This document shows positions 1 to 51,281 of a stretch of DNA of 51,281 nucleotides, one piece after another (the first letter of the stretch is position 1; each line of letters opens with the position of its first letter). The notes beneath the pieces are model-generated. The model worked only from the letters and a program-made list of their open reading frames with translations. It had not been told where the DNA came from and did not search any database. Both the position numbers and the translations under genes were made by a program. Source of the stretch: Actinomycetes bacterium (GTDB lineage: Bacteria > Actinomycetota > Acidimicrobiia > Acidimicrobiales > Acidimicrobiaceae); NCBI GenBank assembly GCA_021842145.1, contig JAKCBW010000001.1:36070-87350 (forward strand), written 5' to 3'.

Positions 1-930
1 ATAGCCGGTCTTGGGGATGCCGACGGGGGTGGGGGATTGCCAAGGGGCGGTGACCTGAGCGGCGATACCGATGGCATACAAGTTGTCGTGAGACAACGAT
101 TGGTAAGTCGGTCGAACGGGTATGTAACCTTTGGGGTCGGCAAGGCTGCTTTCGACGACCACATCTTGTCCCAAAAATGGCGGTATGAACATTGAGTATT
201 TGAATGGTAAGGTCTCGCCGCTCGCCAATTTCACCGAATCGCTGTCTATGTGATCAACTGACGCGTCGACGACGTAGTTAATATTCTCATGCTTGAGGAA
301 CGCCTCCAAAAGCTGCTGTCCGTGGGGTAGCCCACCTATCCCAAAGTGTCCCAAGAAGGGCTCAGAGGTCACATAGGTCAGCTTTACCTTCTCCTTGAGG
401 TGGTTCTTGTTTAGATGGTACGAAGCGTTGAATAGGAACTCGTACGCAGCGCCAAAGCAGCTAGCTCCCTGGGTAGCGCCAATGACGACGTCACCGGGGT
501 CCGCCAGGTACTTGCTCCAGGCCTCACCTGCGTGGACAGCATCCTCTAATGATGTGATCGTTGAGGCATTGCCATTTGGCCCCAGGCCCTCAACGACGCC
601 ATAATGATTCTTGTACCCGGTGGCAACCACCAGATAGTCGTAGCTATATTCGCTGCCTCCAGCAGTCACGCTATTCGCATCGGCATTAATCGCACTTGCG
701 GCGGTATTTACGAAGTTGACACCGTGCTCTTCAAAGGTGGGGGCGACTCGAAATGAGAGGTCCTCGACGTCCCGCTTACCAAAAGGGAGCCAAATAAGTG
801 ACGGATTGAAAACGAATCGATCACTAGGCGAAATGACCGTCACGTCGACTTCGTCCTTCAGTTCATGACGAATCGATAGGGCGGCTACCAGCCCCCCAAA
901 ATTACTTCCAAGCACGACTACCTTTGACAT
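1..930 (-). CDS. sqr: Sulfide:quinone oxidoreductase, FAD-dependent (3' end cut by window edge)
   Basis: Leftward reading frame with an ATG at 930, open to the window edge (310 codons visible). The N-terminus has a Rossmann FAD-binding start (VVVLGSNFGGLVAAL, residues 4-18), and the second FAD segment VVATGYKNHY lies near residue 101. Cys158 in GATQGASCFGAAYEF matches the conserved redox cysteine of sulfide:quinone oxidoreductases; the partner cysteine would lie beyond the window. The family oxidises sulfide to polysulfide at the membrane surface and passes electrons to quinone. A GAGGTG ribosome site precedes the ATG. It is divergent from the polyprenyl synthase gene. Another NADH-type FAD oxidoreductase is possible but less likely given the cysteine context. 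Confidence 0.82.
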   Translation of the reverse strand, partial: MSKVVVLGSNFGGLVAALSIRHELKDEVDVTVISPSDRFVFNPSLIWLPFGKRDVEDLSFRVAPTFEEHGVNFVNTAASAINADANSVTAGGSEYSYDYLVVATGYKNHYGVVEGLGPNGNASTITSLEDAVHAGEAWSKYLADPGDVVIGATQGASCFGAAYEFLFNASYHLNKNHLKEKVKLTYVTSEPFLGHFGIGGLPHGQQLLEAFLKHENINYVVDASVDHIDSDSVKLASGETLPFKYSMFIPPFLGQDVVVESSLADPKGYIPVRPTYQSLSHDNLYAIGIAAQVTAPWQSPTPVGIPKTGY

Positions 931-1606
931 CTGCACCTCTCAGCTACGCATAGACCAGGTGGCCTGTGATTTCCACCGTTTCACGAGTGCAAGCACTAAA
1001 CGTAACTTACACAACCATCTAAAAATGGTCACCGACGAGTGCCTATTAAATTACTGAATCACCATTTTCGCAGATCAAGGCCCACAGACAAGTCGGTCAT
1101 TTTCCGGACTGCCCAAATTGCAGTCGAACTCCGAAGGAGTGCTATCTAGTTTGCTGATCGGGTAACTGAGCTAGTGGTGGACCAAAAACATAGTTACCGT
1201 TGGTCACCAACTCTGCTGGCCAACTCTGCTGGCCAACTCTGCTGGTCAACTCTGCTGGCCAACTCTGCTGGCGAACTCTGCTGGTCAACACTGTTGGCGA
1301 AATCTTTCAGACAACTCTGCCACCCTCGCCGTTGGCGGGATCTTTTAGAAATCTGAACAATGGGGTCGTTAGGGCTAGCCAGTCCAGGCGTCGAAGCTAG
1401 TCGGAGTCGGCTTGAAAAATATCCCTTGGCCTTTTGGTCGCCAAAGAGCCCCTCCTGATAGCCGTATTTGCAACCCATAATACCTAGTCAATCGACCCCT
1501 CGAGGCTTTAAAGGGGATCTGATGCTTCGTCGGACATACCCCTTTGAAGCTCTTTCGTAGCTGGTTTTTAGCACAAATCCCCGCGCATGCCCTAGTGTTT
1601 ATTGGA
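931..1606. other. Intergenic region between divergent genes, with a tandem array
   Basis: About 670 bases separate the sulfide:quinone oxidoreductase start from the likely polyprenyl synthase start. The only strong structure is the 13-bp tandem array at 1207-1323. A small hairpin (ACTCC-GAA-GGAGT) lies near 1128-1140. Short frames crossing the array are translations of the repeat on either strand and show no family resemblance. The region must hold both promoters, but I could not place them with confidence. Confidence 0.6.
1207..1323. repeat. 13-bp tandem repeat array, nine units
   Basis: The unit CCAACTCTGCTGG repeats head to tail from 1207 with a strict 13-bp period. Units 1-6 (1207-1284) are near identical, and units 7-9 (1285-1323) are increasingly diverged. 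Each unit is an imperfect dyad (CCAAC...GCTGG), and CC-starting junctions create the palindrome TGGCCA. It lies in the divergent promoter region between sqr and the polyprenyl synthase, so an operator, a structured transcript or simple slippage are all possible. Confidence 0.93.
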
Positions 1607-2608
1607 GTGCAGCCGATAAATTTAAACCAAGTTAAGGTCCCAGGGGAAGACCTCGAGAAGATAGAGGCGGAGCTTCGCCTCTCCGTCGAGACTTCAGACC
1701 CCGTCCTGTCAGAAGTCGCTACCCATCTAATCGAAGCCGGCGGCAAAAGAATCAGACCGATTCTCGCCCTAGCGGCCGCCCGCGCCGTTGGCGAGGACTC
1801 CACTATCGAGGTGGTTCGCGGGGCTTCAGCGGTTGAACTCGTCCACCTCGCCTCCCTCTACCACGACGACGTCATGGATGAGGCGAACGAGAGAAGGGGA
1901 GTAGTCTCTGTCAATGCTCGCTGGGGGAACCTAATCGCTGTGGTCAGTGGGGACTTCCTGCTCGCAAGGGCGGCTGGAATAGCTGCCCGACTAGGTTCGG
2001 AAATCGCCGAGCTTTTGGCCGATACCCTCGCCGAAATGTGCGAAGGACAGATCGCCGAGGTCAAAGATGGTTTCAACACTTCACGCAGCAAAGAGGAGTA
2101 CCTGCGTGCCATATCTGGCAAGACCGCTTCCTTGATGGCGACGTCAGCGAGGATCGGGGCACTGGCGGCTAAGGGTGAACGGGGTCGAGTTCAGGCGCTA
2201 ACTGAAATCGGTAACAACTTTGGAATGCTCTTTCAGATAAGGGATGACGTACTGGATATTGCCGCAAGTCGAGAGGAACTCCGAAAGCTTCCGGGGCAGG
2301 ACTTGTTAGAGGGGGTCTACAACCTGCCGGTAATTATGGCTCTGGAGTCCAAAGAAGTCGGAGGGGAACTAAGGGCGATCCTCGATGAAAAGGTCACCGA
2401 AGAGTCCCTGCCTTTGGCGACAAAATTGATAATTAAATCTAAATCAATAGACGGTTGCTACCACATCGCAGAAGATTACTACCAAAAAACCAGGGAGATC
2501 GCCGTCGATTTGGCAGATCCATACTCGATGTCGATAGCGGAACTCTGCAAGGAGCTTTTGGGTTCCATAGCCGAATTCACCTCTGCGGAATCCTCCGACA
2601 GGGACTAG
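1607..2608 (+). CDS. Polyprenyl diphosphate synthase (trans-isoprenyl synthase)
   Basis: Condenses isopentenyl diphosphate with allylic diphosphates to make the prenyl chain of menaquinone or a related lipid. Both Asp-rich motifs are intact: HDDVMDE in the first half and RDDVLDI in the second, with the family's GGKRIRP motif near the N-terminus. I place the start at the GTG at 1607 (333 residues), which gives an N-terminus close to the usual family start. The frame stays open upstream to a TTG at 1544, and a GTG at 1595 is another option; none has a good ribosome site. The stop shares a CTAG tetranucleotide with the stop of convergent lysS. Chain length cannot be read from the sequence. Confidence 0.88.
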   Translation: MQPINLNQVKVPGEDLEKIEAELRLSVETSDPVLSEVATHLIEAGGKRIRPILALAAARAVGEDSTIEVVRGASAVELVHLASLYHDDVMDEANERRGVVSVNARWGNLIAVVSGDFLLARAAGIAARLGSEIAELLADTLAEMCEGQIAEVKDGFNTSRSKEEYLRAISGKTASLMATSARIGALAAKGERGRVQALTEIGNNFGMLFQIRDDVLDIAASREELRKLPGQDLLEGVYNLPVIMALESKEVGGELRAILDEKVTEESLPLATKLIIKSKSIDGCYHIAEDYYQKTREIAVDLADPYSMSIAELCKELLGSIAEFTSAESSDRD

Positions 2609-4038
2609 CTCTGCTCGGGGCGAAGAGCGGGAAATGCTACCACTTCCCGAATTTGCGCTTCATCGCAGAGGAGCATGGCTAGGCGGTCTATCCCAATTCC
2701 GAGTCCCCCAGTTGGGGGCATGCCATACTCGAGTGCCCGAATATAGTCCAGATCGAGGCCCATCGCCTCTTCATCCCCGGCCTCTTTCGCCTTGACCTGA
2801 TCCTCGAAGCGTCTCCTCTGCTCATCTGGGTCGGCGAGTTCCGAAAATGCGTTCGCCAACTCTCTTCCAGCGATGAAGGCTTCGAACCTCTCGACGAACT
2901 TAGGTCGGGACCTGTGATCCCTCGCCAACGGCGAGATTTCGACCGGATGGTCATAAACGAATGTCGGTTGGGTGAGCCCTTCCTCCGCCACCAATTCAAA
3001 GAGTTCCAACAACAGTTTTCCCTCTCCGTAGGAGTCAGCGGCGTTACCATTTCGTTCCTTCACCAGCGAAGCTAGCTTCTCCCTCCCCATGTCCATGCGA
3101 ACTTCGAAACCGATAGCCTCAGAGATAGCCTCCTCCATAGTCACCCTCCTCCAGGGGGGGGTGAGGTCAATGGTCATGCCCTGATAGGTGATTATCGGGC
3201 TTCCTAGGGTCCCGATGGCGGCCTGCGATACCAGTTCTTCGGTCAGTTCCATAATCGATGAGAAGTCGACGTAGGCTTGGTAGAGTTCCAACATGGTGAA
3301 CTCGGGGTTGTGCCTGGGTGAAATTCCCTCGTTCCTAAAGCTCCTACCTATCTCATAGACCTTTTCGAATCCGCCGACTATCAGCCTCTTGAGGTATAAC
3401 TCCGGTGCAACTCGCAGGTAGAGATCCATAGAGAGGGCATTGTGGTGGGTAACGAAGGGCTTTGCGGTTGCCCCCGACGCTATCGGGTGTAAAAGAGGCG
3501 TCTCAACCTCGACAAAATCCCTTTCCGAGAGGAACTTTCTTATTTCCGATACCGTCTTGAACCTTATCTTTAGGTTCTCTCGGGACTTCTCATTTATCCA
3601 TAGATCTGCATAACGCTGGCGGTAGCGGAGGTCTGGATCGGAAATCCCATGATACTTGTCTCCGAAACCCCGCCTATTCTCTGCCAAGAGCACCCAGCTC
3701 GAGGCCATGATAGAGAGCTCGCCCCGTCTCGAGGTGATCACCTCACCCTCGACGCCGATCCAGTCGCCCAAAGACAGCGAGAAGAAGGCCTCGAAGTCAC
3801 TAGTCTCGCTCTCCGAAGCCATGACCTGCAACTTTGCGCTCTCGTCGTGCAGCTCGACGAAACAGAGTCGTCCCTGTCTCCTAATTAGCATCGCTCTTCC
3901 GGCGACCCTCAGGGTAACCCCACTACGAGTGTCAACGGCTAGATCCGAGAATCTCGCCCTGATATCGGCGAGCTTCGTCGTTCCAGCGAAGGAGTAGGGA
4001 ATCTCTAATGAGGCGGCCTTTGGGGTGGCATCTGTCAT
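2605..4038 (-). CDS. lysS: Lysyl-tRNA synthetase, class II
   Basis: Charges tRNA-Lys with lysine in the cytoplasm. The 477-residue protein has an N-terminal OB-fold anticodon-binding domain (about residues 40-145) and a class II catalytic core: motif 1 around FVEVETPLLHP, motif 2 at FRNEGISPRHNPEFTMLELY and motif 3 at GLGIGIDRLAMLL near the C-terminus. It is the last gene of the leftward coaX-side operon, three bases after coaX. This matches the usual actinobacterial position of lysS downstream of panC/coaX. Its stop overlaps that of the convergent polyprenyl synthase gene. Confidence 0.96.
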   Translation of the reverse strand: MTDATPKAASLEIPYSFAGTTKLADIRARFSDLAVDTRSGVTLRVAGRAMLIRRQGRLCFVELHDESAKLQVMASESETSDFEAFFSLSLGDWIGVEGEVITSRRGELSIMASSWVLLAENRRGFGDKYHGISDPDLRYRQRYADLWINEKSRENLKIRFKTVSEIRKFLSERDFVEVETPLLHPIASGATAKPFVTHHNALSMDLYLRVAPELYLKRLIVGGFEKVYEIGRSFRNEGISPRHNPEFTMLELYQAYVDFSSIMELTEELVSQAAIGTLGSPIITYQGMTIDLTPPWRRVTMEEAISEAIGFEVRMDMGREKLASLVKERNGNAADSYGEGKLLLELFELVAEEGLTQPTFVYDHPVEISPLARDHRSRPKFVERFEAFIAGRELANAFSELADPDEQRRRFEDQVKAKEAGDEEAMGLDLDYIRALEYGMPPTGGLGIGIDRLAMLLCDEAQIREVVAFPALRPEQS

Positions 4039-4041
4039 CTT

Positions 4042-4887
4042 TTAGCTCTTTTTCTCAAACTTGTCGGTGGATAAATTCTTTTCATAGATGATCCTCAGAC
4101 CATGGAGGGTGAGCCATGGTTCCTGGTATTCGATCTTTTTGGTATAGGGGGCAACCACCGAACAGAGCCCGCCAGTCCCAATGATATGGGACTTGCCTAA
4201 TATCTCTTCGAACATTCCGCAAATTGCGTCGGTCTGTCCGGCAAATCCCCAAAGTGCGCCAGACTGAATCGACTCGGTGGTGCTCCTGCCGATGACCGAC
4301 CTCGGAGGCACGAGTTCCACTTTTTTCAGTGAGGCGGCATTTCGGTAAAGGGCGTCGAGGGATATCTCTATCCCCGGGGCTATCGAGCCACCAAGGTATT
4401 CGCCTTTTTGGTTAATTGCGTCAAAGGTAGTCGCCGTCCCGAAGTCCACGACGATAGCTGGGCCCCCGTAAAGGTCTAAGGCGGCGACTGCGTCTGCGAT
4501 TCGATCTGCACCAACCTCCTTGGGGTTATCGTAGAGGATGGGCATGGATGTCTTGATCCCCGGCTCGACGACCGTCGGCTCCAGCTTGAGCCACCTGTTC
4601 ACCATATTGCGCAGCGAGAAGGTGACATTAGGTGCAGATGAAGACATCACCGCTCCGCTGAAGGAGTTCTCGGCGTCTATTCCGCTCATTGAAAGTAGCT
4701 GCCACAACAACAAGGCGTGCTCGTCGGGAGTTCGATCGGTCCGTGTCGCAATCCGAAAGTGGTGTGTCAAGCCCTGAGCGGCCGTCCTTTTAGCGTCCGG
4801 CTCGATCCCGCCGGGAATCTTTAGTGAGTCCCTCGAGTAGATACCGAAGACAGTCTGGGTATTACCAACGTCGATCGTCAAAAGCAC
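4042..4887 (-). CDS. coaX: Type III pantothenate kinase
   Basis: Phosphorylates pantothenate, the first committed step of coenzyme A synthesis. The 281-residue protein belongs to the ASKHA fold. It has an N-terminal phosphate loop TIDVGNTQTVFG (residues 4-15), the GADRIADAVAA segment in mid-protein, VVDFGTATTFDAI as the second conserved motif, and GGSIAPGIEIS afterwards. These are hallmarks of CoaX rather than CoaA. It sits between panC and lysS with short gaps (16 and 3 bases), so co-transcription is likely, and pantothenate made by PanC is its substrate. Confidence 0.95.
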   Translation of the reverse strand: MLLTIDVGNTQTVFGIYSRDSLKIPGGIEPDAKRTAAQGLTHHFRIATRTDRTPDEHALLLWQLLSMSGIDAENSFSGAVMSSSAPNVTFSLRNMVNRWLKLEPTVVEPGIKTSMPILYDNPKEVGADRIADAVAALDLYGGPAIVVDFGTATTFDAINQKGEYLGGSIAPGIEISLDALYRNAASLKKVELVPPRSVIGRSTTESIQSGALWGFAGQTDAICGMFEEILGKSHIIGTGGLCSVVAPYTKKIEYQEPWLTLHGLRIIYEKNLSTDKFEKKS

Positions 4888-4903
4888 TATCCGTCACCAC
4901 CCT

Positions 4904-5767
4904 CTATCGTTCCTCGGCATCTTGAGCACCGACGGGCGAGTTGTCTATCAAGCGAACCCGGCCGATATTCGCCGCCATAACGATTCTGGAATCGTCATCG
5001 GCAAACTCCAAGAGGTCCAGGGTAGCCGGATTTACGACTTCGAGGTAATCGAGTTTAAATAGCGGCTCCCTGGCGAGCTCGTCCTTGGCTAGCTGAATGA
5101 GGTTTTGTACCCTTCGCTCACCTGTGGAGTAAGCACGCCTCAGGGCTTCGATGGATTTATATAGCGCAGGGGCCGCAGCCCTCTCTTGCTCACTCAAAAG
5201 CCTGTTTCTGGAGGACATCGCTAGTCCATCCGGTTCCCTTACAATCGCCACCCCCACCACTTCGATTGGAAGGTGAAACTCCACAACCATCCTTTTAATC
5301 ACGGCTAGCTGCTGAAAGTCTTTCTCTCCGAAATATGCCCGTCCCTCTGAGAGAACGTGGAAGAGCTTCATCACCACCGTGGCGACGCCGGCGAAATGAC
5401 CCGGCCTAGATGCCCCTTCAAGGCCCTCAGATAGGCCCGATGGCACCACCTGAAACTGGATCGGCTCGGGGTGCATCTCCTGGTCCGACGGGAGGATAAC
5501 CATATCCACACCCCTGGCCGCAAGTAGATCTAGGTCCTCCTGTACCGTCCTTGGGTACCTTTCATGGTCGCCTTTATCGTTGAACTGCATTGCGTTGACG
5601 AAGATCGAAACTGCCAGCAAGTCACATTCAGAGCGCCCTTTTTCGACGAGGCGGAGGTGTCCCTCATGCAGCGCACCCATGGTGGGGACGAGGCCGCAGA
5701 CCCCTCCGTCGGTTCGTGCGGCCCTAAATAGCTGATAAGCCTCATCGAGCTGGTTGACTATCCGCAA
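4904..5767 (-). CDS. panC: Pantothenate synthetase (pantoate-beta-alanine ligase)
   Basis: Joins pantoate and beta-alanine with ATP to give pantothenate. The 287-residue protein starts with the conserved VPTMGALHEGHLRLV segment (residues 27-41), which carries the HxGH nucleotidyl-transfer signature. It continues with SIFVNAMQFN, where the family usually has a Pro at the position of the Ala. GEKDFQQLAVIKRMV and MSSRNRLLS are the other family motifs. It lies between folK and coaX. The panD (aspartate decarboxylase) gene often found in this cluster is absent from the window. Confidence 0.95.
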   Translation of the reverse strand: MRIVNQLDEAYQLFRAARTDGGVCGLVPTMGALHEGHLRLVEKGRSECDLLAVSIFVNAMQFNDKGDHERYPRTVQEDLDLLAARGVDMVILPSDQEMHPEPIQFQVVPSGLSEGLEGASRPGHFAGVATVVMKLFHVLSEGRAYFGEKDFQQLAVIKRMVVEFHLPIEVVGVAIVREPDGLAMSSRNRLLSEQERAAAPALYKSIEALRRAYSTGERRVQNLIQLAKDELAREPLFKLDYLEVVNPATLDLLEFADDDSRIVMAANIGRVRLIDNSPVGAQDAEER

Positions 5768-5835
5768 ATCGACTCCTCACCTAACGCCTATCTGCAACAA
5801 ACTAGCCAAGAATAGATCCGGGGCTTTCGTCTTAG

Positions 5836-6372
5836 CTAGCCGGAAGAATTACTCGGGTAATGTCCTAAAAATACGACTCCGTCGGCCACCTCGTCGCCGA
5901 CGGTCCTCGCACGCCTCGAAATGGAATCTGCCAGCCCCGGGGAGAGCGAGTATGCGACGACCGGGTCGACGTCTAAAAGTGGCGCTATTACAAAGGCCCG
6001 CTCGGCCATTCGAGGATGAGGAACCTGCAACTTTTTGGTCTCTGACCTGTATCCATAGACGTACAGGACGTCTAGATCAAGGGTCCTAGCTGCATTTATC
6101 TCCCCCCTCACCCTCTGGTTTCTCCTCTCAATTTCTGCTAGCTGATCTAAGAGTGCATCGGGATCGAGGGGGGTCACCAGCAAAGCTACGAGGTTTAGGT
6201 ACCTCCCCTGCTCACTTAGGGCACCGACCGGAGCGGTCTCATAAATATCTGAGACCCTAATAAAAACGGAGATCTCCTTCAATCCCTCTATCGCCGACTC
6301 GACATGGGCCATGCGGTCGCCAAGATTTGAACCGATGCCCACGAGGGAGCGATAGAGCACCTTAGCGCTCAT
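5836..6372 (-). CDS. folK: HPPK: hydroxymethyldihydropteridine diphosphokinase
   Basis: Transfers pyrophosphate from ATP to 6-hydroxymethyl-7,8-dihydropterin in folate synthesis. The 178-residue protein begins with the family pattern YRSLVGIGSNLGDRMAHVE. It contains ETAPVG, the NLVALL strand, and the signature around RTLDLDVLYVYG followed by VPHPRMAERAFVIAPL. The length is ordinary for a stand-alone HPPK. The start overlaps the end of folB by 11 bases, so the two are probably translationally coupled. Sixty-eight bases without an evident gene separate it from panC. Confidence 0.95.
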   Translation of the reverse strand: MSAKVLYRSLVGIGSNLGDRMAHVESAIEGLKEISVFIRVSDIYETAPVGALSEQGRYLNLVALLVTPLDPDALLDQLAEIERRNQRVRGEINAARTLDLDVLYVYGYRSETKKLQVPHPRMAERAFVIAPLLDVDPVVAYSLSPGLADSISRRARTVGDEVADGVVFLGHYPSNSSG

Positions 6373-6844
6373 CTATCCGATCATTCTCGGGTGACTCATC
6401 CTGGGATGACTTGTTCTCGAGTGACTTGTTCTCGAGTGACTTGGCAAGCTTTATTCGAGCCGAAACAGACTGCAGCTCGAAAGTGACTGGGGGCATCAAC
6501 TTAGTAACGACTACCTCTGCGCTCTTTACCTTTTCCAGGCCCACGCACCTAAGGGCGATATCGTTTGCCAAGGTCTCTAGAAGCTTCCTTCGGGGTCCGT
6601 TGCGAACTAGTCCGTCAACTATCTCCAGCACCGACACATAGTCGACGCTTTCGGCAAGGTCGTCTAGCGGTCCCGTTAGGTTCCCGTCGATATCACGAAC
6701 GCCATCGCCGATATCGGCGAGGGTCAATATCACGTCAAACCTTATTGGTTGCGCAGAAGACCTCTCCTGCTCTCCGACTCCGATGTTGACCATCATTTGG
6801 AGGTTGTTTATCTCGATTTGTCTTGTGGTGTGTCCCTCACACAT
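6362..6844 (-). CDS. folB: Dihydroneopterin aldolase with a repetitive acidic tail
   Basis: Converts dihydroneopterin to 6-hydroxymethyl-dihydropterin. The core (about residues 7-130) has the family start IEINNLQMMVNIGVGEQE, the VDYVSVLEIV segment and KLMPPV near the end. At 160 residues it is clearly longer than the usual ~120. The extra tail consists of four pentapeptides (SLENK, SLENK, SSQDE, SPEND) encoded by a 15-bp tandem repeat at 6384-6443. The tail is highly charged and probably disordered. The gene sits between folP and folK, overlapping folK. Confidence 0.93.
   Translation of the reverse strand: MCEGHTTRQIEINNLQMMVNIGVGEQERSSAQPIRFDVILTLADIGDGVRDIDGNLTGPLDDLAESVDYVSVLEIVDGLVRNGPRRKLLETLANDIALRCVGLEKVKSAEVVVTKLMPPVTFELQSVSARIKLAKSLENKSLENKSSQDESPENDRIDER
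6384..6443 (-). repeat. 15-bp tandem repeat inside the folB 3' end, four units
   Basis: Four consecutive 15-bp units start at 6384, 6399, 6414 and 6429. The last two are identical (TTCTCGAGTGACTTG on the plus strand) and the first two have diverged. Because 15 is a multiple of three, the repeat keeps the frame and encodes pentapeptides at the FolB C-terminus. Copy-number change would alter tail length without a frameshift. Confidence 0.9.
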
Positions 6845-6876
6845 AACTGAACTTATCCGAGGGGACCCTTGGGTAA

Positions 6877-7677
6877 CTAAACCTGGGCACCTGGCTCCTC
6901 ACTGTAGGAATCCAGTGCGGCTTTGGTCGCCATAACGTCGTGCACCCTAACTATCGTCGCACCGCCTTTGACCGCTAAGGTTGCCGCTTGGATACTCTCG
7001 GAAACCCTATCCCTTGCTGCGGGCGGGGAGACACGAACCTCCGGCGCCATGAATTCGGTCAAAAAACCCTTTCGAGAGGCTCCAATGAGTACCGGGACCC
7101 CGAGTTCAACAAAGCGCGAAGTAGCCCTGAGGAGTTCCATATTTTGCTCTTTGGTCTTTCCAAAGCCGAGGCCGGGGTCTATCCAGGTCTCTTTGACTCC
7201 GATCGACCTAGCCCACTCGAGCTTTTCGGCGAGGTATTCTCTCACCTCTTCGACGACGTCTTCATAGTGCGGGTTCTGCTGCATGGTCTTGGGATCACCC
7301 TGCATGTGCATTGCCACCCACACCGCTCCGGTATCCCTAGCTACCTCGGCGAGGGAGGCCGAAATATCATTTATAATCTTGGCTCCATTTTCGATCGCTG
7401 CGGCGGCAACCTCTCGTTTTTTGGTGTCGATCGAGACCACGGCGAATGAAGAGATCTCCCTGATAACCGGTATTACCCTCTTCAGCTCCTCATCTAGGTC
7501 GACCGCATCTGATCCGGGTCGCGTCGACTCACCACCGACGTCGATAATGTCGGCACCCTCGTCGAGCATTTCCCGGGCCCTATTTACCGCCTTGTTTACC
7601 TCGACGTAGCTCCCCCCATCGGAAAAGGAGTCGGGCGTAACGTTCAAGATGCCCATAATTTTCGCTCTGTTGGTCAT
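6877..7677 (-). CDS. folP: Dihydropteroate synthase
   Basis: Condenses p-aminobenzoate with hydroxymethyl-dihydropterin pyrophosphate; this is the sulfonamide target. The protein is a TIM barrel with both signatures, KIMGILNVTPDSFSDGG near the N-terminus and ADIIDVGGESTRPGS around residue 45-60. Further motifs are the NDIS segment, WIDPGLGFGKT, the SRKGF loop and RVHDV. I choose the ATG at 7677 (266 residues), because it forms an ATGA overlap with the folE stop. An upstream TTG at 7689 would lie inside folE. Confidence 0.95.
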   Translation of the reverse strand: MTNRAKIMGILNVTPDSFSDGGSYVEVNKAVNRAREMLDEGADIIDVGGESTRPGSDAVDLDEELKRVIPVIREISSFAVVSIDTKKREVAAAAIENGAKIINDISASLAEVARDTGAVWVAMHMQGDPKTMQQNPHYEDVVEEVREYLAEKLEWARSIGVKETWIDPGLGFGKTKEQNMELLRATSRFVELGVPVLIGASRKGFLTEFMAPEVRVSPPAARDRVSESIQAATLAVKGGATIVRVHDVMATKAALDSYSEEPGAQV

Positions 7678-8273
7678 GGCATACCCCAACCACGTTCCCT
7701 GCCGATGAGCTGTAGTGCCTCAGACCTCGTCAGGGGGTCTTTCCTGAACCTTCCCCTTACGCTTGAGGTGACAACCTTCGAGCCGGGTGACTTTACCCCT
7801 CTAATCGCCATACAGAGGTGTTCGGCCTCGACCACTACCATCACTCCCTGTGGTTTGAGTTGCTCCACTATGCTCTCCGCTATCTCCTTGGTCATCCTCT
7901 CTTGGACCTGTAGTCTCATCGACATCGCTTCCACCAGCTTTGCGAGCTTCGATATTCCGACGATACGGCCAGAGAGGTTAGGGATATACGCTACGTGTGC
8001 CACCCCAAAAAAGGGGAGAAGGTGGTGCTCGCACATCGAGCTAAAGCGAATCCCGCTAACCATTACCATCTCATCGTGGTCGGCCTCATAAGTCTCCGAG
8101 AGGATATCAGCGGGGTCTACGTGCCTCCCCGAAAGGATCTCTTCGTACATCAGCGCCACCCGCTTGGGGGTGGCCGCCAGCTCCTTGGAATCTGGATCCT
8201 CACCAATTAGCTCTATAAGCCTTCTGATGGTGGCCTCTAATTCGACCCGATCAAAGTTGGAATTGGCGGACAC
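7674..8273 (-). CDS. folE: GTP cyclohydrolase I, type IA
   Basis: Opens GTP to dihydroneopterin triphosphate, the first step of folate synthesis. The 199-residue protein carries the zinc and active-site segment SMCEHHLLPFFGVAHVAYIP, the KLVE and RLQVQERMT motifs, and VVEAEHLCMAIRGV with the second zinc cysteine. The GTG start directly follows the hpt TAA with no gap, and the stop overlaps the folP start, so translation is probably coupled on both sides. Many actinobacteria carry ftsH between hpt and folE; it is not here. Confidence 0.96.
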   Translation of the reverse strand: MSANSNFDRVELEATIRRLIELIGEDPDSKELAATPKRVALMYEEILSGRHVDPADILSETYEADHDEMVMVSGIRFSSMCEHHLLPFFGVAHVAYIPNLSGRIVGISKLAKLVEAMSMRLQVQERMTKEIAESIVEQLKPQGVMVVVEAEHLCMAIRGVKSPGSKVVTSSVRGRFRKDPLTRSEALQLIGRERGWGMP

Positions 8274-8819
8274 TTACTCCTCCGACCCGATGTATTCGGC
8301 AATATATGGAAGGTTCCTATACCGTTCGGAGACGTCGAGGCCGTATCCAACTACGAACTCAGGTGGGATTTCAAAGCCAACATACTTCAGATCCAGTGGG
8401 GCGTACTGTATCCCCACCTTCACCAGCAGAGCGACGACACCCAAAGAAGCGGGTCCCCTTTGGGAGAGATTTCGCATCAAGTAACTCAAAGTCAGTCCGG
8501 AATCTACTATGTCCTCGACTATCAGAACGTGCTTGCCGCTCAGATCGGCGTCTAGATCCTTAATGATCCTTACCACCCCCGAGGTCTTGGTCGAACTCCC
8601 GTAGGAGGAAACCGCCATGAAGTCGAATTCAACCGGAACGGTGATCGCCCTGGCGAGGTCGGAGATAAACATGATTGCGCCCTTTAGGACCCCAATCAGT
8701 AGGACCGACTTTCCGCTGTAGTCAATTGAGATCTGGGCTGCTAACTGTTGCACCCTCTCATTGAGTTGTTTTTCGTCGATCACGACCTTGCCAAGCGATG
8801 GATCGTTCTTCCAGCCCAA
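8274..8819 (-). CDS. hpt: Hypoxanthine phosphoribosyltransferase
   Basis: Salvages hypoxanthine and guanine by attaching phosphoribose from PRPP. The 181-residue protein has the family start region VVIDEKQLNERVQQLA, the GVLKGAIMFISDLAR loop, the PRPP-binding signature VLIVEDIVDSGLTL in mid-protein, and FVVGYGLDVSERYRNLPYI near the C-terminus. The likely start is the TTG at 8819, preceded by a GGCGGAA stretch; no in-frame ATG gives a complete N-terminus. It lies between tilS and folE, the standard actinobacterial neighbourhood. Confidence 0.94.
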   Translation of the reverse strand: MGWKNDPSLGKVVIDEKQLNERVQQLAAQISIDYSGKSVLLIGVLKGAIMFISDLARAITVPVEFDFMAVSSYGSSTKTSGVVRIIKDLDADLSGKHVLIVEDIVDSGLTLSYLMRNLSQRGPASLGVVALLVKVGIQYAPLDLKYVGFEIPPEFVVGYGLDVSERYRNLPYIAEYIGSEE

Positions 8820-8911
8820 TGTTCCGCCTTTGTAGTCCGCAACTAGCCCTTACAGAGTACGCCGCCATATGGAAAGAACCCACGGCTGATATACCTGTCA
8901 CTACCCTAAAC

Positions 8912-9910
8912 CTATTCTGCATCACCGATAGTCGAGACCAGAATCCCCCGCTCATTTAAAATCTCAAACTTCTTTTGCCGACGCCTAAAGATAAAGCCCA
9001 CCGGGAGATTAGCACTTCTGCTCTGCCCGAGGATCACGTTCAGCACCCTCTCGGTCGTCGCCTGATCTAGGCGAATATCACATAGTCGCTCGACCTCCAG
9101 GCGAATGTAACGACGCAACAGGACCGGATCCTGTAACTTAAGCTCGGCGGGCTTCAACCTCGAAAGGGTCCTCGCAGTCGAGGTCAAATAGGCTTCTTCT
9201 GCTCGAAATAGTCTCGACTGCCGGACGATCACCGAGGAGACGTCCCTGTTGGCTACCTCGGCCATTAGGGGCAGGAGTTCGTGCCTGACCCTATTCCTTA
9301 GAAATCTCGAGTCCCAGTTGGAGGGGTCGACTATCGGCTCAAGGCCGATAGCCTCACATATCGCCTTGGTCTGAGATCTTCGCAGGCCCAGCAGTGGCTT
9401 TTGGTAAGAGGGCTCCATCGCAGAGAGCCCCTTCAAGCCGGCACCTCGCAAGAGGTTGATTATCATCGTCTCTGCTTGATCATCTAGGGTATGCCCCGTC
9501 GCTACTCCGTCTGGAAGTACCCGGCGCCGCATCTCCCGCGCTCGTTCTTCGAGGTTTGGCCCGGGTTCAACTTTGACTTTGTAACAGAAAACAGGGATAT
9601 CGAATGGACGCAGCATCTCCTTTAGGAGCGGGCCCTCTGAAGCAGATCCTTCCCTTATACCATGGTCGACGTGGAGGGCACGTGGCATGAGGCCCCTGAG
9701 CTTTGCGAGAATTACCAAACTAAGTGAGTCCTGTCCACCCGATACTGCGCAGTCGTAGTACCGCTCGAAAGCTCCCGCTTCAGCGCTTGTCGGGGGGAAG
9801 TTGCAGCGGCCAAGGATCTCCAAGATGTCGATACCCGCCCGACTAAGCCCCCGATTGAGAACCGACCAGAGGGGTTCTTCTGACGGGCGAACACCGGACA
9901 TACTCACCAT
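8912..9910 (-). CDS. tilS: tRNA(Ile)-lysidine synthase
   Basis: Modifies the wobble cytidine of tRNA-Ile(CAU) to lysidine so that it reads AUA. The PP-loop motif SGGQDSLSLVIL (residue ~58) binds ATP. It is followed by ALHVDHGIR, VATGHTLDDQAETMIINLLRGAGLKGLSAM and the RFLRNRVRHELLP segment typical of TilS. At 332 residues it is of the shorter actinobacterial type. The upstream neighbour is the DUF2342 metalloprotease gene and the downstream one is hpt, 92 bases away. The start is the ATG at 9910 or the next one at 9901. Confidence 0.93.
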   Translation of the reverse strand: MVSMSGVRPSEEPLWSVLNRGLSRAGIDILEILGRCNFPPTSAEAGAFERYYDCAVSGGQDSLSLVILAKLRGLMPRALHVDHGIREGSASEGPLLKEMLRPFDIPVFCYKVKVEPGPNLEERAREMRRRVLPDGVATGHTLDDQAETMIINLLRGAGLKGLSAMEPSYQKPLLGLRRSQTKAICEAIGLEPIVDPSNWDSRFLRNRVRHELLPLMAEVANRDVSSVIVRQSRLFRAEEAYLTSTARTLSRLKPAELKLQDPVLLRRYIRLEVERLCDIRLDQATTERVLNVILGQSRSANLPVGFIFRRRQKKFEILNERGILVSTIGDAE

Positions 9911-9948
9911 CTTCTACCAGCACCGATAACCAGCCGAAAATCGACCAG

Positions 9949-10995
9949 TTATTTGAGTCCAACTCCTTTTACTCTAGAGAGCCAAAGTGTCGGTTCGGCC
10001 AGTTCCTCGAGGGTCGGGAGATTCTCCCTGGATTCGAATAGGTCGTCTATCGCACCGGGACTGCGCTCCTCGATTGCCTCTATAAACTTCTCGCCGACCT
10101 CGTACTGCCTCATCTTTGCTTCAAGGCCCAGAAGCTGACTCAGCACCTTGGCGACTCCGCTCGCCGAAGTCCGCCTGGTGGAGAGGAGGGAGTGAAAGCG
10201 ATAGGCCTCTGGGATCTCCTCCTTGGCGGCCCTATTCATCACCCAGTCCCCGTGGCCCTCGGCGATTGACATTAGCACGGTGATCTTTTCAAGCGCCTCT
10301 GCCTGCTCCTTTGAAGCAAGAAGTTCGGCGAGTCCACCCGGAGGTATGGGATTCTTGCCATCTTTTATCGAGTCAAACACCCGTATCGCTACATTGATAA
10401 AGTCGGACGGCACCGGGGTCTTCACCGATAGCATCGTCGAGACGAGTTCGGTAAAAGTCGGTTTTAGCCAGCTCACGGCTTCAAATTGAAAGCGGTGGGT
10501 CATTTCGTGGAGGGCGACCCAGAGGCGGAACTGCTTCTTTGGGAAGCCGAGGTTCCTTTCTAGTGCTACGAGGTTGGAACCGACAAAGTAGATCGACCCA
10601 CCAGTATCCGCTTCGGAGGATCCAAATATGAGGTCGTATTGGCCCAGAACCCGAGAAGATATATATCCAATTAGAGCACCGACCTGAGCTCCAGCTACAT
10701 AGTCCAATCCGACTATCGGTGCCTCGCTTAAAATCCCACCCTTTACCGACTCCAAGATCCGCTGGTAGCTCTTGAGGTTGGCATCAATCCAGCCGGCCCT
10801 ATCCACCACCAGGGCTTTGGCACTAAAGGGCGAAGTCAGCCCGGTCAATTCCGAAACGAGCGATTCGGCCCTTGGAACGAGTTCTTCGAAGTCGTCCTTG
10901 AGTTCGGCTAACTCATAGCTAGTAATCGAGGGGAACCTCTTAGCTATCTGTTTAGCCACCGTGGACGCCGTGGACCAAGAGACCGATTGAGCCAA
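9949..10995 (-). CDS. DUF2342-family zinc-dependent metalloprotease-like protein
   Basis: A 348-residue protein of the actinobacterial family once annotated as 'coenzyme F420 biosynthesis associated'. It has a single zinc-protease motif, LHEMTHRFQFEAVSWL (around residue 165), where HExxH supplies two zinc ligands. The N-terminus shows no clear signal peptide or membrane segment. Its place directly upstream of tilS is conserved across actinobacteria. Substrate and role are not established in the family as far as I know, and a link to F420 rests on older profile naming rather than on anything seen here. Confidence 0.85.
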   Translation of the reverse strand: MAQSVSWSTASTVAKQIAKRFPSITSYELAELKDDFEELVPRAESLVSELTGLTSPFSAKALVVDRAGWIDANLKSYQRILESVKGGILSEAPIVGLDYVAGAQVGALIGYISSRVLGQYDLIFGSSEADTGGSIYFVGSNLVALERNLGFPKKQFRLWVALHEMTHRFQFEAVSWLKPTFTELVSTMLSVKTPVPSDFINVAIRVFDSIKDGKNPIPPGGLAELLASKEQAEALEKITVLMSIAEGHGDWVMNRAAKEEIPEAYRFHSLLSTRRTSASGVAKVLSQLLGLEAKMRQYEVGEKFIEAIEERSPGAIDDLFESRENLPTLEELAEPTLWLSRVKGVGLK

Positions 10996-11027
10996 CTTAC
11001 CTCCCTAGCACAGAGCCTACAGGGAGC

Positions 11028-11222
11028 CTATGCTATCTTCCTACCCCTAGTCCTTGGGATACTCAGCGGTTCATGATGGTAACAGTACTTACCACGGTTG
11101 TAGATAGAAAGCTTGGTATCACAGCTTGGCTCGCTGCACACCCGGTCTTTAGCGTATGCTTTAGATGGTCGCCCAGATCCGGTTAGCACCGTACCACCGA
11201 CCACTTCTCCGTTCGTATTCAT
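11028..11222 (-). CDS. Small zinc-ribbon-like protein, 64 residues
   Basis: A short, basic protein with the pattern RVCSEPSCDTKLSIYNRG followed by KYCYHHEP, giving a Cys-x4-Cys...Cys-x2-His set that could bind one zinc. The N-terminal 25 residues are polar and the C-terminus ends in an Arg/Lys tail, which could contact nucleic acid. I recall similar small proteins in other actinobacteria but know of no assigned function. It lies 81 bases downstream of rsrA on the same strand, so it may be part of the sigR-rsrA transcript. Confidence 0.7.
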   Translation of the reverse strand: MNTNGEVVGGTVLTGSGRPSKAYAKDRVCSEPSCDTKLSIYNRGKYCYHHEPLSIPRTRGRKIA

Positions 11223-11303
11223 ATTGATGCTAACTCACGCTTAATCGGAAATATTCCCGATAAAGGGTCGAAACCACCAAGGGCACCTCGGACATAGATC
11301 GCC

Positions 11304-11564
11304 TTATTCCGCGGCCAAAGCCCGCCTGATCTTCTCCTTCACCTCGAGGGGGACACCCTCTTTTCTCAGACGAGATCTGATCATGGCTTTGAGTTCTGCC
11401 TCAAACTCAAAGGCCTCGAGGCACGGGGAGCAGTGCTCAATATGTCTCTTGATCGCAGCCTGGTCAGTCGAACATAGTTCGTTATCCAAGAACTCATATA
11501 ACCGGGCTATTGACTCTCTACAGTCCACCCCAGAAGAATTTGTCTGTTCCATACGCCGATCCAC
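11304..11564 (-). CDS. rsrA: Zinc anti-sigma factor, RsrA-like
   Basis: An 86-residue anti-sigma protein of the ZAS type. The conserved core is a Cys near residue 15 (VDCRESIARLYEFLDNEL) followed by the HIEHCSPC motif (His-x3-Cys-x2-Cys). In SigR/RsrA systems these ligands release zinc and form a disulfide on oxidation, freeing the sigma factor. Its GTG start overlaps the sigR stop (TAGTG), so expression is coupled to its target; the ATG at 11552 is an alternative with four residues fewer. Assignment as RsrA rests on size, motif and neighbour. Confidence 0.88.
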   Translation of the reverse strand: MDRRMEQTNSSGVDCRESIARLYEFLDNELCSTDQAAIKRHIEHCSPCLEAFEFEAELKAMIRSRLRKEGVPLEVKEKIRRALAAE

Positions 11565-12133
11565 TACCTCGACCCTGTGACTAGCCTGCGTCGCATACCT
11601 AGGTCAACTAACGCTTTCTGGAGCGCTCTTCTTCCGCGATGTAGCCTACTCATTACAGTTCCTAAAGGAACATCGGTAATTTCTGAAATCTCCTTGTAGG
11701 AAAAGCCCTCGACGTCAGAGAGTAATACTGCGATTCGGAACTGATCCGGAAGTGCCTCAATGGCGTCCTTCACGTCCTGATCGGTGAAGGAATCGAGCAC
11801 TTCCTCCTCGGCGGATCGTCCATAAGAGGCCGCTTCGAGTCCACCTAGGCGTCGATACATATAGAGGTCTTCGACGTCTTCGAGGTTCGACTCTTCGGGC
11901 CTGCGCTTCTTTGCCCGGTAAATATTTATATAGGTGTTGGTCAGGATTCTGTACAACCAAGCCTTCAAATTCGTGCCATCCTGGAACGATCCGTATCCGC
12001 GGTAGGCCTTTAGAAAGGTCTCCTGCAGGAGGTCTTCAGCATCGGAATGACTCCGCGTCATCCTAAGCGCGGCCGCGTACAGGGCATCGACGTACTCCAT
12101 GGCCTGTTCTTGAAACTTACTCTGATCTGCCAC
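11564..12133 (-). CDS. sigR: ECF sigma factor, SigR/SigH-like (redox stress)
   Basis: A 189-residue group 4 sigma factor. Region 2 includes the promoter-melting segment [21 protein letters not shown] and [19 protein letters not shown]. Region 4 is the C-terminal helix-turn-helix [28 protein letters not shown]. With the adjacent zinc anti-sigma gene it fits the SigR/SigH disulfide-stress class. The GTG start has a GAGGGAG sequence about 13 bases upstream. The gene begins 50 bases after the tRNA-Thr, so it may have its own promoter in that gap or share the upstream transcript. Confidence 0.93.
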
Positions 12134-12183
12134 TTGGGACTGGCTCCCTCTTTGTCAGCGGCGCACTTCACCACTTAGGCTGG

Positions 12184-12255
12184 AGCCCGAGAGGGGATTC
12201 GAACCCCTGACCTGCTCATTACGAATGAGCTGCTCTACCACTGAGCTACTCGGGC
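12184..12255 (-). tRNA. tRNA-Thr (anticodon CGU)
   Basis: The reverse strand folds into a full cloverleaf. The acceptor stem is GCCCGAG/CTCGGGC, the D arm is GCTC...GAGC, the anticodon stem is GCTCA/TGAGC with loop TTCGTAA (anticodon CGT at 12221-12223), and the T arm is AGGGG-TTCGAAT-CCCCT. The discriminator base is T, and the genomic sequence continues CC without an encoded CCA. It lies eight bases after the holB stop, the usual position of this tRNA in actinobacteria. Confidence 0.97.
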
Positions 12256-12263
12256 ACAACGAA

Positions 12264-13337
12264 TTAAAAGAATAGACTGCTCAAAGCGAAAACAAGGGCA
12301 CGTATCAATACAGTCTCATTACCATTCCTCTTCAGCTGAGACGAGGCGGTCAAAATAAGCTCCTCCACCTGGCCCACAGTCTCGGGGGTGACTTCACCTC
12401 GACTACCTTTTTGCACCACGGTCTTGAGGATCGATTCGAGACCAGCCCTCAACACGTCACTTCGCAGCCTGCGCTCCAACCGGATCAATTGCGCCTGTTG
12501 ATCGCTGGAAAGTACCTGGCTGACGCCATCTTTATCCAGCTGGAGTTTGGTCGAATTCCTCTTGTGGGTGCGTGCCCTACTGGTCGGGTTTGCCGGCAGG
12601 GTCGACTCTAGCTCGCCGCACAGCACCGCTAGCTCCGCCGGGTCGTCAGACAGGCGGTCGATAATCGAACCCCAGAGGGAGACCGCCCGCTGCGCATCGG
12701 GGGAAGTGGCGAAGGCATACGCCCTATCGAGCCTGTTAGGAGATATCGAAGTCGCCAGCTCGGCCACGCTATCTTCGATCCCTAAGCGCAGAAGGTAGTC
12801 GAATACCTCCTTTTTCTTTGGAAGTGGAACGTCGATCCTCACGCACCTAGAGGCCAAAGGGACGATGTAGGCGGGAATCGACTCAGCGCTCAGAAGAAAA
12901 ATTGTGCTCGTCGTCGCCTCTTCGAGGATCTTTAGCAACACCGGAGCGGCCCGCTCAAATAGGTGCGCCTCAGGAAGGACGATGACCCTTTTTTCGGATA
13001 GCGCGGGAGCTATTGAGGCCGCTGAGACTACCCCCCTCGCCTCGTCGACGCTCAGTGTCGCCCCGGCCCTTGTCACGACGGTGCAGTCGGGATGGCTACC
13101 GTCCTCTATCGCGAGACAGATTCCACAATTTCCGCATCCTCCATCTGGGCACAGGATCCCCTTCGCCATCGCCTTGGCGGCTAGGAACTTCCCCGATCCC
13201 GAAGGACCTACAAAAAGGTAGGATTGCCCCAGTCGCTCGAGGTGCATTCTGAGGTCCCTGGTCAGGCCGGGGCGATTGAGGAGCAGGTCTTCGAAGGAGT
13301 GGCGTTCAGTCGAGGCTGGCGGGCTTTTCGGTGGCAT
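12264..13337 (-). CDS. holB: DNA polymerase III delta-prime subunit
   Basis: Clamp-loader subunit of the replicative polymerase. The 357-residue AAA+ protein has a P-loop variant FVGPSGSGKFLAAKAMA (around residue 42) and a zinc module CPDGGCGNCGIC just after it. VIVLPEAHLF stands in the Walker B position and LLKILEEATTSTIFLL is the sensor 1 region, followed by SRC with the conserved arginine. The C-terminal half is the less conserved collar domain. Its ATG follows the tmk stop with no gap. Confidence 0.93.
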   Translation of the reverse strand: MPPKSPPASTERHSFEDLLLNRPGLTRDLRMHLERLGQSYLFVGPSGSGKFLAAKAMAKGILCPDGGCGNCGICLAIEDGSHPDCTVVTRAGATLSVDEARGVVSAASIAPALSEKRVIVLPEAHLFERAAPVLLKILEEATTSTIFLLSAESIPAYIVPLASRCVRIDVPLPKKKEVFDYLLRLGIEDSVAELATSISPNRLDRAYAFATSPDAQRAVSLWGSIIDRLSDDPAELAVLCGELESTLPANPTSRARTHKRNSTKLQLDKDGVSQVLSSDQQAQLIRLERRLRSDVLRAGLESILKTVVQKGSRGEVTPETVGQVEELILTASSQLKRNGNETVLIRALVFALSSLFF

Positions 13338-13943
13338 CTAGCCCTGCAACTCAGCCTGGTCAAAGATCCGGTCGAGTATCAACTGGGTAATTACGGCCGG
13401 CTCTATTTCGGCGTCGATGGTAAACCAGTCGTATCTCTTGGCTAACTCGCGGTAACCGTCGCGAACGGCGAACCAAAAGGCTTCCCCCCTCTTCTCAAAT
13501 GTACTCTGATCGCTACTTCTTCTCGGGTGCTCCAGGTCCAGGAGGATCACCAAATCGGGATCGAGCACCTCTTCGGATAGGTGGTTGAGTCGATAGATCT
13601 CCTCGACGTCGATCCCGTTGACGATTCCTTGGTAAACCAAGGAGGAGCCCAGGTACCGATCTGATATCACCATTTCGCCCCTGGAGAGGGCCGGGCGTAT
13701 GGTGGTTCGGCAATGCTCGATCCTAGAGGCCCCCATAACCATCGCCTCGGCCCAAGGATCGAGCCTGTCCTGATCCAAAATTATCTTTCGAAGTGACTCC
13801 GCGAACCCACATCCCCCGGGCTCGCGAGTGGCCAATACCCTGACCCCCCGCTCTTTTAGATCCTCGGTGACCCTCGCCACCTGTGTCGATTTACCCGATC
13901 CGTCTACGCCTTCGAATACGACAAAATTGACCCCGCTCTTCAC
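13338..13943 (-). CDS. tmk: Thymidylate kinase
   Basis: Phosphorylates dTMP to dTDP. The 201-residue protein has the P-loop FEGVDGSGKSTQ (residues 9-20), the DR[Y/H] motif as ISDRYLGSSLVYQG, the TREPGG loop and a DLVILLDLEHP segment before the LID region. The GTG start overlaps the topA stop (GTGA), and holB follows without a gap. topA, tmk and holB therefore form a tightly packed replication operon, as is common in actinobacteria. Confidence 0.95.
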   Translation of the reverse strand: MKSGVNFVVFEGVDGSGKSTQVARVTEDLKERGVRVLATREPGGCGFAESLRKIILDQDRLDPWAEAMVMGASRIEHCRTTIRPALSRGEMVISDRYLGSSLVYQGIVNGIDVEEIYRLNHLSEEVLDPDLVILLDLEHPRRSSDQSTFEKRGEAFWFAVRDGYRELAKRYDWFTIDAEIEPAVITQLILDRIFDQAELQG

Positions 13944-16639
13944 GTACGCCTCTTGGTGGTCGTCCTTTTTGCACTGGATCGACCGGTCGATCGCCTTGGC
14001 TTTGGCTTTTCGTCGTCTGCCGTCTCTGCCAACTTCGCCCTTCGAATCTCCAACAGATCGAGCGCCGCCTCGAGCGACAAGGTCTCGGGGTTAGTCCCTC
14101 GAGGGATCGATGCATTAACGGAGCCGTCTGTCACGTATGGTCCAAAACGTCCGGCCTTTAAGGCGACATCCTTTTCAGTAACGGGGGAGACACCTAAAAT
14201 ATTTGCCGGTTGGGCCTGAGCGCGTTGACGCCGATTCTCCTTCGGCTTAGAGAAGAGCTCCAGTGCCTCCTCGAGTGTCACCGTGAAGAGGGACCTCTCC
14301 TCAGACAACGAGCGCGACTCCTTGCCCTTTGTGAGGTATGGTCCAAAACGTCCGTTCTGGGCGACTATCTCCTCTTTGGTTTCGGGATCTTGGCCAACCA
14401 CCCTAGGTAGCTCCAAAAGTTCTAGGGCTTCACTTAGCGTTATCGTCTCGATAGACATGTCCGAGAAGAGCGAGGCGGTCTTTGCCTTGGCTTTCGAATC
14501 GGGATCAGGATCCTGAAGCTGAACATAGGGTCCGAAACGGCCCGCCTTAGCGATTACCAAAAACCCGGTCTTTGGATCGATCCCGACCTCGCGATCCTGC
14601 TTTTTGGAGCTAAGCAGTTCCATCGCTTTCTCTACGGTCAGCTCGTCGGGTGCCAAATCGTCTGGAACCGGAGCGGTCTCTTCACCAACCTTTAGGTAGG
14701 TGCCGAATTTTCCAATCCTCGCGTAGATCGTCTCACCGTTTTCTGCGACACCCACTTCCAATGTATTGATCTCCCTGGCGTCAATTTCCGAAAGCTGGTC
14801 TTGAACTAAGTTCTTAAGTCCGTTGCTCCCGTCGCCAAAATAGAAGTGGGAAAGGTAGTCCCCGGTGGTTAGGTTGCCGTCCGCTATCTGGTCCAAATCA
14901 TCCTCTAATGAGGCGGTGAATCCGAAGTCCACGAGGGTTGAAAAGTACTTTTCCAACAGCCCAACGACCGAAAATGCTACATAAGAGGGTACGAGGGCCT
15001 GACCCTTGCGCCACGCATAGCCGCGGTCCATGATCGTCTGGATGATCGAAGCGTAGGTGGAGGGTCTCCCCACGCCCAGCTCCTCTAGCGCCTTGACCAA
15101 GGAAGCCTCGGTATAGCGCGAGGGGGGTTGGGTCTCATGGGACTCGGAGTTGAGACCTAGAAGCTCGAGCCGATCTCCTACTTCGAGCATGGGAAGCCTC
15201 GCAGAGCTGGCGTCTTTTTCCACTGGTTCATCCGAATCCTCCACATAAACCTTCAAGAAACCGAAGAAGGTTATCTGGGTTCCAGAGGCCGAAAAGGTCG
15301 CAAGTTCTCCAGTAGAGAAGCCAGCGGAACTATCCCCCCGTTGCGAATGAAAGTCGGCGTTCAATGGGGCGGTCATCTTGACCGTCGCAGTCGAGCCGAC
15401 GGCGTCTTTCATCTGGGAAGCTACCGTTCGTCTCCAGATGAGTTCGTAGAGCTTGATCTCATCCGAACCGAGCTCCTTCGCCAGTTGTTCCGGGGTTCTC
15501 CAGCTATCTCCGGAAGGCCTAATAGCCTCGTGCGCCTCCTGGGCATTTTTGACCTTCTTGGTATAGCTCCTAGCAGAGCTCGGCACGTAGGAGGGGCCAT
15601 AGAGGGTAGTCGCAATCCGTCTAGCTTCGCTAACGGCAACCTCAGCGAGATTCGTCGAGTCGGTTCGCATGTAGGTTATGTATCCGTTTTCGTAGAGCCG
15701 TTGCGCTACGCTCATGGTCCGTTGAGAGGAAAACCTTAGCTTCCTCCCCGCCTCCTGCTGGAGGGTGGAGGTAATAAATGGAGCGGCGGGAGACCTCTTA
15801 TAGGGCTTGGTTTCGGTCTCTGAAACCGAAAAGTCCGAACCCTCTAGGGCGCCAATCAGGGCGCTCGACATCTCTTGATCGATGACAACCGTGTCAGACT
15901 TGGAGGACTTCTTCAGGAGATTTCCATCGGGGCCGAAGTCCCTGCCAGTGGCGACCCTCTTTGAATTGACCATCGTCAGCTTCGCATCGAAGGCCTCTTT
16001 CTGCTTCGACAGGTTGGCGACGACGTCAAAATAACTCGCCGAGCGAAATGCGATCCTCTCCCGCTCCCTCTGCACTAAAATCCGGCAAGCTACCGACTGG
16101 ACCCTGCCGGCGGATAGGCCTTGCTGGACTTTTCGCCAGAGAACCGGGGATATTTCGTAGCCATAGAGGCGATCTAATATCCGGCGGGCCTCTTGCGCCT
16201 CGACGAGGTTGCGGTCTAGGTCCCTCGGGTTTGAGATTGCGTCGTGGATCGCTCCTTCGGTAATTTCATGAAAGACCATCCGCTTAACGGGAACTTTTGG
16301 AGACAGCACTTCGAGTAGGTGCCACGCTATCGACTCTCCCTCGCGGTCCTCGTCTGTCGCTAAGTAGAGTTCAGACGCCGACGCAAGCAGTTCTTTAAGC
16401 TTCTTTACCTGGTTCTTCTTCTCCTTAGAGACGATGTAGAGGGGTTTGAAGCCGTTATCAGTATCAACCCCGATCCTCGACCAGGGCTGTGACTTATATG
16501 CGGCGGGAACTTCGGATGCATTGCGGGGTAGGTCCCTTATGTGCCCAATGGAGGGTTCTACTAAGAAATCTGAACCCAAAAAACGCGAAATCGTCTTCGC
16601 CTTCGCCGGAGATTCAACGATTACCAGGGGCTTTGCCAT
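13940..16639 (-). CDS. topA: DNA topoisomerase I
   Basis: Relaxes negatively supercoiled DNA through a 5'-phosphotyrosine link. The 899-residue protein starts MAKPLVIVESPAKAKTISRFL, the Toprim domain. The acidic triad lies in ATDEDREGESIAWHL, and the catalytic tyrosine in the ENGYITYMRTDSTNLA segment. The C-terminal third holds four repeated topoisomerase-C modules, each with RFGPYV or a close variant, and ends in a Lys/Arg-rich tail suited to DNA binding. I choose the ATG at 16639; the TTG at 16648 would add three residues. It is the first gene of the topA-tmk-holB unit. Confidence 0.97.
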   Translation of the reverse strand: MAKPLVIVESPAKAKTISRFLGSDFLVEPSIGHIRDLPRNASEVPAAYKSQPWSRIGVDTDNGFKPLYIVSKEKKNQVKKLKELLASASELYLATDEDREGESIAWHLLEVLSPKVPVKRMVFHEITEGAIHDAISNPRDLDRNLVEAQEARRILDRLYGYEISPVLWRKVQQGLSAGRVQSVACRILVQRERERIAFRSASYFDVVANLSKQKEAFDAKLTMVNSKRVATGRDFGPDGNLLKKSSKSDTVVIDQEMSSALIGALEGSDFSVSETETKPYKRSPAAPFITSTLQQEAGRKLRFSSQRTMSVAQRLYENGYITYMRTDSTNLAEVAVSEARRIATTLYGPSYVPSSARSYTKKVKNAQEAHEAIRPSGDSWRTPEQLAKELGSDEIKLYELIWRRTVASQMKDAVGSTATVKMTAPLNADFHSQRGDSSAGFSTGELATFSASGTQITFFGFLKVYVEDSDEPVEKDASSARLPMLEVGDRLELLGLNSESHETQPPSRYTEASLVKALEELGVGRPSTYASIIQTIMDRGYAWRKGQALVPSYVAFSVVGLLEKYFSTLVDFGFTASLEDDLDQIADGNLTTGDYLSHFYFGDGSNGLKNLVQDQLSEIDAREINTLEVGVAENGETIYARIGKFGTYLKVGEETAPVPDDLAPDELTVEKAMELLSSKKQDREVGIDPKTGFLVIAKAGRFGPYVQLQDPDPDSKAKAKTASLFSDMSIETITLSEALELLELPRVVGQDPETKEEIVAQNGRFGPYLTKGKESRSLSEERSLFTVTLEEALELFSKPKENRRQRAQAQPANILGVSPVTEKDVALKAGRFGPYVTDGSVNASIPRGTNPETLSLEAALDLLEIRRAKLAETADDEKPKPRRSTGRSSAKRTTTKRRT

Positions 16640-16771
16640 CTGCTCCAAACCATTTCCATGGACCTAGTCAACTAACCGGTCCCGTCCATCAAACCTAGGG
16701 TACGCAGAAAACTTCATTGGAACTGTGAATTCCACTAAGACTACGGCGAAAATAAAAAATCCCTTTAGTCA

Positions 16772-16813
16772 ATCGATCTAGTTAGATCGATCTAGTTAAA
16801 TCGATCCAGTTAT
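16772..16813. repeat. 14-bp tandem repeat, three units, at a gene end
   Basis: Units ATCGATCTAGTTAG, ATCGATCTAGTTAA and ATCGATCCAGTTAT run head to tail from 16772. The last unit contains the TAA stop (reverse strand) of the permease gene. Each unit holds the palindrome ATCGAT. The array lies between the permease 3' end and the topA start, so it could affect termination, topA expression or neither. Confidence 0.9.
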
Positions 16814-19212
16814 ACGCCGTCCTCTTCCGAGTCGGGCCCCACCAGAAATTCATACTTCGGGTTGAGCATAGCGAGGTGCCCGCCGACCTCTCCAACCATC
16901 CCTTCGACCAAGAGCCTCCGCCCGGGGGTTATCCCGGGAACTGCGCGTCTTCCAGCGAAGACCAGTACGATTCCACCGGTTGAGTCCTCTATCCTCGCCG
17001 CAAAGGCGGGGACCGAATCCCACGACTGCACCCTGACTAGCTTCACACGCCCCGCAACCGTCGCCTTGGTTCTGTAGGTGACGCTCCCTATCGGCACCGC
17101 ACCGGGAACGATTAGGTGGATGTCGGTCTCGCCCGACGGCACATGGGTCGTGGTCTGCGAATCGGCCTCACCAGTGGAGGGTTTTTTGGACTTAAACTTT
17201 ACCAGCGAGGTCTTCTTTTTCCCGAGTTCAAATGGAATGATGGTCGCGTTGACGTGGGGAATCTGAGATACCACCTCGGCTATAGAGTCCGCAGTCCGAT
17301 CGTGTAGCACCCTGCTCCATACCCTCGAATATCCACGTCTCGGTAGCAGAACGGTTACCTCGGTCTCACCATCCGCCGTGTACTCGGTTACGAGCTCCAA
17401 AGAGACGCTTCTTATCCTCCGGTCGGGACACTCGATAACTTCGAGCTCGATTCTCCCGAGTCCCCTCTTGCCCCACTCCTCCTCAAGCTCCCTCGCCTGT
17501 TTCACATCCAAGATGAAGTGGATCGCTTTGAGGTCATCCGGATTGATAGCGCGAGCGTACTGAATTGCCCTCGCGGTCGCTAGGTCAAGGCGATCGACAA
17601 AAACTAGCACCGTGTGGCTCTTGAGTATCGGGGCATCACACGCCGCAGCTACTCCGGATTCGAGCTCGACCTCCTCTTCTGTATAGACCTTGTTGAGTCG
17701 GATAAAGAGGATGACTAGCACCGGCATCATGACCAAGACCACCCAGGCACCCCTGGTGAATTTGGTATAGGCAAATATAAAATCGACGATGAAGGAGAGG
17801 ACCGCCGCAGACCCATTGACAGCAATTCTCCATCTATAACCGGGCTCCTTGACGGTCAAGTGGTGTTTGACCATACCCGCCCCGGCCATGGTAAATCCGG
17901 TGAAAACACCGATTGCGTACATCGCAATCAGGGCGGTGACCTGTGCCTTGGTTACTATCAGCAGCACCTCAGCGAGGATCGCCAAAACGATGATCCCGTT
18001 AGAGAAGACGAGCCTGTGTCCCCTCCTAGTGAACTGCCTCGGCAAAAAGGAGTCGGCGGCGGTAAAGGAGGCCAGGAAGGGAAATCCCGTGAAGGAGGTG
18101 TTTGCGGCCAAGACCAGAATCATCGTCGTGGATATCTGTAAGAAAAGATAGAAGAATCGCCCAATGGGTCCTGCTCCATAGGTATAGGTCGCTATCTGGG
18201 AGATCAAGGTCGGGGTTCCTGATCGCATAGGGACTGCGTGTGTGAACACCGCTAATAGCGAGACACCGAGGAACATCGTCCCAAGGATCAGGCTCATCGC
18301 CAGGAGGGTCTTGCGTGCATTTCTCTCTTGGGGTGACTTGAATATTCCTACACCGTTGGAGATCGCCTCCGTCCCGGTCAGTGCCGTGCCTCCGCTAGCA
18401 AAAGCCTGCAGAACGATGAATAGGGAGGCACCCATCAATAGGCCCGAACCGCCTAGACCTGCGTGATACGCCCCCGCCTGGTTGATGCTGTGCGTTGGAA
18501 GGTGCCCGAATATGACCCTAAATAGTCCAACGAGGATCATGATCCCCATATTTGCGATAAAGAGGAATGTCGGGATCGCAAAGCTTTTACCCGCCTCCCT
18601 AATGCCCCTCAGGTTGCCATAGGCCAGCAGGGCGACGAAGAAGACCGATATTTCGACGTTATATGGCGTCAAAAAGGGCACCGCAGAGGTCAAGGCATCG
18701 GTTCCCGCAGAAACCGAAACCGCCACGGTGAGGGTGTAGTCGATCAGCAGCGCCGCCGCCGCTAGCTGGGCTAGCTTCAGCCCGAAAGTCTCCCGGGTAA
18801 CCACGTAGGCCCCACCGGCCTTTGGGAAGGCCCTGATAACTTGGAGGTATGAGGCAGTAACGAAGGCCAGCACGATGAGGATGAGCACCGTTATCGGGAT
18901 GACGAGCCCATAGGCCGCTATACCGATAATCGGGATCAGAACTACGAGGATCTGCTCCGTCGCATATGCGGAGGAGGACATGACGTCGGAACTCAACACC
19001 GCAAGTGCGGTCGGCTTGCCGAGCCTCTCCCCCGAAAGCGACTCGTTGACGAGCGGCTTGCCGAGCAGCTTATTTTTCAGCCGATAAGAGAGCTTCTCTG
19101 GAATCTCGTAGCTTCCAGACCTCGGCAGGGCTCTTGGTGCTCTTGAGACTCTTCCTCCGGTCGAAAATCTCCCGGGTTCGACGATGGGAGTCCCTTCATT
19201 TACATCCGTCAC
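16810..19212 (-). CDS. KimA-like APC potassium permease with C-terminal OB-fold domain
   Basis: An 800-residue membrane protein. Residues 1-60 are cytoplasmic, with the KLLGKPLVNESLSGERLGKP lead typical of this subfamily. Then comes an APC-fold core of about 12 membrane helices (residues ~65-510) starting ALAVLSSDVMSSSAYATEQI. The region after ~520 resembles the universal-stress-like cytoplasmic domain of KimA (ILKSHTVLVFVDRLDLATARAIQYA). The last ~100 residues look like an OB-fold (GRVKLVRVQSWDSVPAF...GRRLLVEGMVGEVGG). KimA family members import potassium and in Firmicutes are inhibited by c-di-AMP. The divergent TrkA pair supports a potassium role; amino acid transport is the alternative. 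GTG start. Confidence 0.82.
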   Translation of the reverse strand: MTDVNEGTPIVEPGRFSTGGRVSRAPRALPRSGSYEIPEKLSYRLKNKLLGKPLVNESLSGERLGKPTALAVLSSDVMSSSAYATEQILVVLIPIIGIAAYGLVIPITVLILIVLAFVTASYLQVIRAFPKAGGAYVVTRETFGLKLAQLAAAALLIDYTLTVAVSVSAGTDALTSAVPFLTPYNVEISVFFVALLAYGNLRGIREAGKSFAIPTFLFIANMGIMILVGLFRVIFGHLPTHSINQAGAYHAGLGGSGLLMGASLFIVLQAFASGGTALTGTEAISNGVGIFKSPQERNARKTLLAMSLILGTMFLGVSLLAVFTHAVPMRSGTPTLISQIATYTYGAGPIGRFFYLFLQISTTMILVLAANTSFTGFPFLASFTAADSFLPRQFTRRGHRLVFSNGIIVLAILAEVLLIVTKAQVTALIAMYAIGVFTGFTMAGAGMVKHHLTVKEPGYRWRIAVNGSAAVLSFIVDFIFAYTKFTRGAWVVLVMMPVLVILFIRLNKVYTEEEVELESGVAAACDAPILKSHTVLVFVDRLDLATARAIQYARAINPDDLKAIHFILDVKQARELEEEWGKRGLGRIELEVIECPDRRIRSVSLELVTEYTADGETEVTVLLPRRGYSRVWSRVLHDRTADSIAEVVSQIPHVNATIIPFELGKKKTSLVKFKSKKPSTGEADSQTTTHVPSGETDIHLIVPGAVPIGSVTYRTKATVAGRVKLVRVQSWDSVPAFAARIEDSTGGIVLVFAGRRAVPGITPGRRLLVEGMVGEVGGHLAMLNPKYEFLVGPDSEEDGV

Positions 19213-19672
19213 TGCGGTTCCATCCCTATCATCCGAACAAGCGCCAACTTGTGGTCGAAAAACACTCCACGCTAACTAGACCTCGGCTATAAACTCAAAA
19301 GCGCTCAACCAAACCAACATAGACCTAAAAGCACTTCGACGCTGCAAGCTATAACCTCCTTTGGGGAGCCAACACCTCGCGAAGCCTACATATTGCATTC
19401 CTTCTGGACAACTAATAGTTGATCTGTGCTCGGTTGGCCCGCACCAGCTCCGAAAAACTATCCGGTTCCACGCCGCTGTTTAAGGTGGCTCGATGGACTA
19501 ATTGGGCACTAATTGGGCACTGCGGGATATCGAGCTACGCAGCTATTTGGACTTGATAGAAATCCCTCCCTACCATCTGATTACGGCAGCTATCGAGGTA
19601 TTTCCAAACTTTAACTACCTTTATTGGCCCAATAGGCAGTAAAGCAGTGGCGGAGCGTATTGCATAGATGCT
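19213..19672. other. Divergent intergenic region between the permease and trkA
   Basis: A 460-base region with the starts of two oppositely directed potassium-related genes at its ends. It carries an 11-bp tandem repeat (19497-19518) and a short dyad ATTGG-C-CCAAT near 19624. I looked for c-di-AMP (ydaO-type) riboswitch sequence on both strands and did not recognise its conserved parts. No open frame here resembles a protein. Confidence 0.55.
19497..19518. repeat. 11-bp direct tandem repeat in the trkA upstream region
   Basis: ACTAATTGGGC occurs twice in direct succession (19497-19507 and 19508-19518), followed by ACT of a third start. The related dyad ATTGGCCCAAT lies about 110 bases downstream, closer to the trkA start. 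These could be binding sites for one regulator, or chance plus slippage. Confidence 0.75.
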
Positions 19673-20335
19673 GTGCACGTAATAGTTGTTGGATGCGGAA
19701 GAGTCGGGTCAGAGTTAGCCACTCGTCTAGATCAGGCTGGCCACAAGGTGGTAGTAATAGACAAAGAAGCCAGGAGCTTCAAGCGGCTCTCCGACACTTA
19801 TCGGGGTAGAACCGTTGTCGGTTTCGGCTTTGACCGTGATACCCTCGCCGAAGCCGATGTAGAGCATGCTGATGCCCTCGCTGCGGTGACCTCCGGTGAC
19901 AACTCGAATATCTTGACCGCGAGGATCGCCAGGGAGAACTTCGAGATTGAGCACGTGGTTGCGAGGATATACGATCCGAGGAGGGCTTTGATCTATCAAC
20001 GCCTCGGGATACAGACGGTGGCCACCGTAACCTGGACGACAGACCAGGTGATGCGCAGGCTATCGCCGCAGGACTATACGGAGGAGTGGTCGACCCCCAA
20101 CGGCGAGTTGGTCCTCACCGAAGTCTTACTACCAGACAATTGGGCGGGAAAGAGGCTTTCGGGGATCGAATCGCAGGGTGAGATCCGGATAGTCGCTATC
20201 TCGAGGGCAGAAAAATCCACCATTGTGACTCATGATTCGGTGGGACAAGAGGGCGATCTACTTCACATAGCCGTCAAAAGGAACAATCTGGCGAAGTTGG
20301 CTGAGGTCCTAAATGGAGAGGGGACGAGGAAGTGA
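19673..20335 (+). CDS. trkA: TrkA-type potassium uptake regulatory protein (first of pair)
   Basis: A 220-residue cytoplasmic RCK protein. The N-terminal Rossmann domain has the nucleotide-binding start VIVVGCGRVGSELA (residues 3-16) and the acidic VVIDKEARSF at the end of strand two. A C-terminal RCK_C-like domain covers about residues 140-215. Such proteins gate potassium channels or transporters in response to nucleotides. The GTG start has no strong ribosome site. It overlaps the next gene by four bases and is divergent from the KimA-like permease, an arrangement similar to the ceoB/ceoC locus of mycobacteria. Confidence 0.92.
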   Translation: MHVIVVGCGRVGSELATRLDQAGHKVVVIDKEARSFKRLSDTYRGRTVVGFGFDRDTLAEADVEHADALAAVTSGDNSNILTARIARENFEIEHVVARIYDPRRALIYQRLGIQTVATVTWTTDQVMRRLSPQDYTEEWSTPNGELVLTEVLLPDNWAGKRLSGIESQGEIRIVAISRAEKSTIVTHDSVGQEGDLLHIAVKRNNLAKLAEVLNGEGTRK

Positions 20336-20994
20336 AGGTAGTTATAGCCGGAGCTGGAAACGTCGGGTCTTTCATCGCTGAGGACTTGCACAAGGCTGGC
20401 CACGACGTCCTTGCCATAGAGCAGGACGCCAATTTAGTGGAGAAGTTGAAAGAACACATTCCGGTCAGGTGGTTCGTAGCGGACGCTTGCGAAGTTTCCC
20501 AACTAACCAAGGCGGGGGTTGAAGGTGCCGACGTAATGGTCGCCGCCACTGGCGACGACGAGGACAACCTCGTAATCTCACTACTTGCGAAGCAGGAATT
20601 CATGATCCCCAGGGTGGTAGCAAGGGTCAACCACCCCAAGAACCACTGGCTCTTCAACAAGACATGGGGCATAGACGTTGCGGTATCTACTCCACACCTC
20701 CTTAGCTCCCTCGTCGAGGAGGCGGTGTCGGTCGGAACCCTAGTCAGATTGCTCCAGTTCGAGCAATCTGGAGCGAGGCTGGTAGAGGTTACCCTCGCCG
20801 ACAACTCTCCTGCTTGTGACGCCGAGATAGCCCAATTGGGCCTCCCAAGGGGAGCTTCGATAGTCGCTGTTGTTAGATCCAGAAACGTAGTCGTGCCTAG
20901 GGGTGACACTATTTTGCGCTCGGGAGATGAAGTCCTCGCGCTTGTTACCACCGAAGCCGAAGAGGTCTTCAAAGAGATCCTGGTCAATCGGTAG
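20332..20994 (+). CDS. trkA: TrkA-type potassium uptake regulatory protein (second of pair)
   Basis: A 220-residue paralogue of the preceding protein. It has VVIAGAGNVGSFIAEDL at the N-terminus, VLAIEQDANLV with the ribose-binding acidic residue, and an RCK_C domain from about residue 135 ending ILRSGDEVLALVTTEAEEVF. The GTG start overlaps the upstream TGA (GTGA), pointing to translational coupling and probably a mixed complex. The two proteins are similar in length but clearly diverged in sequence. No TrkH or TrkG membrane subunit lies in the window; the KimA-like permease is the only candidate partner. Confidence 0.92.
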   Translation: MKVVIAGAGNVGSFIAEDLHKAGHDVLAIEQDANLVEKLKEHIPVRWFVADACEVSQLTKAGVEGADVMVAATGDDEDNLVISLLAKQEFMIPRVVARVNHPKNHWLFNKTWGIDVAVSTPHLLSSLVEEAVSVGTLVRLLQFEQSGARLVEVTLADNSPACDAEIAQLGLPRGASIVAVVRSRNVVVPRGDTILRSGDEVLALVTTEAEEVFKEILVNR

Positions 20995-21146
20995 GCCAAG
21001 GAGACTCTCTGCACTCGGTTCACCGAAGTGGCGCTGAGATGAGAAAATCCGATTTTATCTGCGTACGGATCCACCAAGTTGAGCCAGGCCGACATAAATG
21101 GTGCCTGGTCAATCAAAGATTAATGTTTTTCCCCTAAGGTGGAACC

Positions 21147-21932
21147 ATGGAGGCAGCATTTTTCGACTTGGACAAGACCGTAATCGCAAAGGCCTCCATG
21201 CTCGCCTTTGGAAGGAAGTTCTTCAAAGAGGGGATGATTACACGGCGGAGCCTACTCAGAAGTGCTTACGCCCAGTTGGTCTATCGATACCTCGGGGCCA
21301 ATGAGAAGAGGCTCTTGAAGCTTAGGAAATCTGTCCTGTCGTTGACCGCCGGCTGGGACCAGTCACTCGTCAGGAAGATAATCTCCGAAGGCCTAATAGA
21401 AATAGTCGAACCCCTGCTCTACAAGGAAGCAATCGACCTAATCGAAGAGCACCGCAGCGCTGGGCGACTCGTCTACCTAGTCTCGGCGGCACCCTATGAG
21501 ATTGTCGCCCCGCTTGCGGAGCACCTCGGAGTCGATGGCGCACTTGCCTCTCGTCCGACGATAAACGAACAGGGCCTGTACACCGGGGAGATGGACTTCT
21601 ACAACTACGGTCCTTACAAAGTCTCAGCGATGGAAGAACTAGCCCAAGAGAACGGCATCGACCTAAACGAGAGCTACGCCTACTCTGACTCCTACACCGA
21701 CATTCCGATGCTCGAGACCGTCGGTCACCCATACGCTGTGAACCCGGACAAGGTTCTCGCCAAGATATCCCGGGAGCGGGACTGGCCCACTTTGGAATTC
21801 AAAGATCGGGTGTTGCTATCGGACCCTTCGAGGAGGGCAAGACCGTTCCTCGTCGCACTAGCTGCGACTACTGGGGTAGCGATAGCAGCGACGGCGGGGG
21901 GAATAGCCGCAAAAAAGCGCCATTCAGTTTGA
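21147..21932 (+). CDS. HAD-IB family phosphatase (SerB-like) with C-terminal membrane segment
   Basis: A 261-residue haloacid dehalogenase-type hydrolase. Motif I is AAFFDLDKTV (nucleophile Asp7, Asp9), motif II is YLVSAAPYEIVAP, a conserved Lys is in NYGPYKVSAM, and motif IV is YSDSYTDIPMLE. The subfamily IB layout matches phosphoserine phosphatase relatives, but the true substrate is unknown. Residues ~232-255 are an Ala/Thr-rich hydrophobic stretch followed by AKKRHSV, which looks like a C-terminal membrane anchor. A good ribosome site (AAGGTGG) precedes the ATG. A 12-bp inverted repeat overlaps its 3' end. Confidence 0.9.
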   Translation: MEAAFFDLDKTVIAKASMLAFGRKFFKEGMITRRSLLRSAYAQLVYRYLGANEKRLLKLRKSVLSLTAGWDQSLVRKIISEGLIEIVEPLLYKEAIDLIEEHRSAGRLVYLVSAAPYEIVAPLAEHLGVDGALASRPTINEQGLYTGEMDFYNYGPYKVSAMEELAQENGIDLNESYAYSDSYTDIPMLETVGHPYAVNPDKVLAKISRERDWPTLEFKDRVLLSDPSRRARPFLVALAATTGVAIAATAGGIAAKKRHSV

Positions 21933-21966
21933 GTCGCTCTGAGTTTTCAAAAGACGACTCAAACTG
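21925..21966. terminator. 12-bp inverted repeat across the HAD gene end (possible terminator)
   Basis: CAGTTTGAGTCG (21925-21936) and CGACTCAAACTG (21955-21966) are perfect inverted copies around an 18-base loop that itself contains TTTTCAAAA. The left arm overlaps the HAD phosphatase stop codon. It lies between convergent gene ends (HAD gene and the micro-protein gene), so it may end transcription from both sides. No T-run follows, so intrinsic termination is uncertain. Confidence 0.55.
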
Positions 21967-21980
21967 GGCACTCGCTTCAA

Positions 21981-22061
21981 TTAAGAATTAGTCGCCCTGA
22001 GCTTCTTTGCCGCTACGGCAACTAACGCCCCGATAATCATAAGTAGTAGTAGTTTCTTCAT
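21981..22061 (-). CDS. Putative 26-residue membrane micro-protein
   Basis: A very short frame with an ATG at 22061: MKKLLLLMIIGALVAVAAKK followed by LRATNS and a TAA stop. It has one hydrophobic helix (about residues 4-18) bracketed by lysines, the pattern of a single-pass membrane peptide. Similar small Lys-Lys-Leu-rich peptides are common in actinobacterial genomes. It converges on the HAD phosphatase gene. The ribosome site is weak (an AGG about 10 bases upstream). It is supported by amino acid pattern only. Confidence 0.5.
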   Translation of the reverse strand: MKKLLLLMIIGALVAVAAKKLRATNS

Positions 22062-22716
22062 TAGCAAAAACCTAGTCGATCAGCCGAGTAGTTCGTTGAA
22101 TAGCTAAAACAAGCGACGACAAACAATACTTGGCCCGCTCTAAAGTTAGCAATCGACCAGAGGTTAAAGATGACACGCTTTGACCGCAGCCTTGGTGCCC
22201 ACCGAAGCTGGTCCTCGAACAAAAAGCCCTTCGGAAACCGGAGATTCCCGCTGCCAAGATCGAACGGCCGATGCCAATAGCCTCTTGTTCGTCACGATCT
22301 CGACCTAAATTACGGCAGTATCGATATGGAAGGTCCCTTTTAGGTCCAGATTCGAAAAACGAGGGTCGGCTAACAGCACGGGTGGACCCTCTATTTCGCT
22401 GTCACGTCTTCATTCAACTCCAGCGTTGGTTCGTGCGAATTACCACTCCGACGGCTTTGAGCCTGGAATTCTGGATGGGTCCACTACCACCCTGAGTCCC
22501 CCTTCGCCCTGTAAAATTGGGACGCTCTCCCCTCAGATTGCACCTTGGCATATCCACTGTTCCACATCTGGCGCCTTCGACCTGGTCGGCAGGCCCAGCC
22601 CGCGAGATAGGATGCACAGAAATCGATCGAGTTCACCGCTTGACGATCTGGATAAAAAGTGCCACGATATCTCGGGTTCTCTTTGAGGTAGTCACCTTAG
22701 GAAGGAAGTGATTGGT
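22062..22716. other. Intergenic region without a recognisable gene
   Basis: About 650 bases between the micro-protein start and the NTF2-like gene. The frames on both strands are short, Arg/Ser/Pro-rich and family-less. A TTGACG at 22640-22645 could be a -35 element for the downstream gene, but the -10 partner is weak (around CGATAT, 22665-22670). The only other clear signal is the GGAAG ribosome site just before the NTF2-like start. Confidence 0.5.
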
Positions 22717-23178
22717 ATGCCCAATGAACGACCACCACTGCCACCTTTTACTCGCGATTCAGCGTTAGTCAAGGTGCAGAGCGCGGAGGACGCCTGGAAT
22801 ACCCGAGACCCTCAAAGGGTAGCGCTCGCCTACACCGAAGACTCTGTATGGCGCAACCGGGACACCTTCATCACCGGGAGGGAAGAGATCATCGAGTTCC
22901 TCACGCAAAAGTGGCAGCACGAACTCGACTACGCTTTGCGTAAGAACCTTTGGACCTTCGATGAAAACCGGATAGCCGTACGATTCCAATACGAAAGTCA
23001 CGATCCATCTGGACAGTGGTGGCGGAGCTATGGAAACGAACTGTGGGAGTTCGATGATTACGGACTGATGCGTCGCCGTGAGGCCAGCATCAACGACGTC
23101 CGTATCGACGTATCGGAGCGACGCATATTCGGCTCGCGCACCAAGGAAGAGTACGGCAAGGATCTACCGCTGAAATAG
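22717..23178 (+). CDS. NTF2-like (SnoaL/DUF1348) protein
   Basis: A 153-residue single-domain protein of the nuclear transport factor 2 fold. The segment [26 protein letters not shown] is the typical N-terminal helix and first strand. It is followed by [15 protein letters not shown] and [27 protein letters not shown], a recognisable DUF1348 ending. The family includes small enzymes and binding proteins; function here is unknown. The ATG at 22717 is preferred over the GTG at 22708 because GGAAG then sits at a good distance. It stands alone on its strand. Confidence 0.85.
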
Positions 23179-23508
23179 GGCAAAGGGCACCTTTTCGAAC
23201 GCTGAAGCCGACGAAAGATTCGCCTTAGCATTGAGATGGCTCGTTTATGAGCTCTATTAGACGCCTTACTCTGAATTAAACAACCTCGCAGTTCGCACAC
23301 TTCCTGCTACGTGAAACTTAATCGCATTGAAAGTAGCTGGGTTGACTTTTCACACTGAGCCGCAGGCGATCCCTAAGGCCTGGATAAAGGACCGATCATC
23401 GACCAGAAAGAACCTCGTCTGCGCTTCTAATCCCACTCCAGGTGGCCGTATTATCTTTCCGATTAAATTCGACGCCCGGCGAGCACCGTCGAGAGCTGCT
23501 AAGCGACT
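23179..23508. other. Intergenic region between convergent genes, nothing recognised
   Basis: About 330 bases between the ends of the NTF2-like gene (+) and lysC (-). No protein-like frame, tRNA-like fold or clear hairpin with a T-run was seen. Confidence 0.5.
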
Positions 23509-24720
23509 TTATAGTTCGAATGCTTCGTGCAGGGCGATGACCGCTCTCTCCACCACATCCTGCCTCATAACACAGGAAATTCGTATTGCCGAGGTCGATA
23601 TCATTTCAATATTGATTCCCTCATTGGCAAGTGTGGAGAACATCTTTGCGGTCACTCCGGGATGGGACTTCATTCCCGCACCTACAAGTGAGACCCTTCC
23701 GATCTGATCGTCGGAGATAACCTGCTTAGCCTCAATCTCTTGGGCGATCCTGTTTGCCGCCGCTAGTGAAGCGGCGATGTCCAACCTTGGTACGGTGAAG
23801 GAGATGTCGGTAAATCCCTCCACCGAGGTGTTCTGCACGATCATGTCGACGTTAATTCCTGCGTCAGCAACGGCGAGAAATATCTTTGCGGCGACGCCTG
23901 GCTTGTCGGGAACTTCACGCACCGTTATCTTGGCCTCTGACGTGTCGTGGCTAATCGCAGAGACGACCGGCTGTTCCATTTGTGGATCCTCCTCAGTTAC
24001 CCATGTCCCTGGTTCCCATGTAAAACTGGACCTTACGTGTAGCGGCACCATGTAGTTGCGGGCAAATTCCACCGATCTCAGGGCGAGAACTCTTCCTCCA
24101 GACGCCGCCAACTCCAGCATCTCCTCGAAGGAGATGCGCGGAATCTTGTGTGCCTTAGTTACCACCCTCGGGTCTGCAGTAAAGACCCCCGAAACATCGG
24201 TGTAGATTTCGCAAAAATCGGCTGATAGGGCCGCGGATAGTGCAACCGCCGTGGTATCGGATCCGCCCCTGCCCAGTGTCGTAATATTTCTATCTGTCGA
24301 CATACCCTGAAAGCCGGCTACCACCGGAACATAACCATCGGCGATCGCTTTGCGCAGTCTTTCAGGCTTGATCTCAAGAATCTTGGCCTTGGTGTGGTCG
24401 GTATCGGTAATGATCCCGGCCTGCGATCCGGTGAAGGATACCGCGGGTACTCCCAGGTCTGCTAAGGCCATGCATAACAGAGACATTGATATCCGCTCAC
24501 CGGAGGTGAGAAGCATATCTAGTTCGCGTGGTGGCAGCTTGCCCGACACCTCGTGTGCGAGCCTGATCAAGTCATCGGTAGTCTTGCCCATGGCCGAAAC
24601 AACTACCACGACGCTATTTCCCGCCCGCCTGGTACGCGCTACATGATCGGCGACTGCCCTAATTCGGTCAGCGTCTCCGACTGAAGTTCCACCATATTTC
24701 TGGACCAACAAACTCACCAT
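23509..24720 (-). CDS. lysC: Aspartate kinase
   Basis: Phosphorylates aspartate, opening the pathway to lysine, diaminopimelate, threonine and methionine. The 403-residue protein begins [18 protein letters not shown], the kinase signature. It has [21 protein letters not shown] for substrate binding and two C-terminal ACT domains (about residues 265-400, e.g. [17 protein letters not shown] and [19 protein letters not shown]), which usually give feedback control by lysine and/or threonine. Many actinobacteria pair it directly with asd; here asd lies about 4.4 kb away, beyond two cyclophilins and a transposon scar. Confidence 0.96.
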
Positions 24721-24885
24721 GCCAAATTAGCCGCTCCGCCCGTGGGTTCTTCCGTGATTTGGCGCAGATAAATGGGAGCGCTTAGCTGTCCAGGGTGCAA
24801 AAGTTGAAGGTGGCCTAAAGGACGAGGGCCTCAATGATGTTAAAAAGTTTCTTTTGCTCGGCGATTCCGACTAGCTTATTCAACC

Positions 24886-25668
24886 GTGCCAAGTCCTAAA
24901 AGAGAACGAATTAGAGAGAACCAGAGAAGGCTACAAGAGATCCGCCAGCGCGACCAGAAAAACAGGCGCCGAAAGCGTCTGGGGTTGATTTGGGGACCGG
25001 TAGCCATCGTCGTCATTGCGGTTGTGGCCTACGGGCTTCTCACTTCCAAAAAGACGCCCACCGCGGCCAAGGTCACTACCACGACGGTTGCATCTACTAC
25101 CACTACCGCCAACTTGGCTAACGTGGTTTGCCCCAACCCCAATGGCTCCTCGCCCCGTTATGAGCACTTCTCATCCGCCCCACCAATGTGTATCAACCCG
25201 GCTAAGACCTACATTGCTAACGTGAAAACCGACGTTGGAACATTCGTCATAACCCTCAATTCAGCCCAGGCGCCAAAAACGGTCAACAACTTCGTGTTTT
25301 TGGCTCGATACCACTTCTACAATGGGCTGATCTTCCATCGGGTAATACCCGGTTTCGTGGTGCAAGGCGGGGATCCTTTGGGAACCGGCCTCGGGGGTCC
25401 CGGCTATCAGTTTGCTGACGAACTACCTAAGGCGGGATCCTACAAGATCGGAACCGTGGCGATGGCGAATGCCGGTCCAAACACCAACGGGAGCCAGTTC
25501 TTCATAGTTACCGGACCTGCGGGAGAGGCGCTACCGCCCAAGTACTCGATTTTCGGTCAAGTCACCTCCGGCATGAACGTGGTCAATGCCATAAGCGCAG
25601 ACGGATCAGCATCCGGCACGCCCAAGGTCGTTCACAAGATGCTGAAAGTTACTATCACGACAAAGTAG
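24886..25668 (+). CDS. Membrane-anchored cyclophilin-type peptidyl-prolyl isomerase
   Basis: A 260-residue protein with a very basic N-terminus (residues 1-34), one membrane helix (LGLIWGPVAIVVIAVVAYGL, ~35-54), a Thr-rich linker (~58-75) and an extracytoplasmic cyclophilin domain (~105-260). The domain shows FHRVIPGFVVQGGDP, GPGYQFADE, AMANAGPNTNGSQFFIV and FGQV, including the active-site Arg and Gln of the family. It probably helps folding of exported proteins. GTG start. The next gene is a cytoplasmic paralogue. Confidence 0.92.
   Translation: MPSPKRERIRENQRRLQEIRQRDQKNRRRKRLGLIWGPVAIVVIAVVAYGLLTSKKTPTAAKVTTTTVASTTTTANLANVVCPNPNGSSPRYEHFSSAPPMCINPAKTYIANVKTDVGTFVITLNSAQAPKTVNNFVFLARYHFYNGLIFHRVIPGFVVQGGDPLGTGLGGPGYQFADELPKAGSYKIGTVAMANAGPNTNGSQFFIVTGPAGEALPPKYSIFGQVTSGMNVVNAISADGSASGTPKVVHKMLKVTITTK
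25457..25505. repeat. 49-bp exact repeat shared by the two cyclophilin genes (copy 1)
   Basis: Bases 25457-25505 are identical to 26112-26160 in the next gene. The block encodes the catalytic loop AMANAGPNTNGSQFF. The flanks differ at many positions, so the block is more similar than the rest of the genes. Confidence 0.95.
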
Positions 25669-25753
25669 TTGGGCCCATCCAAGTACTCGTGCCGCCCTTT
25701 TTTGCGACACTGCCTCGGTCGACCCATAAGTAAACAGATTGGAGAAGAGTTCA

Positions 25754-26323
25754 ATGGCAGCTTCTAAAAAGAATGGTTCACCCATTCCCGAGGCGGACGG
25801 CTCAAGCCCAAAGACCCAGTCCTTCGAAGCTCAACCCGAGATTTGCATCGACTTCGAAAAGAGTTATAAGGCGCATTTCAAGACTACGCACGGGGATTTT
25901 TCGGTTCAGCTCGACGCGAAAAAGGCCCCGCTTACGGTCAACAACTTCGTCTTCTTGGCTCGATACCACTACTACGACGATGTCATCTTCCATAGAATCA
26001 TCCCCGGTTTCGTCGTTCAGGGTGGGGATCCCAAAGGAACGGGAATGGGCGGCCCAGGCTATCGATTTCGTGATGAGCTACCAAACAACGGTGAGTATGA
26101 GATCGGATCGTTGGCGATGGCGAATGCCGGTCCAAACACCAACGGGAGCCAGTTCTTCATTATCACTGGGGCAAACGGCGTTGGCTTGCCACCGCTTTAC
26201 TCCCTCTTTGGCAAGGTTTACGAGGGCCTAGAGGTGGTCAAGGCGATAGAAGCCGCAGGAACTCCTTCGGGTAAGCCCAAGGAGCGCTGCGCAATGCTGA
26301 GCGTGACAATTACCGAAGAGTGA
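25754..26323 (+). CDS. Cytoplasmic cyclophilin-type peptidyl-prolyl isomerase
   Basis: A 189-residue cyclophilin without signal or membrane segment. The motifs FHRIIPGFVVQGGDPKGTGMGG, RDELPNNGEYEIGSLAMANA, NGSQFFII and LFGKVYEG cover the whole fold, with the catalytic Arg and Gln kept. I choose the ATG at 25754, which has GGAG at the right distance; a TTG at 25739 would add MEKSS. It follows the membrane-anchored paralogue by 85 bases, and the pair looks like a tandem duplication. A 49-bp block is identical between them. Confidence 0.92.
   Translation: MAASKKNGSPIPEADGSSPKTQSFEAQPEICIDFEKSYKAHFKTTHGDFSVQLDAKKAPLTVNNFVFLARYHYYDDVIFHRIIPGFVVQGGDPKGTGMGGPGYRFRDELPNNGEYEIGSLAMANAGPNTNGSQFFIITGANGVGLPPLYSLFGKVYEGLEVVKAIEAAGTPSGKPKERCAMLSVTITEE
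26112..26160. repeat. 49-bp exact repeat shared by the two cyclophilin genes (copy 2)
   Basis: Identical to 25457-25505. It encodes the same active-site loop within the cytoplasmic cyclophilin. Confidence 0.95.
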
Positions 26324-26480
26324 GTCTTCTGCTGGGACAGACCGAGCGGGAATTGACACTGCCGAATTAGCTCCCAGATGGAAATCTATTCTGAGTCGCG
26401 TCCGCAAATCCGGTGGCAAGAAGGACTGAAGGGAAATTCACGCCACTGTTGGTAGGGTGAAAAAGCAACTAAGACGCCCT

Positions 26481-26534
26481 GCTGGACTTAAAGGCAAAGC
26501 TGGACTTAAAGGCAAAGCTGGCCCTGAAGGCATC
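26481..26534. repeat. 18-bp tandem repeat, two exact units and one diverged
   Basis: GCTGGACTTAAAGGCAAA occurs at 26481-26498 and 26499-26516, followed by a diverged third copy (GCTGGCCCTGAAGGCATC, 26517-26534). It lies just left of the transposon scar. The plus-strand translation gives a few Gly-X-Y triplets, which I take as chance. Confidence 0.9.
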
Positions 26535-26695
26535 ATCGATGAAGGCCGACTTCGCTTGCTACGCGCATCATTGAGTATCCGTGCTCTGTTGCCCAGACAA
26601 GGACTCCGGCTACCTGACGATATAGGTCTTGTTTCTGATCCGTAAAAGAGACTCGGCATATATAAATCGGCAGACTTGGATGCCGAGGGTTGTAA

Positions 26696-26824
26696 CTCTA
26701 AGTCGCCCACCACTATGAGTTGACCGACTTTACCTGCGGGTAAAGTCAAAGTACCGACACGATGCCACCTGTATGCCGTCTGACGATGTATGCCCTGGAA
26801 CGGTGCCCACTCACGTAGATTCAT
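26696..26824 (-). pseudogene. Remnant of an IS607-type recombinase TnpA (N-terminal MerR-like helix-turn-helix)
   Basis: From an ATG at 26824 the reverse strand encodes MNLREWAPFQGIHRQTAYRW and then RVGTLTLPAGKVGQLIVV. This matches the DNA-binding start of IS607-family serine recombinases, which typically read '...GVHRQTAYRWFREGTLPVPARKVGRLI'. After about 43 residues the similarity stops: the resolvase catalytic domain (VYARVSS...) is absent and the frame runs into Ser/Pro-rich filler. The fragment contains a perfect 9-bp hairpin (GACTTTACC-TGCG-GGTAAAGTC, 26726-26747). It is a dead fragment of a mobile element. Confidence 0.7.
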
Positions 26825-26883
26825 TAGATCTTGTTATGGCGCATCACTGCGACAACTGTTGCAGCCCTGGTAAAATTCGGTAT

Positions 26884-27051
26884 ATAGATCTCACCGTCGA
26901 ACAGCGGAGCTTTTTAAGCCGCCTAACTTACTACATCTGGTGGCAGAGCGCCGAGGAATCCCTTGAGCCTCCAGAGCGTCTTATTGCGCAGATTATGGAC
27001 ACCGGCTGGCCATCTGTTCCACACGTCGAGGGGTCACGACACGGCATCGAG
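26884..27051 (+). pseudogene. Fragment of a small conserved protein (YYIWW family), truncated
   Basis: The plus strand encodes DLTVEQRSFLSRLTYYIWWQ, SAEESLEPPERLIAQIMDTG and then a stop shortly after HVEG. I recognise the pattern 'LTYYIWW...PEEAL..PERLIAQVMD.GDW.D' from a family of ~100-residue proteins often found next to nucleotidyltransferase-like or toxin-antitoxin genes. The expected C-terminal half is missing, and there is no ribosome site at a sensible start. It overlaps no intact partner. Family naming is from memory and uncertain. Confidence 0.45.
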
Positions 27052-27165
27052 TAATAAGACTCTAAATGTGTGGCGAATCGGGGTGTTTTATTCGGGTTCT
27101 ACCACGATTCCGGTTTTTCGGCTTGATTTGATAGCACAGCGGGATCGCCCACGGATGACCTGAAT

Positions 27166-27830
27166 CGACAATGGCGACGGAATACCACCGAGCTGAAGCG
27201 TCGAGGGGTCAAGCCCAAGAGAAATGCCCGCTTTCGAAAAATCAAACAGAGAATTCGTGAATAGGTGCGCAATGAGGTTGGTTCTCAACCGACTCTTTGA
27301 GGTGTAGGGATTAAAGTCGATCAAGGTTGAGAATCTCGACTTCCGAGATGGCTCGTTCTACACGATGATGAACCGCATACTCACCAGAGCCGGAATGGCG
27401 GCCGTAAAAGGGAAACTTATCTCGATGTCCGAGACACTCGGCATCGAGATATATGAGATCAACTCCGCCTACGCAAGTCAAGAGTGCTCGGATTTGTGGG
27501 TTCGTCTCCAAACAGAATCGCAACGGTTCACGGCTTATCTGTAGATTCTGCAATAAGCGTCTGAATGCTGGCACGAATGGTTCACGCGTTATATCCCTGC
27601 GACGTTCGCAAGGACTGAAGTATCCAGGTGTCAGCGGACAGAGCGTCCTCCAATGCCTTGACGAAAGGTTTGAGTCTCGCTGGGATCTCAACCGCAACTA
27701 TGCCAAAGGCCTACACCTAGCGAAGGAGCGACGAAACACCACGCCCTATCACGGTCGGGCTAACCTCATTTCGGACGATTCAAAGAGGGGATACGAAATG
27801 AAATTGATGCCGCTCCGGGTGAGCGAATAG
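27166..27830 (+). pseudogene. tnpB: Decayed TnpB (IS605/IS607 OrfB) gene with frameshifts
   Basis: Reading across frames gives a TnpB-like C-terminal half. It starts RQWRRNTTELKRRGVKPKRN...RIRE, then an in-frame stop, then VRNEVG. A frame change near 27275 leads to VLNRLFEV, another stop, then LKSIKVENLDF (RuvC acidic segment), MMNRILTRAGMAAVKGKL and EINSAYASQECS. A further frame change near 27492 leads to CGFVSKQNRNGSRLICRFCN (the zinc ribbon, second CxxC kept). The usual final acidic residue (ADxNA) appears as NAGTNGS. At least two stops and two frameshifts mean it cannot encode an active nuclease. It points away from the TnpA fragment. Confidence 0.72.
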
Positions 27831-27887
27831 ACATCAATAAATTTAGAGACTGCATCAGTTGCTGACTCTTACGGCAGCCTACTTCGT

Positions 27888-28487
27888 CTAGCCCTTGACA
27901 AATCCCTGGACTGCTTGGGCTATTAACTGAACCGAAATTGCAGCCAGCAGTAACCCAAAGATTCGTGTCAGCAATGTAATGCCACCCTCTTTTAGTAGCC
28001 GAATCAGGGCCAAGGAGTACCTAAGCGTGATCCATAGGAGGACCAGAACTAAGGCAAGTGCCGCTGCGATTGCCGAGTACCTATCGAAGGAATGGGACTG
28101 TTTGGCGAAGACGATAGTCGCCGCTATTGCACCAGGTCCGGCTATCAGTGGCGTACCAAGCGGCACTAGTGCCACCGATACGTCGCCCACCTGGGCGTGC
28201 TTCTCGCTGTCACCGGTCAGAAACTTAAGGGATACCAGGAGCAGAAGAAGGCCGCCAGACCCTTGTAGCGCAGGAATGGAAATGCCCAGATAGGAGAGGA
28301 TCTCTTGACCGAAAAGTGCGAAAGATGCTATCACCGCCCCAGCGACAAGGACCGCCTGGAGCGCAAGGAGACGTTGAGCTTTAGGCGCAACATCTTTGGT
28401 AAGTGACAAAAAAATAGGAACATTCCCAAGCGGATCCATGATTACCAAAAGTGTCACAAATACCTGGGTGAAGAATTTAAAGTCCAA
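27888..28487 (-). CDS. MarC family integral membrane protein
   Basis: A 199-residue protein with about six membrane helices. The family signature is at the start: FFTQVFVTLLVIMDPLGNVPIFLSLT, and later GSGGLLLLLVSLKFLTGD and VPLGTPLIAGPGAIAATIVF, the second conserved half of the internal repeat. MarC proteins are widespread; the old link to multiple antibiotic resistance has not held up and the transported substrate is unknown. It stands alone, divergent from asd across 587 bases. Confidence 0.92.
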   Translation of the reverse strand: MDFKFFTQVFVTLLVIMDPLGNVPIFLSLTKDVAPKAQRLLALQAVLVAGAVIASFALFGQEILSYLGISIPALQGSGGLLLLLVSLKFLTGDSEKHAQVGDVSVALVPLGTPLIAGPGAIAATIVFAKQSHSFDRYSAIAAALALVLVLLWITLRYSLALIRLLKEGGITLLTRIFGLLLAAISVQLIAQAVQGFVKG

Positions 28488-30094
<1,607 letters not shown>

Positions 30095-30203
30095 AAGTTT
30101 CCGTCGGATCGGTGGATTAACTTGACCTGAAGGGGGCCTTTGGCACTTTTGAATGAGTTCAATCGATTAATCCTTTTAACACTGGACTCGATATCCTCTG
30201 ATA

Positions 30204-32030
30204 ATGCACTTAGCCGGCAAGCTAAATTCTAAATTCTGGGCGCAGTTAGTCTTGGGGCTAGTAATCGTGGTCTCTTCTGTAGTGCTGCTCTTCGACTCCT
30301 TTCGTGCCGGTCATGTCAGCACTCCCCGGGCTATCTCGGTATATAACCATCCAGGGCGTTCGCCGCAGAACCTTACCGTTAAATTCGACGTAGTGCTTGA
30401 GCCTAGGTCCTGGCAGCACCTTTCGCAATTCGTCTACCAGGTATCAGATCCCGCCTCAAAGGGATACCTTAAGTTCGTAAATACCAAGGAGTTCGCCGCT
30501 GACTTCGGAGCTGGCCCGACAAACCTCAAAGCCGTGACTTCGTACTTTTCTCAATTCGGCCTTCGGGCGGGCAGCCTTTGGGCTGACGGAGTAGTGCTTC
30601 CGGTGCAAGGTACAGTGTCGCAGGCAAGCAGGGCCCTCGCAGTCAGTTTCTTTCAAGTTCACGTCGCCAATGGATACGAGCCTCAAGCCAACGGTCCCTG
30701 GGAAATAGGGAGTTCAATTAAGCCCCTCGTTGTTTCGATCCTTGGTATTTACCCAAACGGAAGCGTCCCCTACCTGAGAAGGACCAACGATCTAAGAAGG
30801 ATCCCCTCGGTCGTCGCCAAGGCTCAACTGAATCAATACAAAAGGCTCGCCTTGACTAATTCACCGCAAGTGAGTGGGTTAAAAGCTTGCCCAGCGGCGC
30901 TTTCGAATGCTCATCAGATCGGTGCTCTCCTCCCGTCACAGATCGCCTCGTTATACGGTATGAATAGCCTTTATCGATCTGGAGATCAGGGTCAGAAGGT
31001 AACAATTGCCTTACCGGAGTTTGCCAAGACTACCCCGACGCCGTCTAGCTCTCGCTTCACCAAGGATCTCAACCTGTTTAGAAGTTGTGTAGGTTCAAAA
31101 TCCAAAATTAACTACTTCAACGTCGGACCTGGATCCCACGACGCCTCCACGGCCTCCTTAGAAGAGGCCGAGCTGGATACCGAGACCGCACTCTCCCTTG
31201 CGCCTAAGGCAACCCTTGACATCTATTCAGCACCCCAAGCAATGGCAGACCAGCTATACCTTCAAATGGTCATAGCGAACAAAGCCCAAGTCATCGTCGG
31301 GAGCTGGGGGTTGTGTGAAGCGCAGATGGCGAGTAGTGATATTGCCGTCGAGAAGCTCGCCTTTGCCGAGGCTGCGGCGCAAGGGCAGACCGTTCTATTT
31401 GCATCGGGTGACTCGGGGTCAGAAGACTGCTACTCCCAAGGAAAGGACCCTTCGCTTTCGGTAGATGATCCGGCTTCACAGAGCTTCGTTACCGGGGTAG
31501 GCGGATTGATGCTCGATTCATCGGCCCCCAATGGCGAGAGGGTATGGTCAGATGTAAATTACGGCGGTGCAAGTGGTGGAGGCACGAGTTCGATCCACCT
31601 GCAACCACCCTTCCAATTTGGGCCCGGCGTCGACTCTCAGCAAGCGGTGACTAACTGCCACCTGGTAGCACTCTGCCGGGAGGTTCCGGACGTCTCGGCA
31701 CTTGCAGAGGGATTTCTGGTTTATGCCCCCAAGTACAAGTGGGACGTTTTAGGAGGGACAAGTGGAGCGGCACCGGTGGTTGGTGCTGGAGTCTCCCTGG
31801 TAATATCCGCCCTCGGCCACCGACTTGGCCTGCTTGCCCCGGCACTTTACCGACTGGCCGCTATCAGTTCTAACTCTATATCTGATGTAACCGTCGGCAA
31901 CAATGACTACCTAAATGTGCATCACGGGATCTTTAGCGCGACACCCGGATACGACCCGGCGACAGGAGTGGGCTTTATCCACTTTGCAAAGTTACTTTCT
32001 TCCTTAAAAAATCCCAATATATTTCATTAA
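30204..32030 (+). CDS. S53 family (sedolisin/kumamolisin-like) serine-carboxyl peptidase
   Basis: A 608-residue exported acid peptidase. Residues ~12-31 are a hydrophobic anchor or signal, and a pro-domain of the pro-kumamolisin type covers about 50-190. The catalytic domain holds the Glu/Asp pair in EEAELDTETAL (Glu321, Asp325), the oxyanion Asp403 in FASGDSGSED, and the nucleophile Ser520 in GGTSGAAP. The C-terminal calcium site is seen as ISDVTV and PGYDPATGVGF. All catalytic residues are present. The family works at low pH, consistent with an acidophile. It is a single gene without close partners. Confidence 0.94.
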   Translation: MHLAGKLNSKFWAQLVLGLVIVVSSVVLLFDSFRAGHVSTPRAISVYNHPGRSPQNLTVKFDVVLEPRSWQHLSQFVYQVSDPASKGYLKFVNTKEFAADFGAGPTNLKAVTSYFSQFGLRAGSLWADGVVLPVQGTVSQASRALAVSFFQVHVANGYEPQANGPWEIGSSIKPLVVSILGIYPNGSVPYLRRTNDLRRIPSVVAKAQLNQYKRLALTNSPQVSGLKACPAALSNAHQIGALLPSQIASLYGMNSLYRSGDQGQKVTIALPEFAKTTPTPSSSRFTKDLNLFRSCVGSKSKINYFNVGPGSHDASTASLEEAELDTETALSLAPKATLDIYSAPQAMADQLYLQMVIANKAQVIVGSWGLCEAQMASSDIAVEKLAFAEAAAQGQTVLFASGDSGSEDCYSQGKDPSLSVDDPASQSFVTGVGGLMLDSSAPNGERVWSDVNYGGASGGGTSSIHLQPPFQFGPGVDSQQAVTNCHLVALCREVPDVSALAEGFLVYAPKYKWDVLGGTSGAAPVVGAGVSLVISALGHRLGLLAPALYRLAAISSNSISDVTVGNNDYLNVHHGIFSATPGYDPATGVGFIHFAKLLSSLKNPNIFH

Positions 32031-32470
32031 GCCCATCGCTCTCGATAAGCAGGCTTTCGAACCAATGCCAGTTGAGGGGTAACTTCCAAATCAATCGAGA
32101 GGGATACCTTACAATTTCGACAGCAATTGCACAGCAGATAGTCAACCTATCCGAGCAGGATTTCTCCATTTACCTAGTTGCCAACCTGGTGGCAATGTGG
32201 AGGGAATGCTCCAACTACCCTTGTCGAAGCGTACATTGGGTTTAGTTGACACACTTTGGCAACGGCTTTCACATTATGAACCGCCCGCTGCACATAGTTA
32301 GCATTATCTGGGTCGTCAAGTAGTTGAAGGCTCATGCCGATGTTATAATTGCAGGGTCGTCGCATGGGAAAGAGGGGTAGAAGTGCGGGGTATTTTTCAC
32401 TCTACCGTGTGGATAAACCTCAAATGCGTCACGCCTACTCCCGAATTTGTCTTGGGGATTTATTCCTAAT
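32031..32470. other. Intergenic region upstream of the GGDEF/EAL gene
   Basis: About 440 bases between the peptidase and the signalling protein. It contains a short dyad TTGCCA-ACCTGG-TGGCAA (32179-32196), a TTGACA hexamer at 32246-32251 and a TATAAT at 32344-32349. No protein-like frame was found. Confidence 0.5.
32321..32349 (+). promoter_or_regulatory. Possible promoter for the GGDEF/EAL gene
   Basis: A perfect TATAAT (32344-32349) is spaced 17 bases from a TAGTTG hexamer (32321-32326), a poor -35 match. It lies about 120 bases before the likely ATG of the downstream gene. This is consensus matching only. Confidence 0.3.
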
Positions 32471-34627
32471 ATGAATTGGGATATTTCAGCTCGTTCAAGA
32501 GGCAGGGTCGATGGTCGGCAGGGCTTTGTGGATTATGCGGTTCTCGATTTGGATCCCGGCGTCCAGGCCAGCCCCCTGCCTACGGCCGTCGCTGGACTAA
32601 ACGGAAGGCTTCTGCTCGCCAATGCGTCCTTCTGCGAGGTCATGGGTAGGAGCCTTGAGCAGCTGAGGGACCTGACGATCGATGACATAACCTTCGCCGA
32701 TGACCTTCAGATCGACTCACAAGGTCGAAGGGCTCTGGGAAAAGGTCAGGTTCAAACCCATGTGGTCCATAAACGGTATCAGCTTCCCGACTCTTCGTTA
32801 ATCTCCTGTTGGACGACGGTCAGCGCAGTTAAGGGGTCCGACGATCGGCCGATTGCACTCACGGCGCACATCACCAAGATTGATCCTACGGACGTAGACG
32901 ATATTGAATCCTTTGAAGGAGATCAGACCTTCAACACACTTTTCTCCTCTAACCCTCAGCCAATGTATATTTTCGATACGGAAACTCTTTCATTTCTCGA
33001 GGTAAACGAAGCGGCCACCATCTTTTACGGCTATAGCTACGCTGAGTTTCGCAGGATGACAATTTCGGACATAAGACCGCCCGAGGACGCCGATGTAATT
33101 ATCGAACATCTAAGAACAAGACCCGGTACGGTGAGGAATACCCAGGGCTGGCGACACAGGCTGGCCAGTGGTCGCATTGTAGAAGTGAACGTCAACGCCC
33201 ATGAGATGTTATGGAAAGGAAAACGGGCCGTCCTGGTGAGCATCGAGGATGTCACCGAGCGCAACATGCTCGAGCGGCAGTTGATCAACCAGGCTCTAAC
33301 TGACCCGCTTTGCAATCTTCCTAACAGAGTCCTATTTCTAGACCGTCTAGGCCAGTCGATCCTAAAAGCTCCCGAAGGACGCTCCTTCTCGATCATTTAC
33401 GTCGATCTCGAAGATTTCAGCTGGATCAACCAGAGCCTCGGACACGAAATCGGCGATGCGATTCTGCGCATTGTCGCTGACCGGCTAGTCTCCCGACTAC
33501 CAAGTACCGTCTCGATAGCGAGGATCAACGGCGATGAGTTTGCCATCTTCTCCCCCGACGTTTACTTTCCATCGGACACGGAGGCCCTTGCTCGTACAGT
33601 TCAACAGGTCATCTCGGAAGCAATAAGCGTCGACGACGGCAACGAACTGAACCTAACCGCCTCGATCGGCATCGCAACTGCAACTGGGTTTATCGAACCC
33701 ACTGATCTACTCAGGGATGCTGCGATCGCTTCTAATAGGGCAAAAGATCTCGGATCTGAAATTGTCGTTCACTCCGAACCGATCGATCGCCCCAGGAGTC
33801 TGGACCGGCTCAACTCACGCCAAGAGTTGCGCACAGCGATAGAAACTGGCCAACTCGAAGTCTTCTATCAGCCCATTGTTTCTCTCACTAGCAGGGTGGT
33901 GCAGGGTTTGGAGGCATTAGTCAGGTGGCGTCACCCCGAACGGGGTCTTGTACCTCCAGATCACTTCATTGGGCTGGCTGAGCAGACCGGGCTGATAGCC
34001 CCACTTGGTAGATTCGTACTAAATCAAGCCTGTCTCCAAGGGGCCATTTGGGCTAATTCCTCAAGTGATCGGTCACCCCTTCACATAGCGGTCAATGTTT
34101 CTGTCGCCCAGCTTCGAGACGCCAATTTCACCTCAATGGTCCACCAGGCGCTAGCGGTTTCAGGGTTGAATCCAGATTCTCTCTACTTAGAGATCACCGA
34201 ATCGGTATTGCTTGAGCCGGGAAACGCAGTGCGAGCCGAACTTGAGTCGCTACGAAAACTCGGCGTGCACATTTCACTCGATGACTTTGGAACCGGTTAT
34301 TCGTCCCTGGCACAGCTCGATCGACTACCAATAGACACTTTGAAGATAGACCGCTCCTTCGTAACGGGCATTAGGAGCTCCAAACAGCACGAAGTGATAG
34401 TGGCCACGGTAATTTCCCTGGCCCATCAGTTGGGCTTAAAAGTGATCGCCGAAGGCGTAGAGACCGAATCCGAAGCCTCATACCTGCTAGCTCTGGGCGC
34501 CGAATTCGGCCAAGGCTACCTATTCTGCAAACCTATGCTGGCCAGTAAGATCGAAGCTGGACTTATCGAGTCCGGCTTTAAATGCCCAATTAAAATTAGC
34601 GATGAGTCGCCCGACCTGAAAAATTGA
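32471..34627 (+). CDS. PAS-PAS-GGDEF-EAL cyclic di-GMP signalling protein
   Basis: A 718-residue cytoplasmic protein. Two PAS-like sensor domains (about 35-135 and 150-262) precede a GGDEF domain (~275-435) and an EAL domain (~450-705). The GGDEF signature reads RINGDEF (residues 351-357): the first Gly is Asn, so cyclase activity may be weak or lost. The EAL domain keeps the key residues in LEALVRWRHP, NVSVAQL, LEITES, LDDFGTGYSS, LKIDRSF, IAEGVETE and GQGYLFCKP, so it is probably an active c-di-GMP phosphodiesterase. The ATG at 32471 is preferred over the TTG at 32447. No membrane segment is seen. Confidence 0.93.
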   Translation: MNWDISARSRGRVDGRQGFVDYAVLDLDPGVQASPLPTAVAGLNGRLLLANASFCEVMGRSLEQLRDLTIDDITFADDLQIDSQGRRALGKGQVQTHVVHKRYQLPDSSLISCWTTVSAVKGSDDRPIALTAHITKIDPTDVDDIESFEGDQTFNTLFSSNPQPMYIFDTETLSFLEVNEAATIFYGYSYAEFRRMTISDIRPPEDADVIIEHLRTRPGTVRNTQGWRHRLASGRIVEVNVNAHEMLWKGKRAVLVSIEDVTERNMLERQLINQALTDPLCNLPNRVLFLDRLGQSILKAPEGRSFSIIYVDLEDFSWINQSLGHEIGDAILRIVADRLVSRLPSTVSIARINGDEFAIFSPDVYFPSDTEALARTVQQVISEAISVDDGNELNLTASIGIATATGFIEPTDLLRDAAIASNRAKDLGSEIVVHSEPIDRPRSLDRLNSRQELRTAIETGQLEVFYQPIVSLTSRVVQGLEALVRWRHPERGLVPPDHFIGLAEQTGLIAPLGRFVLNQACLQGAIWANSSSDRSPLHIAVNVSVAQLRDANFTSMVHQALAVSGLNPDSLYLEITESVLLEPGNAVRAELESLRKLGVHISLDDFGTGYSSLAQLDRLPIDTLKIDRSFVTGIRSSKQHEVIVATVISLAHQLGLKVIAEGVETESEASYLLALGAEFGQGYLFCKPMLASKIEAGLIESGFKCPIKISDESPDLKN

Positions 34628-34680
34628 CGCCACCCCCAGCCCGAAGGACCACACCCGCTAGCCGAGCTTTGGTGACCCTG

Positions 34681-35202
34681 CTAGTAGTAGCTGGCTGCGG
34701 TGGTAGACGGACTCGCCGACACGGCCGTCTTTATTGGCTGTCCCGACGCGGATAGCACATACCAGTAGCCACCAAAGGCGTAGACTCCCTCTCCATTGGT
34801 CGCATTCTGGCTCACATCACTACTGAAGGTATACAGTGGATGACCCGCATATTCGAGCTGTGAAGACCCACCCGTTCTGGTTATTTTTGACACCAACGAA
34901 CTACTTACCCCAGCCGCCACCTTGGTGGTAGCTTGAACCGGTGGCCAGGCGGTGGCGCAAGCAGAATAACAGGTCGACTTGTTTGACGAGTCAGCGGTCA
35001 ACATGTAGTAGACCTGTCCCGTTGACGAACCCAAGACCTCCCCATAACTCTTTGTCTTGAGCAGACTCAGAGTTATGGGCGTAGAAGTGGCGTTACCGGC
35101 GGCGGTGGTAGCGGTAGAGTAGCTACCGCTTGAGGAAGTCGAAGAACAGGCGGCGGCGAGCACACCTAAGGGCAACAGGGCCAATCCAATGGCTTTTTTC
35201 AC
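34681..35202 (-). CDS. Lipoprotein of the secreted-repeat family (Lipoprotein_15/COG4315)
   Basis: A 173-residue lipoprotein. The signal MKKAIGLALLPLGVLAAAC ends in a lipobox with Cys19, followed by a Ser/Thr-rich linker. Two copies of the family repeat follow: YGEVLGSSTGQVYYMLTADS...CYSACATAWPP, and a second around YAGHPLYTFSSDVSQNATNG. Such proteins are anchored on the outer face of the membrane; the function is not established. The GTG start has a strong GGGGGAGG ribosome site. Confidence 0.9.
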   Translation of the reverse strand: MKKAIGLALLPLGVLAAACSSTSSSGSYSTATTAAGNATSTPITLSLLKTKSYGEVLGSSTGQVYYMLTADSSNKSTCYSACATAWPPVQATTKVAAGVSSSLVSKITRTGGSSQLEYAGHPLYTFSSDVSQNATNGEGVYAFGGYWYVLSASGQPIKTAVSASPSTTAASYY

Positions 35203-35503
35203 CTCGTACCTCCCCCGTCAAGCCTCGGGTAACTCCAAAAGACTAACTTCACGCAAGTGACCAATATTTACAACGTGAATTTACCTAAACACTTCCCAGC
35301 TCGTAGTCTTCTCTTCTTTTTCTCTAATTTCTCTACCTCCATCCTGCGTCCTGGTGCGAAACGGGAAGGCCAAGTGGATCTGTTCAATTTGTATAAGTGA
35401 CGGTTTGAACTTTCGGCGAAAGCGACACTAGGTGGCAGGCAAGGTGTTCAATTAATCGTGCGATCAAGGAAGGAAATTCTCGGATTTCTTCTGGCTTAAG
35501 CAA
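35203..35503. other. Divergent intergenic region, nothing recognised
   Basis: About 300 bases between the lipoprotein and the DUF4395 gene. Apart from the lipoprotein ribosome site (minus strand, near 35210) I see no repeat, RNA fold or protein-like frame. Confidence 0.5.
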
Positions 35504-36055
35504 TTGTTGACTAAGTTGATCGGTATTATGGTCTTTATGACTACCACACAAATCTTCGGCTTCCCAGAGACCGTAAATGAGAAAGCCGCAAGGACGGTGG
35601 CGGCTGGAGTAGTGACGTTGGTGCTTCTCGCCGAGATGACCCACTCAGTACTTTTTTTACTAATCCTCCTCTATGGCTTTGTCGCCAGGGTGGCAGCGGG
35701 GCCCAGGTTTTCTCCACTAGGTCGCTTCGCCACGAGGATAGTCGCTCCACGCCTTGGCGCTGAGAAGATAGTCTCCGGGAAGCCAAAGCGCTTCGCCCAA
35801 GGGATAGGTTCGGTCTTTTCGCTAGTAACGCTAATCCTGTACCTAGTAGGTGCTCATTCCGTCGCATTCGACTTGCTTTGGATACTTGGGGCTTTCGCCC
35901 TAGCGGAGTCCGCACTAGGTGTCTGTGTTGGATGCAAGATCTTCGCAATCCTGCAACGGCTAGGCGTCGTCAGCGACCTATGTGAAGAGTGCGGAGACAT
36001 TTTCTCGGCAAAAGCAGCCCAGAAAAGGTCGAGTTCGCAATACGCCTCCCGTTAG
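35504..36055 (+). CDS. DUF4395 family membrane protein
   Basis: An up to 183-residue integral membrane protein with about four hydrophobic segments. The family hallmarks are GFPETVNEKAARTVAAGVV, GPRFSPLGRFATRIVAPRLG, PKRFAQGIGSVFSLVTLIL and a C-terminal cysteine set (GVCVGCKIFAILQRLGVVSDLCEECGD). DUF4395 proteins are often found near thiol or sulfur-transfer genes; function is unknown. The start is uncertain: TTG at 35504, or ATG at 35528 or 35537, with no strong ribosome site at any. It is followed 72 bases later by adenine deaminase on the same strand. Confidence 0.85.
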   Translation: MLTKLIGIMVFMTTTQIFGFPETVNEKAARTVAAGVVTLVLLAEMTHSVLFLLILLYGFVARVAAGPRFSPLGRFATRIVAPRLGAEKIVSGKPKRFAQGIGSVFSLVTLILYLVGAHSVAFDLLWILGAFALAESALGVCVGCKIFAILQRLGVVSDLCEECGDIFSAKAAQKRSSSQYASR

Positions 36056-36127
36056 CTGCTGCTGATCCCGCACTCGTTCTCAACCCGTGGGTCAGGATGA
36101 ATATCCTTTGAGAGCTAGCCTCTAGTT

Positions 36128-37846
36128 ATGGCGAAAGAACGTGGACTGAGGGCTGAAATCGAGGCCGCCCGTGGAGACGCCCCCTGCGATCTCCTGCTAA
36201 AAGGTGGGCTGGTGTTCTCGAGTACCACCAAGGAGTTCGTGCGAACTGACCTAGCAATCCTCGGCACGAAGATCGTGGGATGGGGAGAGCGCGAATCTAA
36301 GTTGACCATAGACGTAACCGATAGGCACCTGGTTCCCGGCTTCATAGATGCCCACATGCACCTCGAATCGACCAAATTATGGATAGACGAGTTTGTCAAA
36401 ACCGTACTCCCATTAGGGACCGTGGCGGTGGCCGCAGACCCACATGAGCTGGCAAACGTTATGGGAGTAAAGGGGGTAAAAGAGCTGGCCAAGGCGTCGG
36501 CCGGCCTTCCGTTCTTCTTTGGAATCTGTGCATCTCCTTGCGTACCAGCGTCGAAATTCGAAAGTCCCGCATTCAGCCTTGACCGCTCTGACCTCGAAGC
36601 GATACTCGAGCTCGGACCGTCGATAGGCGTGGCCGAGATGATGAACTACCCCGGGGTTATCTCGGCCGATCCCGAGGTGCTAGACAAGATTGCCGCCGCA
36701 GGGGATAAAAGAGTGGATGGACACGCCCCCGGAGTGCTCGGTGCCGACCTCGATGCCTACCTAGTAGCCGGGGTCGAGTCCGATCATGAGTGCTTCAGTT
36801 ACCGTGAAGCCCATGAGAAAAGGCAGAAAGGAATGTGGGTTTTCATTAGGGAGGGATCGGCCTCCAAGAACCTAAAAGAGCTAATTCAAACGGCTATCGA
36901 AAACGGCACCGATCGGCTCGCATTCTGCAGTGACGACCGCGAACCCGACCTTCTCCTAGAATCCGGTCACATCAACGACATCCTGAAGCTCGCAGTCGCA
37001 TGTGGCCTTAGGGCCGAGGACGCCTTGGTAATGGCAACCTCAAATCCGGCCGAATACCACGGGATGGATCACCTCGGATCACTGGGTCCTGGATATCAGG
37101 CCGATGTCGTAGTTCTCACAGACCTTGTTGAATTCAGTGCTGAAAAGGTTTTTCAAAAAGGGCGGCTCGTTGCTGAAGGTGGGAAGATACTGCCTGGGAT
37201 TATAGACCATGCCACACCAGCTAGCTGGCTTTTCAATTCGGTTCATCTAGAGCGTCTTCCAAACGAGGAGGACTTCGAAGTACCCTTGGAGCTAAACAGC
37301 TATGCAAAGGCTATTTCGGTGGCAGACAATTCCCTAATTACCAGGTCCAAACGAGTCCGATGGGATCCAACAGATCGGAATCTGTGCAGGCTATCTGTGA
37401 TCGAAAGACACAAAAACACCGGTCGAATCGCAGTCGGGATAGTCGATAACTTTGGCGTCTATAAGGGTGCCATAGCATCCACCGTCGCTCACGACGCCCA
37501 TAACATCATGGTGATCGGTGGGAACGACCGACAAGGCGCTTTAGACATGGTCGCCTGCGTGAAAAGATTAACCGAACTCGGAGGAGGACAGGTCGTCTAT
37601 CTAGACGGAGACTTACTCGCTGAGGTTCCGCTTCCTATAGCTGGCCTTATGAGTGACAGGCCGGCTGATGTGGTAGCCAACATGCTAAAGGCCGCTAATT
37701 CTGCCGCCAAGTCCCTCGGATCCAGTTTAGAGTCCCCCTTTATGCAGCTGAGTTTCTTGGGTCTATCGGTAATACCTGAATTGAAATTGACCGACAAGGG
37801 CTTGGTGGACGTAAACGCATTCTCGCTTACCTCCCTCGGCTATTGA
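36128..37846 (+). CDS. ade: Adenine deaminase
   Basis: Deaminates adenine to hypoxanthine, which Hpt (encoded in this window) can salvage. The 572-residue amidohydrolase has LVPGFIDAHMHLESTKLW (metal-binding HxH), VAADPHELANVMG, VDGHAPGV, GVESDHECFSYREA and FCSDDREPDLL. A large C-terminal domain follows, with SVAHDAHN-like sequence (STVAHDAHNIMVIGGND). These are the family landmarks of AdeC-type enzymes, which use Fe or Mn. A repeat array able to form hairpins follows the stop. Confidence 0.94.
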   Translation: MAKERGLRAEIEAARGDAPCDLLLKGGLVFSSTTKEFVRTDLAILGTKIVGWGERESKLTIDVTDRHLVPGFIDAHMHLESTKLWIDEFVKTVLPLGTVAVAADPHELANVMGVKGVKELAKASAGLPFFFGICASPCVPASKFESPAFSLDRSDLEAILELGPSIGVAEMMNYPGVISADPEVLDKIAAAGDKRVDGHAPGVLGADLDAYLVAGVESDHECFSYREAHEKRQKGMWVFIREGSASKNLKELIQTAIENGTDRLAFCSDDREPDLLLESGHINDILKLAVACGLRAEDALVMATSNPAEYHGMDHLGSLGPGYQADVVVLTDLVEFSAEKVFQKGRLVAEGGKILPGIIDHATPASWLFNSVHLERLPNEEDFEVPLELNSYAKAISVADNSLITRSKRVRWDPTDRNLCRLSVIERHKNTGRIAVGIVDNFGVYKGAIASTVAHDAHNIMVIGGNDRQGALDMVACVKRLTELGGGQVVYLDGDLLAEVPLPIAGLMSDRPADVVANMLKAANSAAKSLGSSLESPFMQLSFLGLSVIPELKLTDKGLVDVNAFSLTSLGY

Positions 37847-37872
37847 AAAATATCGACCCAGCCGCTGCCACA

Positions 37873-37938
37873 TGACGGTCTGACAGTGACCGTCTGACAG
37901 TGACGGTCTGACAGTGACGGTCTGACAGTGACGGTCTC
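37873..37938. repeat. 14-bp tandem repeat array with hairpin potential after ade
   Basis: The unit TGACGGTCTGACAG starts at 37873, 37887, 37901, 37915 and, partially, 37929. In the second unit GACGGTC is replaced by its reverse complement GACCGTC. This makes a perfect 7-bp stem with both neighbours (37874-37880 with 37888-37894, or 37888-37894 with 37902-37908; loop TGACAGT). Confidence 0.93.
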
Positions 37939-38154
37939 CAGACAAGCTTGGCTGATAGTTTCCGTGGTCAGCTCTTCAAAGGTCCTTGACGGAAACTTGA
38001 AACCCAGTGCCACCCGGGCCAAGCTCCAATAAAACTTGCATCTCAAACCTCCTCTTAGGTCTCTTTAGCCGCGAGGTTATGGTTGAGTTCGTTTTGTTTT
38101 GAGCGCAACTTTGTTGGGTTCATACCCTACAACTAGCAGGATTGTTGGCGCCGC

Positions 38155-38169
38155 GTCGGGTAGCCCGAC
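38155..38169 (+). terminator. Short GC hairpin, possible ade terminator
   Basis: GTCGGG-TAG-CCCGAC is a perfect 6-bp stem followed by AATTTCG rather than a full T-run. It lies 310 bases after the ade stop. Weak evidence. Confidence 0.3.
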
Positions 38170-38271
38170 AATTTCGCAATCCTACTCGTAGAACTCCCAC
38201 TCGCCGAAATGAAGTCGCTTAGCCCCACTCTGGTTGACTTCACTGGCCTTGAAATACCCCTTCCGTTGGGC

Positions 38272-38300
38272 AAGAAAAGGCCCCGCCTTTTGGCGGGGCC
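38272..38300 (-). terminator. Strong intrinsic terminator for the leftward secreted-protein gene
   Basis: Read leftward, GGCCCCGCC-AAAA-GGCGGGGCC forms a perfect 9-bp GC stem followed by TTTTCTTG. It lies 30 bases after the stop codon of the leftward secreted-protein gene (38330), the right place and orientation. Confidence 0.9.
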
Positions 38301-38329
38301 TCCCCAATTGGGTAGTGGTGCAATAAAGA

Positions 38330-39457
38330 CTAATTATCCTGGGAGGTCTGGGAAGAATCACTGGATCCAGACATGTGGGCATGGATTACGTTACCCTTTG
38401 AATCGACGACCAGATGAATAACCGATCCGTCGGCGAAGGTCGCCTTGACGGAGAAGTATCCAGCGGTTGACTCCTTAGGCGAAATATGATTGATGGTAGC
38501 GGCGCCAAACGACGAGTAATTGGTACTCAAATAGCTCTGAACCGCCATCGCAATTACCGAGTTCGTCGATGTAGTGAAGCTAAGATCTGAAACCTTCCCA
38601 GTAGTAGCGGAAACCTCTACCGAAAAGCTTCCCAAGGTCGCCGAGGTTACTACTACCCGATAGTGAGGATTCTCACTCTCAACGAGGGTAACTGATCCGA
38701 GTACAAAATCGCTGACGCTTGGGTAAGTGGTCTGTAGATAATTAAGGGCGTCCGTTCCCGCTTGGGATGAAGAAACCGTTACCGCCACGGTCTGGGGGTT
38801 CGAATTCGTCGAGGTGCCGATTGTCAAGGTCGACGAAGGTGTTGAGGTGTGGCCGTATTCGGCAGCGTCCCCACTTGATGTTCCCGGGGTGGTAACGTCC
38901 TTTGAATTATCCTTAGCGGAGGTTGCCACTACTACATTAGCCAACGGAGGGTTGCTTATTACGGGAGTCGGAGCCTGAACTACTACGGAGGATGTCTTAA
39001 GGGTAGACTCCGAGGATCCAATCCCAGTAGAGCTTATAACACCCTGGACGATGCTAGGGATAGGATTTTCCTTCGAGTGTTCGATCGTTACCGAAACCAC
39101 CTTCCCCAAAGAACTCGTTTGTACCTTTACGGTAATGTCAACACTGTTCTGTCCAGTTAGTTCAACGATGAACTGACCTGAAATTGCATTCGCCTTTACC
39201 GACTTGACACTGTATGGCGCCCCATTGGGGTCCTTGGTAGTCGCAAATGCAACTGCGGCCTTTTCGATGTTCGGATAGTTCACTTGCACCGACGACGGTA
39301 CTCCGGTAGACGACCCTTGACCGAAGTGCAAAGTAGCTTCGGTCACGACAGCTCCTGCGAGGGCAGACACAGCCACCAACCCCAAGGACAATGGTGCTAT
39401 CTTAGGTAATGTCTTTTTCGGCGAACGAAATGTACTCTGCGACATACGATACTCCAT
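38330..39457 (-). CDS. Secreted or anchored protein with PepSY-like repeats, unknown function
   Basis: A 375-residue protein with a basic N-terminus (FRSPKKTLPK) and one hydrophobic segment (IAPLSLGLVAVSALAGAVV, ~20-38), so exported or anchored. The remainder is Ser/Thr/Val-rich. I see three related ~70-residue modules (about 55-130, 230-300 and 305-365), each with a helix then strands ending in a 'GKV..' turn (SLGKVVSVTIEH, TGKVSDLSF, KGNVIHAH), similar to PepSY domains. The linker at ~150-225 is low complexity. The start is the ATG at 39457 or at 39445. The PepSY call is by pattern and needs a profile search. Confidence 0.7.
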   Translation of the reverse strand: MEYRMSQSTFRSPKKTLPKIAPLSLGLVAVSALAGAVVTEATLHFGQGSSTGVPSSVQVNYPNIEKAAVAFATTKDPNGAPYSVKSVKANAISGQFIVELTGQNSVDITVKVQTSSLGKVVSVTIEHSKENPIPSIVQGVISSTGIGSSESTLKTSSVVVQAPTPVISNPPLANVVVATSAKDNSKDVTTPGTSSGDAAEYGHTSTPSSTLTIGTSTNSNPQTVAVTVSSSQAGTDALNYLQTTYPSVSDFVLGSVTLVESENPHYRVVVTSATLGSFSVEVSATTGKVSDLSFTTSTNSVIAMAVQSYLSTNYSSFGAATINHISPKESTAGYFSVKATFADGSVIHLVVDSKGNVIHAHMSGSSDSSQTSQDN

Positions 39458-39877
39458 CGGTAGAATCGGTGAGGTCTTCTAACCTCGGACTGTAACAATT
39501 CTCGCCTATCTGGGTTATCCCTCTTTGAGACGAAGGTGAGACTTAGCTCATCTAATCAACAAAACCGCCACTGCAAATTAACGCCCACTGCGACGATCTA
39601 ATTCTTCCTCTGATAAGGATTCTAGAGCCAATTCGTGCCCGTGGCATAAATGCACAGGAAAACATGGTGGTACCTTTGCGGTGGCGGTCACCTTTTTCAC
39701 CAGAGCTTTCTCATGTCATCTGCCCGCCGCACAAAATACAAGGTCTGATTTTGATAGAGTCGTGATTGTGGATCGGCAGCTGCAGGGCCGCCGATTCGAT
39801 GGTCGATCTTGCGAAAGAACACATAGCAACCGGCGTCCAACCAGCTGGAGTCGGTGTTAGAACCTACGGAGGAAAAG
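39458..39877. other. Divergent intergenic region upstream of the thiolase
   Basis: About 420 bases between the secreted-protein gene and the thiolase. The GGAGG ribosome site at about 39868-39872 serves the thiolase. A frame extending upstream to 39854 adds eight residues and is not favoured. Nothing else was recognised. Confidence 0.5.
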
Positions 39878-41053
39878 ATGGCGAACGCAGTAATCGTAGA
39901 CGCACTAAGGACGCCGGGTGGAAAGAGAAATGGATCGCTAAGGGGCTGGCATGCTGCCGACCTCGCCGCCGAAGTCCTCAAGGGCCTCGTTGAGCGAAAT
40001 GGTCTTGATCCCGAACTAGTCGAAGACGTCATAATGGGCTGTGTCATGCAGGTCGCCGAGCAGGGTGTAAATATAGCTCGCAATGCGGTTCTGGCCGCTG
40101 GTTTTCCCGAAAGTGTCCCCGCTACAACAGTTGACCGCCAGTGCGGCTCCTCCCAGCAGGCGGCACACTTCGCAGCTCAGGCCGTAATGTCCGGTGTTCA
40201 TGAGATCATCATCGCAGCCGGCGTGGAGACCATGACCCGCGTTCCCCTTGGATCGAGCGTTGTATCCGGGATGGGCTGGCCATTTGGGCCCAAGGTCAAA
40301 GAGAGGTATGAAGATCGAGGTGGGTTGGTAAACCAGGGAATTTCGGCTGAGATGATCGCCGAGATGTGGGGGCTCAGCCGGGAAGATCTCGACCAGTACA
40401 GTCTAATGAGTCATATGCGGGCGGCTAAGGCGCAGCAAGAGGGGAGATTCGACCGAGAGATTATTCCTATTGGAAAGAAAGATGACGAAGGAAACCTAAC
40501 CGAAGAAGCAATATCAGCGGATGAGGGCGTTAGGCCCAACACGACAATCGAGGCGCTGGCCGGGCTCAAGCCGGCATTCAAAGAGGGCGGTAAGGTCACC
40601 GCAGGAAACTCCTCTCAGATCACCGACGGCGCCTCTGCGGTGCTGATAATGAGCGAGGAGAAGGCCAACGAACTCGGATTGACACCTCGAGCAAGGTTTC
40701 ATTCCTTCTCGCTCGCTGGAGTAGACCCGGTAACAATGCTTACCGGTCCGATTCCAGCGACTAAAAAGGTCCTCGAGCGAGCCAAGCTAACCATAGACGA
40801 TATCGACCTAATTGAGATCAATGAGGCCTTTGCGTCCGTCGTCCTCGCCTGGGAAAAGGAGATCCATCCAGACATGGATCGGGTCAATGTCAACGGTGGT
40901 GCGATCGCACTAGGTCACCCCTTGGGAGCATCGGGGACCAAACTCCTCGCCACCCTTTTGAACGAGTTGGAAAGGACCAATGGCCGCTTCGGCCTCCAAA
41001 CGATGTGCGAAGGCGGCGGTCTAGCAAACGCAACGATCATCGAAAGACTCTGA
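39878..41053 (+). CDS. Acetyl-CoA C-acyltransferase (thiolase)
   Basis: A 391-residue thiolase that makes or cleaves 3-ketoacyl-CoA. It begins MANAVIVDALRTPGGKRNGS. The nucleophile cysteine is in TTVDRQCGSSQQAAHFAAQA (near residue 90). The catalytic His lies in NVNGGAIALGHPLGASGTK and the second Cys in MCEGGGLANATII at the C-terminus. EINEAFASVVLAWEK is another signature. The ATG at 39878 follows GGAGG closely. Whether it is degradative or biosynthetic cannot be told; no other beta-oxidation gene is in the window. Confidence 0.93.
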   Translation: MANAVIVDALRTPGGKRNGSLRGWHAADLAAEVLKGLVERNGLDPELVEDVIMGCVMQVAEQGVNIARNAVLAAGFPESVPATTVDRQCGSSQQAAHFAAQAVMSGVHEIIIAAGVETMTRVPLGSSVVSGMGWPFGPKVKERYEDRGGLVNQGISAEMIAEMWGLSREDLDQYSLMSHMRAAKAQQEGRFDREIIPIGKKDDEGNLTEEAISADEGVRPNTTIEALAGLKPAFKEGGKVTAGNSSQITDGASAVLIMSEEKANELGLTPRARFHSFSLAGVDPVTMLTGPIPATKKVLERAKLTIDDIDLIEINEAFASVVLAWEKEIHPDMDRVNVNGGAIALGHPLGASGTKLLATLLNELERTNGRFGLQTMCEGGGLANATIIERL

Positions 41054-41457
41054 CCGAAGAGCCACGTACAGCGGTGAACTAGATGGGCAAACGCCCACCT
41101 CCGGACCCTGCGAGCTTAATAAAAAGCTCGTAGAGCAGGCTTTAAGCAGAGAAATCCTAAAAGCTAGGCCCGCCATTAGACCGACAATTGCACCCTTGGG
41201 ACTGATGCTAAATGCCGAGCAAATTAGTCTTAGCGCGCCCGATCTATCGGTCCGCCAAAACCGAGGCCTTTCGCTAAAACCATTTTCAGGCCATGACGAC
41301 CGTTGCGGCTGGATTGCTGGTAACAATTCTGCTAACTATTCACAGCATGTATAGAAACTATTTGGAGTCTTCAACATCGTTTGGTAGGCTCGCTCAAGAC
41401 AGGACCTTGGTTCTTACCTACCGTGTGGTCAGACCCAACGGGAGAATGGAAGTTTAA
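41054..41457. other. Region between thiolase and ABC genes, with two hairpins
   Basis: Two small hairpins follow the thiolase: TGGGC-AAAC-GCCCA (near 41085-41098) and CGAGCTT-AATAAA-AAGCTCG (41111-41130). They may end its transcript, though neither has a T-run. The right part holds a possible 54-residue frame listed separately. Confidence 0.5.
41293..41457 (+). CDS. Possible 54-residue membrane peptide leading the ABC operon
   Basis: A short frame from the ATG at 41293 reads MTTVAAGLLVTILLTIHSMY, continues for 34 polar or basic residues and ends ...NGRMEV with a TAA at 41455-41457. The next codon is the TTG start of the ABC ATPase, so the genes would abut exactly. The first ~18 residues could be a membrane helix or signal. 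The ribosome site is weak (CAGG). It could equally be chance; no family was recognised. Confidence 0.3.
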   Translation: MTTVAAGLLVTILLTIHSMYRNYLESSTSFGRLAQDRTLVLTYRVVRPNGRMEV

Positions 41458-42486
41458 TTGGAAGTCGCCGTAGAAGTTAGCGATCTAAAGAAGAGCTTTG
41501 GAGCGGTTGAAGCACTCCGCGGGGTCAGCTTGTCCGTAGAGCGGGGAACGGTGCTCGGACTTCTTGGACCCAATGGTGCGGGAAAGACTACCGTCATAAA
41601 GGTCCTCACTACCCTTTTACGGCCCGATTCAGGATCTGTTTTTATCGAGGGCTGTGACGTTTTGGCCGATCCAGCTAAAGTGCGCCAGCTCATCGGCCTA
41701 GCGGGCCAGAGCGCAGCGATCCAGGAAGAGTTAACGGGTCGAGAAAACTTGGAGATCATGGGCAGGCTCTACCACCTAAACAAAAAGGGCTCTAAGAGCA
41801 GGGCTCAGGAGCTACTAGAACGCTTTGATCTCATCGAAGCGGGTGATCGGCCGAGCAAGACCTATTCGGGAGGCATGCAGAGGCGGCTCGATCTCGCTGC
41901 AAGTCTGGTCGGTCACCCATCGGTTCTTTTCCTAGACGAGCCGACCACCGGGCTTGATCCACGCGCCCGCATCGGAATGTGGGGAGTTATAAGGGACCTC
42001 GTCGAAGAGGGGACGACCCTGCTCCTTACTACTCAATACTTAGAAGAGGCTGACGTGCTCGCCGACCAAATAGTAGTTATAGACCAGGGTAAGGTAATTG
42101 CGACGGGAACCTCTGGACAGCTCAAGGATCGCGTAGGCGGCGACGTGCTTGAGTTCACGGTGGTCGACCCCGGGAGGATAGAAGATGCCAAGCGTGCGGT
42201 GGTCGAACTTTCCCCAACGGAACCGATATTAGACCCCAAATCAGCAAAGATCTCGGTAGCAGTAGGTCAGTACGGAACTAACGCTCTCGCCATGGCGGTA
42301 AGGAACCTCGACTCTGCGGGAGTCGAGGTCGAAGGGCTGTCGTTGCACCGACCGTCTCTCGACGACGTGTTCCTCGCAATTACCGGGCATGCCGCTAGCA
42401 CTTCAGCCGAAGATGATGTCGTCAAGCAAGGTCGAAAGGGTAAAAAGGTGACTTCGAAAAGCTCTGGCGAGGTAACAAATGGCTAG
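41458..42486 (+). CDS. ABC transporter ATP-binding protein (DrrA-like)
   Basis: A 342-residue ABC ATPase. Walker A is GLLGPNGAGKTTVIKVL, the Q-loop is at GLAGQSAAIQEELTGREN, the signature is TYSGGMQRRLDLAASLVG, Walker B is VLFLDEPTTGLD and the H-loop equivalent is LLTTQYLEEADVLAD. The C-terminal extension and TTQYLEEAD are typical of the daunorubicin-resistance DrrA group of exporters. The TTG start has GGAAG seven bases upstream. It overlaps the permease gene by eight bases. The exported substrate is unknown. Confidence 0.93.
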   Translation: MEVAVEVSDLKKSFGAVEALRGVSLSVERGTVLGLLGPNGAGKTTVIKVLTTLLRPDSGSVFIEGCDVLADPAKVRQLIGLAGQSAAIQEELTGRENLEIMGRLYHLNKKGSKSRAQELLERFDLIEAGDRPSKTYSGGMQRRLDLAASLVGHPSVLFLDEPTTGLDPRARIGMWGVIRDLVEEGTTLLLTTQYLEEADVLADQIVVIDQGKVIATGTSGQLKDRVGGDVLEFTVVDPGRIEDAKRAVVELSPTEPILDPKSAKISVAVGQYGTNALAMAVRNLDSAGVEVEGLSLHRPSLDDVFLAITGHAASTSAEDDVVKQGRKGKKVTSKSSGEVTNG

Positions 42487-43297
42487 TCAAATCGTCAAGG
42501 AGGCTCCCAAGACAGTGGAGTTAACTCAGATTGAGAGACTCCGGTACGGCATAAGCGACGCCTTGATAGTCTCCAAACGTGACCTTCTGGTCTGGCTGCG
42601 CGTCCCCGCTTTTATTTTTTTCACCATTATCCAGCCGGTAATGTTCGTCCTGCTTTTCCGCTACGTCTTCGGGGGGGCAATTTCTGTATCGGTGCCCGGT
42701 GGTTACGTAGACTATTTGATGCCTGGGATAATAGCGCAGTCAGCAGCCTTTGCCTCATTTGGCACGGCGATTGGCCTTGCTAAGGAGATCCAGCTTGGGG
42801 TGATCGACCGATTTCGCTCCATGCCTATGGCAAGATCGGCCGTCCTGTTAGGAAGACTCATCGCCGATACCATTCGGCTAGTCGTAACGGTCATCGTAAT
42901 CCTGTTAGTTGGATTCGCAGTCGGTTTCAGATTTCACAATGGAGTCGGCGCCGGCATTTTGATGCTCATCCTCGGGGCAGTTTTCGGAGTTGCGATCTGC
43001 TGTGTTTCCGCCTACTGTGGTTTGGCCTTTAAAAACGAAGAGACGGTTCAGTCCTTCGGGCTGGCCTGGTTATTTCCACTAACCTTCGTCTCTTCGGCAT
43101 TCGTACCGGTCAATTCTATGCCCGGTTGGCTCCAGGTCTTTGCAAAGCATCAGCCGGTGACAATAGTAATTAATGAGATGCGGTCGCTCGCCCTAGGGGG
43201 ACCCGCCATACGTGGTGGAATCGAGAGCGTCCTTTGGCTCATAGCCATTATCGCTGTCTTCATTCCGCTGGCGGTTCGTTCGTATCGGCGTGTATAA
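42479..43297 (+). CDS. ABC-2 type transporter permease (DrrB-like)
   Basis: A 272-residue membrane protein with about six helices. It starts with a cytoplasmic lead ending SKRDLLVWLRVPAFIFFTIIQPVMFVLLF. GYVDYLMPGIIAQSAAFASFGTAIGLAKEIQLGVIDRFRSMPMARSA contains the conserved ABC-2 segment, and LTFVSSAFVPVNSMPGWLQVFAKHQPVT is a family landmark. It pairs with the overlapping ATPase gene (ATGGCTAG overlap), so the two make one exporter. Confidence 0.93.
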   Translation: MASQIVKEAPKTVELTQIERLRYGISDALIVSKRDLLVWLRVPAFIFFTIIQPVMFVLLFRYVFGGAISVSVPGGYVDYLMPGIIAQSAAFASFGTAIGLAKEIQLGVIDRFRSMPMARSAVLLGRLIADTIRLVVTVIVILLVGFAVGFRFHNGVGAGILMLILGAVFGVAICCVSAYCGLAFKNEETVQSFGLAWLFPLTFVSSAFVPVNSMPGWLQVFAKHQPVTIVINEMRSLALGGPAIRGGIESVLWLIAIIAVFIPLAVRSYRRV

Positions 43298-43747
43298 GCT
43301 AGCTGATCCGTCTGGACCGACCAAGGGTGCCTACTCCAGGTAAGCTTGCGCCGGGCCGGCGTGGCCGGAGCCTATTTAACAACCTAAAGTCGGTGATCCC
43401 TCACCCTTTGCAAGTTCGTGAACCGGCAAACCTCCTAATCGGCTTCCACCTTCGAAACTCGAAGGGACTAGTCACTTAGCTTGGAAACCTAAATGTAGAT
43501 ACCGAGCCGCTGGATCTAAAGCGGCCCATAGAAAAGTTGGCTCTTAAGCAGCCTCCCAATATCCACACCCCATCCTGGTAAGTCCGGTCAGTGCACTCCC
43601 CCGGGCTGACCGTCTCGGAATCCAGCCGTGTCAATGATCTCGTCATTGACCAATACCGGGCAGTTGACGAGGGTGGTCTACGGTGGTTCTCTAGGCTCGA
43701 CGTAGCTAACCTCGGTTCCGAGATGCGCCTTCCCTTTCCTCGGTCAT
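43298..43747. other. Intergenic region between convergent genes, nothing recognised
   Basis: A 450-base gap between the ABC permease and the SDR gene ends. A GC-rich stretch with overlapping GCCGG motifs (~43350-43370) may form a weak hairpin. A plus-strand frame near 43591 has no family resemblance. Confidence 0.5.
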
Positions 43748-44326
43748 CTAGGGCTCGTAGATGCTTAGCACTCCGCTGAGGGCTGAGAGGGAATCCAAAG
43801 TTCTTCTGGCCGCATCATCAATGTGCACCCTCGGCGGACTTGGCGGGTCTGATTCGAAATAGGTCCCTGGTCCGTAGAACTGACCATATCGCAGAACGAC
43901 TCCCCCTGCAGCAAGGACCGTACTCTCGAGGAACTCCAACGCGAATCCACCGTCTCCCAGAAGGATCCAAGCGACACTTTGGGCCATGACTTTGGCAGCA
44001 CAGATTTGGGCTGCATCGACGAGGTTCGTCGTTCCTTCTCGTCGTATCCGATTGTTTGCGGCGAAGTATTCAGGGATCTGTGTGGGATTGTCAGGCAGGT
44101 CGGTAAGTTGGTGGATGACGATATCGGGCTCGAACGCAGTTACGACACGAGCCAATTCATCGCGATCGAAGACATCGCAGAGAATCGGCGTAGCCCCCAT
44201 GAGTTGCAGCTCTTCGAGCTTACTCTCGGTGCGGGTCATCGCGGCGACATCATGGCTATGCGCCACTAGTAGCGGAACGAGGCGCCGCCCGATTACCCCA
44301 CTTGCGCCAGCCACAAAGATTCTCAT
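43748..44326 (-). CDS. Compact NAD(P)-dependent SDR/epimerase-like protein
   Basis: A 192-residue extended-SDR relative. The Rossmann motif is MRIFVAGASGVIGRRLVPLL (GxxGxxG at Gly7-Gly13), then the acidic ILCDVFDRDEL, VIHQLTDLP, and GGVVLRYGQFYGPGTYFES followed by VHIDDAARRTL. Family members I recall have about 20 more residues between the SxAW strand (SVAWILLGDGG) and the FLESTVL helix, and a longer C-terminus. This copy thus looks shortened internally: a compact variant or an early decay product. The usual YxxxK catalytic pair is not evident. Two tandem palindromes lie just upstream. Confidence 0.78.
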   Translation of the reverse strand: MRIFVAGASGVIGRRLVPLLVAHSHDVAAMTRTESKLEELQLMGATPILCDVFDRDELARVVTAFEPDIVIHQLTDLPDNPTQIPEYFAANNRIRREGTTNLVDAAQICAAKVMAQSVAWILLGDGGFALEFLESTVLAAGGVVLRYGQFYGPGTYFESDPPSPPRVHIDDAARRTLDSLSALSGVLSIYEP

Positions 44327-44348
44327 GTCTATACGCTACTTTGTGAGC

Positions 44349-44384
44349 CTTGATAGTTATCACCAGCTTGATAGTTATCACCAG
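44349..44384. promoter_or_regulatory. Two tandem palindromes upstream of the SDR gene (operator-like)
   Basis: The 18-bp unit CTTGATAGTTATCACCAG is repeated exactly at 44349-44366 and 44367-44384. Each unit contains the dyad TGATA-GT-TATCA (44351-44362 and 44369-44380), so two identical palindromes sit 18 bp apart, about 24-55 bases before the ATG on the leftward gene. This spacing is close to two helical turns, as in many repressor operators. Confidence 0.6.
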
Positions 44385-44840
44385 ATCGATCAACTGCGAG
44401 ATGGTCGATCGAGTTCGCAGCAATTCATCGTCGCCATGTTGCAGTCCTGGATACTTGCTTATTTTGAATGAGCGCCCCAAAAAAGCTACTTCTCAGCATG
44501 GTCTGCAGGCACAACCCTGATAGTGAAGTGCTCACATTTCATACGAGTGCGTCACTAATCGGTGCTTTTATGTCCCAGCCACTATTGGTAAGTGAAGTTG
44601 CATGCTGTGACCATGCCGACCACTAGGCACACTCGAATCAGGCCGTGGACCTCATCGACAGCTTGTCGCAAGGCTCGGGCCTATGCGTGAGCACGGTTCG
44701 GACATTCTCAAGTGCCTCAGTGCCTGAAGTAGCCAGCCTCACCCTGCGACCTGAGCGAACAAAAAGATTGGCGTCAAGATCATTCTCCAGTGGTCGACTC
44801 TGCGCACTAATCCCACACTTCGGTCGAAGATCCGATTAAC
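44385..44840. other. Intergenic region, no recognisable gene
   Basis: About 450 bases between the operator-like repeats and the membrane protein gene end. Frames on both strands are short. One minus-strand stretch (~44640-44820) reads without stops but has no family likeness and no clear start. Confidence 0.45.
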
Positions 44841-45302
44841 TCAAGGCCCATCAGCCTTTTGTCGGAGAAAAGGTATTAGCCCCAATCCCGCGGTGGCTAG
44901 CCATGACATGAATATCGAAACAAAAGCGACGGTTGAATCGGGGTATTCGAGTTGAAAATACATTGTGAACGACAGGTGGTTAGTGAGCCGTTGCCCGGCT
45001 GGACCCGGGCCTGACTGATGATATGCAAATAGAAACGACAGTGCCAGAAGGACAACTACTAAGGAGCTCACGACTACTGCTATACGTTTCTGCTTGACCG
45101 CCAGTAGCACGGCGACCAGTAACGGAATCACTAGGAATGCCTTTGGAAATCGCACTATAGAGGATCCAGGGGACCCTCCACTTATAAGTGGTGCATAGCC
45201 CGTCCACCCGGTGAAGGTCCTCTGTAAAAGCAGTGACACCGCTATCGGCAAATACCACAGAGCCATCTCGCAAATGATGTAAAGGCGCCGTTTGGTCAAC
45301 AA
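44841..45302 (-). CDS. Hypothetical membrane protein, 153 residues
   Basis: A hydrophobic protein with about four membrane helices: ICEMALWYLPIAVSLLL, FLVIPLLVAVLLAV, IAVVVSSLVVVLLALSFLFAY and FVSIFMSWLATAGLGLIPFL. The N-terminal loop contains FTGWTGYAPL. I do not recognise the family. The start may be the TTG at 45302 or the ATG at 45266; neither has a strong ribosome site. The helix pattern supports a real gene, but no motif suggests an activity. Confidence 0.6.
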   Translation of the reverse strand: MLTKRRLYIICEMALWYLPIAVSLLLQRTFTGWTGYAPLISGGSPGSSIVRFPKAFLVIPLLVAVLLAVKQKRIAVVVSSLVVVLLALSFLFAYHQSGPGPAGQRLTNHLSFTMYFQLEYPDSTVAFVSIFMSWLATAGLGLIPFLRQKADGP

Positions 45303-45416
45303 TCCGTCCTAGTTAACTTCGATTAATAAGGGGCAGCTAGGCATGCTCTGGAACTGCCTCCTCCGCATCGGTCCGACAGTTATCCCCATCTTGTGCGAGC
45401 CGCAGTTGCCTTGCTC

Positions 45417-45731
45417 TCATCTATACCCGGTTGCAACGAAAAATCCCCCCGATATCAGCACAAGACCAACCAACAAATACCAGCTCGACACCCCACCCGG
45501 TAGAAGGTCCAGGTAGTTGAGGAGGATCAGCAGTACGCCCAGCCCCAGCAGACCGAAAATTATATAGAGCATCCGGGGATCGCTCCTTTTGAATTTCCGC
45601 GGTATAGGAGGGGTGTAACGGCCCGAAGAGGCGGCCGCCTTGTTATCTGAGCTCTTTTTCTGTGACTGCTTGCTCAGCTTTGGAGGCGTCGGGCCCTTTG
45701 AAGATCGACGCGTCTTCGACTTTGGACTCAT
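45417..45731 (-). CDS. crgA: CrgA-like cell division protein
   Basis: A 104-residue protein with a basic, Ser/Lys-rich cytoplasmic N-terminus (MSPKSKTRRSSKG) and two membrane helices (~54-71 and ~82-101), the CrgA layout. CrgA coordinates septation and recruits FtsZ/penicillin-binding partners in actinobacteria. Its position next to trpG and the pknB group is the conserved crgA neighbourhood. The N-terminal stretch is longer and more low-complexity than in mycobacteria. Confidence 0.85.
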   Translation of the reverse strand: MSPKSKTRRSSKGPTPPKLSKQSQKKSSDNKAAASSGRYTPPIPRKFKRSDPRMLYIIFGLLGLGVLLILLNYLDLLPGGVSSWYLLVGLVLISGGFFVATGYR

Positions 45732-45761
45732 CTAAAAACTCCATCTGTCTAGGATCTACCT

Positions 45762-46409
45762 ATGGACTTAAATCGGACGAACAAAGCTCCCTCGCACGAC
45801 TTGAATTTCAGCGACAACCTCTCCCAACAGAAGATAGTCGTAATAGACAACTTCGACTCTTTCGTCTACAACCTGGTCCAATATATAGGTGAAACCGGGG
45901 CCAACCCAATCGTCTTTAGGGCGGACAAGGTCGACGTTAAAGAGATCGCCGCCCTCAGACCGGATGGGATACTCATTTCCCCTGGTCCTGGCCACCCGAG
46001 GGAGGCGACTCTATCGAACGAGATACTGCGTAGCCTCTCCAAAGAGATTCCTACCTTCGGCGTCTGCTTGGGTCACCAGTGCATCGGGGAGGTTTTTGGT
46101 GCCAAAATTGTGCGGGCAAAAATCCTCATGCATGGAAAGACGTCCCAGATAACCCACGACTCGAAGGGTGTCTTTGTAAACATGGAACAAGGCTTTACGG
46201 CGACTAGATACCATTCCTTAGTCATAGAACCAGAATCTGTTCCATCAGAGCTCGAAATTACCGCACATTCCAACGACGGCTACATAATGGGTATCCGACA
46301 CAAGGAGTTCCCGATCGAAGGCGTGCAGTTCCACCCCGAATCAATCCTGACCGAACAGGGAAGAACGGTAGTACGCAACTTCTTGGAAATGACCTTAGTT
46401 AAGGTTTGA
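45762..46409 (+). CDS. trpG: Glutamine amidotransferase subunit of anthranilate/aminodeoxychorismate synthase
   Basis: A 215-residue class I glutamine amidotransferase that supplies ammonia to TrpE or PabB. It has KIVVIDNFDSFVYNLVQYIG, ISPGPGHPREA, the nucleophile in FGVCLGHQCIGEVFGA (Cys), and the His/Glu pair in GVQFHPESILTEQGRTVV. The first ~25 residues are an extension beyond the usual start. In actinobacteria this gene between crgA and pknB may serve both tryptophan and folate; with the folate operon in this window, a PabA role is reasonable. It converges on pknB. Confidence 0.92.
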   Translation: MDLNRTNKAPSHDLNFSDNLSQQKIVVIDNFDSFVYNLVQYIGETGANPIVFRADKVDVKEIAALRPDGILISPGPGHPREATLSNEILRSLSKEIPTFGVCLGHQCIGEVFGAKIVRAKILMHGKTSQITHDSKGVFVNMEQGFTATRYHSLVIEPESVPSELEITAHSNDGYIMGIRHKEFPIEGVQFHPESILTEQGRTVVRNFLEMTLVKV

Positions 46410-46412
46410 TAG

Positions 46413-46438
46413 CGGCCTCGGGTCTCATCCCGGGGCCG
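46413..46438. terminator. Hairpin between convergent trpG and pknB (bidirectional terminator candidate)
   Basis: CGGCCTCGGG-TCTCAT-CCCGGGGCCG forms a 10-bp stem with one wobble pair. It begins four bases after the trpG stop and overlaps the pknB stop. No T-run follows on either strand, so it may rely on convergence or be only a barrier. Confidence 0.55.
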
Positions 46439-48248
46439 TAGTCGTCGTGGCAGGCGGCGCCGTGGTGGTCGTGGTGCTCGGAACCGTAGTCGTCGTGGCA
46501 GGCGGCGCCGTAGTCGTCGTGGTAGGCGGCGCCGTGGTGGTCGTGGAGGATCCAGGGGCATTACCGGTCGAGACGATTAGGTCGACCGCCGAATTAGGAG
46601 CAACGGTCGTACCGGGCCCGGGCGTCGTATCTAAAACGGTCCCTTGGGCCTGGAGCGAATCCTGATAGGAAACCGTTCCAACCGATAGCTGTACCGTTCC
46701 GAGGGTATTAGCCGCCTGAGCTAGCTGCTGACCTACGACATTAGGTACGGTGACTTGAGCCGGGCCGTTGGAGACGACCAGGTTCACCGTCGAGCCTTTG
46801 GCTGCGCTCGACCCTCCAGCCGGTGTCTGACTCACCACGCTCCCCAAGGGAAGTTTGTCTGCAACATAGCTGGTCGAAACGTTAAAGCCCGCATTCAAAA
46901 GGGTCGTCTCGGCGGTCGAGATATTTACTTTGGTGACATTGGGAACGCTAATCATCGCCTGACCCGTCGAGACGACCAGGTTCACCGTCGAGCCTTTTTG
47001 CACCGATGCTCCGCCCCTCGGATTTTGTGAGGTAATCGTCCCAGCGGCTTTGGTCGATTGCGAATAGGTGGTATTGATATTGAGCCCCATGCCGGAAAGG
47101 CTCTGTTCTGCTGCGCCAAGCTGCTGACCGACTACGGCGGGAACCGAAACTAGTGCGGCTGAAGCTGCGGTTTGGGAGGTTGTCTTCTTGAAGAGTCCAA
47201 GGGCGTTCCCTCCTAGGAAGATTATTCCGGCGAGGATCAGTAGGGCCAAGAAGCCGATAAGAATGGCCATCCCGGCCCCCATCTTTCGATCGGATGGAAA
47301 ATCGGTAATCGGCTCGAAAGTTATCGTTTCCGGTTCATCGGATATAGTTATGATCTTGGGGACTCGAGTCATCGCACGGGTAGAGTCATCCCTAGCGGCT
47401 TTTGCGAACTCTATCTCTTTACCCTGCTCAAATCGGTTAAGGTCGGCGCGCATTTCTGCCGAGGTCTGATACCTGTCCGATGGATCCTTCTGAAGGGCCT
47501 TGTTGATTATCAAATCAAGGTCGGCGGGTATCTCAGGGTTAAACCTACGGGCCGAAGGCACCGGTTCCCGTACGTGTTGATATGCGATGGCCAGAGGGGT
47601 CTCCCCGGTAAAGGGCACCCCACCCGTTGCCATCTCGTAGAGTACGACTCCCAGCGAATAGATATCACTTCTGAGGTCGAGCTCTCCTCCTTGTGCCTGC
47701 TCGGGGGAGATGTATGTTGCCGTCCCCATAATCGATCCAGTTTGAGTCAGGTCCGAATCGCCCGATAGCGCTCGAGCGATTCCAAAATCCGCTACCTTTA
47801 CCAGTCCGTCGGGGGTAATTAGTACGTTCGAAGGCTTGATATCACGATGGACTACGCCATTTTTATGCGCGAAAGAAAGGGCAGCAGCAACGTCGGCTGC
47901 GATCGCAGCGGCCGTCTTCGGATCTAAAGGGGATTTCTCCTTTATCACCCTTGAGAGGGTCTTGCCTTCCACGAGTTCCATGACTATGTAATAGGTGTTG
48001 TCCGCCTGTCCCCAGTCGTATACGGAGACGATATTTGGGTGTGATAAGTTGGCCGCCGCCTGTGCCTCTCGCCTGAAGCGTTCGACGAAGGCCTCGTTAG
48101 TTGAGAGCTCCGGAAATAACACCTTCAGGGCGACGCGCCGATCTAGCAGGTTATCGTTGGCCTCGTACACCTCGGCCATACCTCCACGCGCAAGCTTTTG
48201 AATTACCTCATATCTTCCGCCATAAGGCGATTCCAAAATGCTGGCCAT
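46425..48248 (-). CDS. pknB: PASTA-domain Ser/Thr protein kinase
   Basis: A 607-residue membrane kinase that senses peptidoglycan and regulates growth and division. The kinase domain (13-275) has a Gly-rich loop, ALKV (Lys42), HRDIKPSNV (134-142) and DFGIARA (154-160). The membrane helix is about 331-350. Outside are three PASTA repeats, starting SVPAVVGQQLG, SVPNVTKVN and TVPNVVGQQLA. The last ~41 residues are almost only Thr, Ala, Pro and Val, a likely extended and glycosylated tail encoded by GC-rich repeats. pstP, its probable counter-phosphatase, is two genes upstream. pknA, usual in this cluster, is missing. Confidence 0.96.
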   Translation of the reverse strand: MASILESPYGGRYEVIQKLARGGMAEVYEANDNLLDRRVALKVLFPELSTNEAFVERFRREAQAAANLSHPNIVSVYDWGQADNTYYIVMELVEGKTLSRVIKEKSPLDPKTAAAIAADVAAALSFAHKNGVVHRDIKPSNVLITPDGLVKVADFGIARALSGDSDLTQTGSIMGTATYISPEQAQGGELDLRSDIYSLGVVLYEMATGGVPFTGETPLAIAYQHVREPVPSARRFNPEIPADLDLIINKALQKDPSDRYQTSAEMRADLNRFEQGKEIEFAKAARDDSTRAMTRVPKIITISDEPETITFEPITDFPSDRKMGAGMAILIGFLALLILAGIIFLGGNALGLFKKTTSQTAASAALVSVPAVVGQQLGAAEQSLSGMGLNINTTYSQSTKAAGTITSQNPRGGASVQKGSTVNLVVSTGQAMISVPNVTKVNISTAETTLLNAGFNVSTSYVADKLPLGSVVSQTPAGGSSAAKGSTVNLVVSNGPAQVTVPNVVGQQLAQAANTLGTVQLSVGTVSYQDSLQAQGTVLDTTPGPGTTVAPNSAVDLIVSTGNAPGSSTTTTAPPTTTTTAPPATTTTVPSTTTTTAPPATTTTAPG

Positions 48249-48265
48249 CTCTTACCTGTCCCCAA

Positions 48266-49732
48266 TCACCCGGCGCCCAGCGCCGCTTGCAGTATCGCCT
48301 TGACTACCGGACCCGCCTGAGTCGCGCCCGTAGATATTCCCACCAATCCCGCTTGCTTTGGAACCACAACCGCTACGGCAACGGTTGGTGCGTTGGCCGG
48401 CGCAAAGGCCACCATCCAGTTGTCAGCTCCAGACACCGTCGAACCGGCGCCTAGTGTCGTCTGCGCAGTACCGGTCTTTGCCGCTATCTTTACGCCGGGT
48501 ATTGCGATGCCCGATGCCGTTCCACCTTGGACAACACCTTCCATCTCGGAGGTCACGATGCTTGCGGTGGCAGGAGAGGTTGCCACCTTATAGACCTTCG
48601 GTTGGTACTGCTTGATTACTTGGTCTTGAAAATTCCTTATCTGGTACATCAGGTGCGGTGTCATCATGAGTCCTCCGTCCGCTATTGCACCGCCGACCAT
48701 CGCCATCTGCAGTGCAGTGGCGCTGACATTGCCCTGCCCTATCGCAGAATAGGCAAGTTGAGGTAAGTTGCGATTGAAAAATGAAGCCGGTGGAAAGGTA
48801 GAAGCGGCTGCCCCTCCTATGTCGAGCGGTGGTACCTGGTTAAAGCCAAAAGCGGCGGCTTCGTCTGAGAGATTAGCCGCTCCCAGCTTGAGGCCAATCT
48901 GAGCGTAACCCGTATCACAGGAGACCTTCAGGAGCAGGGGAATGGTGCCTCCACAACTCTCGTAAGCGTAGTTATGGAGGGTGTGGGTGGTAAGGGGCAA
49001 AGGGATCTGGGTCACCGGCGGGAAGTTGATCGATGCTATCGATGGATCATGGTCGTAAACCGCCGAAGTCGTCACTATCTTAAAGGAGGACCCGGGGGGA
49101 TAGGCCCTAGCGATCGCCCTATTGAGTAGCGGCTGATTCGGATTGGTTATAAGGGACTTCCAAGCCGCCTGTTCCGTAGCGCCGGAGTGTGATGCCAAAG
49201 GTGACGGGTCATAGCCTGGATTAGAGACCATGGCAAGAATCGCACCGGTATTCGGCTGAATTACTACTGCGGCCCCTTTTCGACTCCCTAATGCGGACTC
49301 TGCAACCTGCTGCAAATTTGAGGAGATAGTAGTCGTCACCGAGTCCGTAACGTAGGTCGAGTTTAGTAGATCTGTCAGCGATCGGATGGTGGGGGTGTGG
49401 CCAGTCAAGTACTTGTTGTACGCCGCTTCTATACCAGTGACTCCATAATCGATCGAATAAAAGCCCGTTACATCGCCATAGAGGCTTCCGTAGGGGTAGA
49501 TCCGCAGATAGTGGTATGCATCATTGACCGGTTTGGATTCCGCTATCACCTTGCCATCCCCGGTCAGGATCGCCCCTCTGGGAAGCGAGAAGGCGTTGAC
49601 TACCTGCCGGACATTGCCCGGGGCATTAGCCAGCTTCTTGGCTTGAATGATCTGGAGGTTGTTCAGCTGTAAAAAAAGGGCCCCAAAGAGAAACAGGAGC
49701 ACGAGGCCGATCTGGGAAATTCGCCTATCCAT
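48266..49732 (-). CDS. pbpA: Class B penicillin-binding protein (PbpA-like transpeptidase)
   Basis: A 488-residue peptidoglycan transpeptidase. It has an N-terminal membrane anchor (IGLVLLFLFGALFLQL, ~8-23) and a dimerisation/linker domain including SLPRGAILTGDG. In the penicillin-binding domain the active-site motif is PPGSSFKIV (Ser215, Lys218), the second motif is SCD at 271 (the SxD form also seen in PBP2 proteins), and the third is KTGTAQT (Lys419). It lies between pknB (17 bases) and pstP (2 bases), so probably in one operon. The rodA/ftsW partner normally adjacent is not present. Confidence 0.95.
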   Translation of the reverse strand: MDRRISQIGLVLLFLFGALFLQLNNLQIIQAKKLANAPGNVRQVVNAFSLPRGAILTGDGKVIAESKPVNDAYHYLRIYPYGSLYGDVTGFYSIDYGVTGIEAAYNKYLTGHTPTIRSLTDLLNSTYVTDSVTTTISSNLQQVAESALGSRKGAAVVIQPNTGAILAMVSNPGYDPSPLASHSGATEQAAWKSLITNPNQPLLNRAIARAYPPGSSFKIVTTSAVYDHDPSIASINFPPVTQIPLPLTTHTLHNYAYESCGGTIPLLLKVSCDTGYAQIGLKLGAANLSDEAAAFGFNQVPPLDIGGAAASTFPPASFFNRNLPQLAYSAIGQGNVSATALQMAMVGGAIADGGLMMTPHLMYQIRNFQDQVIKQYQPKVYKVATSPATASIVTSEMEGVVQGGTASGIAIPGVKIAAKTGTAQTTLGAGSTVSGADNWMVAFAPANAPTVAVAVVVPKQAGLVGISTGATQAGPVVKAILQAALGAG

Positions 49733-49734
49733 AG

Positions 49735-51018
49735 CTACCCACTCCCAACTGTCGTAGTGGGGCTTTGAAACTGCTTTTGGCTATTCACCTCGGACATCAA
49801 GTTGGAAATGAATAGGTTGGCTGCACTAAGAGATGGTTCGACGACTCCACTGTTTAATTCGACCTGGCGAGCCTGATTCACCGAGGATACTTGGACACTT
49901 GTCACCTTGACCAGTTTCGGGTCGAACCACAAAACACCGCCTTTACGTCCCTGATAGATAGCGACGTACTTCCCCGAGGTGCCGACGTAATAGGAGTTCT
50001 TTGCGTATAGGTCGACGACTCCGGCGACCACCGCAGCTACTACGGCGACGGCTAAGACGAAAAGGGTCGTCCTTATCATCTTCATAATCAATGAGGTTCG
50101 CTGCACTTCCCGTTTAGGTATTGGGCTGGGAATGGCAGTAATCGTCTCTCGCCTGGTATTGGTGGATATAGATATCCTCGACAGTGGGGACTTGGGGCGC
50201 TCCGATTGGGCATCGTCGGCTTTGCGGCCAGGCGGCGAGACCGATTCGACGCCACGACCTAAAACAGCTCCACGACTATCCGATGACAGCGGGGAAATCT
50301 CAGCAACCCTGACTACTACGACCGTGATATTGTCGCTTCCGCCACTCTTTTTGGCCATGCTAACGAGTTCTTCGGCCGCCGATTGAGGGTCCTTATGTTC
50401 GATGAGTACCTTCCGGATCTGCGGCTCCACAAGCTCATTAGTAAGTCCATCTGAGCAGAGCAGTATCACATCACCTTCGTAGGGTTCTATCTCCCATAGA
50501 TCGACCTCTATATCTGGCTCAACTCCAACGGCCCGAGTTAGAACGTGCTTAGCCCGGTGCATCGAAGCGTCTTGCACGGAAATTCGTCCAGAGCGCAGAA
50601 GTTCGCCTACATAGGTGTGGTCCTCAGTAACCTGGATTAGGTCGAGATCGTGCAGCAAGTACGCCCGGGAATCCCCGACCGAAAGGATTTCTATCAGGTC
50701 TCGATCAAACTTCTCATTCGCCTCGAATGGCACCAGCATGGTAAGCGTGGTCCCCATGCCCGATAGCTCAGGCGTCGTAAGCGAATGTTCAAATACGGCT
50801 ACATTTGCCTCTTTGACCGCCTCGAACAGTCCTTGTTTGCCCGCAAAACCCTCTAGCTTGGTCAGAAAATCTACGACTATCTTTGAGGCTATCTCTCCCC
50901 CAAAGTGACCACCCATTCCATCGGCCACGGCGAAAACCTTGCCGTTTGCGACCATGGAATCTTGATTCATAGTCCTGACCAGGCCCTTATCGGTTGCCGC
51001 CCCCCACTCCAGTCGCAT
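49735..51018 (-). CDS. pstP: PP2C-type Ser/Thr phosphatase
   Basis: A 427-residue membrane phosphatase that removes phosphates placed by PknB-type kinases. The catalytic domain (1-240) shows RTMNQDSMV, FAVADGMGGHFGGE, LSVGDSRAYLLHD, LLCSDGLTNELV and SGGSDNITVVVVRV, including all metal-binding Asp positions of the family. A linker of ~80 residues and one membrane helix (~315-338, LFVLAVAVVAAVVAGVV) precede an extracytoplasmic tail. The ATG overlaps the fhaB stop (TGATG). Confidence 0.96.
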   Translation of the reverse strand: MRLEWGAATDKGLVRTMNQDSMVANGKVFAVADGMGGHFGGEIASKIVVDFLTKLEGFAGKQGLFEAVKEANVAVFEHSLTTPELSGMGTTLTMLVPFEANEKFDRDLIEILSVGDSRAYLLHDLDLIQVTEDHTYVGELLRSGRISVQDASMHRAKHVLTRAVGVEPDIEVDLWEIEPYEGDVILLCSDGLTNELVEPQIRKVLIEHKDPQSAAEELVSMAKKSGGSDNITVVVVRVAEISPLSSDSRGAVLGRGVESVSPPGRKADDAQSERPKSPLSRISISTNTRRETITAIPSPIPKREVQRTSLIMKMIRTTLFVLAVAVVAAVVAGVVDLYAKNSYYVGTSGKYVAIYQGRKGGVLWFDPKLVKVTSVQVSSVNQARQVELNSGVVEPSLSAANLFISNLMSEVNSQKQFQSPTTTVGSG

Positions 51019-51281
51019 CAGAGTCCCACCACAAACCGGTTCTGGCCGACCATAATGGTATCTCCAACCTTTAGCATCCTTGACTTAGTGATCCTTTGCG
51101 AGTTGACAAAGGTGCCGTTGGTGGAGGATAGGTCGGTAATCATCAACTCTGACCCTTCCATAAAGACCCTGGCGTGAATACCTGAAACGAAAGAATCGTC
51201 GAGTTTGATGCTACATCCCTCCGACCGACCGAGGGTGATTTCCCTTCCAATTGGGAATCTATCCCCCGGTAGATCGCCATC
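51018..51281 (-). CDS. fhaB: FHA-domain protein, FhaB-like (5' end beyond the window)
   Basis: The C-terminal 87 residues of a forkhead-associated domain protein, open to the window edge. The phosphothreonine-binding motifs are intact: LGRSEGCSIKLDDSFVSGIHARVF and LSSTNGTFVN. In actinobacteria FhaB sits first in this cluster and is a PknB substrate linking kinase signalling to the division machinery. The TGA overlaps the pstP ATG, so translation is coupled. The N-terminal part, including any phosphorylated threonine motif, is not visible. Confidence 0.88.
   Translation of the reverse strand, partial: DGDLPGDRFPIGREITLGRSEGCSIKLDDSFVSGIHARVFMEGSELMITDLSSTNGTFVNSQRITKSRMLKVGDTIMVGQNRFVVGL

Follow-up and report, generated by a model that had tools for sequence, protein, structure and literature searches.

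A KimA-type permease with a fused OB-fold domain beside a trkA gene pair: a candidate RCK-controlled potassium importer of Actinomycetota

The locus described here raises the question of which membrane protein is served by a pair of TrkA proteins that are encoded next to a KimA-type permease, in a genome in which no TrkH was found. It lies in a 51,281-nucleotide stretch of an Acidimicrobiaceae draft genome (76% complete; assembly GCA_021842145.1), referred to as the window, and comprises three genes. On the minus strand, kimA::OB (16810..19212, GTG start) encodes an 800-residue homologue of KimA-type K+/H+ symporters with a C-terminal OB domain; its true start is uncertain because residues 1-36 are poorly conserved. 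Divergent from it, on the plus strand, are the CeoB-like gene trkA1 (19673..20335) and the CeoC-like gene trkA2 (20332..20994), which overlap by 4 nt (GTGA) and each specify a protein of 220 residues with a single RCK unit, composed of one TrkA_N and one TrkA_C domain according to Pfam. The closest solved relative of TrkA1 is TM1088A, and those of TrkA2 are Vibrio TrkA and TM1088B. The nearest named record, an Acidimicrobiaceae MAG with 75% identity, has an identical layout. The intergenic region between kimA and trkA1 (19213..19672, assigned to no strand) contains no known Rfam family, and riboswitch control of this region was rejected since a search of positions 19150-19720 matched neither a riboswitch nor any other family; elsewhere in the window Rfam matched only a tRNA, and a promoter and terminator scan scored no higher than shuffled sequences. 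Computation here establishes the protein families, the conserved gene linkage and K+ site, the lack of TrkH and, as a prediction, the OB fold; the reading that we favour, and regard as fairly likely, is that of a KimA K+/H+ symporter controlled by the RCK pair, with the OB domain as a third part.

The permease and its OB-fold domain

The original prediction described the permease as an APC core joined to a KimA-type cytoplasmic domain, and comparison with solved structures bears this out. A phmmer search aligned residues 43-642, spanning the transmembrane core and the cytoplasmic domain, with Bacillus subtilis KimA (6s3k; E 9e-113), and an AlphaFold2 model of the full-length protein, whose confidence is modest (mean pLDDT 74, pTM 0.63), gave the KimA structures 8b70, 8b71 and 6s3k as its best Foldseek matches. 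On the basis of the KimA alignment, conservation and the model, whose helices were used for the core, the APC/LeuT-fold transmembrane core extends over residues ~41-518 (17659..19092, minus strand) and the KimA-type cytoplasmic alpha/beta domain over residues ~531-662 (17227..17622, minus strand). Residues D76, Y83, D158, T162, T279, E282 and Y432 correspond to D36, Y43, D117, T121, T230, E233 and Y377 of the KimA K+ site, in which roles have been described for D36, Y43, D117, T121, E233 and Y377 (PMC6994465); the equivalents of these six are kept across the clade (183 homologues compared). With homology over both the core and the cytoplasmic domain, and with the K+/H+ residues D36, Y43, T121, E233 and Y377 present, the protein belongs to the KimA family. 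It shares its APC-type core, cytoplasmic alpha/beta domain and K+/proton residues with B. subtilis KimA, a member of the KUP family, but differs from it in the extra C-terminal OB domain and the linked trkA1-trkA2 pair. That it is instead an APC-superfamily amino-acid transporter unrelated to K+ seems very improbable: AA_permease_2 is the sole Pfam name that it receives (E 8e-23, residues 67-500), but among its solved relatives KimA is far ahead of the rest, and conservation of the K+ site extends to E233. As a KimA-family (KUP-type) K+/H+ symporter, the locus protein would import K+.

The cytoplasmic domain is followed by a low-confidence linker (residues ~663-701; 17110..17226, minus strand), in which pLDDT is mostly below 50 at residues 663-700 of the full-length model, and then by the C-terminal module at residues ~702-792 (16837..17109, minus strand), delimited with an alignment of fused and separate copies. 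Pfam and NCBIfam gave this segment no confident OB name, the weak Pfam similarities to tRNA_anti-codon and RecG_wedge (E 0.01 for the latter) lying below every cut-off, and a PDB sequence search with the segment alone returned no meaningful match. When the segment was modelled alone with AlphaFold2, using the window row plus 28 rows from relatives, the predicted fold was a five-stranded OB beta-barrel (pLDDT 89), as had been proposed, and its top structural matches were OB domains of RPA, RecG, PolC and aspartyl-tRNA synthetases, with Z-scores of 12.4 to 3dm3 and 11.3 to 1gm5. These closest folds are nucleic-acid-binding OB domains and, taken with the weak Pfam similarities, they might suggest that the domain binds nucleic acid and that RNA or DNA, not the RCK pair, is what it connects with K+ uptake. 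We consider this improbable, since the OB domain is fused to or co-located with a membrane transporter, its most strongly conserved positions are chiefly G, D, R, N and P, and a common fold is no proof of function. In the favoured reading of an RCK-controlled symporter, the OB part, which most actinobacteria encode as a gene of its own instead of the fusion found here, would most likely serve as an adaptor or sensor between the KimA cytoplasmic domain and the RCK pair.

The trkA pair and the absence of TrkH

The two overlapping TrkA genes had been noted to lack a TrkH partner, and a profile search for TrkH/KtrB (PF02386) found no match either in the window's genome or in G014, a genome of the same family that is assembled as a single contig (99% complete). 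As the latter also lacks TrkH, an assembly gap is unlikely to explain its absence from the former; KdpA is present in both. In a survey of the class, 119 genomes were searched for KimA, TrkH and the TrkA pair and their neighbourhoods were annotated. Strong trkA pairs lie beside kimA at 47 of 50 loci and within 10 kb of trkH at none of the 50, while the weaker trkA genes mostly adjoin trkH. TrkH is present in three of the 47 genomes with a linked pair compared with 43 of the 72 others (Fisher p 9e-10, shared ancestry ignored), and in six of the eight class genomes in which KimA is unlinked to the pair. A phylum-wide sample of 159 genomes gave a similar picture, with TrkH in 12 of 64 genomes containing KimA and in 75 of 95 others (p 3e-14, ancestry again ignored). 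A few of the trkA pairs labelled as having no partner do have a KimA at least 3 kb away (for example at L243). TrkH or TrkG genes elsewhere, which the original prediction had recognised as potential partners through conserved linkage, were not linked to these TrkA proteins anywhere in the sample. With ancestry left uncorrected in the Fisher tests, the argument leans more on rearranged gene orders and on the exchange of KimA in place. The RCK regulators are of one superfamily with those of TrkH-TrkA and KtrB-KtrA, but the membrane part here is of the KimA type and, TrkH being absent, the locus does not encode a Trk system in the strict sense.

Gene orders and the exchange of KimA

The kimA-trkA1-trkA2-OB cassette was found across Actinomycetota, with the OB part fused to KimA, downstream of kimA, between the trkA genes or beyond trkA2. 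The commonest order is KimA<T1>T2>OB< (39 loci), which agrees with the earlier expectation of an OB gene standing on its own close to the trkA pair in actinobacteria; it is followed by the fused form, OB<KimA<T1>T2> (25 loci, a few of which represent one genome counted twice), and by smaller groups in which OB directly follows kimA, separates the two trkA genes or lies elsewhere. The fusion proposed for this locus is therefore present but is not unique to this genome, marking instead one KimA clade. Divergent kimA and trkA genes with an unfused OB gene beyond trkA2 occur in M. europaeum, M. rhizamassiliense, M. simiae and Streptomyces genomes; the kimA of S. antioxidans lies at a distance of ~3 kb, and the stretch fetched from Kitasatospora showed no kimA. 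In M. europaeum and Streptomyces sp. ICBB 8177, trkA2 and OB are separated by a gene for a DUF3159 membrane protein. Co-directional kimA-trkA1-trkA2 arrangements are found in Chloroflexi loci and in one unclassified MAG, and a co-directional trkA1-trkA2-kimA arrangement in an Armatimonadetes (Armatimonadota) locus. The KimA loci examined from Firmicutes, Nitrospira, Rokubacteria and cyanobacteria contained neither TrkA nor OB genes, and the Firmicutes loci differ from the present one in this respect.

Trees of KimA and of the trkA pairs were built with FastTree, single origins being outside their scope. The KimA tree places every fused form and almost every directly downstream OB form in one supported deep clade. 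In the trkA-pair tree, pairs beside OB-clade KimA and pairs beside the other KimA type intermingle in one clade, which implies that one KimA replaced another at the locus and the trkA pair was retained; the two deep KimA clades that are swapped beside this one trkA lineage are ~39% identical. Judged from these trees and gene orders, the kimA-trkA association survives both rearrangement of gene order and in-place exchange of KimA.

The association is not obligatory. Some members of the fused KimA clade have no adjacent TrkA pair, KimA::OB without a trkA pair being found in G059 (97% complete) and as extra copies in Mycobacterium and Streptomyces. Conversely, G012 (96% complete) contains trkA1-trkA2-OB and neither a KimA core nor TrkH was found in it, and some related trkA pairs adjoin P-type ATPases, so that the pair is not restricted to KimA. 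These exceptions show that the parts are modular. No KimA-RCK fusion was present among the ORFs examined, and the stoichiometry of a KimA dimer against an RCK ring, for which we have no explanation, also counts against gating of KimA by RCK proteins.

Mycobacterial CeoBC and the candidate ligand

CeoB and CeoC (Rv2691/Rv2692) of M. tuberculosis are two single-RCK proteins whose genes overlap by 4 nt (PMC8358298), and ceoBC is required for low-affinity K+ uptake, yet comes without a membrane subunit (PMC8358298, PMC12136442). No membrane partner of CeoBC is named in the M. tuberculosis literature surveyed. The resemblance to the present locus lies in the 4-nt-overlapping single-RCK gene pair with an adjacent gene, in that case Rv2690c, and the difference in the OB gene, which is separate in the mycobacterial layout and fused here. 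We take Rv2690c to be a KimA homologue. In M. tuberculosis Tn-seq experiments, insertions in ceoB and in the adjacent Rv2690c have a phenotype in common, in rifampicin survival (PMC12216072). The list given for Streptomyces includes two KimA-like proteins and lacks TrkH (PMC10117811). In the open-access literature, subscription papers being outside our coverage, we found no paper that links KimA with the TrkA pair or with OB. The locus points to a KimA-type protein as a candidate membrane partner of CeoB and CeoC in M. tuberculosis.

An alternative is that kimA and the trkA pair belong to one K+-homeostasis regulon and are neighbours by co-regulation only, with TrkA acting on another channel or on transcription. 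In its favour, the divergent genes could use a common promoter region, a 350-residue frame of G014 gives an additional but weaker TrkA_N match, and Kdp is also present; we nevertheless regard this explanation as rather unlikely, given that neither the window's genome nor G014 has TrkH/KtrB, that the association is kept in co-directional operons of other phyla and through in-place KimA exchange, and that ceoB and Rv2690c share a Tn-seq phenotype. Assignment of the TrkA pair to the KimA permease is well supported by linkage, the exclusion of TrkH, the exchange of KimA in place and this published phenotype. In such a system, a TrkA1/TrkA2 hetero-oligomer would bind the cytoplasmic face of KimA, and the RCK pair would set its activity in response to nucleotides, for example NAD(H) or ATP/ADP. 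The TrkA proteins keep a GxGxxG motif followed by an acidic residue, as expected of NAD(H)- or ATP-binding RCK domains.

The ligand could alternatively be c-di-AMP, as in Bacillus KimA, with TrkA and OB modulating a c-di-AMP switch. B. subtilis KimA is inhibited by c-di-AMP, for which its binding pocket has been defined (PMC10284832); the equivalents of Arg337 and His579 are mostly kept, and the window's genome contains a gene with a diadenylate cyclase (DAC) domain. However, in a further difference from B. subtilis KimA, the pocket residues A481, F568, N580 and Q581 are replaced by D540, R626, D638 and R639 in the locus protein, and across the OB clade these positions are mostly D, R, D and R (183 homologues). 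Moreover, a DAC domain was undetected in 14 genomes with a linked cassette, including seven of the eight sampled fused-form members of family f4. The RCK_C signature for c-di-AMP, (I/L)(I/L)X2DX1RX5N(I/L)(I/L) (PMC10117811), was found in none of the 103 trkA pairs of the fetched loci, even with a relaxed pattern, the window's own pair being read by eye. Of six RCK_C domains in S. venezuelae, those of CpeA and Vnz_28520 alone are reported to bind c-di-AMP (PMC10117811), from which it follows that Vnz_27460, by locus number the neighbour of the KimA-like Vnz_27465, is not a binder. We therefore doubt that c-di-AMP acts here as it does in Bacillus and, because of the DAC-less genomes, the altered pocket and the absent RCK_C signature, consider it unlikely to be the main signal of the cassette. 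That RCK proteins can control transporters other than TrkH has a precedent in KhtT-KhtU and CpeA-CpeB (PMC10117811), where an RCK_C protein acts on such a membrane transporter. The KhtTU and CpeABC systems, however, are exporters or antiporters under c-di-AMP control, whereas the present locus would combine an importer with two full RCK proteins that lack the c-di-AMP signature.

On a broader view, to which we give even chances, the constitutive 'Trk' of most Actinobacteria, CeoBC included, may not be a Trk system at all but a KimA-type K+/H+ symporter that a hetero-RCK assembly gates and to which an OB-fold protein adds a third subunit; the system would be independent of c-di-AMP, nucleotide-gated and reducible to three polypeptides by KimA::OB fusion. 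CeoBC-mediated K+ uptake is important to M. tuberculosis in host colonization, cholesterol use and drug tolerance, yet the papers surveyed portray CeoBC as two soluble proteins; the conserved KimA-type neighbour, together with the OB protein, provides a concrete candidate for its membrane subunit. The natural KimA::OB fusion offers a simpler construct for structural work. If the proposal is true, a KUP-type importer would join TrkH channels and K+ exporters as a target of RCK control.

KimA variants and copies without a trkA pair

The KimA cytoplasmic domain is duplicated in tandem, giving two copies, in 26 of the 198 KimA open reading frames examined, and loci with this arrangement include L085, L089-L092, L094, L115-L117 and L131-L137. 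KimA with a C-terminal OB-fold domain was also observed at loci that have no trkA pair, both in Mycobacterium (L164, L168 and L170) and in Streptomyces and Kitasatospora (L151 and L152). The window's own genome (G000) holds a second, divergent KimA (~38% identical) on contig C153 (locus L093), with no TrkA or OB nearby.

Gene order and neighbouring genes

In loci from Chloroflexi, Armatimonadetes and an unclassified MAG (L181, L199, L209 and L187), kimA and the trkA pair share a strand and no OB gene accompanies them. In L238 and L241, trkA2 and the OB gene are separated by a gene for a DUF3159 membrane protein. A trkA2-like gene stands alone in L245 (G256) and L246 (G187); in the former, a neighbouring open reading frame resembles, as judged by eye, a xanthine dehydrogenase subunit. 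Within the window, the translations of two adjacent open reading frames on the forward strand (24886-25668 and 25739-26323) look like a tandem of cyclophilin-type peptidyl-prolyl isomerases.

Other transporters adjoining trkA pairs

An MFS transporter adjoins trkA1-trkA2-OB in L102 (G012, contig C4); searches of this genome, which is 96% complete, found neither the KimA core nor TrkH. In six loci (L099, L100, L101, L107, L113 and L114), a related trkA1-trkA2 pair adjoins a large open reading frame matching P-type cation ATPases, a match backed by Pfam in L099, L100 and L101 only. These adjoining pairs suggest that P-type cation ATPases are another class of transporter with RCK regulators.
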